Shown here: positions 1 through 64,000 of the stretch, in pieces
How positions within the stretch are numbered: the first letter of the stretch is position 1
Layout: each line of letters opens with the position of its first letter
Assembly: GCF_015999305.1 (NCBI RefSeq)
Contig: NZ_JAEAGP010000001.1
Span: forward strand, 1,984,001-2,048,000
Reading direction: 5' to 3'
Length of the DNA: 64,000 bases
Origin: Erythrobacter sp. YJ-T3-07
Lineage (GTDB): Bacteria; Pseudomonadota; Alphaproteobacteria; Sphingomonadales; Sphingomonadaceae
Position numbers and translations under genes: made by a program
The notes under the pieces: model-generated
Seen by the model: only the letters and a program-made list of their open reading frames with translations
What the model was told of the DNA's origin: nothing
Database searches by the model: none

Positions 1-122
1 ACCAGGCCGATCAGCACCGCCCCCACCAGGGTGGCGGCGCGGCGGCTCCAGTCGCTCGCGCTGATCAGCTCCTCGCCCATGCCCGGCAACAGATCTCTGG
101 CAGGCAAGTGGGGGCGCTTCAT
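1..122 (-). CDS. N-terminus of an unidentified membrane protein (partial)
   Basis: Only the first 40 codons lie in the window; the gene runs off the left edge. The protein starts MKRPHLPARDLLPGM and passes through a polar stretch into a hydrophobic segment (LVGAVLIGL) that looks like the start of a transmembrane helix near residue 30. Family unknown. The ATG is followed by an open frame to the edge, and the neighbouring flavoprotein gene ends 34 bases upstream on the same strand, so the two may be cotranscribed. Confidence 0.5.
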   Translation of the reverse strand, partial: MKRPHLPARDLLPGMGEELISASDWSRRAATLVGAVLIGL

Positions 123-155
123 GCTGCCTCCCCTATGGCAAGCAGCGCGCGCGGT

Positions 156-725
156 CTAGGGCGTCACCCATCGCGCGGTGCCTTGCGCAAGATCGAACTG
201 TGCACGGCAATGGCCATCATGCGCGAGATGGAACCAGTCGAGCCGGGTCAGCTCGACCAGCAGCACCGCGAAATGCTCGCTCGCGGGGATCAGGTCGTCG
301 TCGCTCGGCTCGGTGCCTTCGAACTGCGGCGGCAGGCCGGAGGATGCGGTTTGCGCGACCGTGCCCGGCCCATCGCCGAGGTAACAGCGGCGCGCAAAGT
401 TGTTGCCCGCCTCCCACGCCGCCTGCGCGACCGCACTGTCACGCTCGATCCGCGCCCGCCCCTGCACGCGGATCTGCACCTTCTCCGCCTTGTCGTAGAA
501 CAGCACGCCGACTCGCGGATCGGCCTCGATCACGCCGACCTTGGGCGCGCGGGCATCGGTGTGGAAGCGCAGGGTCCAAGGGTCGAAGGCGCGCAGAACC
601 ATCACCCGGGCATCGGCATCGCCGGTTGCGATCACCGGCGTGTGCATCGGCGAGCGGCGATCGCGCGCCGCGCGCTCCAGCCGCGCCTGCGCATCGGCGC
701 GGACCTTGTCGAGACTGTCGAACAT
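156..725 (-). CDS. Pyridoxamine 5'-phosphate oxidase-like flavoprotein
   Basis: A 189-residue protein of the FMN-binding split-barrel (PNPOx-like) family. The pattern VMVLRAFDPWTLRFHTDARAPK is typical of the strand region that contacts FMN phosphate, followed by VGVLFYDKAEKVQIRVQGRA, and the C-terminus WFHLAHDGHCRAQF resembles the family end. Likely an FMN-dependent oxidase or reductase of small molecules; true PNPOx (pdxH) is less likely because the family is broad and the C-terminal PNPOx signature is not clear. I use the ATG at 725; a GTG 15 bases upstream is an alternative, and neither has a clear ribosome binding site. Confidence 0.75.
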   Translation of the reverse strand: MFDSLDKVRADAQARLERAARDRRSPMHTPVIATGDADARVMVLRAFDPWTLRFHTDARAPKVGVIEADPRVGVLFYDKAEKVQIRVQGRARIERDSAVAQAAWEAGNNFARRCYLGDGPGTVAQTASSGLPPQFEGTEPSDDDLIPASEHFAVLLVELTRLDWFHLAHDGHCRAQFDLAQGTARWVTP

Positions 726-936
726 TGCCGCGATCAACACATGGCGCAGCGGCGCATGTCAATGTCCTGTGAAAATAGCGTCATTCATTATTTCGACTGG
801 AAATATGAACAAGAAACCCTAACTCCGGTTCAGAAACGTGTCAGGCCGTATCAGGCATGTAATACATACGGACAAAGGGGCCGCCTGGTGGGTGCGGCGC
901 GAATGGTCCATCGCCATGAAGGGAACCGCTAGCACC

Positions 937-1803
937 ATGTATAATCCAACAGATCTTTTTCGATATGGCGGGCTGACTGCGCTCGGCCTCGCTCTCGCCG
1001 CAACCGGCCTGCCGGCCAACGCCGCCGTTGCTCCCGCACCGGCCAACCGGGTTTCGACCTATCTTCAGGCCGACACCCAGTTCGCCGGGCAGCCCTCGCG
1101 CGAAGAGCGCCGCGAGGCGCGCGGTAATCGCGGCGATCGTTCGCAGGCTCGCGAGCAGCGTCGCGAGGCCCGTCAGCAACAGCGCCGCGAAGCGCGGCAG
1201 GACAGCCAGCCGACGCGCCAGCGTTCTGCGGCCGAGCAGCGGGCGTGGGACGCCCGGATGCAGTCGCGTGAGAACTACGCCCGCCAGCAGCGCCGCGAGG
1301 CCCGTCAGGACGTGCGGCAGGACCGGCGGGAAGATCGTCGCGATGCGCGCCGTAACGCACGCAACGATTATCGTCAGGATGCGCGGCGCGATTACCGCCG
1401 CGATGCCCGTCGGGAAGCACGGCGGGACTATCGGCAGGATGCGCGCCGTGACTATCGGCGCGATGTCCGCCGGGAGGCACGCCGCGACTATCGCCAGTGG
1501 AACCGCAGCTGGCGGAACGACAACCGCTATAACTGGCACCGCTATCGCGCGCAGAACCGGCGCCACTACAACCTGGGCCGCTATTACGCGCCCTATCGCA
1601 ACTACAGCTATCGGCGCGTCGGGATCGGCTTCTCGCTAGGCAGCCTGTTCTTCGGCAGCCGCTACCAGATCAACGATCCGTGGAGCTATCGCCTGCCGCA
1701 GACCTACGGCCCCTATCGCTGGGTCCGCTATTACGACGACGTGCTGCTGGTGAACACGTACACCGGCGAAGTGGTCGACGTGATTCACGACTTCTTCTGG
1801 TAA
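937..1803 (+). CDS. RcnB-like secreted protein with Arg-rich repeats
   Basis: About 288 residues. A hydrophobic segment (GGLTALGLALAATGLPANA) at the N-terminus looks like a cleavable signal peptide, so the product should be periplasmic. The C-terminal 60 residues (YRLPQTYGPYRWVRYYDDVLLVNTYTGEVVDVI in outline) match the RcnB family, named for a periplasmic Ni/Co-homeostasis protein. The middle is an extremely Arg/Asp/Gln/Ala-rich region with tandem 20-residue repeats, not present in classical RcnB. Metal function is family knowledge only; the repeat could bind polyanions. An in-frame ATG at 916 is an alternative start. Confidence 0.75.
   Translation: MYNPTDLFRYGGLTALGLALAATGLPANAAVAPAPANRVSTYLQADTQFAGQPSREERREARGNRGDRSQAREQRREARQQQRREARQDSQPTRQRSAAEQRAWDARMQSRENYARQQRREARQDVRQDRREDRRDARRNARNDYRQDARRDYRRDARREARRDYRQDARRDYRRDVRREARRDYRQWNRSWRNDNRYNWHRYRAQNRRHYNLGRYYAPYRNYSYRRVGIGFSLGSLFFGSRYQINDPWSYRLPQTYGPYRWVRYYDDVLLVNTYTGEVVDVIHDFFW
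1366..1497 (+). repeat. Tandem 60-bp coding repeat in the RcnB-like gene
   Basis: Two successive 60-bp units (1366-1425 and 1426-1485) encode DYRQDARRDYRRDARREARR and a copy differing by one residue (A to V). A third partial copy begins at 1486 (DYRQ). Third-position differences between units indicate the repeat is not brand new. Confidence 0.85.
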
Positions 1804-1824
1804 GCGATCGCTCACCCCAGACAG

Positions 1825-1857
1825 ACGCCCCGCCGATCATCGCGATCGGCGGGGCGT
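1825..1857. terminator. Bidirectional hairpin terminator
   Basis: A perfect 14-bp stem (ACGCCCCGCCGATC and its complement) with a 5-base loop lies between the convergent RcnB-like and cytochrome b561 genes and is followed by TTTCGCTT on the plus strand. Confidence 0.75.
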
Positions 1858-1862
1858 TTCGC

Positions 1863-2420
1863 TTACTGGCGCGCCTTTCCGCCGAAGGGCAGCATCCGGA
1901 AGATGCCCAGATCCTTGTCGATGAAGGTGTGCTTCAGCGCGCCGAGAATGTGCAGACCGATCAGGTAGATCATGATCGTGCCCACGGTCTTGTGAACATC
2001 GAAGATGGTGCCACCCAGATCCTTGTTCTCACCCACCGGCAGTACCGGGATGGTGAAGATGCCGAAGAAATCGATCGGGCGATCGAACATCGAAGTCGCG
2101 AGCCAGCCGCCCAGCGGCAGAGCGATGAGCAGGACGTAGAAAACCACGTGAGTCGTCCGCGCGAGCATCCGCTCCCAGGGTGCGTAGTTGTTCGGCAGGC
2201 TCGGCAGCGGGTGCGTCAGGCGCCAGGCGATGCGGCCCAGCGTAAGCGCGAGGATCAGCATCCCCAGCGCCTTGTGATTGGCGAAAACAGCGCCTTTCTC
2301 GGCGTCCGAGAGATGCTCCGCACTCTCCGCGATCCGCCAGTTCACGATCACCAGAATGGCGATCAGCCAGTGAAAGATCATCGCGCCGATGCTGTAGCGG
2401 GTCTGGTTTGCAGTCTTCAT
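1863..2420 (-). CDS. Cytochrome b561 family protein
   Basis: 185 residues with four predicted membrane helices, a di-haem b-type integral membrane protein likely moving electrons between the quinone pool and periplasmic acceptors (proposed superoxide:ubiquinone oxidoreductase role in the CybB family). Conserved membrane histidines are visible at about H17 (FHWLIA), H49 (ANHKALG), H143 (FDVHKTVG) and H157 (IGLHILG), the expected haem ligands. Length is standard. It ends against the terminator shared with the RcnB-like gene. Specific substrate cannot be assigned. Confidence 0.85.
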   Translation of the reverse strand: MKTANQTRYSIGAMIFHWLIAILVIVNWRIAESAEHLSDAEKGAVFANHKALGMLILALTLGRIAWRLTHPLPSLPNNYAPWERMLARTTHVVFYVLLIALPLGGWLATSMFDRPIDFFGIFTIPVLPVGENKDLGGTIFDVHKTVGTIMIYLIGLHILGALKHTFIDKDLGIFRMLPFGGKARQ

Positions 2421-2487
2421 GCTTGCTTCCCCTCACATGTGTTCCCGCTGTCTAGCGGGCACGCGGCGCACTTGCTAGAAAACTTGC

Positions 2488-3168
2488 ATGACAGACTCGA
2501 CCACCAAACCCGCCAAGGTGCCCGATCAGGATGCGCTCGCCAAAGTAGGCGAAACCGTCCGCAAGCGGCTCGATGCCGATCCCAAGGCCTATCGCGTTCC
2601 CACCGACAAGGCGGAAATCTACGCCGTGGGCGAGTTTCTGACCAGCAACGAGTGTCGCAAGCTGGCGGGAATGATCGATCAGGTCGCCCGGCCCAGCTCG
2701 CTCTACGAAGGCACGTACAAGGACGGATACCGCACGTCGTACTCGGGCAATTTCGACCGCGACGATCCGATGGTGAAGATGATCAGCCGCCGGATCGACG
2801 ATTGCCTGGGCCTGCCCGGCAAGTTCGGCGAGACGATGCAGGGCCAGCGCTATCTGCCGGGCCAGCAGTTCAAGAACCACCACGACTACTTCTATCCGGG
2901 CGAGGATTACTGGAAGCAGGAGAGCAAGAATGGCGGCCAGCGCAGCTGGACCGCGATGATGTTCCTCAACACCCTGAAGGGCAGCGGCGCGACTGCCTTC
3001 CCCAATTGCGGTATTCAGATCGAGCCGAAGGCCGGTGTGCTGCTGATCTGGAACAACGCCAACCCGGACGGCACCCCGAACGATGATACGCTGCACGCCG
3101 GCACGCCGGTCGCGTCGAGCGCGAAATACGTCATCACGCGCTGGTATCGCACCCGCAAGTGGGGGTGA
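2488..3168 (+). CDS. 2OG-Fe(II) oxygenase, prolyl 4-hydroxylase type
   Basis: 226 residues. The C-terminal half has the P4H fold signature: an iron-binding HxD motif at H131-H132-D133 (KNHHDYFYPG), a distal His at H203 (TLHAGTPV) and a basic 2-oxoglutarate-binding residue near K213/R218 (KYVITRWYR). GQRYLPGQQF and FLNTLKGSGATAFPN also fit the family. It should hydroxylate a proline, another residue or a small molecule using Fe(II), O2 and 2-oxoglutarate; the substrate is unknown. A weak ribosome binding site precedes the ATG. It converges on lysS with 6 bases between stops. Confidence 0.85.
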   Translation: MTDSTTKPAKVPDQDALAKVGETVRKRLDADPKAYRVPTDKAEIYAVGEFLTSNECRKLAGMIDQVARPSSLYEGTYKDGYRTSYSGNFDRDDPMVKMISRRIDDCLGLPGKFGETMQGQRYLPGQQFKNHHDYFYPGEDYWKQESKNGGQRSWTAMMFLNTLKGSGATAFPNCGIQIEPKAGVLLIWNNANPDGTPNDDTLHAGTPVASSAKYVITRWYRTRKWG

Positions 3169-3174
3169 GGCGGG

Positions 3175-4851
3175 CTAGCCTGCGGTGTTGGCCGCAGCCA
3201 GCGCCTCCGCAATCAGCTTGCGGGTATTCTCGACCCCGTAGAGCGCGATGAAGCTGCCCATGCGCGGCCCCTGTTCGGAGCCGAGCAGGGTCTCGTACAA
3301 CGCCTTGAACCAGTCGCGCAGATTGTCGAACCCGAACTCCTCGCGCTTGCCGGTTTCGTAAACGATCGTCTGCAGGTCTTCCGCGCTCGTATCCGCAGAC
3401 ACCTGCGACAATTCGCCGTCGAGCGCGGCCAGTGCGGAGGCTTCGTTGGGCGTAGGCGCCCGGCGGTTGAGCGTCGGGGCGACGAAATCGCGGTTATAGG
3501 CGAGCGCGGTGGTCACCAGCCCGTCCAGCTCCGGGTGCTTCGCCGGATCGGGATCCTCGATGTAATTGCCGAGGTAAGACCATACCTGCTCGCGGGTCGC
3601 GGTTGCCCCCATCACGCCGACCAGGTTGAGCAGCAGGCCGTAGGTCACCGGCAGGCTGTCGCCCGCACCCGGTGCTTCCTCTGCCTCGTATCCGCCATTG
3701 GCACGCAGCAGGTGCCACGCGGGATTGCCCAGCTGCTTGTCGAGTGCCTGCTCGGGCAGACGCTCGCGGAACTGCCAGTAATCGTCGACCGCGCGCGGGA
3801 TCACGCCGACATGCAGCTGCTTGGCGCTCTTGGGATTGGGGAAGATATAGAAGCCCAGCGATTCCTCACTGCCATAGGTCAGCCATTCGTCGATCGTCAG
3901 CCCGTTGCCCTTGGATTTGGAGATCTTCTCGCCCTTCTCGTCGAGGAACAGCTCGTAGATCAGGCCTTCGGGCTTGCGACCGCCCAGCACCTTGGCGATC
4001 TTGCCCGACTGGATGCCGGTATCGGTCAGATCCTTGCCGTACATTTCATAGTCGACGCCCAGCGCCACCCAGCGCATCGCGAAATCGACCTTCCATTGCA
4101 GCTTGGCCTGCCCGCCCAGCGCGGACTGTTCGACGACCGTGCCGTCTTCATCCGTGAAGCGGATCGTCCCCGCTTGGGCATCGATCACCTCGACCGGAAC
4201 CTGCAGCACGCGGCCCGTCACCGGGCTGATCGGCATGATCGGCGAATAGGTCGCCGCACGCTCCGCCCGCAGGGTCGGCAGCATGATGTCGAGGATCGCC
4301 TGGTTATGCGCGAGCACCTTCTTGAGCGCTTCGTCGAACACGCCGGTGTCGTACTGGGTGTGGCTGGCGATGAATTCGTAATCGAACCCGAACCGGTCGA
4401 GGAATTCGCGCAGCTTCGCGTTGTTGTGCGCAGCAAAGCTGTCGTGATCGGTGCCGAAGGGGTTGGGGATGCGGCTCAGCGGCTTGTGCAGATTGTCCTG
4501 CAGCAGCTGCGCGTTGGGCACGTTGTCGGGCACCTTGCGCAGGCCGTCCATATCGTCGCTGAAGGCGACGAGGCGCGTCTTGCCGTCTTCCGGCTTCGCG
4601 CCGATCAGCGCCTCGAACGCGCGGCGGACCAGCGTGGTCCGCAGCACTTCCTGAAACGTGCCGATATGCGGCAGGCCCGAGGGGCCATAGCCGGTCTCGA
4701 ACAGCACCGGCTCGCCGCCAGGCTTCGTTCCGTCGGGATAGCGCTTGAGCAGACGCTGCGCCTCCTGGAACGGCCAGGCCTTGGACACGCGGGCGGCTTC
4801 GATCAGATCTTGCATGCTCATGGCAGCAGCCTGTTGCGCAGGCTCCCCCAT
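3175..4851 (-). CDS. lysK: Lysyl-tRNA synthetase, class I (archaeal type)
   Basis: 558 residues. Charges tRNA(Lys) with lysine in the cytoplasm. The Rossmann catalytic domain shows the HIGH-equivalent HIGT (GPSGLPHIGTF) near the N-terminus and a KMSKS-equivalent KISKSKGNG in the middle; the rest is the helical anticodon-binding region of class I LysRS. This type is typical of archaea and of many alphaproteobacteria, replacing the usual class II enzyme. The frame stays open upstream to 4977 but that part overlaps the next gene; I prefer the ATG at 4851, with 4821 (MSMQDL) as an alternative. Confidence 0.93.
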   Translation of the reverse strand: MGEPAQQAAAMSMQDLIEAARVSKAWPFQEAQRLLKRYPDGTKPGGEPVLFETGYGPSGLPHIGTFQEVLRTTLVRRAFEALIGAKPEDGKTRLVAFSDDMDGLRKVPDNVPNAQLLQDNLHKPLSRIPNPFGTDHDSFAAHNNAKLREFLDRFGFDYEFIASHTQYDTGVFDEALKKVLAHNQAILDIMLPTLRAERAATYSPIMPISPVTGRVLQVPVEVIDAQAGTIRFTDEDGTVVEQSALGGQAKLQWKVDFAMRWVALGVDYEMYGKDLTDTGIQSGKIAKVLGGRKPEGLIYELFLDEKGEKISKSKGNGLTIDEWLTYGSEESLGFYIFPNPKSAKQLHVGVIPRAVDDYWQFRERLPEQALDKQLGNPAWHLLRANGGYEAEEAPGAGDSLPVTYGLLLNLVGVMGATATREQVWSYLGNYIEDPDPAKHPELDGLVTTALAYNRDFVAPTLNRRAPTPNEASALAALDGELSQVSADTSAEDLQTIVYETGKREEFGFDNLRDWFKALYETLLGSEQGPRMGSFIALYGVENTRKLIAEALAAANTAG

Positions 4852-4897
4852 GTTGCAAGCGCGAATGGCCGGAGCGGCGCCGCCCCGGCCCTTCGCA

Positions 4898-5269
4898 TCA
4901 GTCGTAGTTGACCACCTCGAACTCGATCCCGTCCCAGTCGAAGAAGTAGAACCGGCGACCCGGCTCGTAGTCGGCATGGTTGAAGGGTTCGAGCCCGTGG
5001 CGCTTCACCACTTCCTCAGCCGCGTCGAGATCATCGACCACGAAGGCGATGTGGTTGAGCGGATGGCCCTTGGCGAAATTGCCGGTCACGTGCTCACCGG
5101 TGTAAAGCGCCACATAATCGACCTCGCCCCCGACATGGATCGTGTGGCCATTGTTGAGCGATGGCCCCTCCCACCGCTTGTGCCAGCCGAGCAGATCGAC
5201 CAGCAGCGCGGTGCTGCGCTCAAGATCCGTGACGGAAATATTGGCGTGTTCGAGATAGCCCCTGGGCAT
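4898..5269 (-). CDS. VOC (glyoxalase-like) family protein, putative SoxR target
   Basis: 123 residues, one vicinal-oxygen-chelate domain of two beta-alpha-beta-beta-beta modules. Candidate metal ligands are H8 (EHANIS), the HIAF histidine of the third strand (PLNHIAFVV) and the final E (GIEFEVVNYD), the usual H/H/E pattern. Likely a lyase, dioxygenase or resistance protein acting on a small electrophile. The start is fixed by an excellent ribosome binding site (AAGGAGAACAGCGATG). It is divergent from SoxR with a SoxR box between, so redox-cycling compounds may induce it. Confidence 0.85.
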   Translation of the reverse strand: MPRGYLEHANISVTDLERSTALLVDLLGWHKRWEGPSLNNGHTIHVGGEVDYVALYTGEHVTGNFAKGHPLNHIAFVVDDLDAAEEVVKRHGLEPFNHADYEPGRRFYFFDWDGIEFEVVNYD

Positions 5270-5334
5270 CGCTGTTCTCCTTGATTGAGCGAGGCCGGAT
5301 CGGCCCCGCGACTGCGATGCACGCATCAATGCAA

Positions 5335-5352
5335 CCTCAACCTCACTTGAGG
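5335..5352. promoter_or_regulatory. SoxR box
   Basis: CCTCAACCTCACTTGAGG matches the enterobacterial SoxR operator CCTCAAGTTAACTTGAGG at the outer positions of both half-sites (CCTCAA and CTTGAGG). It sits 31 bases before soxR and 65 bases before the VOC gene. Read toward the VOC gene it lies within a possible promoter: -35 TTGACC (5356-5351), a 19-bp spacer as usual for MerR-family promoters, and a poor -10 CATTGA (5331-5326). Confidence 0.8.
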
Positions 5353-5383
5353 TCAAGCATCAATGTGCCTATCGTCGTGATCG

Positions 5384-5824
5384 ATGAAAGCGAACGATCT
5401 CCTGCCCATTGGCGAACTGGCCCGTCGCACCGGGCTCAGCGTGTCGGCCATCCGCTATTACGAGAGCAAGGGACTGATCGAACCGCACCGCACCGGCGGC
5501 AACCAGCGGCGTTTCCTGCGCTCCGACATTCGCCGGCTCAGCTTCATCCTGATCGCGCAGCGGCTGGGCCTGTCGCTGGGTGAGATTGAGGCGCAGCTCG
5601 CCCGCCTGCCCCACGGTCGCACGCCCAATGCGCGCGACTGGAGCGCGATCAGCCGCGCGATCCGCGACCAGCTGGATGCACGAATCGCGGAACTGGAGCG
5701 CGCGCGGCAAAACCTTGACGGCTGCATCGGCTGCGGATGTCTGAGCCTGAAGCGCTGCGCGCTCTACAACCCGCAAGACAGGCTCGCCGAGGAAGGCCCG
5801 GGGCCTAGAACCGTGTTCGGCTAG
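5384..5824 (+). CDS. soxR: Redox-sensitive transcriptional activator SoxR
   Basis: 146 residues, MerR family. An N-terminal winged helix (PIGELARRTGLSVSAIRYYE) is followed by a dimerisation helix and a [2Fe-2S] cluster loop with cysteines at C114, C117, C119 and C125 (CIGCGCLSLKRC), the SoxR signature C-x2-C-x-C-x5-C. Oxidation of the cluster by redox-cycling drugs or NO activates target promoters. No soxS is present; as in other non-enteric bacteria it probably acts directly on targets such as the divergent VOC gene. Overlaps the phosphatase gene by 4 bases at its 3' end. Confidence 0.93.
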   Translation: MKANDLLPIGELARRTGLSVSAIRYYESKGLIEPHRTGGNQRRFLRSDIRRLSFILIAQRLGLSLGEIEAQLARLPHGRTPNARDWSAISRAIRDQLDARIAELERARQNLDGCIGCGCLSLKRCALYNPQDRLAEEGPGPRTVFG

Positions 5825-6348
5825 TCGAGCGGGCCCAGCGACGGGTCGAGATCGCGCGGTCGCTTGAAATGGACCAGCTTGGCGTTCTGCGCGCCCAGCT
5901 CGCTCCAGTCGTCTATCGGCAGTTCGAGCACGGCGAAGGACGCGGTTGGAAACTTGACCATCGCCTCGCGGAAATCGGGCGTCTCGTTCTCTTGCGAGAC
6001 CAGCGCCAGCACCAGATCCTGCAATCCCGGATTATGCGCCGCGATCAGCACCGCGTCGGCATCGCCCGCCTTGTGCTTGATCACTTCGAGGTGAGTCTCC
6101 GGCCCGGCGAGATAGAGCCGCTGGTCGAAGGTCGGCTTTACACCGATCGCGGCCTCTTCCAGCGTCAGGCGGACGCGTTCCGCCGGGCTGGCGAGGATCA
6201 TATCCCACTCGGGCTCCTGCCGCCGGATATGGCGGCCCATGATTCGCGCGCCTTCGCGCCCGCGCTCGTTCACGCTGCGGTCGAAATCGCGCGTGCTGCT
6301 GTCGTCCCAGTCGGACTTCGCGTGCCGGAACAGGCCGAGATATTTCAC
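5821..6348 (-). CDS. SixA-like histidine phosphatase
   Basis: 175 residues of the histidine phosphatase (phosphoglycerate-mutase-like) superfamily. The N-terminal RHG-type motif is FRHAKSDW (R8-H9, H9 being the phosphorylated residue); LASPAERVRLT and IAAHNPGLQDL supply the second Arg and His. SixA enzymes dephosphorylate phosphohistidine proteins, but this short family has varied substrates. Transcribed downstream of the helicase gene with a 27-base gap, so probably cotranscribed. Confidence 0.85.
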   Translation of the reverse strand: MKYLGLFRHAKSDWDDSSTRDFDRSVNERGREGARIMGRHIRRQEPEWDMILASPAERVRLTLEEAAIGVKPTFDQRLYLAGPETHLEVIKHKAGDADAVLIAAHNPGLQDLVLALVSQENETPDFREAMVKFPTASFAVLELPIDDWSELGAQNAKLVHFKRPRDLDPSLGPLD

Positions 6349-6375
6349 GTGATCCGCCTCATGAGCGCTGCATCC

Positions 6376-9147
6376 TCAGCCCGTCGTCGTGTCTTCACGC
6401 GCGGGCAGGGTTCCTCCCTGCCTTGCCGGTGGCCCCGCTGCAAGGCGCGATACGGCTTCGTCCAGCGTGACGCGGTGAATCGGCGTGCCAGTGGGGAAGG
6501 CGCTGAGCAGACGGCTGGGGAACGCAGGCGAAAGCACGACGAAGTGCCCGCTGTCTTCACGCGAGCGAATCAGCCGTCCGAAGGCCTGCGCCAGCCGCGC
6601 GCGGATGATCCTGTCGTCATAGGCACCGCCGCCGCCCGCCTCGTCCGCAAAGGCGGCGCGGCGCGCGCGGTGCAGGATGGTCGGGCGCGGCCAGGGCACG
6701 GCCTCCAGCACCACGCTGCGCAGGCTATCGCCCGGCACGTCGATCCCGTCGCGCAGGGCATCGGTGCCGAGCAGGCTGGCGCGCGGATCGTCGCCGAAAA
6801 TATCGGTCAGCGTGCCGGTGTCGATCGGGTCGACGTGCTGCGCATAGAGCGGCAGGTTGCCGCGCGCGAGCCGGTCCGCAATCCGCGCATGGACCGCGCG
6901 CAGCCGCTTGATCGCGGTGAACAGACCCAGGGTTCCGCCGCCCGCCGCCTCGATCAGGCGCGCGTAGGCTCCGGCAAGGCCGGCAATATCGCCGCGCTTG
7001 ATGTCGGTGACGATCAGCACTTCGGCCTTGCTCGCGTAATCGAACGGGCTCGGCTGGCTGGCGAGCTGCGGGGTCAGCCCGATATGCTCCGCCCCGCTCG
7101 ATGCAATCGCCCGCGCCCAGTCCGGCTCACCCTCGGGGCCACGGTCGGCCAGGGTCGCGCTGGTCAGCATCACGCCATGCGCGGGCTCGAGCACGATCTT
7201 GGCGAAGGGTTTCATGGGGTCGAGCCAGCGGCGATGCAGGCCGATGTCGTATTCGCGCGCCTCGAACCGGTCGACCGCCAGCCAGTCGACGAAATCGGGA
7301 TCGGTCGGCCCTCCGATCCGGCCGAGCAAGGCCTCCCACGCCGCAATCAGATCGACCCGCCATGCGAGCGAGTGCCGCGCGCCTTCGATCCGGGCCCGCC
7401 CCTGCCCGTCGAGCCAGTCGGGCGCGTCTTCCAGCACCGCCTCCAGCCGCTGGCCGAGTTTGAGCAGCGGTTTGCGGATATCGGCCAGCGCGCCCTGCGC
7501 CTCTTGCGCGGCATCGACCAGCGGCCCGGGAGGATCGGCGATTTCGGTCTCGATCCCGTAGCCCGCTTCGGAGCCGCCGCTCTCATCCCGCGCGAACACG
7601 GTCGCGCGGACCTGCGCGAGCAGTTCTTCCAGCGGGCCGGAGGGTGCCCCCTCGCCGATCCGCCCCAGCCAGCCGTCGGCGGGCAGCGCCTGCGCCGCCT
7701 CGATCGCGGCTTCCACCGCCTCGCCGCCGGCATCGTCGTAGGATGCGATGTCGGCCAGCCGCGCGGCGAGCCCGCGTCTGCGCCCGCGCGTGTTGCGTTC
7801 CGGGCCGATGATCCACCGGCGCAGCTCGATCGCTTCCTGCCCGCTCAGCGCGGCGGCGAAGGTGCTGTCGGCGGCATCGAACACGTGATGGCCTTCGTCG
7901 AAGATCAGCCGCGTGGGCGGCTGGCCATGATGGCGCCCGCGCGCGGCATTGATCATCACCAGCGCGTGGTTGGCAATCACCAGATCCGCCTGAGCACTCG
8001 TCCGCGCCGCGCGCTCGATAAAGCACTTCCGGTAATGCGGGCATCCGGCATAGACGCACTCGCCGCGCTGGTCGGTCAGCGCGGTGATCCCGCGCCGGGG
8101 GAACAGCGTGCCCAGCCAGCCGGGCAGATCCCCGCCGATCATGTCGCCATCGCGCGAATATTGCGCCCAGCGCGCAACCAGCTGCGCTAGCACCGCGCCC
8201 CGGCCCGCGAACCCGCCCTGCATCGCGTCTTCGAGGTTCAGCAGGCACAGGTAGTTCTCGCGCCCCTTGCGCACCACGACGGGCGCGCTGCCATCGGCGC
8301 GCTTTTCAGGCCACGCCCGGCGGCTTTCGCGGCGCAGCTGGCGCTGGAGGTTCTTGGTATAGGTGCTGACCCAGAGCGTGCCCTGCGACCGCTCCGCCCA
8401 CACGCTTGCAGGCGAGAGATAGCCGAGCGTCTTGCCGATCCCGGTGCCCGCCTGTGCCAGCAGCAGATGCGGCTTGCCCCGCCCCTCACGCGGAGCGAAG
8501 ATGCGCGCGACATCGCCTGAATAGGCGCGCTGGCCCTCGCGCTTTTCCGCACCCTCCCCGGTCAGCCGGGCAAGCTGGGCGTGCACTTCTTCCTTGCCGA
8601 TCGAGACCTGCGCTGGCTGCGGACGCTCGGGCGCATCTTCCCATTCCGGCAGGGTCGCGAACAGCCAGCGTTCCGCCCGTTCGGGTCGGTCCACGAAGGG
8701 GGCGAGCACCTGCGCCCACGGCCAACGCGCACGGGCGAGCGATTGCAGCGTGCTCCATGCGCCATGCCGCTCCGCCCAGTCGTCGCGCCCGCACACCGCC
8801 AGCATCGCGGCGAGCGCGCGCTGGAGGAAGGCAGGCGTTGCGCCCTCGTCCTCGGGCGGGTCGATACCGAGCGTCGCAGCCAGCCCCTTGGGCGTGGGCA
8901 CGCAGAACCGCGCGGGGTGGAGGAAGGCGTACAGCTCCAGCAGGTCGAGCCCGGAAAGATCGGGATAGCCCAGCCGCGCGGCGACCAGCGGCGCGTTGAG
9001 CAGCAGCACCGGCGTATCGGCGCAGGCATTGATCGCCTGGCCTTTGCCGATCTCCTGCGTGGTGCCATCGGGCGCGGCCAGCCACAGCCCCGCATGGCTG
9101 GCGTGGAGCGCGGGCAGAGCAGGCGGTTCGGGGGTCGGCGCGGCCAT
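6376..9147 (-). CDS. ATP-dependent DNA helicase, DinG/XPD type
   Basis: 923 residues, superfamily 2 iron-sulfur helicase. Walker A is AQAGTGIGKT near residue 235; the Fe-S cluster cysteines are about C301, C364, C369 and C375 (YLCLL, GECVYAGCPHYRKCF); motif II is DEGH near residue 417. C-terminal motifs (LLGTDALRDGIDVPG, QAFGRLIRSREDSGH) complete the motor. DinG unwinds D-loops, R-loops and forked DNA 5' to 3'. The first 200 residues form an extra domain without obvious exonuclease residues. The DEGH in place of DEAH is a small variation. Confidence 0.88.
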   Translation of the reverse strand: MAAPTPEPPALPALHASHAGLWLAAPDGTTQEIGKGQAINACADTPVLLLNAPLVAARLGYPDLSGLDLLELYAFLHPARFCVPTPKGLAATLGIDPPEDEGATPAFLQRALAAMLAVCGRDDWAERHGAWSTLQSLARARWPWAQVLAPFVDRPERAERWLFATLPEWEDAPERPQPAQVSIGKEEVHAQLARLTGEGAEKREGQRAYSGDVARIFAPREGRGKPHLLLAQAGTGIGKTLGYLSPASVWAERSQGTLWVSTYTKNLQRQLRRESRRAWPEKRADGSAPVVVRKGRENYLCLLNLEDAMQGGFAGRGAVLAQLVARWAQYSRDGDMIGGDLPGWLGTLFPRRGITALTDQRGECVYAGCPHYRKCFIERAARTSAQADLVIANHALVMINAARGRHHGQPPTRLIFDEGHHVFDAADSTFAAALSGQEAIELRRWIIGPERNTRGRRRGLAARLADIASYDDAGGEAVEAAIEAAQALPADGWLGRIGEGAPSGPLEELLAQVRATVFARDESGGSEAGYGIETEIADPPGPLVDAAQEAQGALADIRKPLLKLGQRLEAVLEDAPDWLDGQGRARIEGARHSLAWRVDLIAAWEALLGRIGGPTDPDFVDWLAVDRFEAREYDIGLHRRWLDPMKPFAKIVLEPAHGVMLTSATLADRGPEGEPDWARAIASSGAEHIGLTPQLASQPSPFDYASKAEVLIVTDIKRGDIAGLAGAYARLIEAAGGGTLGLFTAIKRLRAVHARIADRLARGNLPLYAQHVDPIDTGTLTDIFGDDPRASLLGTDALRDGIDVPGDSLRSVVLEAVPWPRPTILHRARRAAFADEAGGGGAYDDRIIRARLAQAFGRLIRSREDSGHFVVLSPAFPSRLLSAFPTGTPIHRVTLDEAVSRLAAGPPARQGGTLPAREDTTTG

Positions 9148-9244
9148 CGCGGTACAGTTTCGGGTCCGTGGAACGAAAAGTAAACAGCTGCGCGGGCATC
9201 ATCCCGGCGAAAACCGGGATCGTGCACGGCAAAAGTGCCGAAAC

Positions 9245-10168
9245 TCAGGCCCCTGCGTTACCGACCACGAAGCACGCCGCCGCAAACAGGAAGCCTGCCC
9301 AGCGGTTCGCGCGGAAGCGGTGCAGCGGGTTGCCCGGGTCTTTCTCGTCCAGCGTCACGACCTGCCAGCCGAGGTGCCATGCAACCGGCAGCAGCGTGAG
9401 CCACGCGACCGGGTCCGCCCGCAACAGCCAGAAGCCAAGCGCCCACAGCGCAACTGCCAGTGCGTAGCATGCAGCGACGCCCTGCTTCACCTTGCCGCCC
9501 ATGCGCAACGCGCTGGACCGGATGCCGACCAGCGCGTCGTCTTCCTTGTCCTGCACCGCGTAGATCGTGTCGTAGCCGACGGTCCATGCGACGCAGCCCA
9601 GATAGACCGCGATCGCGACGCCCCAGTTGGCGTCGGCCAGCGTCGCCCAGCCGACCAGCAGGCCCCAGTTGAAGGTGAGGCCCAGCCATGCCTGCGGCCA
9701 CCAGGTGATCCGCTTCATGAAGGGATAGGCGGCGACCAGCAGCAGGCTCGCCAGCGCGATGATCTGGGCCTGCAGCGGGAGTTGCAGCAGCACGATCAGG
9801 CCGACGAAGCTGAGCGCCGCGAGCCATATCCAAGCGGTCCGCTTGCTCACCCGCCCGCTCGCGATCGGTCGACTGGCGGTGCGCGCCACCTGTCGGTCGA
9901 GCTCGGCATCGGTGATGTCGTTATACACGCAGCCCGCGCCGCGCATCGCAATCGACCCGACCAGCATCCATGCCAGCAGCCCCCACTGCCAGCCGGCGCC
10001 CGCCAGCCACACGCCGAAGACGCAGGGCCAGAAAAGCAGCCACCAGCCGATCGGGCGGTCGAACCGGGCCAGCTGGGCAAGATCGCGGGGGAGCTGGGGC
10101 AGCCGCTCGATCAGCCCCCTGTGCTCGCTATCGGGGACGATCGTTTCTACGGAGTCGCTGGTGCTCAT
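9245..10168 (-). CDS. ubiA: 4-hydroxybenzoate polyprenyltransferase
   Basis: 307 residues. Integral membrane UbiA prenyltransferase with eight or nine helices that joins a polyprenyl chain to 4-hydroxybenzoate in ubiquinone synthesis. The two Asp-rich Mg-diphosphate motifs are visible: NDITDAELDRQ and YDTIYAVQDKEDD. RPIGWWLLFWPC at the N-terminus is typical of UbiA. The start at 10168 has a GGGAG ribosome binding site; the frame upstream overlaps rsmE. Divergent from rsmE with 40 bases between starts, so their promoters must overlap. Confidence 0.92.
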   Translation of the reverse strand: MSTSDSVETIVPDSEHRGLIERLPQLPRDLAQLARFDRPIGWWLLFWPCVFGVWLAGAGWQWGLLAWMLVGSIAMRGAGCVYNDITDAELDRQVARTASRPIASGRVSKRTAWIWLAALSFVGLIVLLQLPLQAQIIALASLLLVAAYPFMKRITWWPQAWLGLTFNWGLLVGWATLADANWGVAIAVYLGCVAWTVGYDTIYAVQDKEDDALVGIRSSALRMGGKVKQGVAACYALAVALWALGFWLLRADPVAWLTLLPVAWHLGWQVVTLDEKDPGNPLHRFRANRWAGFLFAAACFVVGNAGA

Positions 10169-10208
10169 GGACTTGCTCCCTAGCGCGCCGCGTGGCACCT
10201 GCCCAGCC

Positions 10209-10976
10209 ATGCCCGCAACCCCCGCCTGGCCCCCGAAAAGCGCCCCGCGCCTGTTCGTCGAGGACGAGCTTGGCGAAGGCAGCACGTTCGCTCTCGACGG
10301 CAATCACGCGCATTATCTGGGCAAGGTCATGCGCGTGTCCGAAGGCGACACGGTGATCCTGTGCGACGACGTGACCGGTGAATGGGCCGCCCGAGTCGGG
10401 CAGGTGGACAAGCGGCGAGTCGATGTGACCGTGGTCGAGCGCTTGCGCGAGCGCGAGGCGGTGCCCGACCTGTGGCTGTGCCCCGCCCTGCTGAAGAAAG
10501 ACCGCTTCGACCTGGTGCTGGAAAAGGCGACCGAGCTGGGCGTCGCCGCGATCTGCCCGGTCGTCACCCGCCGCTGCGTTGCCGACAAGCTCAATCCCGA
10601 ACGTGCGGCGACCATCGTCACCGAAGCGGCGGAGCAATGTGCGCGCACCGCACTGCCGCAGGTGGCCGGGCCGGTGAAGCTGGACGCGCTGCTGGCCGAC
10701 TGGCCCGCAGAGCGGGCGCTGTTCTTCGCGGACGAGGAAGGGGGCGAGGATGCAGCCAGCGCCTTCGCCCGCCACGGTGCCCCTGCCGCGATTCTCACCG
10801 GCCCCGAAGGCGGCTTCGACGATGCCGAACGCGCGGCGATCCGCGCCCTGCCGCAAGCAACCCCGATCACGCTTGGCCCGCGCATCCTGCGCGGCGAAAC
10901 CGCGACCATTGCCGCAATCTCGATCTGGATGGCGCAGGCGGGCGACTGGTCTCCTGTGTCAGGAGGCGAAGAATAA
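10209..10976 (+). CDS. rsmE: 16S rRNA (uracil-1498-N3) methyltransferase
   Basis: 255 residues. SPOUT-family enzyme that methylates U1498 in the ribosomal decoding region. The N-terminal PUA-like part carries NHAHYLGKVMRVSEGD; the C-terminal knot has TGPEGGFDDAE and TLGPRILRGETA, diagnostic of RsmE. The frame is open far upstream, but homology starts at the ATG at 10209. Followed by gshA after 40 bases on the same strand. Confidence 0.92.
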   Translation: MPATPAWPPKSAPRLFVEDELGEGSTFALDGNHAHYLGKVMRVSEGDTVILCDDVTGEWAARVGQVDKRRVDVTVVERLREREAVPDLWLCPALLKKDRFDLVLEKATELGVAAICPVVTRRCVADKLNPERAATIVTEAAEQCARTALPQVAGPVKLDALLADWPAERALFFADEEGGEDAASAFARHGAPAAILTGPEGGFDDAERAAIRALPQATPITLGPRILRGETATIAAISIWMAQAGDWSPVSGGEE

Positions 10977-11016
10977 TTTCCTTCCCTCGCGAGAACCAGT
11001 TTTCTAACGCCACCCG

Positions 11017-12387
11017 ATGAGCACACGCAACGCATCGAACGAAGACGATCCCGTCATCGAAAACCGCGACCAGCTGGTCGCTCCGATGCAAGCGGGTGAG
11101 AAGCCCAAATCTGCCTGGCGGATCGGGACCGAGCATGAAAAGCTGGTCTACAAGCGCGACGACTTCCACGCGCCAAGCTATGACGAGCCGGGCGGCATCC
11201 GCGATATCCTGCTGAATTTGCAGGATTTTGGCTGGAAGCCGGTGGAAGAAGGCGGCAAGGTCATCGCGATGAGCGGCGATGACGGCACGGTCAGTCTGGA
11301 ACCGGCAGGCCAGCTGGAACTCTCGGGCGCGCCGCTCGAAAACCTGCACGAGACCTGCAACGAAGCGGGCCGTCACCTCAGCCAGGTGAAGGAAATCGGC
11401 GAACGCTGCGGAGTCGGTTTCCTCGGCCTCGGCATGTGGCCCGACAAGACCCGCGAAGACCTGCCGATGATGCCCAAGGGGCGCTACGATATCATGGCGC
11501 GGCACATGCCGACGGTCGGCAATCTCGGGCTCGACATGATGCTGCGGACCTGCACCATCCAGGTCAATCTGGACTATTCCTCCGAAGCCGACATGGCGCA
11601 GAAATTCCGCGTCGGCCTGGCGCTGCAACCGCTCGCCACCGCGCTGTTTGCAAATTCGCCGTTCACCGAGGGCAAGCCCAACGGATACCTGAGCTACCGC
11701 AGCCACATCTGGTCCGACACCGATCCGCATCGCACCGGGATGCTGCCCTTCGTGTTCGACGAGGATTTCGGCTACGAACGCTATGTCGACTACATGCTCG
11801 ATGTGCCGATGTACTTCGTATTTCGTGACGGAAAGTACCTCGACGCGGCCGGCCTGAGCTTCCGCGATTTTCTCGATGGCAAGCTCTCCATCCTGCCCGG
11901 TGAACGCCCGACACAGAGCGACTGGTGGGATCACCTCTCCACCGCCTTCCCCGAGGTTCGGCTGAAGAGCTTCCTCGAGATGCGCGGTGCCGATGGTGGG
12001 CCGTGGAGCCGGATCTGCGCCCTGCCCGCGCTGTGGGTCGGCCTGCTATACGATCAGGGCGCGCTCGATGCGGCGTGGGATCTGGTCAAGGACTGGTCCA
12101 TGGAAGAGCGCGAGGCGCTGCGCAACGCAGTGCCGAAGGAAGGTCTCGCCGCGAGCGTCCCCGGTGGGCGCACGCTGCAGGATCTGGGCAAGGACGTGCT
12201 CGAAATCGCCCGGTCGGGCCTCACGGCGCGCGCACGGTTGAACACGGGCGGCGATAACGAGACCGGCTTCCTGCAGACGCTCGACGAAATCGTCGAAAGC
12301 GGCAAATCGCCCGCGCAGCGGATGCTCGATCGCTATCACGGCGAATGGGGCGGCGATATCACCCGGGTCTACAAGTACAGCTTCTAG
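11017..12387 (+). CDS. gshA: Glutamate-cysteine ligase
   Basis: 456 residues, the plant/alphaproteobacterial (GCS2-related) type that makes gamma-glutamylcysteine from glutamate, cysteine and ATP, the first step of glutathione synthesis. Signature segments include GTEHEKLVY, SLEPAGQLELSGAP, LGLGMWPDKTREDLPMMPKGRY, and GDYFLALWLDT-like C-terminal regions replaced here by LPALWVGLLYDQ. Standard length. It supports the several glutathione transferases in the 56-60 kb region. Confidence 0.9.
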   Translation: MSTRNASNEDDPVIENRDQLVAPMQAGEKPKSAWRIGTEHEKLVYKRDDFHAPSYDEPGGIRDILLNLQDFGWKPVEEGGKVIAMSGDDGTVSLEPAGQLELSGAPLENLHETCNEAGRHLSQVKEIGERCGVGFLGLGMWPDKTREDLPMMPKGRYDIMARHMPTVGNLGLDMMLRTCTIQVNLDYSSEADMAQKFRVGLALQPLATALFANSPFTEGKPNGYLSYRSHIWSDTDPHRTGMLPFVFDEDFGYERYVDYMLDVPMYFVFRDGKYLDAAGLSFRDFLDGKLSILPGERPTQSDWWDHLSTAFPEVRLKSFLEMRGADGGPWSRICALPALWVGLLYDQGALDAAWDLVKDWSMEEREALRNAVPKEGLAASVPGGRTLQDLGKDVLEIARSGLTARARLNTGGDNETGFLQTLDEIVESGKSPAQRMLDRYHGEWGGDITRVYKYSF

Positions 12388-12397
12388 GCTGCGGCGT

Positions 12398-13753
12398 TCA
12401 TTCCGCGGGGTGGAGCGGCTGCTGGCCGCGTCCGCGCGAGATTGCATGGCCCAGCGCCCCGATCGCGACCGTGAGCGGGCCGTTGCGGCTCATCCACGCG
12501 TGGTATTCGCGATATTTGGCATCTTCGCGCAGCAGGTGCGCCTCTTCGGTGCGCGCGCGCCAGTAGTAGATGCCCGAGACAAGCGCGAGGCCCACGACAT
12601 TGCGCACGGCCTCCAGCAGGCCTCCGTTCGTGACGAGGAACGGCAGCGCCGCACTCCACCAGAACAGGTTCTTGGAGAGATAGGCAGGATGGCGGGTGAA
12701 GCGGTAAGGCCCGTGGGTGATCACGCCGCGATAGGTCAGGTTGGAGAACCGCAGGCCGAAGACCACGGTCGCCCAGGCATACATCCCGGTCAGCACCACC
12801 AACCAGCCGCCCCACAGCGCCATCAGCCACGGCTCGCCCGCCAGCCAGTGCTGCCAACCGGGGGCGTTGTTTTCGTAGGATAGCAGGCCGCCCGCGCCCG
12901 TGATGCCGTAGACGAACGGGGGGTAGCACAGCAGCGCCGCGATCCAGCCGGCGAGAAACGGGTTGCCGCTGCGGATATGCGTATCGAGCGGGCGCATCGT
13001 CATCACGTAGCCGACCGTCCCGATCTGCACGTCGATCACGAACAGCAGCGAGATGACCGCCAGCGCCAGCGCACCGGGCCGGGTCGCCAGCTCGGCGGGG
13101 TTGGCGTTCACCACCTCGGCGAAACCGCCGGGCAGGATCGAGATCATGAACGCGCCGAAGAAGCCCTTGATGATCCACGCGCGCCAGTGACCGATGACCT
13201 TTTCGCGGTCCCACTGCTCGCGCGCGAGCAGGAAGGCCCCGAAATGCCAGGTGCCGTCGCGCGGGTCTTCCATCCGCCGGTCGATCCAGAAGATGTAGGG
13301 CACCGAGAGGATCAGCGCGGGAACCGCGGCGTAGGCCAGCACCTCCATCGCGAACAGATAATTGCCATCCCAGTACCAGCGGCAGAGCCCGTAGAGCACG
13401 GCGATCACCGCCCAGGTCGCCCACAACCCGGTCAGCTTGGTGAAGGAGATTGCCCGCGTACTGTGTTCCGGGCCCGGTTTGCCCAGCACAAGCCCGGTCG
13501 AAGGGCGTCGATGGACCTTGTCGACCAGGATCGACCACAGCACCATCGGCACACCACTGGCGAGCAGGCCGCACAGCGCCGCGTAAGGACCGGCCAGCCG
13601 CGCGTGGGGCCCGGGCAGGTCGAGCGCTGTCGAGATTTCAGGGAAGGCGCGGCAGAACGCGATCCAGCCGAGAAGCCCGGCGAGGCCGACGAGACCTACG
13701 CCAGCGGAGACATCGCTGCGGGGCGGTTGTGAGCTGGAGGCGTCTTCGCGCAT
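12398..13753 (-). CDS. Multi-spanning membrane protein with isoprenylcysteine/phospholipid methyltransferase-like C-terminus
   Basis: 451 residues with about eight to ten hydrophobic helices. The C-terminal 110 residues include GPYRFTRHPAYLSKNLFWW, the RHPxY signature shared by isoprenylcysteine carboxyl methyltransferases and phospholipid N-methyltransferases, with a SAM-contacting E/R-rich helix later (RTEEAHLLREDAKYREY). The N-terminal part is of unknown family. The substrate is not evident; a membrane lipid or lipid-like compound is most likely. Stops 11 bases from gshA on the opposite strand. Confidence 0.72.
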   Translation of the reverse strand: MREDASSSQPPRSDVSAGVGLVGLAGLLGWIAFCRAFPEISTALDLPGPHARLAGPYAALCGLLASGVPMVLWSILVDKVHRRPSTGLVLGKPGPEHSTRAISFTKLTGLWATWAVIAVLYGLCRWYWDGNYLFAMEVLAYAAVPALILSVPYIFWIDRRMEDPRDGTWHFGAFLLAREQWDREKVIGHWRAWIIKGFFGAFMISILPGGFAEVVNANPAELATRPGALALAVISLLFVIDVQIGTVGYVMTMRPLDTHIRSGNPFLAGWIAALLCYPPFVYGITGAGGLLSYENNAPGWQHWLAGEPWLMALWGGWLVVLTGMYAWATVVFGLRFSNLTYRGVITHGPYRFTRHPAYLSKNLFWWSAALPFLVTNGGLLEAVRNVVGLALVSGIYYWRARTEEAHLLREDAKYREYHAWMSRNGPLTVAIGALGHAISRGRGQQPLHPAE

Positions 13754-13788
13754 GACGCCGCCTTAGGCCCAAAAGGGTTAAATGCTCG

Positions 13789-13820
13789 GTAACGCGGCGG
13801 CTCTCAGGCCGCCGCGTTAC
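13789..13820 (-). terminator. Hairpin after bamB
   Basis: A perfect 13-bp GC-rich stem (GTAACGCGGCGGC) with a 6-base loop lies 5 bases past the bamB stop. The following sequence has only a weak T-run, so termination may be partial. Confidence 0.6.
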
Positions 13821-13825
13821 TGCCC

Positions 13826-15163
13826 TTAGCGAAACGCGGTGATGGTGCCGCTGTCGTCGAGTACGTAGAGCGTGTTGTTGGCGACGATCGGCGGCAGGGT
13901 GACGCCGGCCTTGAGCTCGGTCATCAGGTTGGCCGCGCCTTCGCCCACGCTCACCTGCCACACCTCGCCGTTCGAATTGGCGACGTAGAGCATGTTGTTG
14001 GCGAGCACCGGACCGGTCCAGAAGATCGGGCCCTTGCGGTCTTCCTCATTGCGATAGCGGGCGAGCTGGGTGATCCAGCGGATCTTGCCGCTGCCCCGGG
14101 CAATCGCCAGCAGGCGCGCATCGCTGGTCAGCGTGAACAGCCACTCACCCGCCAGCGCCGGGGTCGAAATCCCGGCGAGGTTCAGTTCCCACACGCGCTG
14201 GCCGGTGACCAGTTCATACGCGGCCATGCGGCCACCCTGGCCCAGCGCATAGACGCGGCCGCCATCGATGATCGGATCGGCATCGATATCCGTCAGGCTG
14301 CCGACCTCGGTCGAGATCGAGGTGCGCGCCAGCGCATCGGCCCACAGCTCGCGCCCGTTCTCGTAACGATAGGCGACCAGTTCGCCCGAGCTGTAGCCCG
14401 CAACGATCGTGCCCTGCCCGGCTGCGGGCGATGCCACGCCGAACACGCCCGCCTGCGTCGATGAGCCGGAGTTTTCCCATTCGACCGAGCCATCATCCTG
14501 GTTGAGCGCGATGATCCGGTTGTCCTGCGTCATCACCAGCACGAGATTGAACGCAAGCGTGGGCGAATCGCGCAGCGGCCCTGCGGGGCTGGCGCTCCAG
14601 ATTTCGCTGCCGTCGGCAGCATTCAGCGCGACGACGCGCCCGGTGCCGCTGGTCGCGAACAGACGGTTGCCCGCCACCGCGATGCCGCCTCCGAAAGCCG
14701 TACCGCGCAGGTCCGAAGCCATCTCCGGCTGGTATTCCCACTTGCGTGCACCAGTATCCGCATCGAACGCGTGGACCGTGCCCGCAGTATCGGTGACGTA
14801 GAGCGTGCCGTCGGCAACGATCGGGGCTGCACCCAGACGACGCTTGTTGCTCGATCCCGGAATCTGCGCGCTCCACGCGCGAGTCGGGCTGGCACCCAGC
14901 GCGAGGTTGCCGTAGCTCTTGCTCGGCGTGCCGCTGGCCATCGCCCAGGTTTCGTTGACGCGTGCGGGAGGCAGCACCACCGAAACGCCGGAGATGCTGG
15001 GGTCGACCTTGGCACCGCTTTCAATGCGGGAGAGAACCGGCTCGCGGTTGCCCACGGTCGGGGTAACCTTCTTGTCTCCGCCGCCGAACAGACCGCCCGA
15101 ACAGCCGGTGACGAGCAGCGCCGCGAGAAGAAGCGGGGTGGCACCAATGGATCGCAAGGTCAT
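13826..15163 (-). CDS. bamB: Outer membrane protein assembly factor BamB
   Basis: 445 residues. A lipoprotein signal with lipobox VTGC (Cys about residue 21) leads into a Gly-rich linker and an eight-bladed PQQ-like beta-propeller, seen as repeated patterns such as GTLYVTDTAGTVHAFDADTG, NRLFATSGTGRVVALNAADG and NNTLYVLDDSGTITAF. BamB scaffolds BamA in folding outer membrane beta-barrels. It follows the TPR gene by 50 bases in the same direction, a pairing also seen for yfgM-bamB. Confidence 0.9.
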   Translation of the reverse strand: MTLRSIGATPLLLAALLVTGCSGGLFGGGDKKVTPTVGNREPVLSRIESGAKVDPSISGVSVVLPPARVNETWAMASGTPSKSYGNLALGASPTRAWSAQIPGSSNKRRLGAAPIVADGTLYVTDTAGTVHAFDADTGARKWEYQPEMASDLRGTAFGGGIAVAGNRLFATSGTGRVVALNAADGSEIWSASPAGPLRDSPTLAFNLVLVMTQDNRIIALNQDDGSVEWENSGSSTQAGVFGVASPAAGQGTIVAGYSSGELVAYRYENGRELWADALARTSISTEVGSLTDIDADPIIDGGRVYALGQGGRMAAYELVTGQRVWELNLAGISTPALAGEWLFTLTSDARLLAIARGSGKIRWITQLARYRNEEDRKGPIFWTGPVLANNMLYVANSNGEVWQVSVGEGAANLMTELKAGVTLPPIVANNTLYVLDDSGTITAFR

Positions 15164-15213
15164 CCTCCGAAATGTCGCCCCGTCGCGGGGGCCAAGTGTT
15201 ATGTGTGCGCCGG

Positions 15214-16017
15214 TTATTCCGGCTGCGCGCCCATCGGCGGCGCACCGCCTGCGCCGGCGGGCCCGCGCAGACTTTCGATCAGTTCGTCGACATCGCCGAC
15301 CGCATCCACACCCAGCGCGCTTGCCATCTGGCGCGCGCGGCCGCGGATCGTGTCGGGCACGTCGTCGTCCATGGCAATTTCGCCGAACAGCTTGCCGGCG
15401 CGTTCCTTATCCCCGCCTTCGAGATAGGCCATCGCCAGGATCTCGCCCGCGCTGCCGTAATAGGGCTGGTCCGGCTGGGCGAGCGGGGTCAGACGGCGGA
15501 TCACCTCGGCAGGCTTCATCGAGTCATAGCCGGCAACGACCGCGCGCAGTTCCGCGAGATCGCGGACCGACTGGGGCACGTCGTCGTCGTCGGCGACCTG
15601 GCTGAACAGTTCGGCGGCTTCCTTCGCCCGGCCCTGCTCCAGCGCGATGCCCGCGCGCAGCATCTGGGCCTGCGTCTTGCCCCCGCCGCGGCCATCTTCG
15701 GCCAGCGGTGCCAGCGCCTCGTCGGCCTGATCCAGATTGCCCGCCTCGACCTGGTCGAGCGCGGTCACAAGGGTTTCGGATTCGGATTCGCGGTTGCCTT
15801 CGCTCTGCCCGCTGAAGAACAGCACGGCGGCGAATGCGATCAGCCCCAGCACCACCACACCGATGATGTAGATCCCGTAACGGGTCCAGACATGGCGGTA
15901 CTGATCGGTGCGGACGGCATCGTCCACCTCGCGCAGCAGCGCTTCGTCCTGTGCGGCCTGGGTTTTGGCCTTGCGGTCGGCCGCCTTTGCGCTGTCGCGA
16001 TTGGGTAACAGGGCCAC
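15214..16017 (-). CDS. YfgM-like tetratricopeptide repeat membrane protein
   Basis: 267 residues. A cytoplasmic N-terminus rich in Lys/Ala/Asp, one transmembrane helix at about residues 48-70 (IYIIGVVVLGLIAFAAVLFF), then TPR-like helices (AQMLRAGIALEQGRAKEAAELF, EILAMAYLEGGDKERAGKLF). In enterobacteria YfgM is an inner-membrane partner of the Sec translocon and periplasmic chaperones, encoded just before bamB, as here. The C-terminus is Pro/Gly/Ala-rich. Confidence 0.8.
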   Translation of the reverse strand: MALLPNRDSAKAADRKAKTQAAQDEALLREVDDAVRTDQYRHVWTRYGIYIIGVVVLGLIAFAAVLFFSGQSEGNRESESETLVTALDQVEAGNLDQADEALAPLAEDGRGGGKTQAQMLRAGIALEQGRAKEAAELFSQVADDDDVPQSVRDLAELRAVVAGYDSMKPAEVIRRLTPLAQPDQPYYGSAGEILAMAYLEGGDKERAGKLFGEIAMDDDVPDTIRGRARQMASALGVDAVGDVDELIESLRGPAGAGGAPPMGAQPE

Positions 16018-16146
16018 GCCTGGGGGACTTTCCTTAAAACTGCCGGGAACGGGGCGGTTCTTTAAACCATGACGCCGTCAATTCAATAGCCACCGGTTGA
16101 ACAGCAGCGCGGGTGAATGGGCGCTGAAAGCACGCCCGGCTGCCGG

Positions 16147-17301
16147 TCAGCGGATCACTCCGCCGCCCAGCGCGCTGTCGTAGAGCCGACGGTAGGCCGC
16201 AACCATGTCCGCCGCGTCGAAGTGCTTGCGCGCCTTCGCCCGGTTGGCGTCCCCGATCTGCGCCCGCAGATCCGGGTCGGTGGCCAGCACCTGCAATGCC
16301 TCGCCCAGCGCAGTCTCGTCGTTCGGGCGCACGATGAAGGGCTCATTTTCCTGCGCCACCATCGCCGCGATATCCCCCACGGCGGGCGCGGCCACGGGCA
16401 GCGCGGCGGCCATCGCCTCGACCACCGAGAGCGGGAACTGTTCGGACCGGGAAGACAGGGCGAAGATGTCGAACAGCCCGATATAACTCGCCGGGTTGGC
16501 GACGAAGCCGGGCAGGTGGACTCGATGAGCGATCCCCGCCGCTTCCGCGGCATCGCGGATCGCGTCGCGCTGCGGCCCCTCGCCTACAATCACCAGCTGC
16601 CAGTCGTCGGGCAAGTGGGCGACCGCGCGCACTAGCGCGGTGAGATTTTTGACCGGGCGCAGGCCTGCCAGAGCGCCGACCCACTGCTCGCCCTCGTGCT
16701 TGATGACCCCGCGCAGCGCATCGGGCGGCGGACTGGCAGAAAACTTCGCAGTGACGATCCCGTTCGGGATATGCTTCACCCGGCCGATCGGCTGCTGCCA
16801 GGCATGCAGCGCAATCCCCTCCAGCACCTCTGACGGCACGACCAGCCCGCTGGTCTTGCCCAGCGCGATCCGCCGATACCAGTTGCGGCTGGTTTTCAAC
16901 CGCTCCTGCTCGTCCTCGTTGAAGCCATCCTCGTGATGGATAAGCGGCGGCAGGCCCATCGCGTCGGTGAACAGCGTGTGCGCCATCACCGCGTCCATCG
17001 CACCCCAATTGTAGGTCAGCACCAGATCATAGGGCTGCATCGCGCGGGCGATTTTCTGGAGCCGCCGCGGCAAGGGCTTGCCCTGTAACGAGGGGAAATC
17101 GCGCGGGTAGCGGACCTCAGGCCCCTGCTCGATATGCTCTGCGGCACCGTACTGGCCCGGATCGGCAGAGACGATCGCATGGCGCAGCGATTCGCCGAAG
17201 GCGTTGATCAGCTGCACGCTGCGCAGCTCCTTGCCCCCGGCCGCGAAGGTGGAGTGGAGATGGAGGACGCGCGGTGCCCCTTCGCGCGCGGAGCCCGCCA
17301 T
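16147..17301 (-). CDS. Glycosyltransferase family 4-like protein
   Basis: 384 residues, GT-B fold. N-terminal LHLHSTFAAGGKELRSVQLINAFG is a typical GT4 start; the C-terminal donor-binding part has GLRPVKNLTALVRAV, and SRSEQFPLSVVEAMAAALPVAAPAVGDI, the E-x7-E region that binds the nucleotide sugar. Likely transfers a sugar to a cell-surface glycan; the acceptor is unknown. The ATG overlaps the stop of the upstream hydrolase by one base (TGATG), so translation is probably coupled. Open frame continues upstream but overlaps that gene. Confidence 0.85.
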   Translation of the reverse strand: MAGSAREGAPRVLHLHSTFAAGGKELRSVQLINAFGESLRHAIVSADPGQYGAAEHIEQGPEVRYPRDFPSLQGKPLPRRLQKIARAMQPYDLVLTYNWGAMDAVMAHTLFTDAMGLPPLIHHEDGFNEDEQERLKTSRNWYRRIALGKTSGLVVPSEVLEGIALHAWQQPIGRVKHIPNGIVTAKFSASPPPDALRGVIKHEGEQWVGALAGLRPVKNLTALVRAVAHLPDDWQLVIVGEGPQRDAIRDAAEAAGIAHRVHLPGFVANPASYIGLFDIFALSSRSEQFPLSVVEAMAAALPVAAPAVGDIAAMVAQENEPFIVRPNDETALGEALQVLATDPDLRAQIGDANRAKARKHFDAADMVAAYRRLYDSALGGGVIR

Positions 17302-18194
17302 CAAACGGTTTCCCGGGTGCGGACCTTCGCCAGCAGCGCGTCGATCGCGGCGACCGCCTCGGGCTCGTCGAGCATCGGCGCGTGGCCGGTATCGGGCACC
17401 AGAACGACCTCCATCCCCGGGTTGCGGACCTTCATCTGCCGCACGGTTTCTTCGGACAACAGGTTGGACAGAGCACCGCGCACCAACAGCAGCGGTGTGT
17501 TGCCGAGCGCTTCGAACGCCAGCCACAGGTTGGCAGGAGGGGCACCGCCGCTGTCCGGCGTCTCGCGGAAGGCGTCGCCCAGCGCCATGTCGTAATCGAA
17601 GCTGATCCGCCCGTTCTGCCCCAGCACCATCACGCGCTTGGCCGCCAGCAGCCAGTCGTCGAGCTGATACGTCGGGTGCGCATCCTCGTGCGTTTCCTGA
17701 AGGGCGCGCGCGGCGTGCATCCAGGTCGGGAAGCTGCGCCCTTGGCCGACATAGGTGCGGATTTTCTCGAGCCCGGCCTCGTCGATCTCGGGCCCGACAT
17801 CGTTGAGCACCGCGCCCGCGAGCCGATCGGAAGCGCGGCTGGACAGCAGCATCGTCATCAACCCGCCCAGCGAAGTGCCGATCGCGACGAAGCGATCGAT
17901 GCCCAGCTCGGCAAGCAGCGCCTCGACATCCTCGACATAGTTGAGCGGGGTATAGGTCGCCGCGTCTTCGGCATAATCGCTCTGCCCGCGGCCGCGCATC
18001 TCGGGCACGATCACGCGCCATTCGGGCGAAAGCCGCTCTGCCAGATCGGCGAAATCGCGCGAATTGCGGGTCAGCCCGTGCATGCAGATAATTGGCGGAC
18101 GCCCGTCTTCGCCGCCGGGATAGTCGCGGTAATAGAGCTTGAGGCCGTCTGAACTGCGCCAAAAGCCATCGGTAAAGCGCTGATCCATGGGCAT
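17301..18194 (-). CDS. Alpha/beta hydrolase
   Basis: 297 residues. Oxyanion-region motif CMHGLTRNSRDF, nucleophile elbow GTSLGG with Ser108, acid in the loop after strand 7, and a terminal His in PDTGHAPMLDEPE complete a normal catalytic triad. Probably an esterase or lactonase of the MhpC/prolyl-iminopeptidase-like group; substrate unknown. An internal ATG at 18188 has a better placed GAAAG ribosome binding site and may be the real start. Coupled to the glycosyltransferase gene; divergent from selO. Confidence 0.85.
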   Translation of the reverse strand: MPMDQRFTDGFWRSSDGLKLYYRDYPGGEDGRPPIICMHGLTRNSRDFADLAERLSPEWRVIVPEMRGRGQSDYAEDAATYTPLNYVEDVEALLAELGIDRFVAIGTSLGGLMTMLLSSRASDRLAGAVLNDVGPEIDEAGLEKIRTYVGQGRSFPTWMHAARALQETHEDAHPTYQLDDWLLAAKRVMVLGQNGRISFDYDMALGDAFRETPDSGGAPPANLWLAFEALGNTPLLLVRGALSNLLSEETVRQMKVRNPGMEVVLVPDTGHAPMLDEPEAVAAIDALLAKVRTRETV

Positions 18195-18257
18195 CTTTCA
18201 AACGTGATCTGGACGGGTCGGTTGCGCGGGAGCCCGCGCGGCCCCACTATTGCCGCG

Positions 18258-19682
18258 ATGGTCGAAATTCCGCAACAGCACCGCGACACCGGCTCCCCGC
18301 CGATCCTCGATCTGGCCGACTGGATCGCCGATCCGGTAGAAGCGGCCGACTTCCCGCGCACGACGCTGCGCTGGCGTAACGACCGGGCGGCGGGCGACAT
18401 CGGCCTCGCCGATCTGTCGGACGAAGAGTGGCTGGCCCATTTTGGTCGCTTCCAATCTCTCCCCGGCAATCTGCCGCAGCCGCTCGCGCTGCGATACCAC
18501 GGGCACCAGTTCCGGGTGTATAATCCGGAACTGGGCGACGGGCGCGGTTTCCTGTTCGCCCAGCTGCGCGACCAGCGTGGCCGTCTGATGGACCTTGGTA
18601 CCAAGGGTTCGGGCCAGACGCCATGGAGCCGCGCGGGCGACGGGCGGCTGACGCTGAAGGGTGCGGTGCGGGAACTCCTCGCGACCGAGATGCTTCAGGC
18701 ACTTGGCGTCGACACCTCCAAGACATTCTCGATCGTGGAGACGGGGGAACAGCTGGTTCGCGGCGACGAACCCTCGCCCACCCGCTCCGCCGTGCTCACC
18801 CGCCTCAGCCACGGACACATCCGGATCGGCACCTTCCAACGCCTGCTCGCGCATGATGAGCCGGAGCATATGCGCCAGCTCGTCGATTATTGCCTGACCC
18901 AGTTCCCCGGCCCGCCCCCGCCCGAAGATGCGCCCGACCGGGACGACCCGGCGGTGCGCCTGCTGCACCAAGTGGTCGACCGGATGGCCGATCTCGCCGC
19001 GAGCTGGATGGTCGCAGGCTTCGTCCACGGCGTTCTCAACACCGACAACATGAACATCTCGGGCGAAAGTTTCGATTACGGCCCGTGGCGCTGGCTGCCC
19101 AGATGGGAGCCTGGATTCACCGCCGCCTATTTCGATCATGCGGGGCTTTATGCCTTTGGACGCCAGCCAGAGGCGCTCGGGTGGAATTGTGCACAGCTTG
19201 CCACCGCCTTGCGGCTCGTCGCCCCGTCCGAAGGCCTTATTGCCGCGCTTGAGCGCTTCAGTACGCTCTATCCCGCCCACCTGCGCCGCCGCTGGCTGTG
19301 GCGGCTCGGAGTCGCCCCGCTGGACGAGGCACACGACGCTGCACTCATCGCAGCGTGCGAGCGGCACATGCGCGAAACTGGGCAATCGCCCGATGAATTC
19401 TTCTTCTCGCACCGGGGCGGGCGGGCTGACAGTGCGGAACTTCAGGCGCTGTTCGCCGATTATGAGGCGACCGGTCCAGATCACGACTACTGGCACGACG
19501 GCGCGCCGCAGAGCATGCTGTACGACGAGGTGGAAGCGATCTGGTCCGCGATCGACCGCGACGACGACTGGCAGCCGTTGCTGGACAAGGTCGCTGCGGT
19601 CCGCAGGATGGGGCAGGCGCACGGCACTCCGCCGGTTCCCGCCTCGCGCGGAACAGGTGACGAAAGCGAAAAGGCGCGCTAA
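18258..19682 (+). CDS. selO: Protein adenylyltransferase SelO (YdiU/UPF0061)
   Basis: 474 residues. Pseudokinase-fold enzyme that transfers AMP from ATP to protein Ser/Thr/Tyr residues, linked to redox response. Family hallmarks: RYHGHQFRVYNPELGDGRG, DLGTKGSGQTPWSR, GDGRLTLKGAVRELL, and the catalytic loop HGVLNTDNMNISGESFDYGPW. The C-terminal cysteine/selenocysteine of some homologues is not seen. The ATG at 18258 fits homology better than one at 18204. Confidence 0.92.
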   Translation: MVEIPQQHRDTGSPPILDLADWIADPVEAADFPRTTLRWRNDRAAGDIGLADLSDEEWLAHFGRFQSLPGNLPQPLALRYHGHQFRVYNPELGDGRGFLFAQLRDQRGRLMDLGTKGSGQTPWSRAGDGRLTLKGAVRELLATEMLQALGVDTSKTFSIVETGEQLVRGDEPSPTRSAVLTRLSHGHIRIGTFQRLLAHDEPEHMRQLVDYCLTQFPGPPPPEDAPDRDDPAVRLLHQVVDRMADLAASWMVAGFVHGVLNTDNMNISGESFDYGPWRWLPRWEPGFTAAYFDHAGLYAFGRQPEALGWNCAQLATALRLVAPSEGLIAALERFSTLYPAHLRRRWLWRLGVAPLDEAHDAALIAACERHMRETGQSPDEFFFSHRGGRADSAELQALFADYEATGPDHDYWHDGAPQSMLYDEVEAIWSAIDRDDDWQPLLDKVAAVRRMGQAHGTPPVPASRGTGDESEKAR

Positions 19683-19748
19683 TGCGCGCCGCTAGGCCAG
19701 AATGCGGCAGCATAACTGCCGAGACGAGGAACTGAGGAACTGCCCGGA

Positions 19749-21164
19749 GTGCCACTTTCCGAGATTGTGTCTTTCGAACCCGCCACCGGGCGGGAACTCT
19801 TTCGCTCGTCCATCGGCGATGTCGACGAGGCGGTGGCCCGCGCGCGCGAGGCGTTTCCCGGCTGGGCGTCGCGCCCCGTCGCCAACCGGATGGAACTGGT
19901 CCGCCGCTTCGCCAACGAAGTGCTCGCCGCGACCGACGAATTCGCAGAGCTGATCGCGCGCGAAACCGGCAAGCCGCTGTGGGAAGCCAAGACCGAGGTC
20001 GAAGCGGTCATCGGCAAGGTCGAGATTTCGATCAATTCCTATCTCGAACGCACCGGCCAGAAGAAGCTCGACAGCGCGCTGGGCGGCAGTTCCGCCGTGC
20101 GTCACAAGCCGCACGGCATCATGGCCGTGCTCGGCCCCTACAATTTCCCCGCGCACCTGCCCAATGGCCACATCGTGCCCGCGCTGATCGCGGGCAACAC
20201 GGTGGTCTTCAAGCCGAGCGAGAAGACCCCGGCAGTGGGCGCACTGCTGGTCGAATGCTTCCACCGCGCCGGGATAGACAAGCACGTCGTCCAGGCGCTG
20301 ATCGGCGGGCCGGATGAAGGCAAGGCGCTGGTTGCGCATCCCGAAGTCGACGGCGTGCTGTTCACCGGAAGCGCGCAGGCGGGGATCGCGATCAACCGCA
20401 AATGCGCGACCAACCCGGGCAAGATCCTGGCGCTGGAGATGGGTGGCAACAACCCGATCGTCGTCATGAAGACACCCAAGGTGGAGGATGCGGCGCTGCT
20501 GATCGCCCGCTCCGCCTTCACCACCGCAGGCCAGCGCTGCACCGCCGCGCGGCGGCTGATCGTGACCGACGACATGTACGATGCGACGGTCCAGGCCGTG
20601 AAAGACCTGATCCCGAAGATCATCGTCGACGAGCCTTTTGCCGACCCCGCCCCCTTCATGGGCTGCGTGATCGACAACCAAGCAGCCGACCAGCTGGCAG
20701 AAAGCTTCCTCTATCTGCTTTCCAACGGCGGCAAGGCAATCCGCCACCTCAAGCGGCCGCAGGAAGACAAGCCCTTTGTCACACCCGCGCTGATCGACAC
20801 CACCGCGATGGAAGAGCGCCCCGATGTCGAGCTGTTCGGCCCGCTGCTGCAGGTCATCAAGGTGTCCGATCTGGACGCCGCTATTGCCGAGGCGAACAAC
20901 ACGCGCTTCGGCCTGTCGGCCTCGCTGATCGGTGGTGCTCCGGAAGACTACAACCACTTCTGGGCCAATATCCGCGCCGGCATCGTCAACTGGAACCAGC
21001 CGACCAACGGCGCCTCCTCGAAGCAGCCCTTCGGCGGACTCGGCCTGTCGGGCAACCATCGCCCGGCGGCCTATTACGCGGCGGATTACTGCGCCTACCC
21101 GGTCGCCAGCAGCGAGATCGGCCAGCCGCGCGCGAGCATGGGTGTTGGCTTCAAAACGGACTGA
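19749..21164 (+). CDS. astD: Succinylglutamate-semialdehyde dehydrogenase-like enzyme
   Basis: 471 residues, NAD(P)-dependent aldehyde dehydrogenase. PYNFPAHLPNGHIVPALIAGN and FKPSEKTP are characteristic of AstD; the catalytic Cys lies in FTTAGQRCTAARR and the general-base Glu in LEMGGNNP. AstD completes arginine succinyltransferase catabolism to succinylglutamate. No astA, astB or astE lies in the window, so the substrate assignment is by family only. GTG start. It ends before a strong terminator. Confidence 0.85.
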   Translation: MPLSEIVSFEPATGRELFRSSIGDVDEAVARAREAFPGWASRPVANRMELVRRFANEVLAATDEFAELIARETGKPLWEAKTEVEAVIGKVEISINSYLERTGQKKLDSALGGSSAVRHKPHGIMAVLGPYNFPAHLPNGHIVPALIAGNTVVFKPSEKTPAVGALLVECFHRAGIDKHVVQALIGGPDEGKALVAHPEVDGVLFTGSAQAGIAINRKCATNPGKILALEMGGNNPIVVMKTPKVEDAALLIARSAFTTAGQRCTAARRLIVTDDMYDATVQAVKDLIPKIIVDEPFADPAPFMGCVIDNQAADQLAESFLYLLSNGGKAIRHLKRPQEDKPFVTPALIDTTAMEERPDVELFGPLLQVIKVSDLDAAIAEANNTRFGLSASLIGGAPEDYNHFWANIRAGIVNWNQPTNGASSKQPFGGLGLSGNHRPAAYYAADYCAYPVASSEIGQPRASMGVGFKTD

Positions 21165-21179
21165 GCGGGCTGTTATGGT

Positions 21180-21215
21180 GAAAACGCCCCGACACTTTCG
21201 TGCCGAGGCGTTTTC
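21180..21215 (+). terminator. Terminator after astD-like gene
   Basis: GAAAACGCC pairs with GGCGTTTTC, with an inner stem of mismatched then paired bases and loop TTTC. The A/T-rich outer arms give U-runs on either strand, so it can work both ways. Confidence 0.75.
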
Positions 21216-21344
21216 CGCGACGCTGGTGGGACGCCGCGCCCTGGCCCTCCCGTGGAAGCGCCAAAGCTCGTAATTCCGGGCCGATTGGCAGGAGCGATGT
21301 GTGGCCTCCCGAATCGGTGCGTGTTCATAAATAGAGGCATTAAG

Positions 21345-21401
21345 ATGAACGAGCAGCAACGCTTGTTCAGGCTTTCGTACAGGACTACGGCGCACTCGTG
21401 A
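21345..21401 (+). CDS. Possible 18-codon leader ORF before rarD
   Basis: ATG with a good ribosome binding site (AGAGG, 7 bases upstream) encodes [18 protein letters not shown] and its TGA overlaps the GTG of the transporter gene (GTGA). It could couple translation of the transporter or be chance; no family is known for it. Confidence 0.35.
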   Translation: MNEQQRLFRLSYRTTAHS

Positions 21402-22309
21402 GCGAGAACGAAGCACCCCGGCCTTCCGGCCTTCCGCAGGCGCTGGGCGCCTATGTCGTGTGGGGCTTCATGCCCCTGTACCTGCTGCTGGTGAAGCAGG
21501 TGCCCGCGTTCGAGTTCGTCGGCTGGCGGATCGTCTGGACGCTGCCGATCTGCCTCGTCATCGTTGCCTTCCGCGGCCAGTTTCCCGCGATCCGCGAGGC
21601 TCTGAGAGACGTCCGCGCGGTGCTGGTGCTGGGGGCCAGTGCGCTCCTCATTGCGGTGAACTGGCTGGTCTATGTCTGGGCGATCCAGCAGGGTGAGGTC
21701 TACGCGGCCAGCCTTGGCTATTACATCAACCCGCTGGTCAACATCCTGCTCGGCACGCTGATCCTCAAGGAGACGCTGAGCCGCGCGCAGTGGGTCGCGG
21801 TGGCGCTGGCTGCGGTCGGGATCGCGATCCTCGCCGCGGGCGCGCTTTCGACCCTGTGGATCAGCCTGACTCTCGCCTTCAGCTTCGCGACCTACGGCCT
21901 CCTTCGCAAGCAGGTGCCGGTCGGCGCGCTGCCCGGCCTCACCATCGAGAGCGCGATCCTGTTGATCCCTGCACTGGGCGTTGCCGCGTGGTACTGGGCG
22001 AGCCCGCAGGGCTCTTCCTTCGATAACAGCCTCGCGCTCTCCCTCTCGATCATGCTCGGCGGGCTGCTGACCGCCGTGCCGCTGCTGATGTTCGCGATCG
22101 CCGCGCGGCGGATGGACTACTCGGTGCTCGGCTTCGTGCAGTTCCTTGCGCCCAGCATCGTCTTCATCCTGGGCCTGACCGTGTTCGGCGAGGAGCTGCA
22201 TCCGGCAGAGCTGTTCTGCTTCGGCTGCATCTGGCTCGCCGCAGCGATCTTCGTGTGGGACCTGCTGGCCAAGCGCCGCGCGGCGCGCAAGCCGGTCCCG
22301 GCCGCCTAG
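21398..22309 (+). CDS. rarD: RarD-type EamA/DMT transporter
   Basis: 303 residues with ten predicted transmembrane helices in two EamA halves. [17 protein letters not shown] at the start and [20 protein letters not shown] near the end are typical of RarD, a drug/metabolite exporter of uncertain substrate. GTG start overlaps the stop of a short upstream ORF. It ends 4 bases inside the convergent pyrC. Confidence 0.85.
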
Positions 22310-23346
22310 CCCTCGGCAAGGCTCCACCCGATCGTCTGCCCGGCCATGAACGGCACGACCTGCGTGGCTGCCGCCGGAATGCTCTCGGGCACCACCTGCT
22401 CGCGCTTCACCAGCGTCACCGTGCTCTCGTTCACCGGCAGCCCGTAGAAGCGCGGCCCGTTGAGCGAGGCGAAGGCTTCGAACCGGTCCAGCGCGCCCTC
22501 TTCCTCGAACACCTGGAGATAGGCCTCGAGCGCGTGCGGGGCGTTGTAGATGCCCGCACAGCCGCACGCGCTTTCCTTCGCGTGCTGTTCATGCGGCGCG
22601 CTGTCGGTGCCGAGGAAGACCTTGTCCGAGCCGCCCGTCGCAAAGGCGCGCAGCGCAAGCCGGTGCTCTTCCCGCTTGGCAACCGGCAGGCAGTAGGCAT
22701 GCGGCCGCATCCCGCCGACCAGCATCGCGTTGCGGTTGATGTGGAGGTGATGCGGGGTGATCGTCGCGCCGACATTCTCGCCCGCGCTTTCCACGAACTC
22801 CACCGCATGGCGGCTGGTGATATGCTCGAACGCGATCTTCAGCTGCGGCAGGTCGCGGTGCAGCGGCGCGAGAATTCGGTCGATAAACACCGCCTCGCGG
22901 TCGAAGATGTCGATCTCCGCATCGGTCACCTCGCCGTGCACGCACAGGACCATTCCCGCCTCTGCCATCGCCTCGAACACCGGGCGCAGCCGGGCAATAT
23001 CGGTCACCCCGTGCGCGGAGTTGGTGGTGGCATTGGCGGGGTAGAGCTTGGCCGCCGTGAACACGCCGTCGCGAAAGCCGCCGATCAGGTCCGCCGGATC
23101 GGTATCGTCGGTCAGGTAGGCGGTCATCAGCGGCGTGAAGTCCATACTTTCAGGCACGGCCGCCATGATCCGGTCGCGATAGGCGCGCGCCAGCGCGGCG
23201 CTCGTCACCGGCGGCGTCAGGTTGGGCATCACGATCGCGCGGGCGAACTGGCGCGCGGTGGCCGCAACCACGCTTTCCAACATCGCGCCATCGCGCAGGT
23301 GAACGTGCCAGTCGTCGGGGCGGCGGATCGTGAGCGTTTCGGTCAT
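22306..23346 (-). CDS. pyrC: Dihydroorotase
   Basis: 346 residues, the E. coli-like (class II) enzyme that interconverts carbamoyl aspartate and dihydroorotate in pyrimidine synthesis. Zinc-binding HVHLRDG (residues about 15-21), VMPNLTPP, the region [10 protein letters not shown] containing the carboxylated-Lys site, [22 protein letters not shown], and FLGTDSAPH all match PyrC. The start at 23346 follows homology; the frame continues upstream without support. pyrE, another pyrimidine gene, is at 40.5 kb. Confidence 0.93.
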
Positions 23347-23559
23347 GCCCCGCCCCCTAGCCCAACAGGCCCGCGCAGGGGAGCCCTGACACACCTGACA
23401 CACAGTCCAGAGACCAAAAAGCCTGCCTCTCTCGCGATCATGGCAAACAGGCGTAGGGAGGTCGTCACGCAGCGCATCGCGCAACCGATGTACCCGCCTC
23501 CGCGCCTGTAGGACAGCGCCGGGTGGCATGATGGCACGCGGAGCCCTATCTCGGCAGGC

Positions 23560-24303
23560 ATGACAGCAACCCGCCTCCAGAACCGCGCGGTAATCCGCCT
23601 CAGCCCGACCGCAGCCGGGGAGGATGTCGCAGGCTTCCTGCAAGGCCTGCTGACCAACGACGTCACCGGGGAACTGCCCGCCTATGCCGCTTTGTTGAGC
23701 GCGCAGGGCAAGACCATGTTCGACATGATCGTGTGGCCGGGCCGCACGGGCGAGCATGGCGCGACGATCCTGCTCGATTGCGAAACGGATGTTGCGGACG
23801 ATCTGGTCAAGCGCCTCTCGCTCTACCGCCTGCGCCGCAAGATCGAAATCGCGCGTGACGAGAGCCTGGCCGTGCACTGGAGCGTGGAGCCGATCGACGC
23901 GCATCCGCCCGATCCCCGCCTCCCCGCGCTCGGCCATCGCTGGCTCGCGCCTGCCGACGACAGCGAGCCTGCCGACGCGGCATGGCTCGCCCACCGCCTC
24001 TCACTCGGCGTGGCCGAAGGCCAAGGCGAGCTGGCCGACATCCTGTGGCTTGAGACCAACGCGGTCGAGCTGCACGGCGTCAGCTTCTCCAAGGGCTGCT
24101 ATATCGGGCAGGAAAACACCGCGCGGATGAACTGGCGGCAGAAGGTCAACCGGCGGCTGGTGGTGGTCCCGCTCGACCGGTCGGAGGAGAAGCGCCGCAA
24201 GGCGGAGTATCCCGACCTCGGACTGGCGGTGGATCATTTGCGGGTGAGCGATATTCCCGCCGACCTCGTGCCCGGCTGGATGCGGCTGGAAGCTGCGGAG
24301 TAG
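23560..24303 (+). CDS. ygfZ: YgfZ-like folate-binding protein (GcvT superfamily)
   Basis: 247 residues. Shows the YgfZ signature KGCYIGQE (here [13 protein letters not shown]), whose Cys is essential for its role in maintaining certain Fe-S enzymes such as Mia[27 protein letters not shown] matches the N-terminal GcvT-like region. Short but normal for alphaproteobacterial members. A 213-base gap separates it from pyrC on the other strand. Confidence 0.88.
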
Positions 24304-24312
24304 CCACACCAA

Positions 24313-24405
24313 CCGTCATGCTGAACTCGTTTCTGCATCCAGACTACCGACCGCGCCGACAGTTCAAGAGGCCGACTGGACCCTGAAACAAGTTCAGGGT
24401 GACGG
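24313..24405. repeat. Intergenic inverted repeat
   Basis: Two 29-base arms (24313-24341 and 24377-24405) are inverted copies with about 23 matches. The right arm contains its own palindrome CCTGAAACAAGTTCAGG. Such CTGAAC-TTGTTTCAG elements occur widely between genes in alphaproteobacteria. The rest of the 241-base gap (24406-24544) shows nothing recognisable. Confidence 0.75.
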
Positions 24406-24544
24406 TTTGAGCGACGACAGGTCGCAAGATGTCCGCCGGACGATGCCGACGCGCCACTTCACATCTGCTCGCCCCGGGCCCGACCCAGACCAGTGCCTTC
24501 TTCGATCAAACGGATAAGCCGCGCGCCCGAGCGCCCAAACGCCT

Positions 24545-25150
24545 CTAAGCGCCCCGCTGCTCAATCTGCTCCAGCGAATCATCCACGAACCGCTCGGCAA
24601 TGTCGCGCGCGGTATTTTCCGGCAGCTTGAGAGCCGTCGACAGTGGCCCGCCGATTAGCGACTGGCCCAGCGCCAAAAGCACCACAGTCAGCGTCGATTC
24701 CAGCGCATCGCGATCCGCCGGCTGATCCGCGCCCAGCTCTTCCTTGTGCACCGTCTCGATCATCTGATGGATCGCCTTGGCGAAAGGTTCGAGCGCGTCT
24801 TCCTGTCCGGTGGCGAGCAGCCAGCTGACCAGCGCGCCCCCGCCCTCCCCGTCGAAGGCGTCGAACGCCTGATCTACGATCATCCGCGGGCTCGCCCCGC
24901 CAGACCGGCTGGCGCGGATGGTCGCTGCAATCCGGTCGCACACGGATTCCGCCAGATAGACGCCCAGCGCATGCTGCAATCCGGCGGCAGAGCCGAAATG
25001 GTGCAGCAGGTTCGCGTGCGTACGCCCGACCCGCGCGCCCACCGCCTTCAGCGTCACCGCCTGCGGGCCCGCCTCGATCAGCAGGTTGCGCGCGGCTTCT
25101 AGCGCTCCGGCGCGGGATTCTTCGGGACTCAGACGTCTGCGTGTAGCCAT
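24545..25150 (-). CDS. TetR family transcriptional regulator
   Basis: 201 residues. N-terminal TetR helix-turn-helix (EAARNLLIEAGPQAVTLKAVGARVGRTHANLLHHFGS) and an all-helical ligand-binding domain. Divergent from the metal-dependent hydrolase gene, which it probably represses; the intergenic region has direct repeats and a small palindrome suited to an operator. Inducer unknown. Confidence 0.85.
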   Translation of the reverse strand: MATRRRLSPEESRAGALEAARNLLIEAGPQAVTLKAVGARVGRTHANLLHHFGSAAGLQHALGVYLAESVCDRIAATIRASRSGGASPRMIVDQAFDAFDGEGGGALVSWLLATGQEDALEPFAKAIHQMIETVHKEELGADQPADRDALESTLTVVLLALGQSLIGGPLSTALKLPENTARDIAERFVDDSLEQIEQRGA

Positions 25151-25193
25151 CGAAGCGTGGTAGTGCGCGGGGGCGGATGCGGCAAGGAACCTC

Positions 25194-25240
25194 CTACTGA
25201 CATTATTGTTAATGCTACTGACATTGGTGTAAGTTATAAT
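25194..25240. promoter_or_regulatory. Candidate TetR operator and promoter
   Basis: CTACTGACATT occurs twice, at 25194-25204 and 25215-25225, exactly 21 bp (two helical turns) apart, and between them CATTA-TTGT-TAATG (25201-25214) is palindromic. A consensus -10 TATAAT lies at 25235-25240, facing the hydrolase gene. The local AT-richness contrasts with the surroundings. Confidence 0.5.
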
Positions 25241-25281
25241 GCACCGAACGACCGACGTTACGGAAATATGGAGTAGTCAGC

Positions 25282-26130
25282 ATGACCGCCCACGACCAAA
25301 CCCTTGCCGCCAACCCCGCGATCACCATTCGCGACGAGCGCTTCAACAGGGGCACCACGCCCTCCCGATGGTGGGCTGGCGAGCCCTTCGGCACCGCCTG
25401 GCACAACGCGCTGTCGGGCACCTTCCCGCGCGGGGAAGCCTTCTTCATCGAATCGGTAAAGGCCTTTCGCGAGGGGGCAGATCCCAAACTGGCGGCGGAG
25501 ATCCGCGCTTTCGTGAAGCAGGAGATCAACCACACGCGCGAGCATATCGCGTTCAACCGCCTCGCCGCAGATGCGGGCTACGACATGGACATGATCGACC
25601 GGCGCACGAAGGAACTGCTCGACATGGCGGCGGATCAGCCTGCGATCGCCAAGCTGGGGATCACCATGGCGCTGGAGCACTACACCGCGATGATGGCGCA
25701 CGAGTTCCTCGCCAATCCGCAGCACTTCAAGGATTCGGACGCCGAGGTGCGCAAGATGTGGGAATGGCACGCGGTCGAGGAGATCGAGCACAAGGGCGTC
25801 GCCTACGACACCTGGAACCATGCGACGCAAGGGTGGACCGGGTTTCAGCGCTGGGCGAGACGCAGCATCATCATGCTGGAGGTCACCAGGCGCTTCCTCA
25901 ACAATCGCTGGAAGGATGCGATCGAGCTGCTCGCGCAGGACGGGATCACCGGTGCGCGCGCCCATTGGGGGCTGGCGAAGTATCTGTTCGGCAAGCCCGG
26001 CGTGCTGCGCCGCTGCTTCCCGGCGTGGCTGGGCTATTTCAAACCCGGTTTCCACCCGTGGGACCACGACGACCGCGCGCTGATCGGCAAGTACGAGGGC
26101 GATTACGCAGACGCGCTGCTCCCCGCGTGA
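25282..26130 (+). CDS. Predicted metal-dependent hydrolase (PF10118 family)
   Basis: 282 residues. Metal-binding acid/His residues of this ferritin-like helical family are seen in VKQEINHTREHIAFNR, MALEHYTAMMAHEFL and MWEWHAVEEIEHKGVAYDTW. Biochemical function is not established; the di-metal pattern suggests a hydrolase or oxygenase-like activity. Transcribed away from a TetR regulator with a good -10 upstream, so probably inducible. Confidence 0.8.
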   Translation: MTAHDQTLAANPAITIRDERFNRGTTPSRWWAGEPFGTAWHNALSGTFPRGEAFFIESVKAFREGADPKLAAEIRAFVKQEINHTREHIAFNRLAADAGYDMDMIDRRTKELLDMAADQPAIAKLGITMALEHYTAMMAHEFLANPQHFKDSDAEVRKMWEWHAVEEIEHKGVAYDTWNHATQGWTGFQRWARRSIIMLEVTRRFLNNRWKDAIELLAQDGITGARAHWGLAKYLFGKPGVLRRCFPAWLGYFKPGFHPWDHDDRALIGKYEGDYADALLPA

Positions 26131-26155
26131 GGCCGCCCCAAGGCGGCGGCCTGGG

Positions 26156-26713
26156 CTAGGCCGCCGCCGGGAGCGATCGCTCCACCTCCTCTGCCAGGTC
26201 GAGCGCATAGCCATTGGTCTGCGCTTCGTAGCCGCGGGCGAGGCTGAAATGGCGCCCGCCCTTGCCGGTCGGCAGGAAGCCGGCCTTGCGCAGCACGCGG
26301 CCCGATGCCGGATTGTCGAGGAAATGGCTCGCGACGATGCGCGGGTGGCCGCAGGCGCGGGCGATCTCGACCAACGCGCGGGCGGCCTCGCCGGCATAGC
26401 CGCGGCCCCAGTGCGGGCGCGCGATCCAGTAACCCAGCTCCATCGTCCCCTCGCCGCCGCCGTCTTCGGGGGGCAGCGGGCCGATGCCGATGCAGCCGAT
26501 CACCTCGCCGGAATCGGCCAGGGTAATGACGAAACGGGGTGCTTCGGGCGTGAAGGGGAGCGCGCACCAAGCGCGCGCGTCGGCAGCCGAATAGGGCCAC
26601 GGCGCGGTGGCGAGGTTGCGCACGATACCCTCGTCCGCAATCGCTGCGTAAACAGCCTGCCAGTCCTCGGGCCACGCGGGCCGCAGCAGCAACCTCTCGC
26701 TTCTGTGAAACAT
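26156..26713 (-). CDS. GNAT family N-acetyltransferase (RimJ/RimL-like)
   Basis: 185 residues. SERLLLRPAWPEDWQAVYAAIAD at the N-terminus and the acetyl-CoA-binding region ELGYWIARPHWGRGYAGEAARALVE, then NPASGRVLRKAGFLPTG, are typical of the GNAT subfamily that acetylates protein N-termini or small amines. The start at 26713 has GGGGAG 9 bases upstream. Lies downstream of the rpmA terminator. Confidence 0.85.
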   Translation of the reverse strand: MFHRSERLLLRPAWPEDWQAVYAAIADEGIVRNLATAPWPYSAADARAWCALPFTPEAPRFVITLADSGEVIGCIGIGPLPPEDGGGEGTMELGYWIARPHWGRGYAGEAARALVEIARACGHPRIVASHFLDNPASGRVLRKAGFLPTGKGGRHFSLARGYEAQTNGYALDLAEEVERSLPAAA

Positions 26714-26775
26714 CGTCGTTTCTCCCCTCGCGCGGCGCGCCCTTCCTCGGCGGGCGGCCACGGTGACAAGGGAGA

Positions 26776-26811
26776 CGAAAAAAGGGAGACGGGGCTGGCC
26801 CCCTCTCCCTT
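26776..26811 (-). terminator. Intrinsic terminator of rplU-rpmA
   Basis: Read on the minus strand, AAGGGAGA and GGGG pair with CCCC and TCTCCCTT around a short loop (26811-26782), followed at once by TTTTTT. A classic stem plus U-tract, 66 bases after rpmA. Confidence 0.88.
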
Positions 26812-26876
26812 GATGGCCGGATTTTACCTCCGGCGGGGCCGTCCCGGTGGACAACCCCTGTTATCGAGTTGCCCGA

Positions 26877-27146
26877 TTATTCGGCAGCTTGCGCCATAAG
26901 GTCGACCGATACGTATTTGCGGCCGAGCTTCCCGTCGTGGAAGCGCACAATACCGTCGGTAAGCGCAAAGAGGGTGTGGTCCTTGCCCATGCCGACGTTG
27001 GTGCCCGCGTAGAACTTGGTCCCACGCTGGCGCACGATAATGTTGCCCGCAACGACGCCTTCGCTGCCGAACTTCTTCACGCCAAGACGGCGGCCTGCCG
27101 AATCGCGACCGTTCCGCGAAGAGCCGCCTGCTTTCTTATGTGCCAT
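26877..27146 (-). CDS. rpmA: 50S ribosomal protein L27
   Basis: 89 residues. [22 protein letters not shown] is the L27 N-terminal tail that reaches the peptidyl-transferase centre; [15 protein letters not shown] and GKDHTLFAL follow. It begins directly with MAHKKAG, with no cleavable leader of the Firmicutes type. Second gene of the operon with rplU, 31 bases downstream. Confidence 0.97.
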
Positions 27147-27177
27147 TGCGCTTAGTCCTTATCCGTCTGGGCCGCGC

Positions 27178-27654
27178 TTACGCGTCGCCCGAATCCTTGG
27201 TGTCCGCCTTCTTGGCGGGGGCCTTCTTGGCAGCCGGCTTCTTGGTCGCAGCAGCCTTCTTCGGCGCGGCCTTCTTGGCCGGAGCCTTTTCGGTCGCCTT
27301 GTCGTCGGCAGCGTCGGCCTTCTTCGCGGCGGGCTTGGCGGCAGCCTTCTTGGTGCCTTCGCCCACTTCGAGGATGCGCAGCAGGGTCATCTGCTGGCGA
27401 TGGCCGTTCTTGCGACGGTAATTGTGACGACGGCGCTTCTTGAACACCACCACCTTTTCGCTCTTCGCCTGAGCGATAATTTCCGCCGAAACGGATACCT
27501 TGCCAGCATCGGCCAGGCTTTCGCCCTCGCCTGCGAGCAACACATCGCCCAGGGTGATCGTGTCGCCGGCTTCGCCTGCGAGCTTTTCGACCGCGATTTT
27601 GTCTCCGGCGGCAACCCGGTATTGCTTGCCGCCTGTGCGCACCACTGCGAACAT
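27178..27654 (-). CDS. rplU: 50S ribosomal protein L21 with Lys/Ala-rich tail
   Basis: 158 residues. The first 100 residues are normal L21 ([37 protein letters not shown]). A tail of about 55 residues of repeated [12 protein letters not shown] blocks follows, histone H1-like in composition, ending in an acidic DTKDSGDA. Extended L21 tails are known in sphingomonads, but their role is unclear. Start at 27654 by homology. Confidence 0.96.
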
Positions 27655-27854
27655 CGGTTCAACTTTCAATCGTTTAGCTGTGACGCTGCCCCTAACGAAA
27701 CAGCGTGGTCGACGGGCCACACGGTGGTGAGCCCCCCAAAGAAGGGCGCGCTTACGGTATGATTTGGCCGAAGTCAACGCCGGGTGGCGCAGAAAAGCGC
27801 CTTCGCCCACCTTCGCCTCTACCACGGCGCGACGCGCGTGCTAAGGGTGCGCGC

Positions 27855-28427
27855 ATGTCCGCTGCCCGCCTCGCGATCGCGATCGCCACCCTCCCCGCCA
27901 TGGCCGCCCTTGCCGCCTGCGCCACCACGCCCGACAGCGCCTATCCCTCTCTCGGGGTGCGCGAGGCCGAATACGAGAGCGGCGAGTTTCCCCGCCCGAC
28001 CGGCGATTGCGCGCCCGACGGACCGGCACCGGTGACCGGCCAGTTCGAGCCCACGGACCCGGTCGCGCCGCCGCCTCCACCGGCCCCCGTCCTGTCCGCC
28101 GATCTCGCCGAACGGGTCGTCCAGCTGGAAGAGCAGGCGCGCGCCGCGCATGCCGATTTCGAAAAAGCCGTGCCCGCCACCCGCACGGCGGTTCGGGGCA
28201 GTGGCAGCGTGGGGTCCAAGGCGTGGGGCCGTGCGCAGGTCGCCTATGCGAACCTCGAATCGATCCGTGCGCGCACGGCGATTCCCTTCGCCGATCTCGA
28301 CAGCATGCTGGCGATCCGATCGGTCGATGGCGAACCGGTGGAGGCGGTTGCCAAAGCGCACGCGCAGGTCGCCAGGCTGATCGCCGAAGAAGACGCGATC
28401 CTGAACGAACTCGCGCCCGCCAACTGA
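27855..28427 (+). CDS. Putative lipoprotein of unknown function
   Basis: 190 residues. A signal peptide (AARLAIAIATLPAMAALAAC) ends in lipobox LAAC with Cys21. Then a Pro-rich linker (PVAPPPPPAPV) and a helical region with heptad-like pattern (DLAERVVQLEEQARAAHADFEKAV) that could be coiled coil. Likely anchored to a membrane facing the periplasm. No named family recognised. Divergent from rplU and convergent with the next membrane protein gene. Confidence 0.7.
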   Translation: MSAARLAIAIATLPAMAALAACATTPDSAYPSLGVREAEYESGEFPRPTGDCAPDGPAPVTGQFEPTDPVAPPPPPAPVLSADLAERVVQLEEQARAAHADFEKAVPATRTAVRGSGSVGSKAWGRAQVAYANLESIRARTAIPFADLDSMLAIRSVDGEPVEAVAKAHAQVARLIAEEDAILNELAPAN

Positions 28428-28442
28428 CCGCACACGCAAAAA

Positions 28443-28473
28443 CGCGCGGGATCGAACCAATCGACCCCGCGCG
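28443..28473. terminator. Hairpin between convergent genes
   Basis: CGCGCGGG pairs with CCCGCGCG and TCGA with TCGA, one mismatch between, with loop ACCAA. It sits 16 bases after the lipoprotein stop and can serve both convergent genes. Confidence 0.6.
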
Positions 28474-28499
28474 CCTCCCCCAACTCCGGGGCGAACCGA

Positions 28500-29030
28500 T
28501 CAGGCCGAGACGACCCCGGCAATCACCAGCACGGTGCACCCCCAGAGAACGATCAGCACGGGCAACACCATCATCTGCGCCACCGCGTCGCGGCCGGCGA
28601 GCAGGCCGGTGTGCGTCTGGATTCCACCGCGCATCAGTTCGCCGAAGCTTTTCGCCTTGGCCTCCGGCTTGCGCCCGAGACCCAGCCACAGCGCCGGTGC
28701 GCCGAACAGGCCGACGATGAAGATCGCGAAGATCGCCATCGGGATTGCGAGTTCGGGGGTCGACAGGCCTACACCCAGGATCGCGATGAAGCCCAGATAG
28801 AGCGCCACGGTCGCCCCGTAGAGCACGCTCGGCATTTCGAACGTGCGATCCACATCCTGGCGGATATTGGCGGTCTCGACCGCATCGGGAGCCCGATAGG
28901 TGGCGATCGCTTCGGCCAGCGTGGGCTCGCTGCGTTCGAAAAGAGCGTGCCCAGCAGCGCGCGCGCGGGGCAGTTCGGCATGGACGATCGCCTTTTCGGC
29001 GACGGCGGCGCTGTTGAGACGTTCGGACAT
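28500..29030 (-). CDS. Membrane protein of unknown function
   Basis: 176 residues. A soluble N-terminus of about 60 residues (MSERLNSAAVAEKAIVHAELPRA) is followed by hydrophobic helices: VLYGATVALYLGFIAILGVGL, IPMAIFAIFIVGLFGAPALWLGL, and near the end VLPVLIVLWGCTVLVIAGVV. No family recognised. It follows moaE on the same strand at 86 bases and may be the last gene of that array or have its own promoter. Confidence 0.7.
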   Translation of the reverse strand: MSERLNSAAVAEKAIVHAELPRARAAGHALFERSEPTLAEAIATYRAPDAVETANIRQDVDRTFEMPSVLYGATVALYLGFIAILGVGLSTPELAIPMAIFAIFIVGLFGAPALWLGLGRKPEAKAKSFGELMRGGIQTHTGLLAGRDAVAQMMVLPVLIVLWGCTVLVIAGVVSA

Positions 29031-29116
29031 TTCATCACTCCTCGTTGTCTTGAGGAAGGATGTGCGCCGATCGGCCGCGCCGCGCCTTGATCTCGATCAA
29101 ATGCCGCGCGGAAAAA

Positions 29117-29584
29117 TCACTCCCAGCGATTTCGGTCGGCAAAGTCCTGCGCGCGCGGTTCGACCCAGTGCCAGCCATCTGCGCGTTTCTCGCGTTTCCA
29201 CAGCCACGCCGCGCTCTTGAGATAGTCCATCACGAAATCGACCGCGTGGAAGGCATCGCGGCGATGGCGCGCGGCGGCCGCGACCAGCACGATCCCCTCG
29301 CCCGGATGCATCACGCCGATTCGGTGCCACACCAGCACCCCGTCAAGCGGCCAGCGCGTCAGCGCCTCATCCGCCAGCTCGCGCATTCCGGGCAGGGTCA
29401 GTGGCTCGTAATGCGTCAGTTCGAGCACGCGCACGTCATCGTCGGGCCGCACCTTGCCGAGGAAGGTCGCGATCCCGCCCGCGTCGGGATGCGCCGCGTT
29501 GAACGCTGCCAGCGCCTCGCCGACCGACATCCCCGAATCGAGCAGCCGCACATCGGCAGGGGTTTCGAGCGTGAGGCGCGCCAT
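29117..29584 (-). CDS. moaE: Molybdopterin synthase catalytic subunit
   Basis: 155 residues. With MoaD it converts cyclic pyranopterin monophosphate to molybdopterin. GGIATFLGKVRPDD, LTHYEPLTLPGM, WHRIGVMHPGEGIVLVAAAARHRRDAF and the active-site Lys region YLKSAAWLWKRE are all typical. Its ATG overlaps the moaD stop by one base (TGATG), matching the 1:1 complex made by the two products. Confidence 0.93.
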   Translation of the reverse strand: MARLTLETPADVRLLDSGMSVGEALAAFNAAHPDAGGIATFLGKVRPDDDVRVLELTHYEPLTLPGMRELADEALTRWPLDGVLVWHRIGVMHPGEGIVLVAAAARHRRDAFHAVDFVMDYLKSAAWLWKREKRADGWHWVEPRAQDFADRNRWE

Positions 29585-29826
29585 CAGCCGCCACTGACCG
29601 GCGGCAGCAGCGCCACCTCTTCGCCGTCCTGCGCAGCGAGATCGGCCTTGTCCGACAGAAGCTTGCCATCGCAGGCGACATGCACGCGCGACTCGCGCAA
29701 CTGCTCGGCAACGGCGGGCGGCACTGCGGCGAGCAGCCCGTCCCAATCGAGCGGGGCAGCATATTCGACCTGCGGCACACCCGCCAGATCGCGCAACGGG
29801 CCGAGGAAAAGGACGGTCACACCCAT
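29584..29826 (-). CDS. moaD: Molybdopterin synthase sulfur carrier subunit
   Basis: 80 residues, ubiquitin-like fold. Starts MGVTVLFLGPLRDLAG and ends in the required Gly-Gly (LPPVSGG), which is adenylated and thiocarboxylated to donate sulfur. One base separates it from moaA; it overlaps moaE. Confidence 0.93.
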   Translation of the reverse strand: MGVTVLFLGPLRDLAGVPQVEYAAPLDWDGLLAAVPPAVAEQLRESRVHVACDGKLLSDKADLAAQDGEEVALLPPVSGG

Positions 29827-29827
29827 C

Positions 29828-30865
29828 TCAACCTCCGGTCACGGACATATGACGAGGCTGAGTCGGCGCGAGCCCTGCACCGATGCGGAAATCGTGCTTC
29901 TCCGGCTTGATCGCCATCGCGCGGTCGAGCGCGTCGGCGACCTGCGCTTGCGGAGCATCAGAGCGCAACGCAGCGCGCAGATCGACCCGCTCCCCTCCGC
30001 CAAGGCAGGGATAAAGCTGGCCGGTGGCGGTCACCCGCAGCCGGTTGCAGCCGGAACAGAAATTCTCGCTCATCGGCGTGATGAAACCGATTCGCCCGCC
30101 GGTCTCGGCAATATCGAAATAGCGCGACGGGCCGGGAGTGCGCGCATCGCTGGGCGTCAGCGTCCAGCGCGCCTCGAGATCGCGGCGGACATCGGCCAGC
30201 GAGACGAAGCGATCCTCGCGCGCCTCGTCTACCTCGCCCAGCGGCATGGTCTCGATCAGGCTGATCGCGTGGCCCTGGGCATGCGCCCAGGCGACGAGAT
30301 CGGGAATCTCGCGATCGTTCACGCCGCGCATCGCCACTGTGTTGAGCTTGACCTGCAGCCCCGCATCCTTCGCCGCGGCAATCCCTTCGAGCACCTGCGG
30401 CAAGGCATCGCGTCGCGACAGCGTGCGGAAGGTGTGCGGATCGCGCGTGTCGAGCGAGACGTTGATCCGCCGGACCCCTGCCCTCGCCAGCGCATCGGCA
30501 TGCTGCGCCAGCTGCGTGCCATTGGTGGTCAGCGTTACCTCGTCCAGCTCAGACCCGACATGCCGCCCGATGGCGCGCACCAGATCGATGACGTCGCGGC
30601 GCACCAGCGGTTCGCCCCCGGTCAGCCGGATCGTACGCACACCGCGCGCCATGAAGCTGCGCGCCAGCACGTACAGTTCCTCGAGCGAGAGAACCTCGGC
30701 CTTGGGAAGGAACTGCATCCGCTCGGGCATGCAATAGGTACAGCGCAGATCGCAGCGATCGGTGACCGACAGGCGCAGATAGGTGATTCGCCTCTGATAC
30801 GTATCGACCAGCGGCGCAGCCGCAGGCCGAGCTTGCGTGTCGAGGCGATCAATCGTCCGTATCAT
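29828..30865 (-). CDS. moaA: GTP 3',8-cyclase
   Basis: 345 residues. Radical SAM enzyme for the first step of molybdenum cofactor synthesis. N-terminal [4Fe-4S] motif CDLRCTYC; C-terminal cluster CSGCNRLRV followed by a third Cys in QLYPCLGG; terminal GG in SVTGG. TIRLTGGEPLVRRD is the GGEP motif. Several in-frame ATGs (30883, 30868, 30865) overlap the preceding gene; I use MIRTIDRL, although 30883 has a GAGAG-like site. Confidence 0.93.
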   Translation of the reverse strand: MIRTIDRLDTQARPAAAPLVDTYQRRITYLRLSVTDRCDLRCTYCMPERMQFLPKAEVLSLEELYVLARSFMARGVRTIRLTGGEPLVRRDVIDLVRAIGRHVGSELDEVTLTTNGTQLAQHADALARAGVRRINVSLDTRDPHTFRTLSRRDALPQVLEGIAAAKDAGLQVKLNTVAMRGVNDREIPDLVAWAHAQGHAISLIETMPLGEVDEAREDRFVSLADVRRDLEARWTLTPSDARTPGPSRYFDIAETGGRIGFITPMSENFCSGCNRLRVTATGQLYPCLGGGERVDLRAALRSDAPQAQVADALDRAMAIKPEKHDFRIGAGLAPTQPRHMSVTGG

Positions 30866-31229
30866 CATCCCCAAGTCGGCCATCGCTGCCGCTCTCGCAA
30901 GGGGCACTGTCCGCCAGGGGCAGGTATTGTCCGGTGATGGCAGGCGCGCGACCGAGGAATTCCACCATTCGGGCGAGTGCGGCGCCTTCAAGCCCGGCGA
31001 CGATATTGATGCAATTGTCGGCGTGCGCGCGGGCCAGATCGCGCGCAGCGGCGCGGCGCCAGTCGGCATGGTCGAACGGAGCCGGGTCCATCACCACAAT
31101 GACGAATTCGCTATCTCGTGCTGCGTCCCGCACCCGCTGCGCCCAGTGCGCGTGGAAGGCAGCCGCAGCGTCCAGCGCTGGGCCGGGCAAGCGCTCCACC
31201 CGGATGATCGCGGGTGCGCTATCGCTCAC
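30849..31229 (-). CDS. Small Rossmann-like domain protein, unknown function
   Basis: 126 residues. Alternating strand/helix pattern (SEFVIVVMDPAPF, NCINIVAGLEGAALARMVEFLG) suggests a partial Rossmann fold without a clear GxGxxG. It ends in an acidic tail DGRLGDDDTDD. Located between folB and moaA with one base or an overlap at either side, so it belongs to their operon. Possibly a cofactor-related protein; no function is assigned. Confidence 0.65.
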   Translation of the reverse strand: MSDSAPAIIRVERLPGPALDAAAAFHAHWAQRVRDAARDSEFVIVVMDPAPFDHADWRRAAARDLARAHADNCINIVAGLEGAALARMVEFLGRAPAITGQYLPLADSAPCESGSDGRLGDDDTDD

Positions 31230-31230
31230 G

Positions 31231-31602
31231 TCAGGGCCGTTCGCGATGGAGCGTGATCCCGATCTTCTCGCTGCCGATCCCGATCGCCAGCTTGATGATA
31301 TGCACGGTCAGCGCCTCGATCCGCTCGTCCTGCAGGAACAGCGTTTCGCAAATATGGTCTGCGAAGCTCTCGATCAGCTTGAAATGGACACCCTCGGGCA
31401 CCGCCTCGGTCGCGGCATGGCGCAGGTCCATGTAGTTCTTGCTCTCGGCCAGCGGCGTGTCCGGATCATACCGGTCGAGCGGCTTCATCCGCGCCTCGAT
31501 CGTGATGCGCAGCGGCTGCGGCTTGCCCGTCTCTTCGGAATAGATGCCGGTGAGCACATCGGTTTCGAGATCGGCGACGCGCAGGGTGAGAGTGTCTTTC
31601 AT
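31231..31602 (-). CDS. folB: Dihydroneopterin aldolase family protein
   Basis: 123 residues, T-fold. Pattern LRVADLETDVLTGIYSEETGKPQPLRITIEA, the ESFADHICETLF helix with its conserved Glu, and a closing strand EKIGITLHRERP fit FolB, which cleaves dihydroneopterin in folate synthesis. It starts 9 bases after the methyltransferase gene. The catalytic Lys near the C-terminus is not obvious, so function as an active aldolase is probable rather than certain. Confidence 0.75.
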   Translation of the reverse strand: MKDTLTLRVADLETDVLTGIYSEETGKPQPLRITIEARMKPLDRYDPDTPLAESKNYMDLRHAATEAVPEGVHFKLIESFADHICETLFLQDERIEALTVHIIKLAIGIGSEKIGITLHRERP

Positions 31603-31611
31603 CGGGGCTCC

Positions 31612-32511
31612 CTAGACGCTGTTGCGCCATCTTGCGAAGATGGCTGTTGGCAGGACGCGGCCAGCCTGTCCGCCATCGATGGTTTCCTCGCGCACGCCCA
31701 GATCGCCATGCTCGATCGTGCCGGGCAGGCCCGCGAACGCCTCGTCGAGCAGCGCGGCGAGCGCAAGGCTGCTCATCCGCACGGCATAGACGGTGAGGAA
31801 CAGGAAGCGGCTGTTCTCGTCCAGCAGCTGGCGGCAATCGACGATCAGCGGGGCGAGGCCTTCCTCGATCCGCCATGTCTCGTTCTTCGGTCCACGCCCG
31901 AACTTGGGCGGGTCGAGGATGATGCCGTCATAGCGGTTCTCGCGCCGGACCTCGCGCGCGGCGAACTTCGCGGCATCGTCGACCAGCCAGCGGATCGGGC
32001 GGTCTTCCATTCCGGCGAGCGCCGCATTGTCGCGCGCCTGGGCGACCGATTTCTTGGACGCATCGACATGGGTTACCGGGCCGCACTGGCTCAAGGCCAG
32101 CGTGCCGACGCCGGTATAGCCGAACATGTTGAGCGTCTGCGCGTCCGGCTTGTCGGCCAGCTCGCCGCGCATCCACTCCCACACCGGGGCCATGTCGGGA
32201 AAGAAGCCGAGATGGCGGAAGGGAGTGCATTGCGCGCGGAAGCGGACATCGTCCCATGCCAGCGGCCAGCTGTCGGGCACTTCAGGCGAGAGGTCCCAGC
32301 GCCCGCCGCCATCCTCGTCCGCGCCGGGAAGGAATTCGCCATCCGCCTGCCAGTCGTCCTGACGCGGGCTCCACATCGCCTGCGGTTCGGGGCGGATGAA
32401 GCGGAACTCTCCGAATCGCTCCAGCTTGCGGCCATGCCCGCTGTCGAGCAGCGCGTAATCGGCCCAGGGCTCGCCGATCATCAGCTGCGGGTCGAGGCGC
32501 AGCTGCGCCAT
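31612..32511 (-). CDS. SAM-dependent methyltransferase, RlmI/RlmK-like
   Basis: 299 residues. SAM site NMFGYTGVGTLALSQCG, acidic ribose contact THVDASKKSV, and catalytic-type motif ILDPPKFGRGPK match the C-terminal domain of 23S rRNA methyltransferases (PF10672). It lacks an N-terminal PUA domain, so RNA binding may differ. The ATG overlaps the thrC stop by one base. Confidence 0.82.
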   Translation of the reverse strand: MAQLRLDPQLMIGEPWADYALLDSGHGRKLERFGEFRFIRPEPQAMWSPRQDDWQADGEFLPGADEDGGGRWDLSPEVPDSWPLAWDDVRFRAQCTPFRHLGFFPDMAPVWEWMRGELADKPDAQTLNMFGYTGVGTLALSQCGPVTHVDASKKSVAQARDNAALAGMEDRPIRWLVDDAAKFAAREVRRENRYDGIILDPPKFGRGPKNETWRIEEGLAPLIVDCRQLLDENSRFLFLTVYAVRMSSLALAALLDEAFAGLPGTIEHGDLGVREETIDGGQAGRVLPTAIFARWRNSV

Positions 32512-33905
32512 CAGCGGGTGGCCTTGGCGGAGATGTAATCGCGCACCGCGTCGTAATCGGCGGGCAGCGTTTCGAAGCGCTCTTCAAGCGCGAACAGATC
32601 GCCGACCCGCTCGGGCAGCGCAGCCTCGACGCCGATCGCCTGCTTCACGGCGTCGGGGAACTTCGCCGGATGCGCGGTGGCGAGTGTGACGACGGGCACT
32701 GCCGCCTCGGTTGCCAGCGCGCGCGCCCCATGCAGGCCGACCGCCGTGTGCGGGTCGATCACCTCGCCGCAGCGCTCATGCGCCCAGCGCATCGCCGCCA
32801 GCGTCTCATCGGGCGTAGCGCGCTCTGCCGAGAACATCGCCGCGATTGACTCGCGCTGCGCGGATTCGAGCGGGAGCGTCTTGCTCGACGCAAATCCATC
32901 CATCTGCGCTGCGAGCGCTGCCGCATCACGCCCGTTCGCCTCGAACAGCAGGCGTTCGAAATTGGAGCTGACCTGAATATCCATCGACGGGGTAATGGTC
33001 GCGTGGCTTTCGCCCACCGAATAGTCGCCATCGCGAATCGCGCGGGCGAGGATATCGTTCTTGTTGGTCGCGACGATCAGCCGCTCGACCGGGAGGCCCA
33101 TCTTCGCCGCGACATAGCCTGCAAAGACATCGCCGAAATTGCCCGTCGGCACGCTGAAGCCGACCTTGCGATCGGGCGCCCCGAGCTGCAGCGCAGCGTA
33201 GAAGTAATACACCACCTGCGCCATCAACCGCGCCCAGTTGATCGAATTGACCGCGCCGATGTCGAGCGTGGCGGTCAGTGCCTCGTCCGCGAACATGCGC
33301 TTCACCATCGCCTGCGCATCGTCGAAGCTGCCGGCAATCGCGATGTTGTGGACGTTAGGCGCGCTCACCGTGGTCATCTGGCGGCGCTGAATCTCGCTCA
33401 CCCGGCCTTCCGGGTGAAGCATGAATATCTGCGCATTGTCGCGCCCCGCCACCGCGTGGATCGCGGCCGATCCGGTATCGCCGCTGGTCGCGCCGATAAT
33501 CGTCAGCGGACGTTCGCGCTTTTCGAGAAACGTCTCAAACAGCAGGCCTAGCAGTTGCAGCGCGACGTCCTTGAACGCCAGCGTCGGCCCGTGGAACAGC
33601 TCCAGCAGCCAGTGCTGTTCGTCGAGCTGGATCAGCGGGGTCGTCGCAGCGTGCGAGAAATTGCCGTAGGCGCGCTGGCACAGGTTGCGCAACTCCGCTT
33701 CGGTCAGGCTTTCGCCGACAAACGGCGCCATGATCCGCACAGCGAGTTCGGAATAGGGAAGCCCGCGCAGTGCGGCGATCTCGTCACGCGAAAACTGCGG
33801 CCACTCCTGCGGCAGGTACAGCCCACCATCGCTCGCCAGCCCGGTGAGCGTGACACCTTCGAAATCGAGCACGGGCGCCTGCCCGCGCGTCGAAACGTAC
33901 CGCAT
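32511..33905 (-). CDS. thrC: Threonine synthase
   Basis: 464 residues. PLP enzyme converting phosphohomoserine to threonine. MRYVSTRGQAP start, the PLP Lys in GPTLAFKDVALQLLG, and ATSGDTGSAAIHAV are typical of the long bacterial/fungal ThrC. Lies 3 bases downstream of SURF1; the ctaC-to-thrC order is common in sphingomonads. Confidence 0.95.
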   Translation of the reverse strand: MRYVSTRGQAPVLDFEGVTLTGLASDGGLYLPQEWPQFSRDEIAALRGLPYSELAVRIMAPFVGESLTEAELRNLCQRAYGNFSHAATTPLIQLDEQHWLLELFHGPTLAFKDVALQLLGLLFETFLEKRERPLTIIGATSGDTGSAAIHAVAGRDNAQIFMLHPEGRVSEIQRRQMTTVSAPNVHNIAIAGSFDDAQAMVKRMFADEALTATLDIGAVNSINWARLMAQVVYYFYAALQLGAPDRKVGFSVPTGNFGDVFAGYVAAKMGLPVERLIVATNKNDILARAIRDGDYSVGESHATITPSMDIQVSSNFERLLFEANGRDAAALAAQMDGFASSKTLPLESAQRESIAAMFSAERATPDETLAAMRWAHERCGEVIDPHTAVGLHGARALATEAAVPVVTLATAHPAKFPDAVKQAIGVEAALPERVGDLFALEERFETLPADYDAVRDYISAKATR

Positions 33906-33907
33906 TT

Positions 33908-34516
33908 CTATTCCCCCGCGTTATCGCCGCGGCCCGCATCCTGCCCCAGCAGGCGCTTCCTCACCGCAAGCCCGTAGATCACCAGCGCGGTCATCGCGAA
34001 CAGGAACCACTGCCAGGCATAGGCCATGTGGTTATTGGGCAATTCCGAAGGATCGGGCTTCTGCAACGGCAGCAGGCCAGCGCGCGGCGGGTCGGCGACC
34101 AGACGCGGCCCCGGCGCAACGATACCCGTCACCTCACCGCCGTTCCACAGCGGGCCTTCGGGCACCCGGGTCCAGCCCAGCGCTATCCGCGCCGAGCCCT
34201 CTCCCTTGAGCTCACACTCGGCGATCTGCGCCCAGCCATGCGATCCCCGCGCGTTGGTGCCCGCCACCGCAGAGAGTTCGGTAACCCGCGCGCACACGAC
34301 CTTGCTGCGACGATAGAGCCGCTGCTTGAGCGCCTCCTTGTCCTCGCCCGGCCACGCGACCAGTTCCTGATTGTCGCCAGCCACCGCGTAGCGCGCCAGC
34401 AGCTCTGCCTTCTCATCCGCCCGCCCCAGTTGCCAGAAGCCGAGCGCGATCATCACCGCAATGGCGAGAGCCACGATGATCGTGGGGATAAGTGGCAAGC
34501 GTTGCAGATAATTCAT
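33908..34516 (-). CDS. SURF1 family cytochrome oxidase biogenesis protein
   Basis: 202 residues, two transmembrane helices at about 8-26 and 172-190 with a periplasmic domain between (family topology). RLPLIPTIIVALAIAVMIALGFWQLGR at the start, LGWTRVP and NNHMAYAWQWFLFAMTALVIY at the end are typical. SURF1 helps insert haem a into subunit I. Its ATG overlaps the stop of the DUF983 remnant (ATGA). Confidence 0.9.
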   Translation of the reverse strand: MNYLQRLPLIPTIIVALAIAVMIALGFWQLGRADEKAELLARYAVAGDNQELVAWPGEDKEALKQRLYRRSKVVCARVTELSAVAGTNARGSHGWAQIAECELKGEGSARIALGWTRVPEGPLWNGGEVTGIVAPGPRLVADPPRAGLLPLQKPDPSELPNNHMAYAWQWFLFAMTALVIYGLAVRKRLLGQDAGRGDNAGE

Positions 34517-34692
34517 CGTCCAGCCTTTTGAGCTTTCAGGCGATACCCGGAGCCGCTGCAAGCCAGCACTACGCGGGCCAATCGCGCCGCTGCGCGCGGG
34601 CGGCACAGGCCGAAAAGGGCAGCCTCGCGCAAGGCGGGCTGCCCTTTCGTCCCGGCGGAATCGCCGGAGGCCTTGCGGCCGTTATCGGTCAT
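34513..34692 (-). pseudogene. Truncated DUF983-like ORF between ctaE and SURF1
   Basis: A 59-codon frame starting on the last base of ctaE and ending on the first bases of SURF1. LREAALFGLC resembles the start of the DUF983 zinc-ribbon membrane protein normally encoded at this place, and CSGSG(YRLKAQKAG) resembles its second Cys pair CxxCG, but three of the four cysteines and all the membrane helices are gone; normal length is about 130 residues. It may persist only to couple ctaE and SURF1 translation. Could alternatively be an unrelated short gene. Confidence 0.5.
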
Positions 34693-35561
34693 CAGTGGAC
34701 TTCGGCGCCCCAGCCACCCCAGACGTAAACGGAGATGAACAGGAACAGCCACACCACGTCGACGAAGTGCCAGTACCATGCCGCAGCTTCGAAACCGAAG
34801 TGCTGGCGCGGGGTGAAGTGGCCGAGATAAGCGCGACGCAGGCAGACGATCAGGAAGATCGTGCCGACGATCACGTGGAAGCCGTGGAAGCCGGTCGCCA
34901 TGTAGAAGGCGCTGGTATAGTTCACACCGCCGAAGCCGAACGGCGCGTGCATGTATTCATACGCCTGGATCGCAGTGAACAGGATGCCGAGGCCGATCGT
35001 CGCCCACAGGCCCAGCTTGAGCCCGTCACGATCGCCACTGATCAGCGAGTGGTGCGCCCAGGTGACCGTAGTGCCCGAGCACAGCAGGATCAGCGTGTTG
35101 ATCAGCGGCAGGTCGAACGGGTCGATGACGTGAATGCCGTCGGCCGGGAACTTGGCGAAGGCGGCTGCGCCATCCTGCCCGATCACATTCTGCCATGTCC
35201 CCTCGGCAACCATCTGCAACGGCGCGGGGAACAGTGCGAAGTCGAAGAAGCTCCAGAACCACCCGACGAAGAACATCACTTCGGAAAGGATGAACAGGAT
35301 CATGCCGTAGCGCATGTGCAGCTGCACCACCGGGGTGTGGTCACCCGCCTGCGCTTCGTTGACGATCTTCGAGAACCAGCCCCAGAAGGTCGCAATCAGG
35401 CCTGCGATGCCAAGCCCCAGAATCACCTGCCAGCCCGTCAGCACATCATTGTGCATGTAGAACACCATGCCGGTGGTGAAGGTGAGCGCCGACAGCGCGC
35501 CGACGAACGGCCAGATGTCGGGGGCGAGAATGTGATAATCGTGGTTCTTGGCGCCGGCCAT
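34692..35561 (-). CDS. ctaE: Cytochrome c oxidase subunit III
   Basis: 289 residues, seven membrane helices. KNHDYHILAPDIWPFVGALSA start, MRYGMILFILSEVMFFVGWFWSFF with the conserved Glu of helix III, and TGFHGFHVIVGTIFL, HFGFEAAAWYWHFVDVVWLFLF confirm subunit III of an aa3-type oxidase. Part of the ctaCDBGE array; a 62-base gap before it contains a CCGCCC/GGGCGG hairpin. Confidence 0.97.
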   Translation of the reverse strand: MAGAKNHDYHILAPDIWPFVGALSALTFTTGMVFYMHNDVLTGWQVILGLGIAGLIATFWGWFSKIVNEAQAGDHTPVVQLHMRYGMILFILSEVMFFVGWFWSFFDFALFPAPLQMVAEGTWQNVIGQDGAAAFAKFPADGIHVIDPFDLPLINTLILLCSGTTVTWAHHSLISGDRDGLKLGLWATIGLGILFTAIQAYEYMHAPFGFGGVNYTSAFYMATGFHGFHVIVGTIFLIVCLRRAYLGHFTPRQHFGFEAAAWYWHFVDVVWLFLFISVYVWGGWGAEVH

Positions 35562-35623
35562 TTTTCGTCTTTCCTATTCAGCGGCTCCGCCCTTAACCGG
35601 GCGGCTTGCCGCGGTCCAGAGGG

Positions 35624-36205
35624 TCAGCTGTCTTCAGGCGGTTTGCGGTGGAAGGTGTAGCTCAGGGTAATCTGTTCGACCCCTTCCATGTTGGGATCGT
35701 CGAGCGCAGCCGGATCGACGTAGAAGAGCACGGGCATCCGCACCTCCTCACCCGGCTGCAGGGTCTGCTCGGTAAAGCAGAAACACTGGATCTTGTTGAA
35801 ATAGGGTGCCGCCTGCTCGGGCTCGACATTGAAGGTCGCGGTCCCGGTGATCGGCACGGAAGAATTGTTCTTCGCGGTGAAGAAGGCGAGGTCGCGCACG
35901 CCGATCTGCACCGAATCGCTGGTATGCACCGGCTTGAAGGTCCACGGCATCCCGCTCGCGGTATTCGCATCGAAGCGGATCGAGATCGGCGGCGTGCCCG
36001 CGCTCGACGCGAGGCGTTCGGCAATCGCGGCATCGCTCTCGTTCGCCACCTGGGTGGTCCCGCCGAAGCCGGTCACCTGGCAGAACATCCGGTACAGCGG
36101 CACCGACGCAAAGCCGAGGCCAACCATCCCGGCGGCCGCCAGAAAGGCGAGAACCGCAATGCGCAGGTTGCGACGGTCGAGACTGGAGGCGGACGCGCTC
36201 GACAT
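35624..36205 (-). CDS. ctaG: Cytochrome c oxidase assembly protein CtaG (Cox11)
   Basis: 193 residues. One N-terminal membrane helix and a periplasmic copper-binding domain. FCQVTGFGGTT holds one conserved Cys; IQCFCFTEQTL contains the CFCF copper motif that delivers Cu to the CuB site of subunit I. ATG overlaps the stop of the preceding 50-residue gene by one base. Confidence 0.94.
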   Translation of the reverse strand: MSSASASSLDRRNLRIAVLAFLAAAGMVGLGFASVPLYRMFCQVTGFGGTTQVANESDAAIAERLASSAGTPPISIRFDANTASGMPWTFKPVHTSDSVQIGVRDLAFFTAKNNSSVPITGTATFNVEPEQAAPYFNKIQCFCFTEQTLQPGEEVRMPVLFYVDPAALDDPNMEGVEQITLSYTFHRKPPEDS

Positions 36206-36357
36206 CAGTCGCCCATCCGTACGATCGTGATCGCGTAGAACAGCACCGCGAAGAACAGCAGCACCGCGCCGATCGCGAGATTGCGGCCCTTGCGAGCTTC
36301 CTTGAAGCGCGCTTCTTCCTCGGGGCTCATACGGGGCGGGCGGTTGTCGTCGCTCAT
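36205..36357 (-). CDS. Small single-helix membrane protein of the oxidase locus
   Basis: 50 residues: a charged N-terminus ([23 protein letters not shown]) and one helix ([21 protein letters not shown]). Overlaps ctaB by 4 bases and ctaG by 1. Position and form match the small CoxF-like proteins often found between ctaB and ctaG in alphaproteobacteria; function is not established. Confidence 0.8.
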
Positions 36358-37304
36358 GCGAGACCTCCTGCAAGAATACCTGCGTTCTGCAGCACGCGGT
36401 CGATCACCAGCACACCGAACAGCGCGAAAAGATAGAGGATCGAATAGGCGAACAGCCGCTTTTCGGGCTTCATCGTGTCGCCGTCGACAGAGCGGCGCAG
36501 GCCCACGGGCACTGCGAGTGCCGCGAAGAAGCCGGTCAGCGCCAGCGAGGCAGCGCCGTAGACCACGCCTGCCGTGCCCAGATACCAGGGCGCGGCGGCG
36601 AGCGGGACCATGAACAGCGCATAGGCCAGGATCTGGCGGCGCGTCGCCACCTCGCCATGGACCACCGGCATCATCGGCACGCCGGCCTGCGCATAATCGC
36701 TCTTCACGAACATCGCGAGCGCCCAGAAGTGCGGCGGGGTCCAGAAGAAGATGATCGCGAACAGCAACACCGGCGTCAGCGTGACGTCGCCTGTCACCGC
36801 GACCCAGCCGATCAGCGGCGGGAATGCGCCCGCGCCGCCACCGATGACAATGTTCTGCGGCGTGCGCGACTTGAGCCACATCGTGTAGACGACGACGTAG
36901 TAGAAAATGGAGACGGCGAGGATCGCGGCGGCGAGCCAGCCGATCGCAAGCCCCATCACCAGCACAGATGCGCCGCACAGTACGCTGGCGAAGTCGCGCG
37001 CGTCGTTCCTGCTGACCCGACCGGCGGGGATCGGGCGCTTGGCGGTGCGCTTCATCCGCGCGTCAAGCTCGGATTCGTACCACTGGTTGAACGCGGCAGC
37101 GCCGCCTGCGGCAAGCGCGATGCACAGGATCGCAGTGAAGCCGAGCACCGGATTGATATGGCCCGGCGCGGCCAGCAGCCCGCACAGGCCGGTGAAGACC
37201 ACGAGTCGAACGACGCCCGGCTTGGTCAGCGCGAGGAAGTCGCGCCAATGGCTCGACATCGGCGTCGCTGCGGTCGGCGTGATAAGGGTCGTCGTGGTCG
37301 TCAT
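36354..37304 (-). CDS. ctaB: Protohaem IX farnesyltransferase
   Basis: 316 residues, UbiA-superfamily membrane enzyme that makes haem O from haem [21 protein letters not shown], the Asp-rich motif [15 protein letters not shown], and [16 protein letters not shown] are typical CtaB. GGGGAGG ribosome binding site upstream of the ATG at 37304. The ORF overlaps the next small gene (ATGA). Confidence 0.95.
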
Positions 37305-37313
37305 GTCATTCCT

Positions 37314-37418
37314 CCCCTCCTGCTGGCGGAGGGGTAGCGGGACAAAGGCCTGCCCCGCCCGATCAAGCACAAGCGGGGTGCCGCCCACCCCATGGCCCCC
37401 TCCCGCGAACGGGAGGGG
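37314..37418. repeat. Pair of G/C-rich palindromes between ctaD and ctaB
   Basis: CCCCTCC/GGAGGGG with a 7-base loop (37314-37334) and CCCCTCCCG/CGGGAGGGG with a 4-base loop (37397-37418) flank 62 bases. They resemble each other and look like a REP-type pair; the second could also attenuate transcription or stabilise the upstream ctaD mRNA. No U-tract follows. Confidence 0.65.
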
Positions 37419-37428
37419 AGATGTGTCG

Positions 37429-39150
37429 TTACGCGTGCGCCGGGTTGCCTTCGCCCGGCAGGTGGTTGTGGTAATCGTGGTGGTCCTCGATCACCGGCAG
37501 CGTTTCGAACTGGTGGAACGGCGGCGGGCTGGACAGGGTCCATTCCAGCGTGGTCGCACCCGGACCCCAGTAGTTCGCCTCGGCCTTCTTGCCCGCCACG
37601 AAGGCGTAGACGAGGTTGGCGAAGAAGATCAGGACCGAGATCGCGACGATGCCGTAGCCGAGCGTCGAGATGTGGTTCCAGAACTCGAACTGGCCCGGGT
37701 AGTCGGGAATGCGGCGGGGCATCCCGTTCACGCCGAGGAAGTGCATCGGGAAGAACACCAGGTTCACGCCGACGAAGAACACCCAGAAGTGGATGTGGGC
37801 CAGCAGTTCGGAGTGCCAGCGGCCGCTCATCTTCGGGAACCAGTAGTAGAAGCCCGCGAAGATCGAGAAGACCGCACCCATCGAGAGCACGTAGTGGAAG
37901 TGCGCGACGACGTAATAGGTGTCGTGCAGGTTGTCGTCGATGCCGCCGTTGGCGAGCACGACGCCGGTCACACCGCCCACGGTGAACAGGAAGATGAAGC
38001 CCATCGCCCAGACCATCGGCGATTTGAACTCGATCGAACCGCCCCACATCGTGGCGATCCAGCTGAAAATCTTCACGCCGGTGGGCACCGCGATGACCAT
38101 GGTCGCAGCGGTGAAGTACATCTTCGTGTTCACGTCGAGGCCGACGGTATACATGTGGTGCGCCCACACGATGAAGCCGACCACGCCGATCGCGACCATG
38201 GCGTAGGCCATGCCGAGGTAGCCGAACACCGGCTTGCGGCTGAAGGTCGCCACGATCTGGCTGATCATGCCGAAGCCCGGCAGAATCATGATGTACACTT
38301 CGGGGTGGCCGAAGAACCAGAACAGGTGCTGGTACAGGACCGGATCGCCACCGCCCGACGGATCGAAGAAGGTGGTGCCGAAGTTACGGTCGGTTATCAG
38401 CATGGTGATCGCCGCGGCGAGAACCGGCAGCGACAGCAGCAGCAGGAAGGCGGTGACCAGCACCGACCACACGAACAATGGCATCTTGTGCAGGGTCATG
38501 CCCGGCGCGCGCATGTTGAAGATGGTGGTGATGAAGTTGGTCGCACCCAGGATCGAGCCTGCGCCCGCAAGGTGGAGAGAGAAGATCGCGAAGTCGACCG
38601 CCGGGCCGACCGAACCGCTGGTCGAAAGCGGCGCATAGACCGTCCAGCCGGTACCCGCGCCCGGCCCGATGCCGCCAGGGACGAACATCGAGAACAGCAG
38701 CGAGAAGAAGCCCGCCACGGTCAGCCAGAACGACACGTTATTCATCCGTGGGAAGGCCATGTCCGGCGCGCCGATCATCAGCGGCACGAACCAGTTGCCG
38801 AAGCCACCGATCATCGCTGGCATTACCATGAAGAAGACCATGATCAGGCCGTGCGCGGTGATGAACACGTTCCACAGGTGGAGCGTCTGGTCGAGTTGCG
38901 CGGGATCGGCACCGAGCCAGGGCGCAACCACGTTGAGCACCTGGATGCCAGGCGCGGCGAGCTCGGCCCGCATGATCCCGGAGATCGCGCCGCCGATCAA
39001 GCCCGCGATGATCGCGAAGATCAGGTAGAGCGTGCCGATATCCTTGTGGTTCGTCGACATGAACCACCGGGCAAAGAAGCCCGGCTTGTGGTCGGCATCG
39101 TGATGATGCTCGTCCGTATGGGCCTGGAAGGTGTCAGCAGTGGTAGCCAT
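37429..39150 (-). CDS. ctaD: Cytochrome c oxidase subunit I
   Basis: 573 residues, twelve helices. Contains the haem a, haem a3 and CuB ligands: low-spin haem His in [11 protein letters not shown], the cross-linked His-Tyr of [20 protein letters not shown] with the CuB pair, and [14 protein letters not shown] with two haem ligands. [14 protein letters not shown] continues the family pattern. Proton-pumping aa3 terminal oxidase. Extended at the N-terminus by a His-rich stretch ([14 protein letters not shown]). Confidence 0.97.
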
Positions 39151-39224
39151 GTCGCTCTGGTTCTCTTCGGTTCTACGTGACGTCTAAAAGTCGAAAATTC
39201 GTTCGTCGGACTTGCGCCCGCCGG

Positions 39225-40340
39225 TCAGGCCGCCGTCTCGGCAGGAGCAGCCTCGCCCGCTTCGGCCGGATCGGCGGCTTCGGCATCGCCCTCTTCCGTA
39301 GCACTGGCCGGAGCCTGGGTCGCCGGTGCTTCAGCCGCGTCGGCACCCTCTTCCTCGAAAGTACCGCCCTTGGAAAGCACCCACTGGCGCCACTTGTCCA
39401 TCGGGACTGCTTCGATCGCGATCGGCATGTAGCCGTGGCGCGCGCCGCACAGTTCGGAACACTGGCCGTAATAGATACCCGGCTCCTGAATGGTCAGCAC
39501 ACGCTCGTTCAGGCGACCCGGGACGGCGTCGACCTTGAACCACAGGCTCGGGACGGAGAACGAGTGGATCACGTCCGCGCCGAAGGTCTGGATGCGCAGC
39601 GGCACGCCGACCGGCACGACCATGCGGTTATCCACAGCAAGCTGCGCCGGTTCGCCGCGCGACAGCGCCTCTTCCTTGGGCAGCATGTTCGAGATCACCT
39701 CGAACCCGCCCTGGTCGGGATAGGTGTAACCCCAGTACCACTGATAGCCGGTCGCCTTGATGGTGATCGCATCGGCCGGCGCGGTCTTGTACTGGCGCGC
39801 GAGCAGCGTGATCGAGGGGACCGCGATGACCACCAGGATCAGCACCGGAACCAGCGTCCAGATCACTTCGATCAGCGTGTTGTGCGTGGTGCGCGAAGGC
39901 TCGCGACCCTCACGGCGGCGATAGCGGACCACCACCACCAGCAGCAGGAAGAACACGAAGGCGCTGATGAACACGATCACCGGCACGAGGATGTAATTGT
40001 TCATCCCCAGCGCGAACTGGCCATCGTCGGTATACTGGTCCTGGAAGCTCATCGACTTGAGCGCGTTGTCTTCGAACGCGGTCGGCTGGCCCTTGATCCA
40101 TTCGGGGCCGAGATGTTCGTAACCGCCTTCGCTATCGGCGGCGGCATCGCCCTCGCTCGCAGCCTGATCCGCGGTCGTCGCGGTATCGGCAGCAGCGGCC
40201 TCGGTCTGCGTCGCAGCAGCCGGCGCACCCGTGTCGGGCGCGGCGGCAATGGCAGCCTGAGCGGCAAGGCCAAGGCCGGCAACAGCAAGAACTGCAATCA
40301 GGAAACGGCGGATATCGCGATAGGCGGCGGCAATTGACAT
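39225..40340 (-). CDS. ctaC: Cytochrome c oxidase subunit II
   Basis: 371 residues. Signal sequence (FLIAVLAVAGLGLAAQAAIAA), two membrane helices (YILVPVIVFISAFVFFLLLVVVV; LIEVIWTLVPVLILVVIAV), and a periplasmic cupredoxin domain with the CuA motif CSELCGARHGYM. Two low-complexity inserts are unusual: an Ala/Thr/Glu-rich segment after the signal and an acidic Ala-rich tail of about 45 residues. First gene of the oxidase array, divergent from pyrE over 203 bases. Confidence 0.96.
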   Translation of the reverse strand: MSIAAAYRDIRRFLIAVLAVAGLGLAAQAAIAAAPDTGAPAAATQTEAAAADTATTADQAASEGDAAADSEGGYEHLGPEWIKGQPTAFEDNALKSMSFQDQYTDDGQFALGMNNYILVPVIVFISAFVFFLLLVVVVRYRRREGREPSRTTHNTLIEVIWTLVPVLILVVIAVPSITLLARQYKTAPADAITIKATGYQWYWGYTYPDQGGFEVISNMLPKEEALSRGEPAQLAVDNRMVVPVGVPLRIQTFGADVIHSFSVPSLWFKVDAVPGRLNERVLTIQEPGIYYGQCSELCGARHGYMPIAIEAVPMDKWRQWVLSKGGTFEEEGADAAEAPATQAPASATEEGDAEAADPAEAGEAAPAETAA

Positions 40341-40543
40341 TGTCGGTCTGACTTCCTTCGAACCTTGCAGAAACACGGGCCCTGTAACCCATTTTAGCAT
40401 GCTTGGGCGTGATTTCGGGCTCGCCCTATAGGGGCGCTTGCCGCGACTCTCAAGCGCCTCTAGACCGGAATTCACGGGGCGTCCAATGCGTTTGGTGCAA
40501 CACCTGCCCCATCACTACACAGATAACGAAGGCACGAACGGTC

Positions 40544-41125
40544 ATGACGGATGAAGAGATCATCGGTGAACTGCGGGGTTGCGACGCCCTGCTCGAAGGA
40601 CATTTCCTTCTGAGTTCGGGCCGCCACTCGGCCCATTACCTGCAATGCGCGCGGGTGTTGATGGACCCTGAACGCGCCAGCCGATTGGCCTTTGCGCTGT
40701 GCCAGAAGATCCCGCGCGACATCCGCAGCCAGATCGACGTGGTCGTCAGCCCGGCGATGGGCGGCCTTATCATAGGGCACGAAATGGGCCGCGCGCTGGG
40801 CAAGAACGCCATGTTCCTCGAACGCCCCGAAGGCACTTTCGAACTGCGCCGCGGCTTTGCGCTGGAAAAAGGCGCGCGGGTGCTGATGGTGGAAGACGTG
40901 GTCACCACCGGCAAATCGAGCGTGGAGGCGATCGAGGCCGTGAAGCGCGAGGGCGGCGAGGTGATCGCCGAGGCCGCGCTGGTCGATCGCTCGTCCGGCG
41001 AGGCGGACATGGGCGTGCCGTTCTTCCCGCTGATCCAGCTTTCCTTCCCGACCTATCCGGAAGGGGAGGTGCCCGAGAGCCTGAAGGCAGTGCCCGTCAC
41101 CAAGCCGGGGAGCCGCAAGGCTTGA
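40544..41125 (+). CDS. pyrE: Orotate phosphoribosyltransferase
   Basis: 193 residues, type I PRTase fold. Makes OMP from orotate and PRPP. PRPP motif is VLMVEDVVTTGKSS; GHFLLSSGRHSAHYLQ start is typical. I take the ATG at 40544; the frame continues upstream without homology. First gene of a run to ruvX. Confidence 0.94.
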   Translation: MTDEEIIGELRGCDALLEGHFLLSSGRHSAHYLQCARVLMDPERASRLAFALCQKIPRDIRSQIDVVVSPAMGGLIIGHEMGRALGKNAMFLERPEGTFELRRGFALEKGARVLMVEDVVTTGKSSVEAIEAVKREGGEVIAEAALVDRSSGEADMGVPFFPLIQLSFPTYPEGEVPESLKAVPVTKPGSRKA

Positions 41126-42219
41126 TCCTGCGCGCAGCCCTTGGCGCGCTCGCCCTGGTGGCCGCCACGGGCTGCGCGAGCCCTGACCTGCGCGAAACGC
41201 CACCGACACCCGACGCACCCGCGGCGTCGGAGCCTTTTGCGCAGGCTCTATACAAGAGCGGCTTTACCGGCGAAGCGGTGGTGAGCCGGAGGCCGGGCGA
41301 CCTTTCCTCGGTCTCGATCGGGCGCGCTGCCCGGGACGATGCGGATAACCCGGAGAGGTGGCCGTGGGCATCGGTGACCAAGCAGGTGCTGGCGGTACTG
41401 GCGATGCAGCAGGTCGAAGCCGGGACGCTCGATCTCGATGCTCCGGCGGATCGCTATCTGCCCGAGCTCGCCTCCAAGGTGCCCTCCCCTACGATCCGCC
41501 AGCTGCTCCAGCACCGATCAGGCCTTGCCAATCCCGACGACAGCCCGCCGGACGCAACCGGCTTCCCGTCGTTCTACTCCGAAGGGCCGACCGGGCTCGA
41601 CTGGTGTCTGGCCGATCGAACAGCGCCGAGCGATCAATGGCGCTACAACAACTGTGACTACATCGTGCTGGGCGCGATCCTCGAAAACGTGACGCGCAAA
41701 CCTATCGAGGTGCTGCTGGAGAAGCGGATCGCCACGCCCTCTGGCTGGCGCGATACCGGGCTGCTTCGCGCAGGCAGCGGGCGCAACTTTGCCGGGCGTG
41801 ACCCAGTCTACACCACCCGCATCGCCCGCTACGGCACCTCCGCCGCGCTGGTCGGCCCGCTGGCAGACATGCTGCGCTTCGACCGCGCGCTGATGGCGGG
41901 CAAACTGATCGGCCCGGAGGCCCGCGCCGCGATGTGGCAGGGCGATCCGCAGCTGGGATATATGGCGCTTGGCCAGTGGGTGTTCGATGCCCCGCTCGAA
42001 GGCTGCAACGCCCCGGTCCGCATCGTCGAGCGGCGCGGCGCGATCGGCAAGTATCAGGTGCGCAACATCATCTTGCCCCAGCGCGACATCGCGCTGGCAC
42101 TGGCGACGGCAGACGGCGAGTTCGATTTCGGCGAGATATGGACCGGCTCGGGCGCGTTGCACGATGCACTTGCAGCACTCGCCTGCAACGCAATTGCGAG
42201 CCCGGCGACACCCCGCTAG
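41122..42219 (+). CDS. Lipoprotein beta-lactamase-family serine hydrolase
   Basis: 365 residues. A TTG start overlapping the pyrE stop (TTGA) gives a lipoprotein signal with Cys18 (AATGC). Class C/PBP-like active site: SVTK (S84, K87), YNN (Y175-N177), consistent with a D-Ala-D-Ala peptidase or esterase. The last KTG box is not obvious (perhaps the ERRGAIGKYQ region). Substrate unknown. Envelope location expected. Confidence 0.8.
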   Translation: MILRAALGALALVAATGCASPDLRETPPTPDAPAASEPFAQALYKSGFTGEAVVSRRPGDLSSVSIGRAARDDADNPERWPWASVTKQVLAVLAMQQVEAGTLDLDAPADRYLPELASKVPSPTIRQLLQHRSGLANPDDSPPDATGFPSFYSEGPTGLDWCLADRTAPSDQWRYNNCDYIVLGAILENVTRKPIEVLLEKRIATPSGWRDTGLLRAGSGRNFAGRDPVYTTRIARYGTSAALVGPLADMLRFDRALMAGKLIGPEARAAMWQGDPQLGYMALGQWVFDAPLEGCNAPVRIVERRGAIGKYQVRNIILPQRDIALALATADGEFDFGEIWTGSGALHDALAALACNAIASPATPR

Positions 42220-42225
42220 AGCGCG

Positions 42226-42966
42226 ATGATGAGCACCCGCCCCCAAAAACTCCGCCTGGGCGTCAATATCGATCACGTCGCGACCATCCGTAACGCGCGT
42301 GGCGGCGACCATCCCGATCCCGTACGCGCGGCGCAAATCGTCGCGGCCGTGGGCGGCGATGGCATTACCGCGCACCTGCGCGAAGACCGTCGCCATATTC
42401 GCGACGACGATCTGAAGCGCATTCAGGATGCGACCGACCTGCCGCTCAACCTCGAAATGGCGGCGACCGAGGAAATGCTGGCGATCGCGCTGCGCCACCA
42501 GCCGCACGCCGCCTGCATCGTCCCCGAAAAGCGCGAGGAGCGCACGACCGAGGGCGGGCTGGACGCGGCGGGCCTGCACAACCAGCTCGCGCCGATCGTG
42601 TCGCAACTGACCGACGCGGGCATCCGCGTCTCGCTGTTCATCGAAGCCCATCCTGCACAGCTCGAAGCGGCAATGCGCCTCGGCGCGCCGGTCGTAGAGT
42701 TCCACACCGGCGAATATGCGCATGCAACGGGCGAGCAGCGCTCGGTTGAGCTGAGGCGGATTGCGGACATGGCGGCACTGGCGGTGAAGAACGGGATCGA
42801 ACCCCACGCAGGCCACGGCCTGACCTTCGACAATGTCCAGCCCATCGCCGCCATTCCGCAGATCGCAGAGCTCAATATCGGCCATTACCTGATCGGCGAG
42901 GCGATCTTCACCGGCCTCGAACCGGCGATCCGCCGGATGCGCGAACTGATGGACGAAGCGCGGTGA
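42226..42966 (+). CDS. pdxJ: Pyridoxine 5'-phosphate synthase
   Basis: 246 residues, TIM barrel. Condenses 3-amino-2-oxopropyl phosphate and deoxyxylulose phosphate to [26 protein letters not shown] with the catalytic His, [29 protein letters not shown], and HAGHGLTF are all diagnostic. ATG-ATG start; either is possible. Confidence 0.95.
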
Positions 42967-43238
42967 GTGCGCCTGCACAGATCACCCGTGGCCAGCGCTT
43001 CTGGCCGATCGCAGGGGCCATTCCCTTTCTTCTCAGCATATTCCTGCTGGGCGTCTCGCTCAACTCGGGCGCGCTGACCGTCTTCGCCGTCGTCTGGCCC
43101 CTGCTGCAAGTCGGCGGCTACACCATGACCTTGCGTCTGGCGAAGGGCGACACCTCACATGATCTCGTCAAGACGCAGGTCATCCTGCATTATGTCGCCC
43201 TGATCCTGCTCGCCGTCCTGCTGGTGCGCGCAACATGA
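42963..43238 (+). CDS. Small membrane protein between pdxJ and acpS
   Basis: 91 residues with three hydrophobic helices ([54 protein letters not shown]). GTG start overlaps the pdxJ stop (GTGA); its own stop overlaps acpS (ATGA). No family recognised; tight placement suggests a translated gene. Confidence 0.75.
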
Positions 43239-43636
43239 TCATCGGTTTCGGATCGGACCTGTGCAATATCGAGCGGATCCAGAACTCGCTCGATCGCTAT
43301 GGCGAGCGGTTCGAGAACCGCGTTTTCACCGAAAAGGAACGCGCCAAGGCGCGGCGGCGCCCATTCACAATCGCGGGCACCTACGCCAAGCGGTTCGCCG
43401 CCAAGGAGGCATTCTCCAAGGCGGTGGGCACCGGATTTCGCCAGGGCGTGTTCATGAAGGACATCGGCGTGGTTAACGCACCCTCGGGCGCGCCCACTCT
43501 CGAACTGGCACATGGCGCTGCCGAGGCGCTTGCGAAAATAACCCCGGCGGGCCATGTGGCACGCGTTCACCTGACCCTCACGGACGATCATCCATGGGCA
43601 CAGGCTCTGGTGATGATCGAGGCCCTTCCCGAATGA
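43235..43636 (+). CDS. acpS: Holo-[acyl-carrier-protein] synthase
   Basis: 133 residues. Transfers 4'-phosphopantetheine from CoA to acyl carrier protein. Mg ligands D8 ([12 protein letters not shown]) and E58 ([11 protein letters not shown]) are present. ATGA overlaps both neighbours. Confidence 0.95.
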
Positions 43637-44532
43637 GCAACCTGACCAGCATGAGCAAAAAAGACACCGCACCCAAATCCGGCGAGGACGAGAAGGTCAA
43701 CTGGTTCGCCGAATTCCGCGGGCTGGCGCTGATGCTGCTCGCGGTACTGGCGTTTCACAGCTTCGTCGCGAAGCCGTTCTTCATCCCCTCGACCAGCATG
43801 ATGCCCAACCTGCTGGTGGGCGACCAGCTGATCGTCAGCCGCTATCCTTACGGCTATAACTGGTCTTCGGTGACCTTCCACATGCTGCCGCGCGGCAACT
43901 GGCGCATTTTCGGCGGGACGCCGGAATATGGCGACATCGTCATCCCGACCCATCCGCAGCGCAGCGAAGACTACATCAAGCGCGTGGTCGCGCTGCCGGG
44001 TGACCGGATCGCGGTGAAGAACGGGCAGATCATCCTCAATGGCAAGCCTGTGCCGCAGAAGGTCGAGCCTGCGATGCTGCTGCCGATCGATCTCAATTCG
44101 CCCTGCCAGGGCCCCGGCTTCACCACCGTCACCGGCCCCGACGGCACCCGCAAGTGCCGCGTTCCGGTCGAACGCGAGACGATGCCCAACGGTGCGAGCT
44201 ACCTGATCATCGACGCGCTGCCCGACCAGCCGCTCGACAATTACCCTGAGATTCAGGTGCCCGACGATGCGGTGTTCGTGATGGGCGACAACCGCGATGC
44301 CTCGGCCGACAGCCGCGCCTCGATCGCCAATCAGGGCCTGGGTGGACCCGTCCCGCTCGCCAATATCGGCGGCCGCGCGGAGTTCATCACCTATTCGCTG
44401 GACGGTTCGGCAAGCTGGAATCCGTTCACCTGGTTCGGCGCGATGCGCGGCGACCGGGCGTTCACCACGCTGCGCCCGACCAAGTCAGATGACGCCGCCA
44501 AGGCCGTCGAAGACACCGGCAAGGGCGTCTGA
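43633..44532 (+). CDS. lepB: Signal peptidase I
   Basis: 299 residues. Membrane-anchored Ser/Lys protease that cleaves signal peptides of exported proteins. One N-terminal helix ([19 protein letters not shown]), catalytic S55 in [12 protein letters not shown] and K116 in [12 protein letters not shown], and [12 protein letters not shown] (box E). Starts within the acpS stop. Confidence 0.95.
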
Positions 44533-44542
44533 CCGGACCCCC

Positions 44543-45709
44543 ATGGCACAGCCTGACGATCCTTCGCGCGAGTCCGCAACGCCGGACAGCACCCGCGGCC
44601 TCGATACCGATGGCGAATACGAGGGCTGGGACGACGCCAGCCCGGCCTACATCTCCAATCCTCAACTGAGGCTGGAGATGCACAAGGCGCTGGTGTGGGT
44701 CGGGGTGATCGGCCTCACCGCGCTGGCGGTCTATATCTCGCAATCGCTGCTGGTGATCTTCGCCGCGCTGGTGTTTGCCTCGATGATCGACGGCGGCGCG
44801 CGCCTGATCGGCCGCTATCTGCCGATCCCGCGCACCTTGCGGATCGTCATGGTCCTGCTGCTCGCGATCGCGTTCCTCGTCTGGCTTGGCTATTTCGCAG
44901 GCTCGCAGATCGCCGAACAGGCGGCCACCCTGCCCGCGATCGTCGAGAAGCAGCTGAACGAGATCATCGCGCTGGCCCAGAAAAACGGCATGCAGGTGTC
45001 CCTGTCCGACGCGCAGTCGATGGCGAACCAGGTGGTCAGCGGCGTGGGCACCGTAACCCGCGCGATCGGCGGAATTGCTGGCATCATCGGTACGACCGCG
45101 ATCATCCTGATTATCGGCATCTATGTCGCGCTCGAACCCAACCTCTACGAACGCGGTGTCGAGTGGATGGCCCCGCGTGGGGAGCGCAGCGAACTGCGCA
45201 AGACGCTGGCCGAAATGGCGCTGACGCTTCGCCGCCTGATGGCGGGTCGGATCGTGGGCATGGTGTTCGAAGGGTTCTTTACCTGGATCGCGCTGGAGCT
45301 GTTCGACGTGCCGATGGCGGCGCTGCTGGGCATCCTGACCGGGCTGCTGGCATTCATTCCCAATATCGGCGCGGTCGTTTCCGGCTTGCTGATGGCGACC
45401 GTTGGCTTCTCGGTCAGCATGGAAACCGGGCTGGCCGCCGTGGCGATCTATTTCGTGGTCCAGACCTTCGATGGCTACGTCGTCATTCCGATGATCGCCC
45501 GCAAGACGGTCGACCTGCCGCCCGCGCTGGTGCTCGGCGCGCAGCTGATCATGGGGCTGCTGTTCGGCATTATCGGCCTGCTGCTGGCCGACCCGCTGCT
45601 CGCCATGCTCAAGGTCGCGCTGGTGCGCCGGTCGGAAGCGAACCAGGCCGCGCAGGACAGCGAATACGCCGCAGCCGCTGCGGCCGCCGCAAGCCGCGCG
45701 GACGCATAG
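44543..45709 (+). CDS. AI-2E family transporter
   Basis: 388 residues, about eight membrane helices. Family members (YdiK/PerM-like) have GLTALAVYISQSLLVIFAALVFA at the start and GLLAFIPNIGAVVSG plus IPMIARKTVDLPPALVLGAQLIMG near the end. Substrate is uncertain; some export autoinducer-2, others Na+/H+ exchange. It ends in an Ala-rich tail. Ten bases after lepB. Confidence 0.85.
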   Translation: MAQPDDPSRESATPDSTRGLDTDGEYEGWDDASPAYISNPQLRLEMHKALVWVGVIGLTALAVYISQSLLVIFAALVFASMIDGGARLIGRYLPIPRTLRIVMVLLLAIAFLVWLGYFAGSQIAEQAATLPAIVEKQLNEIIALAQKNGMQVSLSDAQSMANQVVSGVGTVTRAIGGIAGIIGTTAIILIIGIYVALEPNLYERGVEWMAPRGERSELRKTLAEMALTLRRLMAGRIVGMVFEGFFTWIALELFDVPMAALLGILTGLLAFIPNIGAVVSGLLMATVGFSVSMETGLAAVAIYFVVQTFDGYVVIPMIARKTVDLPPALVLGAQLIMGLLFGIIGLLLADPLLAMLKVALVRRSEANQAAQDSEYAAAAAAAASRADA

Positions 45710-45722
45710 GGGGAAAACACGG

Positions 45723-46943
45723 ATGGTACGCGCATTTCTCTATTTCATCGCGACGATGATCGTGCTCGTCATCATCGGACTGTTCGCGCTCAATTACTGG
45801 TCCGACAAGGCGACCGAGATCGCCTTCGTCCCCAACACCAAGTTCGTCGAGCAGGAGGCACTGGCCGAGAACGCCTATGCCGACCCGGACATGTGGTATT
45901 CGCGCCCGGGCATCGGCACCAATGACCCCGCGCGCTACCAGCCCGCGATCGCCGAGACGCAGAACCCCCTGCCCCGCAGCGAGGACGAGCGCACGCTGGT
46001 GGAGCAGGCGAGCGAGGCCGGATCACGCCGCGTCACCGCCGACGACGAGCAGGGCGCACCGCCCTTCGCGGTCTTCTTCGTGCACCCGACCAGCTACATC
46101 CCGACCAATCTCGACCGCGACATCCAGTGGAACGCGAAGCTGGGCAACAAGGAGGCGGAAGACCGCGCCACCCTGTTCCTGCGCGGGCTCGCCAGCCCGT
46201 TCAACCGCGCTGCCGAGATCTGGGCGCCCAAGTATCGCCAGGCGACAGTCGGTGCCTTCATCACCGACAAGCCCGAGGCGGAGCAGGCGATCGACGCGGC
46301 CTACCGCGATGTCGAGCAGTCGTTCGATTATTTCCTCGAAAGCGTGGGCAAGGATCGCCCGATCATCCTCGCCGGGCACAGCCAGGGATCGCTCCACCTG
46401 CTGCGGCTGCTGCGCGAGCGGATCAAGGGCCGCCCGGTGGAGAACCGCATCGCGGCGGTCTACGCGGTCGGCTGGCCGATCTCTATCGACCACGACCTGC
46501 CCGTGCTGCCGCTCCCCGCGTGCGAGCGTGCCAACGAGGCAGGCTGCATCCTCAGCTGGGTGAGCTTCGCCGATGATGGCGATCCGACGCAGCTGCTCAG
46601 CCGCTACCGGGCGAGCCCCGGCTTCGACGGGGAGCCGCGCGGCAACGGAGCGATCCTGTGCGTCAATCCGATCACCGGGTTCGCGAACAGCGCCGCTCCG
46701 GCGGACGACAACAAGGGCACGCTGGTGCCGAGCGAAGATCTGACCTCGGGTGAGTTGGTCGCCGGTGCGGTCGGCGCGCGGTGCGACGAACAGGGCATCC
46801 TGCGGATCGGCGACCCGCCCGAAATGGGCTCTGCCGTGCTGCCCGGCAGGAACTACCACGTCTACGACATCCCGCTGTTCTGGCGGAACCTGCAGGACGA
46901 TGTGGTCACGCGCGTACGCGAATGGACAGCCGCGAACTCGTAG
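45723..46943 (+). CDS. DUF3089 alpha/beta hydrolase-like protein
   Basis: 406 residues. One N-terminal membrane helix (FLYFIATMIVLVIIGLFALNYW), then a DUF3089 domain: FAVFFVHPTSYI, the nucleophile elbow AGHSQGS (Ser220), and a final HVYDIPLFWRNLQ. Probably a periplasmic-facing esterase or lipase; substrate unknown. Its end overlaps ruvX by 22 bases. Confidence 0.8.
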   Translation: MVRAFLYFIATMIVLVIIGLFALNYWSDKATEIAFVPNTKFVEQEALAENAYADPDMWYSRPGIGTNDPARYQPAIAETQNPLPRSEDERTLVEQASEAGSRRVTADDEQGAPPFAVFFVHPTSYIPTNLDRDIQWNAKLGNKEAEDRATLFLRGLASPFNRAAEIWAPKYRQATVGAFITDKPEAEQAIDAAYRDVEQSFDYFLESVGKDRPIILAGHSQGSLHLLRLLRERIKGRPVENRIAAVYAVGWPISIDHDLPVLPLPACERANEAGCILSWVSFADDGDPTQLLSRYRASPGFDGEPRGNGAILCVNPITGFANSAAPADDNKGTLVPSEDLTSGELVAGAVGARCDEQGILRIGDPPEMGSAVLPGRNYHVYDIPLFWRNLQDDVVTRVREWTAANS

Positions 46944-47410
46944 GGGAGAGTGCCGCCGGTTTGGCCGAGACGCTGCCCGACGGGGGCGCGTTGATCGGGC
47001 TGGACCTTGGCACCAAGACCATCGGCATCGCGGTGTGCGATGCGGGCTGGCGCTTCGCCTCCGCACTCAAGACATTGCCGCGCGGCAAGTTCGGGCGTGA
47101 TCGCGACGAGCTGCGCAAGCTGATCGAGGCGCGCAACATTCGCGGGATCGTAATCGGCCTGCCGCGCAACATGGATGGCAGCGAAGGCCCGCGCGCGCAG
47201 GCGAGCCGCGCCTATGCCCGCAATCTTGCCGAAGCCTTTAGCCTGCCGGTGCTGCTGTGGGACGAACGCTGGTCGACCAAGAGCGCCGAGGACGCGATGA
47301 TCGGGCTCGATGTCAGTCGCCGCAAGCGGGCCGAGCGGATCGATGCCGAGGCCGCGACGATCATCCTGCAGGGGGCGATCGATGCGGCGACGGGATCGCC
47401 GCTACTCTGA
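46922..47410 (+). CDS. ruvX: Holliday junction resolvase-like protein RuvX (YqgF)
   Basis: 162 residues, RNase H fold. GLDLGTKTIGIAVCD carries the first catalytic Asp; GIVIGLPRNMDGSEGPRA, LLWDERWSTKSAE and IDAEAATIIL follow. Required for pre-16S rRNA processing in bacteria. Ends with a 9-base overlap with the convergent cupin-like gene. Confidence 0.92.
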   Translation: MDSRELVGESAAGLAETLPDGGALIGLDLGTKTIGIAVCDAGWRFASALKTLPRGKFGRDRDELRKLIEARNIRGIVIGLPRNMDGSEGPRAQASRAYARNLAEAFSLPVLLWDERWSTKSAEDAMIGLDVSRRKRAERIDAEAATIILQGAIDAATGSPLL

Positions 47411-48187
47411 CCGGATCATTGCACTCGCCACCCGCCGCATCGCAGCACTGGGGTGATGTGTCGTAAAATGCTGCGCACAATGTCTCGCATCCTCCCCGCC
47501 CAGCGCCACACCCAGCCTTAGCAAGACCTCGTTCGCGCTCGCATTGAGCACGCCCGTAATCCGGCCTGCTTCGGTATCGAAACGGTACTGGTCGAACCAC
47601 CCTTGCGCGGGGTTTGCGGCGCAGATGTTGAGCGAAACGGACAAACTCTCGGGCGGATGCTGGCAATGCACGTCGCGGTGCGCACGATAATGCAGCACGC
47701 GCCCCTCGCTCAGCCGCGATCGTTCGACGAACCGCAGATCGACGTGCTCTCCGACCTCTCCCGAGACGCTCGCGTAGTCGTACTCCCAGTAATCGCTGAC
47801 GTAGCCCGGGCCGAAATAGCCGACGGTCAGGAAATCGAAATTGTGGTCGTGCGGCAGGCCGTAGACGAAACTTGCCGCGCCGCTCGCCTCAAAGGCCGGA
47901 TCGCCGCGCGCGGGCCAGATATTCGCGCGCAGGAAATATCCGTTGCGCGGCCCTGCCAGCATGAGCGCCTGCGGGCCGTAACCGCTTGCCTGATCGTCGG
48001 CACCGGCCAATAGATCGATCAGCAGATCGCCGAGGAAACGGCGATTGGCCGCCAGCCCGGCGAGCAGCGATGCGGCATGGAGCAGCGAACCCTCGTCCCC
48101 CGGATCGAAGCCGTGTTCGTCCAGCTGCGCGATGCACTCTGCGAGTGTCAGCGGGGTACAAAAGGGTGGCGTCAGCGCACGAGGCAT
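47402..48187 (-). CDS. Uncharacterised protein with cupin-like His motif (A)
   Basis: 261 residues. A helical N-terminus (SLLHAASLLAGLAANRRFLGDLLIDLL), then a beta-rich core with H113-D114-H115 in GLPHDHNFDFLTVGYFGPGY, E135 in DYWEYD, and a second His cluster (H166, H170, H174) in LHYRAHRDVHCQHPPESLSVSLN. This H-x-H...E...H layout resembles a metal-binding cupin of the dioxygenase kind. No named family could be assigned. Overlaps the upstream gene B by 16 bases, so translation is coupled, and ruvX by 9 on the other strand. Confidence 0.72.
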   Translation of the reverse strand: MPRALTPPFCTPLTLAECIAQLDEHGFDPGDEGSLLHAASLLAGLAANRRFLGDLLIDLLAGADDQASGYGPQALMLAGPRNGYFLRANIWPARGDPAFEASGAASFVYGLPHDHNFDFLTVGYFGPGYVSDYWEYDYASVSGEVGEHVDLRFVERSRLSEGRVLHYRAHRDVHCQHPPESLSVSLNICAANPAQGWFDQYRFDTEAGRITGVLNASANEVLLRLGVALGGEDARHCAQHFTTHHPSAAMRRVASAMIRSE

Positions 48188-49137
48188 CGGCTCTCCCGCA
48201 ACTTGGCAAGCTGTGGATAACTTGTGCATAGCCTGTGACGAAGTGCAGCGGCCTCGCGCGCCAGCGGATCGCTGGCACACTCCGCAATCGCGCACAGAGC
48301 CGCGAATCCACTGGCTGTGTCGAGCGCGAGTGCCTGTCGCAGCGCCTGCCACCGGGCTCCCTCTCCCGCTTGTCCACAGCCCCCTTCCCCGCAGGCATAG
48401 CGCGCGAGAGCGGGCGCAGCGTCGGTTCGCCCCATCGCGCCCAGCAATGCAGCAGCCAGTTCCGAGCGCCCGTCTGCGGCGCTCGGCGAGGCGCGGTGGA
48501 CGATCTGCCCGGTTGCCAGCTCCACCTCTCGCGTCGCGCGCGAATGGGCGGGCTCGCGTGCGACCCGCAGCAACACCAGGGGCGCATCCAGAGCGGTAAC
48601 GGCGCGGGAATGATCGGCATCGCCGGTCAGAACCGTGCCGGGCGCAAGGCGAAGTTCTTGCGCGACAGGCGGCGCACCGTCGCGCCGTGTGTAACGGACC
48701 GCTGCCCCCTGCCCTGCCAGCACCACCTCCCGCCGATCGCAATCGGAAAACGCGATGGTGCGCGGCGCTCTCGCAGCATCCGGCTCGACCAGAACAAGCG
48801 CCAGCGTCACCGACCCGTCGCGGTGGATGTGGACGATCCCCTGCCCTCCGGCGTAGCTGTGCCGAAAGGGCAATTGCGCCAGTGGCTGGTCACGCCAGGC
48901 GGCCAGCATGGTCGCGATGAACTGTGCAACGAACTCCTGCGCGCCGTCGTCATCGATCAGGGCTCGCAATGCGCCGCAGCGCGCGAAATCACCGGTGTCT
49001 CGCAAGGTCCGGCAATCGGCCAGAACCCGCTCGACCTGTGGCCGCGCCTGCCACTCGGCCAGCGCGGCCAGCACGCGATCCTGCGCCGCGGCCTGGGCAC
49101 CGCGATCGCGCGCAAAATCGCGCAGCTGCGGATCCAC
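48172..49137 (-). CDS. Uncharacterised protein with cupin-like motif (B)
   Basis: About 321 residues from a GTG at 49137 chosen for the GAAGG ribosome binding site 5 bases upstream, 20 bases after the peptide gene. No ATG is near the start. Domains: helical N-terminus (to about 90), a beta-rich core with H103-I-H105 (GQGIVHIHRDGSVTLALVL) and a later H176 (TGDADHSRAV), like cupin motifs 1 and 2, then a helical Ala/Arg-rich C-terminal third with several Cys (CGEGGCG). A GTG at 49143 is an alternative start. Function unknown. Confidence 0.65.
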   Translation of the reverse strand: MDPQLRDFARDRGAQAAAQDRVLAALAEWQARPQVERVLADCRTLRDTGDFARCGALRALIDDDGAQEFVAQFIATMLAAWRDQPLAQLPFRHSYAGGQGIVHIHRDGSVTLALVLVEPDAARAPRTIAFSDCDRREVVLAGQGAAVRYTRRDGAPPVAQELRLAPGTVLTGDADHSRAVTALDAPLVLLRVAREPAHSRATREVELATGQIVHRASPSAADGRSELAAALLGAMGRTDAAPALARYACGEGGCGQAGEGARWQALRQALALDTASGFAALCAIAECASDPLAREAAALRHRLCTSYPQLAKLRESRCLVR

Positions 49138-49157
49138 CTGCACCTTCGGCGGGCCGC

Positions 49158-49328
49158 CTAGAACAGCTTGCCCGGCCCATCGGGCGGGAAGGTTTCGTAG
49201 AGGTAGACCATCAGGATCACGACCCGGTCGTCGGTCGCCGCGCTGGCCAGATCGGACAGGCTTCCGATCAGGCCGGGCGCGTCGATCAGGCCCGGCAGGC
49301 TGTCGAGAGAAAGCTTGGGCAGGTTCAT
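49158..49328 (-). CDS. 56-residue peptide gene upstream of the cupin-like pair
   Basis: Encodes MNLPKLSLDSLPGLIDAPGL followed by IGSLSDLASAATDDRVVILM and VYLYETFPPDGPGKLF. Ribosome binding site GGGAG lies 8 bases before the ATG. The N-terminal half is Leu/Pro/Gly-rich and amphipathic; the C-terminal half is a hydrophobic strand DDRVVILMVYLYE then Pro/Gly. No Cys, no signal peptide. It is first in the three-gene unit with A and B. Could be a precursor peptide, a small regulatory protein, or a subunit. Not long enough for most automated calls, but codon use and spacing support it. Confidence 0.72.
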   Translation of the reverse strand: MNLPKLSLDSLPGLIDAPGLIGSLSDLASAATDDRVVILMVYLYETFPPDGPGKLF

Positions 49329-49350
49329 CGATGTTGCTCCCTTGCATGGC

Positions 49351-49370
49351 GCGCGGCTCCCCTGCCGCGC
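49351..49370 (-). promoter_or_regulatory. Leader hairpin upstream of the peptide gene
   Basis: A 7-bp GC stem (GCGCGGC/GCCGCGC) with a 6-base loop (AGGGGA on the minus strand) lies 22 bases before the start codon. The A/G-rich loop resembles a ribosome binding site or a protein-binding hairpin. Upstream (about 49410) TTTAAT resembles a -10 without a convincing -35. Confidence 0.4.
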
Positions 49371-49451
49371 GGTCCAAATGATCCCGCGAAGCCCCGGCCC
49401 AGGCGAATTAAAACATTGTCATCGCCGCCATCTCCGGACAGATGACCGCGC

Positions 49452-49931
49452 ATGGAGAAAGAGGCCCCACATCGCGATCCGTCGAACGTGTTCGACCCGG
49501 AAAAAGCTGCGCCCTTCCTGTTTGCGGGCGGACACCCGGGCTGGCTGGGACTGACCTATCTCGGCCACGGAGAGGACTGGACCGAAATCAGGCTGCCCTG
49601 GCGCGAAGAGCTGATGGGCGACGATGTGCGGCGTGTGATAGCCTCAGGCCCAATCTTTTCGATGCTCGACATGGGTGGCGGCATCGCGATCTGGACCCGC
49701 GCGCGCCGCTTCGTGCCGATCGCCACGCTGGACATGCGGGTCGACTACCAGCGCCCGGCGGGCGAGCGGGCGGATGTGATTGCGCGGTGCGAATGCTACC
49801 GCACCACGCGCTCCGCAGCCTTCGTGCGCGGAATCGCGCATGACGGTAATCCAGACGATCCTGTAGCGACGATGGCGGCGGTCTACATGACCATCGGCGA
49901 TTTCAATCCGGCGGGGGCGAAGAATGACTGA
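49452..49931 (+). CDS. PaaI-type hotdog thioesterase (1)
   Basis: 159 residues, hotdog fold. PFLFAGGHPGWLGLTYLGHG and SMLDMGGGIAIWTR (with the conserved Gly/Asp region of the central helix), then LDMRVDYQRPA. Hydrolyses acyl-CoA thioesters by family. Overlaps the next thioesterase by 8 bases. Confidence 0.82.
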   Translation: MEKEAPHRDPSNVFDPEKAAPFLFAGGHPGWLGLTYLGHGEDWTEIRLPWREELMGDDVRRVIASGPIFSMLDMGGGIAIWTRARRFVPIATLDMRVDYQRPAGERADVIARCECYRTTRSAAFVRGIAHDGNPDDPVATMAAVYMTIGDFNPAGAKND

Positions 49932-50352
49932 GACTGCCGAACCCGAGATCGACCTTCTCTCGCACTACGCCCGCTCGCTCGGCATCGAAGTCTCCGGTTT
50001 CGAGGACGGCGTGCCGGTGCTGTGCGTTTCCGGAATCGACGCGATCGAAGGGCGTCCCGGCCACTTCCACGGCGGTGCGACCAGCGGGCTGATGGAAACC
50101 GCCGCCTACGCGCTGCTGCGGCTGGCGCTGCACGAGCGCGGCGAGCATGCCCAGCTCAAGCCGATCAACATCACCGTGCAGTTCCTCGCCGCAGCGAAGA
50201 AGGAACCGCTGTTTGCCAAGGCGCGGATCACGAAGCTCGGCCGCCGCAGCGCGAACGTGACCGTCGAGGCATGGCAGGAAGAGCGCGACCGCCCGCGCGC
50301 AAGCGCGGTGATGAACGTGATGATCGCCCGGAGCGAACCCGACGCCGACTGA
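49924..50352 (+). CDS. PaaI-type hotdog thioesterase (2)
   Basis: 142 residues. GRPGHFHGGATSGLMETAAYALL carries the hotdog central helix with HGG, the PaaI pattern; LKPINITVQFLAAAKKE follows. The two adjacent, distinct genes suggest a heteromer or two substrates. The second start lies inside the first gene. Confidence 0.85.
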   Translation: MTETAEPEIDLLSHYARSLGIEVSGFEDGVPVLCVSGIDAIEGRPGHFHGGATSGLMETAAYALLRLALHERGEHAQLKPINITVQFLAAAKKEPLFAKARITKLGRRSANVTVEAWQEERDRPRASAVMNVMIARSEPDAD

Positions 50353-50369
50353 CGCGGATCGACGAGCGA

Positions 50370-52508
50370 TCAGTTCGCCGGTGCCGCTTCCTCTTCACGC
50401 AAAGGCGCAATCTCTGGCGCAGGCCGCGGCGCATCGGTAGGCGCGTCGATCGGCGGTGCCTCGCGACTGGTGATTCCGCTTTCGTCGGTGGTGATCTCCG
50501 CGCCGTCTTCCGCGATCGATGCCGGAATGTCACTCGCATCGGGCACGTCGAGCGGCTGGACCGGGGCGTTGGGGCTGCGCCGACGCGCGGGTGCGGCATC
50601 GCCGCTGCCCTGCGCCCTGCGCATGAACGCCTTCCAGATGCGCGCCGGCAGCCCCCCGCCGCTGATACCCTTGAGCGGCGTGTTATCGTCGTTGCCGATC
50701 CACACGCCCACCACCAGATCGCCCGCATAGCCCACGAACAGCGCATCGCGGTTGTTCTGGGTGGTGCCGGTCTTTCCGAAGTTGGGCCCCGGCAACTGCG
50801 CCGCGCGCCCCGTCCCGCTGTTGATCGCGGTACGCAGCAACTGCTCGATCTCGCGGTGGGTGGAGGCTGACATGCTGCGCGGTGCGTTGAATATCCGGTC
50901 CCACAGGCCGACCGGTTCACGCACGAACGCCGTCGGGCGGACGGGGTAGGAATTGCCCGCGATTCCCGCATAGGCGGCGGTCAGCTCCATCAGAGACATG
51001 CCTGCGGTGCCCAGCGCCACGCTGGGGTCGCCGCGCGCGATCGGGCTGTTGATGCCGAGGTCGCGGGCAAGGCCGATCACCCGATCGCTGCCAACCTCGT
51101 TGAACAGGCGGACGGTGGCGACATTGCTCGATTTGGCGAAGGCCTGCTCCAGCGTCAGGAAGTCGGAATAGCGATCGTCGTAGTTTTCCGGGCGATAGCT
51201 TCCTTGCGTGAAGGGCCGGTTGCCGATCGGGTCGTCCGGCTTGTAGCCCTCCTGCAGCGCGGCGAGATAGACGAAGGTCTTGAAGGTCGATCCCGGCTGG
51301 CGCGTGGCCATGGTCGCGCGGTTGAAGGCGCTTTGCGAATAATCGGTCCCGCCGATCATCGCGACCACCTCCCCATTCGGACGCATCGCCACCAGCGCGG
51401 CCTGCGCATTGCCCAGCCCCGCTCCGGCGATCACATCGCGCGCAATGTTCTGGAGCCGCGCGTCGAGCGTGGTGGTGAGCGATTGCTGCGCATAGCCCGG
51501 CGATGCACGATCGCGCGCCTCAGGGAGCGCCCAGTCGGCAAAATAGGTGCCCGTGGGCAGGTCGTTGGTCAGCCGCATGTCGAGCGGCGGCGGGCGCATC
51601 GCGTCGGCTTCTTCCTGCGTGAGATAGCCTGCAGAGACCAGGCTCACCTTGACCGCCGCCATCCGTTCAACCGCGCGCTGGTAATGCTGCGAGGGCGCGT
51701 AGGCCGATGGTGCCTTGAGCAGCCCGGCCAGCATCGCCGCCTGATTGGGCTTCAGCTTCTCCGGCTGGCGGTAGAAATAGTGCAGGCTCGCCGCGCGCAG
51801 GCCGTAGGTGTTGTCGCCAAAATAGGCGTTGGAGAGATAGCGCTCGAGGATCTCGTCCTTGGTCAGCCAGGTCTCCAGCCAGAACGCGATCAGCATCTCG
51901 CGCGCCTTGCGGCTCAGCGATTGCTCAGGCGTCAGGAAGGTGAACTTGGCCAGCTGCTGCGTGATCGTGCTCCCCCCTTGCGTCGGCCCGCCGGTCCAGT
52001 TGTTGATCGTCGCGCGTGCAAGGCCGCGCGGATCGACGCCCCAGTGATCGTAGAACCGGCGATCCTCGGTCGCGAGAAAGGCGTTCACCACGTGATCGGG
52101 CAGGCGGTCGACCTCGACCGGCTCGTCATACACAGCGCCGTTGCGCGCGATCGGGGTGCCGTCCGCCGCCAGCAACGTGATCTGCGGCGGGGCGATCGGT
52201 TCGAGAGACTTGGACAGCGGGGCCGTGATCGCCAGCCAGATGACGATAAGGATCAGCAGGAACAGAAACGCCGCCGCACCCCGGATCGCCCAGAACCGCG
52301 TGCTGTGTGCGGTGAGGATATCGATCCCGCGATCCCACAGCGCGGGCCACATGCCAGTTCCGCGCGGGCGCTCGTCGACGAAATCCGGGTCGTCTTCCTC
52401 CCACGGATCGTCGATCATGCTTTCGGACAGGGAGTAATAGCCGGTGTGCCCGACAGGCCCGGCCTCATCCTCCTCGTCGTCGCGCCATGTCCCTCGCGGT
52501 GATGCCAT
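50370..52508 (-). CDS. Class A penicillin-binding protein (PBP1-type)
   Basis: 712 residues. Acidic cytoplasmic N-terminus, one membrane helix at about 75-96 (GAAAFLFLLILIVIWLAI), a GT51 glycosyltransferase domain with E148 (TEDRRFYDHWG) and GGSTITQQLAK, and a transpeptidase domain with S407-x-x-K410 (STFK), S460-S-N (SSN) and K579-T-G (KTGTT). Polymerises and crosslinks peptidoglycan. A Pro/Glu-rich tail of about 80 residues follows. Confidence 0.93.
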   Translation of the reverse strand: MASPRGTWRDDEEDEAGPVGHTGYYSLSESMIDDPWEEDDPDFVDERPRGTGMWPALWDRGIDILTAHSTRFWAIRGAAAFLFLLILIVIWLAITAPLSKSLEPIAPPQITLLAADGTPIARNGAVYDEPVEVDRLPDHVVNAFLATEDRRFYDHWGVDPRGLARATINNWTGGPTQGGSTITQQLAKFTFLTPEQSLSRKAREMLIAFWLETWLTKDEILERYLSNAYFGDNTYGLRAASLHYFYRQPEKLKPNQAAMLAGLLKAPSAYAPSQHYQRAVERMAAVKVSLVSAGYLTQEEADAMRPPPLDMRLTNDLPTGTYFADWALPEARDRASPGYAQQSLTTTLDARLQNIARDVIAGAGLGNAQAALVAMRPNGEVVAMIGGTDYSQSAFNRATMATRQPGSTFKTFVYLAALQEGYKPDDPIGNRPFTQGSYRPENYDDRYSDFLTLEQAFAKSSNVATVRLFNEVGSDRVIGLARDLGINSPIARGDPSVALGTAGMSLMELTAAYAGIAGNSYPVRPTAFVREPVGLWDRIFNAPRSMSASTHREIEQLLRTAINSGTGRAAQLPGPNFGKTGTTQNNRDALFVGYAGDLVVGVWIGNDDNTPLKGISGGGLPARIWKAFMRRAQGSGDAAPARRRSPNAPVQPLDVPDASDIPASIAEDGAEITTDESGITSREAPPIDAPTDAPRPAPEIAPLREEEAAPAN

Positions 52509-52575
52509 GTGCAGCTGAATACAAGAACCACATGAACCACACCAGACGATGCGTGCGGGTGCGAATGCGCACTGC

Positions 52576-52604
52576 TTGCCCGCTCTGCCACGCTGGGCTA
52601 ATTT
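52576..52604 (+). promoter_or_regulatory. Promoter of the 75-residue gene
   Basis: TTGCCC (52576-52581), a 17-bp spacer, and TAATTT (52599-52604) form a plausible sigma-70 promoter 46 bases before the ATG. The rest of the 141-base gap is featureless. Confidence 0.5.
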
Positions 52605-52649
52605 CCGCCGGTTACGAAGCTATCAATCTACCAAAAAGGAAATCCGATA

Positions 52650-52877
52650 ATGGCAGCCAAATCGGCCTGCATCATTACCACCAGCAATGAAAACCAGGGC
52701 GCCTACGGCGTGCGCTGCGACACCGACGAGAGCATCTATTTCCCGATCAGCGTGGCCGACGCGCTGGGGCTGGAAGAATTCGACGAGGTCGAGGCAATCA
52801 TGATCCGCAACGACCGAGACGAGCCGAAGTGGAAGGCGATCAAGGCCCGCTATCTGGACGAGGCCGACGCGGACTGA
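52650..52877 (+). CDS. Conserved 75-residue protein of unknown function
   Basis: MAAKSACIITTSNENQGAYG start; acidic (many D/E), with ISVADALGLEEFDEVEAIMIRN in the middle. No family recognised. AAGGAAA ribosome binding site and an own promoter support expression. Its stop faces cobS. Confidence 0.72.
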   Translation: MAAKSACIITTSNENQGAYGVRCDTDESIYFPISVADALGLEEFDEVEAIMIRNDRDEPKWKAIKARYLDEADAD

Positions 52878-52910
52878 GGCGGACGGCCCCAGCCCGGCAG
52901 CGCCGCGCGG

Positions 52911-53897
52911 CTATTGCGCGACGACGCTTTCGGGCAGGTCCGTGCCGAACACGCGCTGGTAGTATTCCGCCACCAGCATCCGCTCAGCTTCGTCGCACTT
53001 GTTGAGGAAGCTGACCCGGAAGGCGAATCCGATATCCTTGAAGATCGCGGTGTTCTGCGCCCAGGTGATGACCGTGCGCGGGCTCATCACAGTGGAGATA
53101 TCGCCGTTCATGAAGCCCTGACGGCTGAGATCCGCGACCTTGACCATGTCGGCGATGGTTTTCTTCTCCATCTCCGGCACCTTGGCGGAAACGATCGTCT
53201 GCTCGGTCTCGGCGGGCAGATAGTTCAGCCCGACGACTACGTTCCAGCGGTCCATCTGGCCCTGGTTGATCTGCTGCGTGCCGTGATACAGCCCGCTGGT
53301 ATCGCCAAGACCGACCGTATTCGCGGTCGCGAACAGACGGAAACCCGGGTTCGGGCGGATCACGCGGTTCTGGTCGAGCAGGGTCAGCTTGCCCTCCGCC
53401 TCCAGCACGCGCTGGATCACGAACATCACGTCGGGCCGGCCCGCGTCGTATTCGTCGAACACCAGCGCGACCGGGTGCTGCAGCGCCCAGGGCAGCAGAC
53501 CTTCGCGGAATTCGGTCACCTGCAGGCCATCGCGCAGCACGATCGCGTCGCGTCCGACTAGGTCGATACGGCTGATATGCGCATCGAGGTTGATGCGCAC
53601 GCATGGCCAGTTCAGCCGCGCTGCGACCTGTTCGATGTGGGTCGATTTGCCGGTGCCGTGATAGCCCTGCACCATCACGCGGCGGTTGAACGCGAAGCCT
53701 GCGAGGATCGCCATCGTCGTGTCCGGATCGAAGACATAGGTCTCGTCCAGATCGGGCACGCGGTCGTCCGCCTTGCTGAAGGCAGGCACCTGCCAGTCAA
53801 TGTCGATCCCGAAGGTCTCGCGCACGTCGACCGTGGTGTCGGTCGCGGCGAGGATGGTGCTTTCGGTCGGATTGAAGGTCTTGTCGTCGCTCATCAT
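52911..53897 (-). CDS. cobS: Cobaltochelatase subunit CobS-like AAA+ ATPase
   Basis: 328 residues. Walker A GYHGTGKS (about residues 78-85), Walker [14 protein letters not shown], and sensor regions [14 protein letters not shown]; ends [16 protein letters not shown]. In aerobic cobalamin synthesis CobS and CobT drive CobN to insert cobalt, but stand-alone CobS is frequent in alphaproteobacteria and its role may differ. No cobT follows here. MM start; the second Met (53894) is equally possible. Confidence 0.88.
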
Positions 53898-53988
53898 CCG
53901 CGGACCTAGAGGTGTTGCGCGGGCCTAGCAAGCGGGCTTTGCGCGATGGATTTCCAAACCCCGGCACCGCTGTATAGTCCTGCACGCA

Positions 53989-54837
53989 ATGCCCGGCCCT
54001 CGCCCCGATCCGCTCGACCCGCTTCGCAATGCGATTGTCCAGCAGGTGCGCGCGGCGTTCAACCAGGGCAAGGTGCCCGAAACCCGTGATCCGCCATCGG
54101 ACGATGCGCTGTTCGCGAAGGATTCGCCGATCCGGATGGTCCACGCGGACGTGATGGGGATGATGATCGGCGGCATTCGCGGGCTGTTCCTGCAGATGCT
54201 GCACCCCGCCGCTTTGCAGGGCGTGCTCGACTATTCGAACTTCCGCGAGGATGCGCAGGGGCGATTCCACCGCACCGCGCAGTTCATCTCCGTGACCACC
54301 TTCGGCCATCGCGACCGCGCGCACGAGGCGATTGCCCGGGTCAACCAGATCCATTGCAAGATCACCGGCACGCTGCCCGACGGCACGCCCTATTCCGCAG
54401 GCGACCCGCGCACGCTGGCCTGGGTCCACATCGCAGAAGCCTCCAGCTTCCTGCAAGGATACCTGCGACACGCCCGGCCCGACATGCCGCGTGCCGAGCA
54501 GGACGAATACTACGCGCAGATGGCGGTTATCGGTCGCGCGCTCCACGCCGATCCGGTGCCAACCAGTGTGGCCGAGGCAGACGCGATCATGCGCGAGTTC
54601 CGGCAGGAACTGACCACCTCGAAGGAAGCACGCGAGATCGCGCAGTTCGTCCTCGCGATCCGCCCGCAGGGCTTTCCGGCGGCGTTGCAGCAGGCGATTG
54701 CGGCTGAGGCGGTAATGCTGCTGCCGCCCTTCGCGCGTTCGATGCTGGGGCTGCACCGCCCCGGCCTCACCGCCCTGCCCGCTCGTGCGACCACCCGCGC
54801 ACTGGGCCGAACCCTGCGCTGGGCGATGCGGCAGTAG
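53989..54837 (+). CDS. MpaB-like oxygenase (DUF2236)
   Basis: 282 residues. MMIGGIRGLFLQMLHPAALQGVLDYSNF, and HRDRAHEAIARVNQIH (family latex clearing/MpaB haem protein pattern), with LAWVHIAEASSFLQGYLRH supplying a haem-binding His candidate. Family members are b-type haem oxygenases or monooxygenases; substrate unknown. Starts 91 bases from cobS, divergent. Confidence 0.8.
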   Translation: MPGPRPDPLDPLRNAIVQQVRAAFNQGKVPETRDPPSDDALFAKDSPIRMVHADVMGMMIGGIRGLFLQMLHPAALQGVLDYSNFREDAQGRFHRTAQFISVTTFGHRDRAHEAIARVNQIHCKITGTLPDGTPYSAGDPRTLAWVHIAEASSFLQGYLRHARPDMPRAEQDEYYAQMAVIGRALHADPVPTSVAEADAIMREFRQELTTSKEAREIAQFVLAIRPQGFPAALQQAIAAEAVMLLPPFARSMLGLHRPGLTALPARATTRALGRTLRWAMRQ

Positions 54838-54842
54838 CGCGT

Positions 54843-55481
54843 TCAGCGGGGCAGGTGGAACAGGTCGACGAAGCGCTCCGCCGCCTTTGCATCCCCCTGG
54901 ACCGTCGCGCCGACCGCGTCTGCGGGCTGCTTGCCGTAGAACACGGCTGCCAGCTGCGGCGCCTGGTCGGCGATGAACACGCTATCCGCGCCGTCGGGTG
55001 CGCCACGCTCTATTGGGAGTTCGCCGTCGGCGAGCCGTGCGACGAAGCTTTCTTCGCCAATCCTGAAACCGAAGGTCGCGGCCCACTGCCCCGCTCTCTT
55101 CCGATCGATCATCGTCCTTAGTGAGATCATGAAGGACACGGCGGACAGCGGCAGCGTGGGATCGTGCAAGGGTGAGGTTGCGGCCCACCGGCCGAGTTCC
55201 TGAATGATCGTCTCCGCGGAATAGCCCCACTCGGTCAGCTCGTAGACCTGCGAAGCGGCAGGCGGCGGCAGCTTGTAACGCGTCAGCACCCCTGCCTCGG
55301 CCAGCGTGGCCAGCCGCTCGGTCAGCACCTTCGCGCTGACGCCCGGCAGGCTCGCCCGGAGATCCGAAAAGCGGCGTGGGCCGAGCATCAGTTCACGCAC
55401 GACCAGCAGCGACCATCGCTCCCCCAGCAGTTCCAGCGCAAACGCGGTCCCGCAGGCATCATCGTACCAGCGACCGTGCAT
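54843..55481 (-). CDS. HxlR family regulator with C-terminal SCP2-like domain
   Basis: 212 residues. N-terminal winged helix with YDDACGTAFALELLGERWSLLVVRELMLGPRRFSDLRASLPGVS, typical HxlR. A C-terminal part of about 100 residues (GFRIGEESFVARLADGELPIERG) resembles sterol-carrier-like domains that may bind a lipophilic ligand. Start at 55481 (MHGRW) is favoured because a palindromic operator lies just upstream; Met codons at 55505 and 55514 are alternatives. Divergent from the VOC operon. Confidence 0.85.
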   Translation of the reverse strand: MHGRWYDDACGTAFALELLGERWSLLVVRELMLGPRRFSDLRASLPGVSAKVLTERLATLAEAGVLTRYKLPPPAASQVYELTEWGYSAETIIQELGRWAATSPLHDPTLPLSAVSFMISLRTMIDRKRAGQWAATFGFRIGEESFVARLADGELPIERGAPDGADSVFIADQAPQLAAVFYGKQPADAVGATVQGDAKAAERFVDLFHLPR

Positions 55482-55484
55482 TTT

Positions 55485-55501
55485 AGTTTCTTTTTGTAAC
55501 T
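55485..55501. promoter_or_regulatory. Candidate HxlR operator
   Basis: AGTTTC-TTTTT-GTAACT is an imperfect palindrome with 6-base arms, a form typical of HxlR-family operators, directly between the HxlR and VOC genes. AT-rich against the GC-rich background. Confidence 0.55.
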
Positions 55502-55570
55502 TCATTGTTGCCATAGGTAATCGCGAGGCACATAAGATGCAACATCGAGTCGCATCCGGGAGACTGCGCC

Positions 55571-56005
55571 GTGAGCAAGAAGATCTTCGTGAACCTGCCC
55601 GTTACCGACGTGGCGCGGTCGAGCGCGTTCTACGCCGCGCTTGGGTTCGAGCAGAACATGCAGTTCAGCAACGAACAGGCCGCCTGCATGGTGTGGAGCG
55701 ATGCGATCCTGGTGATGCTGCTGGACCACGCATTCTACGCGACCTTCACCAGCAAGACGATCATCGACGCAAAAACCACCAGCGGCGCACTGCTGTGCCT
55801 GACCTTCGACGAGAAGGCCGATGTCGATGCGATCCATGCGGCAGCGCGCGACGCCGCGGGGGCGGAACCCCGCCCGATCGAAGATCAGGGCTTCATGTAC
55901 GGTGGCGCCTTCGAGGATCCGGATGGACATACCTGGGAAACGGTCTGGATGGACCCTGCCGCAGCCGCCGACGGTCCGCCCGCCGAAGCCGCTGTCGACG
56001 CCTGA
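55571..56005 (+). CDS. VOC family protein (2)
   Basis: 144 residues. SKKIFVNLPVTDVARSSAFYAALGFEQN is a glyoxalase/bleomycin-resistance fold start; the end GGAFEDPDGHTWETVWM has the conserved DPDGH and a Glu that may bind metal. GTG start. First gene downstream of the HxlR operator, 13 bases before a GST gene. Ala-rich C-terminus. Confidence 0.82.
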   Translation: MSKKIFVNLPVTDVARSSAFYAALGFEQNMQFSNEQAACMVWSDAILVMLLDHAFYATFTSKTIIDAKTTSGALLCLTFDEKADVDAIHAAARDAAGAEPRPIEDQGFMYGGAFEDPDGHTWETVWMDPAAAADGPPAEAAVDA

Positions 56006-56017
56006 GGAGCCGGCGCA

Positions 56018-56701
56018 ATGTCGATGATGAACCCCAACGCCGGGATCGAGATAACGGGCTATCAGTGGGTGCCACCGTTCGCGCGCGGTTTCGTACGCGA
56101 CCTGCGCCCACGCTGGGCTTGCGAGGAAGCGGGTATTCCCTATCGCGAGCGGCTTGCCGATGTGACCGACAAGCCGGACTGGCTGCTCGAGGTGCAACCC
56201 TGGGGCCAGGTCCCGATCATGCGCGATGGCGATATCGTGCTGTTCGAAAGCGGGGCGACCCTGCTCCATCTCGGCGAGAAGAGCGAGGCCCTCCTCCCGC
56301 GCGACTCGCAACAGCGGGCGGACGCGATCTCGTGGCTGCTGGGTGCGTTCAACTCGGTCGAACCCTGGCTGTTCGAATGGACCAACGTCACCGCATTCGC
56401 GCGAGACGAGGAATGGGCCAAGCTTCGCCGCCCGAGCCTGGAGGAATTCATCGCCAAACGCGTCGCCCCGCTCGAAAAACGGCTTGGCGGGCAGGACTGG
56501 CTGAGCGACACCTTCACCATTGCCGATATCGCTATGGTGACCGTGCTGCGAGCCATCGGCGGCAGCCAACTGCTTGCCGACCATCCGGCAACGCAAGCCT
56601 ATGTCGCCCGCGGGGAAGCCCGCCCCGCATTTCAACGGGCAATGTCCGACCAGCTTGCAGCCTTCGACCGTCATGGGCCGCCTGCATCGCAAGGAGAGTG
56701 A
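56018..56701 (+). CDS. Glutathione S-transferase family protein (1)
   Basis: 227 residues. N-terminal thioredoxin-like domain with the VPIM cis-Pro (WGQVPIMRDGD) and ESGATLLHLGEK glutathione-binding pattern; C-terminal helical domain with WLSDTFTIADIAMVTVLR. Start MSMMNPNAG. Likely conjugates glutathione to an electrophile. In the HxlR-regulated run. Confidence 0.85.
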   Translation: MSMMNPNAGIEITGYQWVPPFARGFVRDLRPRWACEEAGIPYRERLADVTDKPDWLLEVQPWGQVPIMRDGDIVLFESGATLLHLGEKSEALLPRDSQQRADAISWLLGAFNSVEPWLFEWTNVTAFARDEEWAKLRRPSLEEFIAKRVAPLEKRLGGQDWLSDTFTIADIAMVTVLRAIGGSQLLADHPATQAYVARGEARPAFQRAMSDQLAAFDRHGPPASQGE

Positions 56702-56703
56702 TC

Positions 56704-57075
56704 ATGTACGTCAATGGATTCATCGTCCCCGTGCCAGCCGGCAACAAGGACGCCTATCTCGAGGTGGCCGAGAAATTCTGGCCGATCGCACGCGACTACG
56801 GCTGCACCGGCCATGTCGAAGCGTGGGAGGCCGACGTCAAAGACGGCGAACACACCGATTTTCGCCGCGCGGTCGATCTCAAGGGAGGCGAAAAGGTCGT
56901 CTTCAGCTGGATGACCTGGCCCGACAAGGTGACCGCGGACGCCGCGCACGACAGGATGATGACGGACGAGCGGATGGAAACCATCTTCGGCGCACCGGAC
57001 GGGAGCGATATGCCTTTCGACGGAAAACGCATGGTGATCGGCGGATTCGAGGTCATGATGCACAAGGAAGCCTGA
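56704..57075 (+). CDS. DUF1428 family protein
   Basis: 123 residues, ferredoxin-like fold (dimeric alpha-beta barrel). MYVNGFIVPVPAGNKDAYLE, and WMTWPDKVTADAAHDRMMTDERM are diagnostic. Biochemical role unknown; members often lie beside glyoxalase/GST genes. Two bases after the GST stop. Confidence 0.88.
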   Translation: MYVNGFIVPVPAGNKDAYLEVAEKFWPIARDYGCTGHVEAWEADVKDGEHTDFRRAVDLKGGEKVVFSWMTWPDKVTADAAHDRMMTDERMETIFGAPDGSDMPFDGKRMVIGGFEVMMHKEA

Positions 57076-57124
57076 GCATGAAGGTGCAAGCCACCCTCGA
57101 TGCATCGCACGATGGAGATTGAGA

Positions 57125-57769
57125 GTGGCCGAATACACGCTCTACACCAATCCGATGAGCCGGGGGCGGATTGCCCGCTGGGCGCTGCACGAGGTGGATG
57201 CGCGCTACGATCAGGTGATCGTCGAATACGGCCCGCGCGAGAGCAAGCCTGCGGCATTCCTGAAAGCCAATCCTATGGCCAAGGTGCCCACGCTGGTTCA
57301 CCACCATGCTGGCCAGGACCACGTGGTCACCGAGTGCGCGGCGATCTGCCACTATCTGGCGGAGATGCACCCGGAGGCCGGGCTGCTGCCCCAGGCCCAC
57401 GAGAAGGCGGACTATTTCCGCTACCTGTTCTTCGTCGCCGGACCGTTTGAGCAGGCGAGCATTTCCCAGCGGATGGGATGGTCGAGCGATGATCCGCAAG
57501 CCCGGCGGATGCTCGGGTTCGGCAGTTTCGAGCTTGCGGTCGATGCGCTGGAAACGATGCTGGCAGGCCGCGACTACGTGTGCGGCGGGCGGTTCACCGC
57601 AGCGGATATCTATGTCGGCGCGCAGGTCGTCTGGGGCGTCGATTTCGACACGCTGCCCCGACGCGACACTTTCCTCGCCTATGCCGAGCGCGTCAAACAA
57701 CGCGTCGCATACCGAATAGCGGACACGATCGACGAAGAGCTGATCGCCGGGCGCGGCCCCCAGGGCTAA
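57125..57769 (+). CDS. Glutathione S-transferase (2)
   Basis: 214 residues. TLYTNPMSRGRIARWALHEV, MAKVPTLV with cis-Pro, and VTECAAICHYLAEMHPE; C-terminal VCGGRFTAADIYVG. I use the GTG at 57125, preceded by GGAG at 7 bases, rather than the TTG at 57119. Ends 4 bases inside the DnaJ gene. Confidence 0.85.
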   Translation: MAEYTLYTNPMSRGRIARWALHEVDARYDQVIVEYGPRESKPAAFLKANPMAKVPTLVHHHAGQDHVVTECAAICHYLAEMHPEAGLLPQAHEKADYFRYLFFVAGPFEQASISQRMGWSSDDPQARRMLGFGSFELAVDALETMLAGRDYVCGGRFTAADIYVGAQVVWGVDFDTLPRRDTFLAYAERVKQRVAYRIADTIDEELIAGRGPQG

Positions 57770-58359
57770 GCGATCGCCGCGCTTTTCCTCAGCAGCAGGT
57801 AGGCCTCCACCACCCGTCTCAGCCGCGTTTCGTGGGTCCGGTCGCCGCCGTTGCGGTCGGGGTGGTAGCGGCGGACGAGTTCGGAATAGCGCTGGCGCAA
57901 CCGCTTGCGATCGGCCTCGATACCGAGGCCCAGCACTTCCAGCGCCTTCGCCTCTTCCTTCGAAAAGCGCCCATCCATCGCCATTTCCGCCTCTCGACGC
58001 GCGCGGCTCTTGATCCCGCCTGCGCGGGCGGAAATCGCGTCGAGCGGGTCGTCGAACTCGCCCCAGCGCGGCATCCCGTCGACCGGACCGCTTGCGCGGA
58101 AGGCAGGCGTCTCGGTCTGCCAGCCAGCGGACGGGGATTGCGCGCGCAGGATTTCTTCCGCGCTCATCCCTTCGAACCAGTCGTACCCGGCATTGAACTC
58201 GCGTATGTGATCGAGGCAGAACCAGCGCCACTGGCCGGGCCCGTCGAAGCTGTTGCCATAGGCGCCGGGCGCGCGAAACTCGCCCGGCTCTTCGCATGTC
58301 GGGTGGGCACAAAGCCTGCCTTGCGCCTCGTGGCGGCCATGGAACCGGGTCTGTCGCAT
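57766..58359 (-). CDS. DnaJ-domain protein
   Basis: 197 residues. The J domain is at the C-terminus: ALEVLGLGIEADRKRLRQRYSELVRRYHPDRNGGD, with the HPD motif that stimulates Hsp70 ATPase. The N-terminus holds a Cys/His-containing unit (LCAHPTCEEPGEFRAP ... FCLDH) that could bind zinc. In alphaproteobacteria this DnaJ often lies between bolA and cobS. Divergent from bolA. Confidence 0.88.
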   Translation of the reverse strand: MRQTRFHGRHEAQGRLCAHPTCEEPGEFRAPGAYGNSFDGPGQWRWFCLDHIREFNAGYDWFEGMSAEEILRAQSPSAGWQTETPAFRASGPVDGMPRWGEFDDPLDAISARAGGIKSRARREAEMAMDGRFSKEEAKALEVLGLGIEADRKRLRQRYSELVRRYHPDRNGGDRTHETRLRRVVEAYLLLRKSAAIA

Positions 58360-58413
58360 AGCGCTTTAGGATGGGCAGCGCAGAGCAAAATTGCAAAGGG
58401 ATCGAACGACAAA

Positions 58414-58692
58414 ATGGCACAATCCGTAGCTGAAGAGATGGAACAGCTGCTGCGCGAGACGTTCTCGCCCACCCAGCTGGAGATTCTCAACGACAGCGCC
58501 AAGCACCGCGGCCACACGGGCGACGACGGCACCGGTGAATCGCATTTCACGATTGTGATCGAGGCACCGGCTTTCGTCGACAAATCGCGGCTCGAACGCC
58601 AGCGGATGGTCAACGCCGCGCTGGGCGATATTCCCGGCGACCGGGTCCACGCGCTGGCGATCAAGGCCACCGCGCCGAGCCATCCGGGCTGA
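58414..58692 (+). CDS. bolA: BolA family protein
   Basis: 92 residues. HFTIVIEAPAFVDKSRLERQRMVNAAL, with the invariant His in GESHF and in the final VHALAIKATAP, matches BolA. Works with monothiol glutaredoxins on Fe-S homeostasis. The start at 58414 follows family length; the frame is open far upstream. Confidence 0.92.
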   Translation: MAQSVAEEMEQLLRETFSPTQLEILNDSAKHRGHTGDDGTGESHFTIVIEAPAFVDKSRLERQRMVNAALGDIPGDRVHALAIKATAPSHPG

Positions 58693-58697
58693 GCGCG

Positions 58698-59405
58698 ATG
58701 GCATATGATCTGTGGTACTGGCCGGGCATCCAGGGGCGCGGCGAATTCGTAAGGCTCGCGCTCGAAGCGGCGGGCGTGGACTATCGCGATCGCGCGCGGA
58801 GCGATGGCGTGGAGGCTTTGGTCGACGATCTGGACCAGCGCAGCGGTATCCGCCCCTACGCCCCGCCATACCTCGTCGATGGCGATTTCTGCATCGCGCA
58901 GGTGGCGCATATTCTGGCATGGGCGGGTGACAAGCACGGCTTTGGCGCTGGCGATCAGGCCGGTGATCTCCAGCTTATCATGCTGCAGCTGACCATTAGC
59001 GACATCGTTGCCGAAGCGCACAATGTCCATCACCCGGTCGCAGGCGACCTCTATTACGAGGACCAGAAGGATGCGGCGGCGCGCGCGGCGGACAATTTCC
59101 GCGAGCAGCGCATCCCCAAATTCTTCCGCTATTTCGACGATGCGCTGTCGGCGAATGACGGCCCCTTCGTTCTCGGCGACAGGTGGAGCCATGTCGACAC
59201 CTCGCTGTTCCAGCTGGTCGAGGGGCTGCGCTATGCCTTCCCGCAGCGCATGAAGGCGATCGAGGGCGGTTATCCGAAACTGATCGCCTGCCACGACGCG
59301 GTGGCTGAGCTTGATGGCATCAAGGACTATCTTGCATCAAAGCGCCGGCTGGCGTTCAATGAGGATGGCATCTTCCGCCACTATCCGGAGCTCGACGCAG
59401 CATGA
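58698..59405 (+). CDS. Glutathione S-transferase family protein (3)
   Basis: 235 residues. YDLWYWPGIQGRGEFVRLALEAAG with the catalytic Tyr, PPYLVDGDFCIAQVAHILAWAG, and a helical domain (HVDTSLFQLVEGLRYAFP). Close to sigma/mu-type. Overlaps the pirin gene by 4 bases and follows bolA by 5. Confidence 0.85.
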   Translation: MAYDLWYWPGIQGRGEFVRLALEAAGVDYRDRARSDGVEALVDDLDQRSGIRPYAPPYLVDGDFCIAQVAHILAWAGDKHGFGAGDQAGDLQLIMLQLTISDIVAEAHNVHHPVAGDLYYEDQKDAAARAADNFREQRIPKFFRYFDDALSANDGPFVLGDRWSHVDTSLFQLVEGLRYAFPQRMKAIEGGYPKLIACHDAVAELDGIKDYLASKRRLAFNEDGIFRHYPELDAA

Positions 59406-60295
59406 TCGGCGGCCCCATCGAAGCGACCATCACCCCGACCAATCACGACCTCGGCGATTTCGAGGTGCGGCGCGCGCTGCCATCCAAGCAGCGCCGGATG
59501 GTCGGCCCGTTCATCTTCGTCGACGAGTTCGGCCCGGCGCATCTGCCGCCGGGCGGCGGGATGGACGTGCGCCCGCACCCGCACATCAACCTCGCCACGG
59601 TGACCTGGCTGTTCGAGGGCGCAATCGACCATCGCGACAGCATCGGCACCTTCTCCACCATCCGCCCCGGCACGGTGAACCTGATGACCGCCGGAAGCGG
59701 CATTGTTCATTCGGAGCGTTCGCCCGAAAGCGAGCGCGGCGGCGGCCCGCGCATGTTCGGGATGCAGACATGGCTCGCCCTGCCCGATGGTCGCGAGGAG
59801 ATCGATCCTGCGTTCGAGGCAGTCGAGGACCTGCCGGTGATCGAGGATGCGGGCGCCCGCGCGATCGTCATCATGGGCGACCTATGGGGCGAACGGGCCT
59901 CCACCACGACCTATGCCGACACGATCTATGCCGAAATCGTGCTCGCTCCCGGAGGCCAGATTCCGATCGAAACCCCGTCGGACGAGCGCGCTCTGATGGT
60001 GGTCGATGGCGAAGCGACCATCGATGGCGAAGAGCTGCCTCTCTACACGCTGGTCGTCCTCAAACCCGGCGATGCGCCGCTCCTCAGGTCGGAGAAAGGC
60101 GGGCGGGTGATGCTGCTTGGCGGGGAGAGCTTTGCAACCAAGCGGCACGTGTTCTGGAACTTCGTCAGCTCGGATCGCGAGCGGATCAACCAGGCCAAGG
60201 AAGACTGGCGCGAAGGCCGCTTCCCCAAGGTGCCCGGCGACGAGGATGAGTGGATCCCGCTGCCGGACAAGCCCAAGACCGTGACCTATCCCTGA
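59402..60295 (+). CDS. Pirin family protein
   Basis: 297 residues, two cupin domains. Metal ligands in the N-terminal cupin: RPHPHINLATVTWLFEGAIDHRDS, and GIVHSERSPE. Bacterial pirins can act as quercetin 2,3-dioxygenases or regulators. The C-terminal pirin domain includes LLGGESFATKRHVFWNFVSS. ATGA coupling with the GST. Confidence 0.9.
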   Translation: MIGGPIEATITPTNHDLGDFEVRRALPSKQRRMVGPFIFVDEFGPAHLPPGGGMDVRPHPHINLATVTWLFEGAIDHRDSIGTFSTIRPGTVNLMTAGSGIVHSERSPESERGGGPRMFGMQTWLALPDGREEIDPAFEAVEDLPVIEDAGARAIVIMGDLWGERASTTTYADTIYAEIVLAPGGQIPIETPSDERALMVVDGEATIDGEELPLYTLVVLKPGDAPLLRSEKGGRVMLLGGESFATKRHVFWNFVSSDRERINQAKEDWREGRFPKVPGDEDEWIPLPDKPKTVTYP

Positions 60296-60305
60296 AGGAA
60301 GAATC

Positions 60306-61127
60306 ATGAGCGACGTTTACGCCGGCAAGGTCGGCTGGATCACCGGTGCATCCTCCGGCATCGGCGCGGCGCTGGCGCGGGCCTTGTCGGGCGAAGGGAT
60401 GCACGTGATCCTGTCGGGCCGCGACGAAGCGCGGCTGGCCGAGGTGGCGCAGGATTGCGAGACCGAGACGCTGCTGCTGCCCTTCGACGTGCGTGACGAG
60501 GATGCGATGCACGCCGCCACCGAGAAGGCGATCGAATGGCGCGGCGGGGTCGACCTGTTCGTCGCCAATGCGGGCATCTCGCAACGCAGCCGCGCGACGC
60601 AGACCGCGATGCAGGTCTATCGCGACATCATCGATATCGATCTGACCGCGCAGATCGCCGCGACGCAGGCACTGCTGCCGCATTTTGCCGACCGCGGGAG
60701 CGGGCATCTGGTGTTCGTCTCGTCGGTCGCGGGCAAGATCGGTATTCCGCTGCGCACCGCCTATTGCGCCGCCAAGCATGGCCTGGTCGGTTATGCCGAC
60801 GCGCTGCGCGCCGAACTTTCGCAAACGGGCGTGTCGGTGCATGTCGCGTGCCCCGGATCGGTCGCGACCAATGTCAGCCGCAACGCGCTGAGCGCCGATG
60901 GCTCGCCACGTGGACGCAGCGACAGCGTGATCGATAACGGGATGCCCGCCGACGAAGCAGCGCGCCGCATCCTCGACGGTGTGGCCAGCGGCGAGCGCGA
61001 GATCATCGTCGCGCGCGGCGGCGAGAGCAGCTGGGGCGAACAGCGCCGGACGCCAGACGCGCTGTTCGATCAGGTCGCGGCGATGGTCGCCAATGGCTAC
61101 ATGGACAAGATCGAGGGTGAGGGATGA
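60306..61127 (+). CDS. Short-chain dehydrogenase/reductase
   Basis: 273 residues. Rossmann Gly motif GASSGIG (residues 14-20), NAG (88-90), and a catalytic S139/Y153/K157 (YCAAKHG). NAD(P)-dependent oxidoreductase, substrate unknown; like DHRS7-type enzymes. Overlaps the next gene (ATGA). Confidence 0.88.
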   Translation: MSDVYAGKVGWITGASSGIGAALARALSGEGMHVILSGRDEARLAEVAQDCETETLLLPFDVRDEDAMHAATEKAIEWRGGVDLFVANAGISQRSRATQTAMQVYRDIIDIDLTAQIAATQALLPHFADRGSGHLVFVSSVAGKIGIPLRTAYCAAKHGLVGYADALRAELSQTGVSVHVACPGSVATNVSRNALSADGSPRGRSDSVIDNGMPADEAARRILDGVASGEREIIVARGGESSWGEQRRTPDALFDQVAAMVANGYMDKIEGEG

Positions 61128-62026
61128 CGATGAAACAGACACGGGTAAGGCTCGCCAACGGGATCGAGCTGGATGTGGTCGATGAAGGGCCCAAGGACGC
61201 GCCCGCGCTTATCTTCCTTCACGGCTTTCCTGAAAGCCACCGGACCTGGCGCCACCAGATCGCCCATTTTTCCGACCGATTCCGTTGCATCGCGCCCGAC
61301 CAGCGCGGCTATCGCGGGTCGTCCAAGCCGCAGGACGTCGACGCCTACAGCCCGGACAAGCTGATCGGCGACATCTTCCAGCTGGCCGATGCGCTTGGCG
61401 TGGAAAAGTTCACGATTGTCGGGCACGACTGGGGCGGCGCGATCGCCTGGGGTGTCGCGCTGGGCGGGCAGATGAATGGCCGCGTCACGCGCTGCGTCAT
61501 CGCCAACGCGCCGCACCCCGCGATTTTCCAGAAGCTGCTGTTCACCGATCCGAACCAGCGCGAAAGCAGCCAGTATATCCGCGGCTTCCGCGACACCGCG
61601 AACGACGATCTGGTGCGCGAGCACGGCCTTGTCGGCATTCTGATGAAAGAGGTGCGGTGGGATCGGCCCGACGCGATGGAGGCCGAGGAACGTGAGGCGC
61701 TGCTGAAGGACTGGCAGGACCGCGACGCAGCCTTCGGCATGCTCAACTGGTACCGCGCGAGCCCGATGATCGTGCCGCCGATGGATGCACCGTTCGAGGT
61801 GCCGGCGGATTACCAGCCGCCGCAACTGCCCAATCTGTCGATCCCCACGCTGGTGATCTGGGCGATGGACGATCTCGCGCTGCCGCCGGGCAACATGGTC
61901 GGCATGGACGAGATTATCGACGATCTGACGATCGAAAAGGTGACCGGCTGCGGACACTTCGTCCCATGGGAATCGCCGGCAAAGGTTAACGCGGCGATGG
62001 ATGCGTTTCTGGGGCGGACGGCCTAG
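61124..62026 (+). CDS. Alpha/beta hydrolase, epoxide-hydrolase-like
   Basis: 300 residues. HGFPESHRTWR (oxyanion), nucleophile D102 in GHDWGGAIAWG, and H278 (CGHFVPWE). An aspartate nucleophile with HGFPES indicates epoxide hydrolase or haloalkane dehalogenase. Coupled to the SDR; may process epoxides. It overlaps the DUF2332 gene by 4 bases. Confidence 0.88.
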   Translation: MTMKQTRVRLANGIELDVVDEGPKDAPALIFLHGFPESHRTWRHQIAHFSDRFRCIAPDQRGYRGSSKPQDVDAYSPDKLIGDIFQLADALGVEKFTIVGHDWGGAIAWGVALGGQMNGRVTRCVIANAPHPAIFQKLLFTDPNQRESSQYIRGFRDTANDDLVREHGLVGILMKEVRWDRPDAMEAEEREALLKDWQDRDAAFGMLNWYRASPMIVPPMDAPFEVPADYQPPQLPNLSIPTLVIWAMDDLALPPGNMVGMDEIIDDLTIEKVTGCGHFVPWESPAKVNAAMDAFLGRTA

Positions 62027-63129
62027 GCCGCCTCCCACTCAACCCAGGCACCGTGGGGGTGCGCAACGCCGAGGCGCTGCCATTCCTCACCGCCCCCTTC
62101 GTTATTGGGCCAGTAGCGCACCGACAGTTCGTGGCGGTGCGTGTCGCGGTTGGCTTCCAGCGAAATCCACGCGAGCGGTGCGTCCTGCGTGGCCTTTGCG
62201 CCAGCTGCCTCGATCGCTTCAGTCACCTTCTCGCGCTGATACTCGGGCACGTATTGCCACACGATGGAGTGCATCATCACGCGGGTCACGCCCGCCTCGG
62301 CAGGCTCGGCCAGCACGCGCTCGACGAAGACATCCGCGCTCTCGCGCGCGATCTCGGGCGGCATCGTATTGGCCGCCACGATGGCCGCATCCATCCGTGC
62401 GAATCGCTCGGTAAATTCGGGCCAGATATAGGCCTTGAGTCGCAGCGCCTGCGCCGGATCGGTCAGATCGACCGGCGCTATATCGCACCCGCGCGCACCG
62501 ACGATGTCGTACGCCGTGTCGGGAGGCGGCGGGCCGCGCCACTCGGGCACCAACCGCATCTGCGCGCCGCTTGGACCGGCAGTCACCCCGCCCAGATCGA
62601 AGAAATAGCGGCGCATCATGAGGTTGATCCCGGCGCTCGATCCGATCTCGTTGAGCGCGAATTGCGCCGGAAGACCCTTGTCGGCGAGCCACAGCATCGC
62701 CGCGGCATAGGCCCAGCTGCGGCCCGCCTCGTTGGTCTGCGGCGGGCCGTCGAGCCAGGGCATCAGGAACGCCTCGTGCCGCTCGATCGCGTCTGCGACC
62801 ACCTCCTGCGGATTGCTGACCCGCTGGCGCAGATAGATCGCCGACAGCGCAGCATCCTGGTCGCCCAGATGCAGCGCGTGCAGCCCGCCCGCGATTCTCA
62901 GCGGCAGCGCATCGGCCAGCGGCGCCCCTGCCCATTTGCGCACCCGGCGCATCACCGCGCCGCCCCGCTCCGTATCGAGCAGACCCAGCAGCGCCTCGCA
63001 GATTTCCGCCGTCACGGGCGCGCCATTGTCGCGACAATAGGCAACCTGGTTGGCAAACGCGCGCTGCACCGCCTCGAACCCTCTCGCCTGTGGATCGACC
63101 GTCTCGTATTTCGCTTCGCCGCCTGACAT
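62023..63129 (-). CDS. DUF2332 family protein
   Basis: 368 residues. [24 protein letters not shown] and the conserved [16 protein letters not shown] sequence ([22 protein letters not shown]) with [19 protein letters not shown] define the family. Fold resembles a SAM-like methyltransferase; function unknown. Start at 63129 by homology; divergent from hisG. Confidence 0.88.
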
Positions 63130-63178
63130 ATCTCGCGCGCAATTGCCCTTTCGTCTCGCTCGCCCTATCTGGCGCTCC

Positions 63179-63847
63179 ATGCCGCAGAGCGACCTCACTT
63201 TCGCCGTGCCCAAGGGCCGACTGCTCGACGATGCCCTGCCCGTGATGGAACGCGCGGGCGTGGTGCCCGAGGCGGGCTTTCACGACAAGGCCAACCGTGC
63301 ACTATGCTTCGCAACGACACGCGATGACCTGCGCCTGATCCGCGTGCGCGCGTTCGACGTGGCGACCTTCGTCGCACATGGCGCAGCGCAGATCGGAATC
63401 GTCGGATCGGACGTGATCGAGGAGTTCGACTATTCGGACCTCTACGCGCCGGTCGATCTCGACATCGGCCACTGCCACCTCGCGGTGGCGCAAGCGGTCG
63501 ATGGCGAGGATACCGATGGCGCGAGCCACGTGCGGGTGGCGACCAAATATCCCAACATCACCCGCCGTTTTTACGAGCGCGCGGGCGTGCAGGCCGAATG
63601 CGTCAAGCTGAACGGCGCGATGGAGCTTGCCCCGTCGCTGGGCCTTGCGGGGCGGATCGTCGATCTGGTCTCCACCGGGCGCACGCTCAAGCAGAACGGG
63701 CTGGTGGAAACACAGCGCATTCTCGACATTACCGCGCGGCTGATCGTCAATCGCGCCGCGCTGAAGACCGACGCCCGCGTTGCCGAGCTGGTCGAGACCT
63801 TCCGCCGCGAAGCGGAAGCGCGCGCCAATGAGAAGGCAACCGCGTAA
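63179..63847 (+). CDS. hisG: ATP phosphoribosyltransferase, short form
   Basis: 222 residues. First step of histidine synthesis. [31 protein letters not shown], and [21 protein letters not shown] are typical. The short form lacks the regulatory C-terminal domain and normally needs HisZ, not seen in the window. Stop overlaps hisD start (TAATG). Confidence 0.95.
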
Positions 63848-64000
63848 TGGAAATCCTCAACGCCAGCGCGCCAGACTTTGCGGACCGGTTCGAGCGGGTG
63901 GTCAACGCCCGTCGCGAGAGCGCCGATGATGTAAGCCGCGATGTCGCGGAAATCATCGCCAAGGTGCGCGCGCATGGCGACCGCGCGCTGTCCGACCTGA
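63847..64000 (+). CDS. hisD: Histidinol dehydrogenase (N-terminal part)
   Basis: 51 codons before the right edge: [19 protein letters not shown], then RRESADDVSRDVAEIIAKVRAHGD, matching the HisD N-terminus. Catalyses the last two steps of histidine synthesis. ATG overlaps the hisG stop. Cut by the window. Confidence 0.88.
   Translation, partial: MEILNASAPDFADRFERVVNARRESADDVSRDVAEIIAKVRAHGDRALSDL

Follow-up and report, generated by a model that had tools for sequence, protein, structure and literature searches.

A conserved peptide gene beside a pair of cupin genes in Erythrobacteraceae and other Pseudomonadota, probably a new kind of RiPP cassette

What does a gene for a 56-residue peptide do ahead of two genes whose products fit no named family? 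The question is raised by a locus on the minus strand of the window (the whole stretch of 64,000 nucleotides analysed here, which lies in a genome of 3.3 Mb). A preliminary description had proposed a three-gene unit made of this peptide and two cupin-like metalloenzymes, the peptide being either modified by oxidation or the small partner of a ligand-sensing pair.

Gene order and conservation of the peptide

Analysis of the ORFs confirmed the unit and its order on the minus strand: peptide ORF, gene B, gene C. The putative precursor peptide gene (P0003; 49158..49328) starts with ATG and is preceded by the expected ribosome-binding sequence, AAGGGAG (49337..49343, minus strand). Gene B (48172..49143) starts with GTG and encodes 323 residues, and gene C (47402..48187) encodes 261. 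The reading frames of B and C share 16 bases, as described, whereas the gap of 20 bases given between the peptide gene and gene B holds for the second in-frame GTG of B; counted to the first GTG, the gap is 14 bases. The leader hairpin does exist as an 8-bp stem, but the sequence around it folds no more stably than shuffled versions of it (z 0.31 for the window; six relatives range from −1.42 to 1.37), so a conserved RNA element is unsupported. Rfam gave zero matches in the window at gathering score, and a promoter scan detected no promoter. The unit is flanked by ruvX and a DUF3089 gene on one side and by two 4HBT thioesterase genes on the other; no exporter was recognised near it by Pfam on the neighbours or in the ORF clusters of related loci, in agreement with the preliminary description, which had seen no adjoining transporter. 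No protease was seen in the cluster, and a signal-peptidase-like ORF, recognised by eye, lies farther away at 43594-44532. A defence system was considered and discarded, PADLOC giving zero matches across five proteins.

The three-gene unit is real, conserved and widespread. Within the family, at least 104 of the 298 genomes sampled carry gene C, spread over 45 of 96 genera; such genome-search counts are lower bounds, with 5-6 candidates per genome scored by alignment. A genome scan yielded 329 gene C loci, from which the best 80 were retained as a named set that therefore leans to close relatives; the nearest of them is Alteriqipengyuania abyssalis, with a gene C 93% identical to that of the window. 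Crude clustering of ORFs in these best 80 of 329 loci, with clusters named from the window's genes, placed the DUF3089 cluster downstream on the opposite strand in 50/80, the ruvX cluster likewise in 37/80, and one thioesterase cluster upstream in 42/80.

Whether the peptide accompanies the pair in other genomes had already been asked in the preliminary description, and it does: of the 78 named relatives in which upstream DNA is present, 77 have the peptide next to the pair. By tblastn (E <= 0.01) it was detected in 77/80 named loci (again the best 80 of 329) and in 29/30 loci of a family sample, the window's own among them; the two samples overlap and their counts are not additive. The four misses are two loci that start within gene B at a contig edge (L079, L096) and two with a broken gene B (L003, L065). 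These last two (L003, also seen as L195 in genome G162, and L065) have lost the peptide and carry a cut or replaced gene B next to an intact gene C, an instance of partial loss of the unit in nature; at L003, no peptide is present in the 16 kb upstream of gene C, and all that remains there of gene B is residues 244-321. Across 41 non-independent pairs of relatives the peptide had a median pN/pS of 0.37, against 0.46 for B and 0.30 for C, and by this measure the peptide gene is under purifying selection. A chance ORF is rejected by the tblastn co-occurrence, by pN/pS and by the density of upstream ORFs given below.

The peptide, which has a single match in its own genome, is laid out as a leader-like block (residues 1-23), a variable linker (24-32), a core-like block (33-45, DDRVVILMVYLYE) with the pattern DD-[IV]-rich-Y-x-Y-E, and a variable tail. 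All 84 distinct peptides have P12 and G22 (84/84), and nearly all have D34 (83/84), P4 (83/84) and Y44 (82/84); within Erythrobacteraceae both blocks are conserved around the variable linker. As stated beforehand, the window's peptide contains no Cys.

A three-His cupin and its paralogue

That neither larger protein belongs to a nameable family was borne out. None of the window's three products passed the cut-off of a Pfam or NCBIfam model. The same held for 74 gene C proteins in Pfam and, in NCBIfam, for six further peptides, three gene C proteins and one gene B protein. The RiPP and RRE models of both databases returned zero matches. Neither B nor C matched DUF692 (the MNIO enzyme), both predicted models being cupins, and a check for an RRE (PqqD-like domain) gave no Pfam match in either protein, the fold-search matches all being cupins. 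Against solved structures, the best E by sequence was only 0.45 and profiles found none.

H-x-H motifs had been read as metal sites in both proteins, making two possible metalloenzymes; structure prediction and conservation uphold this reading for gene C and not for gene B. The predicted structure of the gene C product is a cupin fold with a three-His metal site, followed by C-terminal helices, and the three residues are kept almost without exception: H113 and H115 in 74/74 close and 25/25 diverse relatives, H174 in 74/74 and 24/25. Gene C thus likely encodes a metalloenzyme, a putative peptide-modifying oxygenase. With the family of cysteine dioxygenase (CDO) and the 3-mercaptopropionate, mercaptosuccinate and ADO/PCO enzymes it shares the predicted cupin fold including the N-terminal helices, the HxH and third His, and a collinear alignment to the CDO profile over 162 columns with an E of 0.0036 but a probability of just 9%; the TM-scores of the cupin fold matches are moderate. 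It differs from that family in several respects. CDO_I (PF05995) was not among the six Pfam families that the 74 gene C proteins matched at E <= 1, and it had zero matches in the window's own genome, gene C included. By eye, the Arg of YxRxxL that most members of the CDO set have is unmatched in the gene C profile alignment. This unit, moreover, has extra HEAT-like helices and joins gene C to a paralogue lacking the metal site and to a gene for a peptide; in the window that peptide has no thiol, and free thiols may still be substrates. DUF693, matched by 27/74 gene C proteins with a best E of 0.053, was below cut-off and taken as chance. In the window's genus, gene C (47402-48187) is about 40 residues shorter at its end (261 against ~300 residues in most relatives), the last HEAT-like helices being lost.

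The gene B product is likewise predicted to be a cupin (structure prediction and fold search), with C-terminal HEAT-like helices; two distant B proteins score above the HEAT_2 cut-off. Its H-x-H is not conserved, H105 and H107 each being present in 4/73 relatives. H95 and H216 are common in the close set (55/73 and 56/73) and rare in the diverse set (7/25 and 4/25), and no His is retained throughout the 25 diverse proteins. Gene B is therefore a paralogue of gene C without conserved metal ligands, its H-x-H is no metal site, and its reading as a metalloenzyme was rejected. Sub-cut-off Pfam/NCBIfam matches to Luciferase and OrgA were taken as chance. A putative role for B is that of a partner or peptide-binding subunit.

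Divergent units and their genomic company

Related pairs occur elsewhere in Pseudomonadota, including Alteromonas and Vibrio plasmids, beside peptides of about 36-65 residues. The pair was found in at least 3/96 genomes of a second alphaproteobacterial family; a search of the class matched at least 5/385 genomes and one of the phylum at least 15/398, two of them outside the class, and follow-up in the families of these two matched at least 6/99 and at least 8/196. Phage-borne spread was considered as well: one gene C relative, 34% identical, was seen among viral contigs (L190, IMGVR_UViG_3300046462_000434).

Many divergent peptides, chosen by ribosome-binding site and position, share a leader-like N-terminus and have unrelated C-termini that are often Val/Ile-rich. 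Within the family, a second copy of the pair, or a more divergent one, often comes with a peptide that begins I-D-x-x-x-L-P-x-L-D-T-x-x-G and differs at the C-terminus, e.g. ...EVGGPLCLGVVVAVLLAL. In the second alphaproteobacterial family the peptide is conserved (73% identity between two loci, a third being cut by a contig end), and the model of the window's peptide gave no match to it. Units outside the class have short peptides upstream or downstream of the pair. The peptides of L158 and L159 read MERKSVVLEDLLDDVAPTTNTTTELGIVITIAVVIL and MDLMIEAVNALGNFDVAMFDPQVLDPVFVIPIIIILTKTL. Some units hold two or three tandem precursors per pair, as at L165, where three tandem peptides have alike leaders and cores ending TGWLIWYLRFFG, VGWLFWLWRKYG and YGMIWVFIWLR. 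The peptide at 406-597 of L164 carries an internal near-repeat, STLFIFAARK ... STAFIFAAQR, and its sequence suggests two cores in one precursor. Some cores contain Cys; since the window's peptide has none, thiol oxidation is not general, and no residue is common to all cores that would explain one chemistry.

A candidate peptide was present at 20 of the 21 divergent places examined (L065 had none, and the one at L135 starts with TTG). Upstream of gene B, 21/28 divergent units have an ATG ORF of 35-66 codons led by a ribosome-binding site, 7.5x denser than in the rest of the same loci. Adding an acidic N-terminus leaves 17/28 units at 33x the density, and adding a hydrophobic C-terminus as well, in two settings, 15/28 and 12/28 units at 54x and 49x; these criteria were drawn up after the peptides had been seen, and the background includes the peptides that lie downstream at L162 and L165. 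Two hallmarks of RiPP systems can thus be recognised: a short encoded precursor beside enzymes, and, across paralogues and distant units, a conserved leader with a diversified core, both blocks being conserved in Erythrobacteraceae.

Four examined clusters stand alongside HlyD/MacB-type exporter genes; by Pfam, exporter genes adjoin L123, L169, L170 and L178. At L123/L174, the end of C overlaps with an HlyD gene, after which come ABC ATPase and FtsX genes; at L169 and L170, ABC ATPase and MacB/FtsX permease genes lie beside the unit, with HlyD in addition at L170. An RND pump and HlyD-type partner upstream of L173 may be unrelated to the unit. The Alteromonas stellipolaris plasmid pASTE61-200 carries Yip1, HlyD, an ABC ATPase (as annotated) and a MacB/FtsX permease, then two unannotated peptides (38 and 41 residues), B and C (by model), an ABC ATPase and an ABC-2 permease. 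L192 has a peptide, B and C (by model) with genes that read as transporter-like. L191 (G1355:C1:342800-362700) has three B-C pairs within 20 kb together with small peptide genes; the same 20 kb apparently hold, by reading, two sets of ABC transporter genes, a large natural cluster of the system. On the Vibrio sp. ED002 plasmid p1-ED002 (L179, 4195-5751), the models recognise gene B (E 2.9e-5) and a gene C that is shortened, followed by an annotated ORF of 58 residues, with a restriction-modification pair and Tn3-family genes nearby. In five paralogous units (L128, L134, L135, L136, L137), a fourth gene after C encodes a Trans_reg_C winged helix by Pfam; the N-terminal parts of these regulators look, by eye, like degenerate receiver domains.

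Peptide maturation and other readings

We consider it rather likely that the unit is a RiPP-type cassette, with a leader/core precursor, C as the likely catalyst and B as a precursor-binding or heterodimer partner. The 56-residue product would be the precursor, with an N-terminal leader at about 1-23 and a C-terminal core at about 33-45. The putative partner of the leader is B or the B-C pair; B, its ligands lost, would most likely bind the precursor or heterodimerise with C. CDO-type three-His iron cupins activate O2 without 2-oxoglutarate, and C, as such a cupin, is likely the O2-dependent, cosubstrate-independent catalyst that would modify the core. The leader would be removed, and the product might then be exported by neighbouring HlyD/MacB/FtsX-type genes where these exist: the Alteromonas plasmid, two genomes outside the class and one Sphingomonad paralogue.

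Known systems resemble this arrangement in part. The pbs cluster is a RiPP cassette of an MNIO/DUF692 catalyst and a partner protein (PMC12257519); such cassettes also join a small precursor, a metalloenzyme and a partner in one operon, and have leader-like and variable core-like parts as seen here. The catalyst here, in contrast, would be a three-His CDO-type cupin, and the partner is the paralogue of the catalyst. PbsQ/BpmG is a cupin-like peptide hydroxylase, JmjC-related, that acts on a residue produced by other enzymes (PMC12257519). Gene C can be likened to it, as a cupin-fold protein that would act on a RiPP precursor, but its motif is HxH...H and its unit contains no other candidate catalyst. 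The cupin-type RiPP enzymes of sponge proteusin-type clusters are described as cupin-4 proteins. No paper on the B-C pair was found in the open-access literature searched, where an absence is weak evidence.

Several points speak against a RiPP. For an antimicrobial, the Erythrobacteraceae core is unusually conserved; no protease or exporter is recognised adjoining the canonical unit, and no modified product is known; and under post hoc criteria no more than 12 to 21 of the 28 divergent units have the upstream candidate. The peptides might instead be unmodified bacteriocin-like or membrane-active products, with B and C as accessory chaperone, immunity or export-adaptor proteins. Gram-negative bacteriocin operons carry HlyD-MacB exporters, and the peptides beside exporter genes on the Alteromonas plasmid and at L169, L170 and L123 recall them, as do the Val/Ile/Gly-rich hydrophobic C-termini, the tandem peptides, the HlyD/MacB-type transporter genes and the ABC-2 genes of the Alteromonas plasmid. 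The window's unit, however, has no adjacent exporter, no described family of such operons was found to include B and C, and the pair persists where its neighbours show no recognised transporter. A three-His site complete in 74/74 and 24/25 gene C proteins is also unneeded for immunity or a chaperone role, and we judge this reading unlikely.

A subunit role for the peptide, as a third structural part of a B-C enzyme acting on a small molecule, would account for the two strongly conserved blocks in Erythrobacteraceae; it is very unlikely given that paralogous units retain similar B and C proteins but have a completely different C-terminal half in the peptide, and that two to three peptides may accompany one pair. 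Nor do tandem, highly diversified C-termini and exporter genes fit a sensor partner, under a reading in which C would sense O2 or a small molecule, B transmit the signal and the peptide act as the effector; B and C, moreover, have no DNA-binding or signalling domain in Pfam scans. Such a sensing pair, the second guess of the preliminary description, draws on the downstream winged-helix gene of the five paralogous units and on a canonical unit with a fixed core and no adjacent exporter, and seems quite unlikely. The other guess, a peptide modified by oxidation, fared better and is supported in part, from comparison of sequences, by the co-occurrence, the metal site of C, the variable cores, the tandem precursors and the exporters in four cases.

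The peptide and its cupin pair are thus probably a new RiPP class or subclass. In Erythrobacteraceae the core hardly varies, the unit mostly keeps the same place and no exporter is recognised, which suggests an in-house product rather than a weapon, probably one with a conserved cellular or signalling role. A fuller proposal, which we regard as evenly poised between right and wrong, is a class spanning Alpha- and Gammaproteobacteria in which a heteromeric CDO-type cupin pair oxidises Val/Ile-rich cores without 2-oxoglutarate, the Erythrobacteraceae copy being chromosomally fixed as the source of a conserved peptide-derived signal or cofactor. If true, this would be a widespread RiPP class built on a three-His CDO-like cupin and a pseudo-enzyme partner, a combination not tied to peptide maturation in the literature searched, and the 329 gene C loci of one genome scan give plenty of natural examples to test. 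In Erythrobacteraceae, the near invariance of the core raises the question of whether a peptide-derived cofactor or signal may operate in these aerobic marine bacteria.
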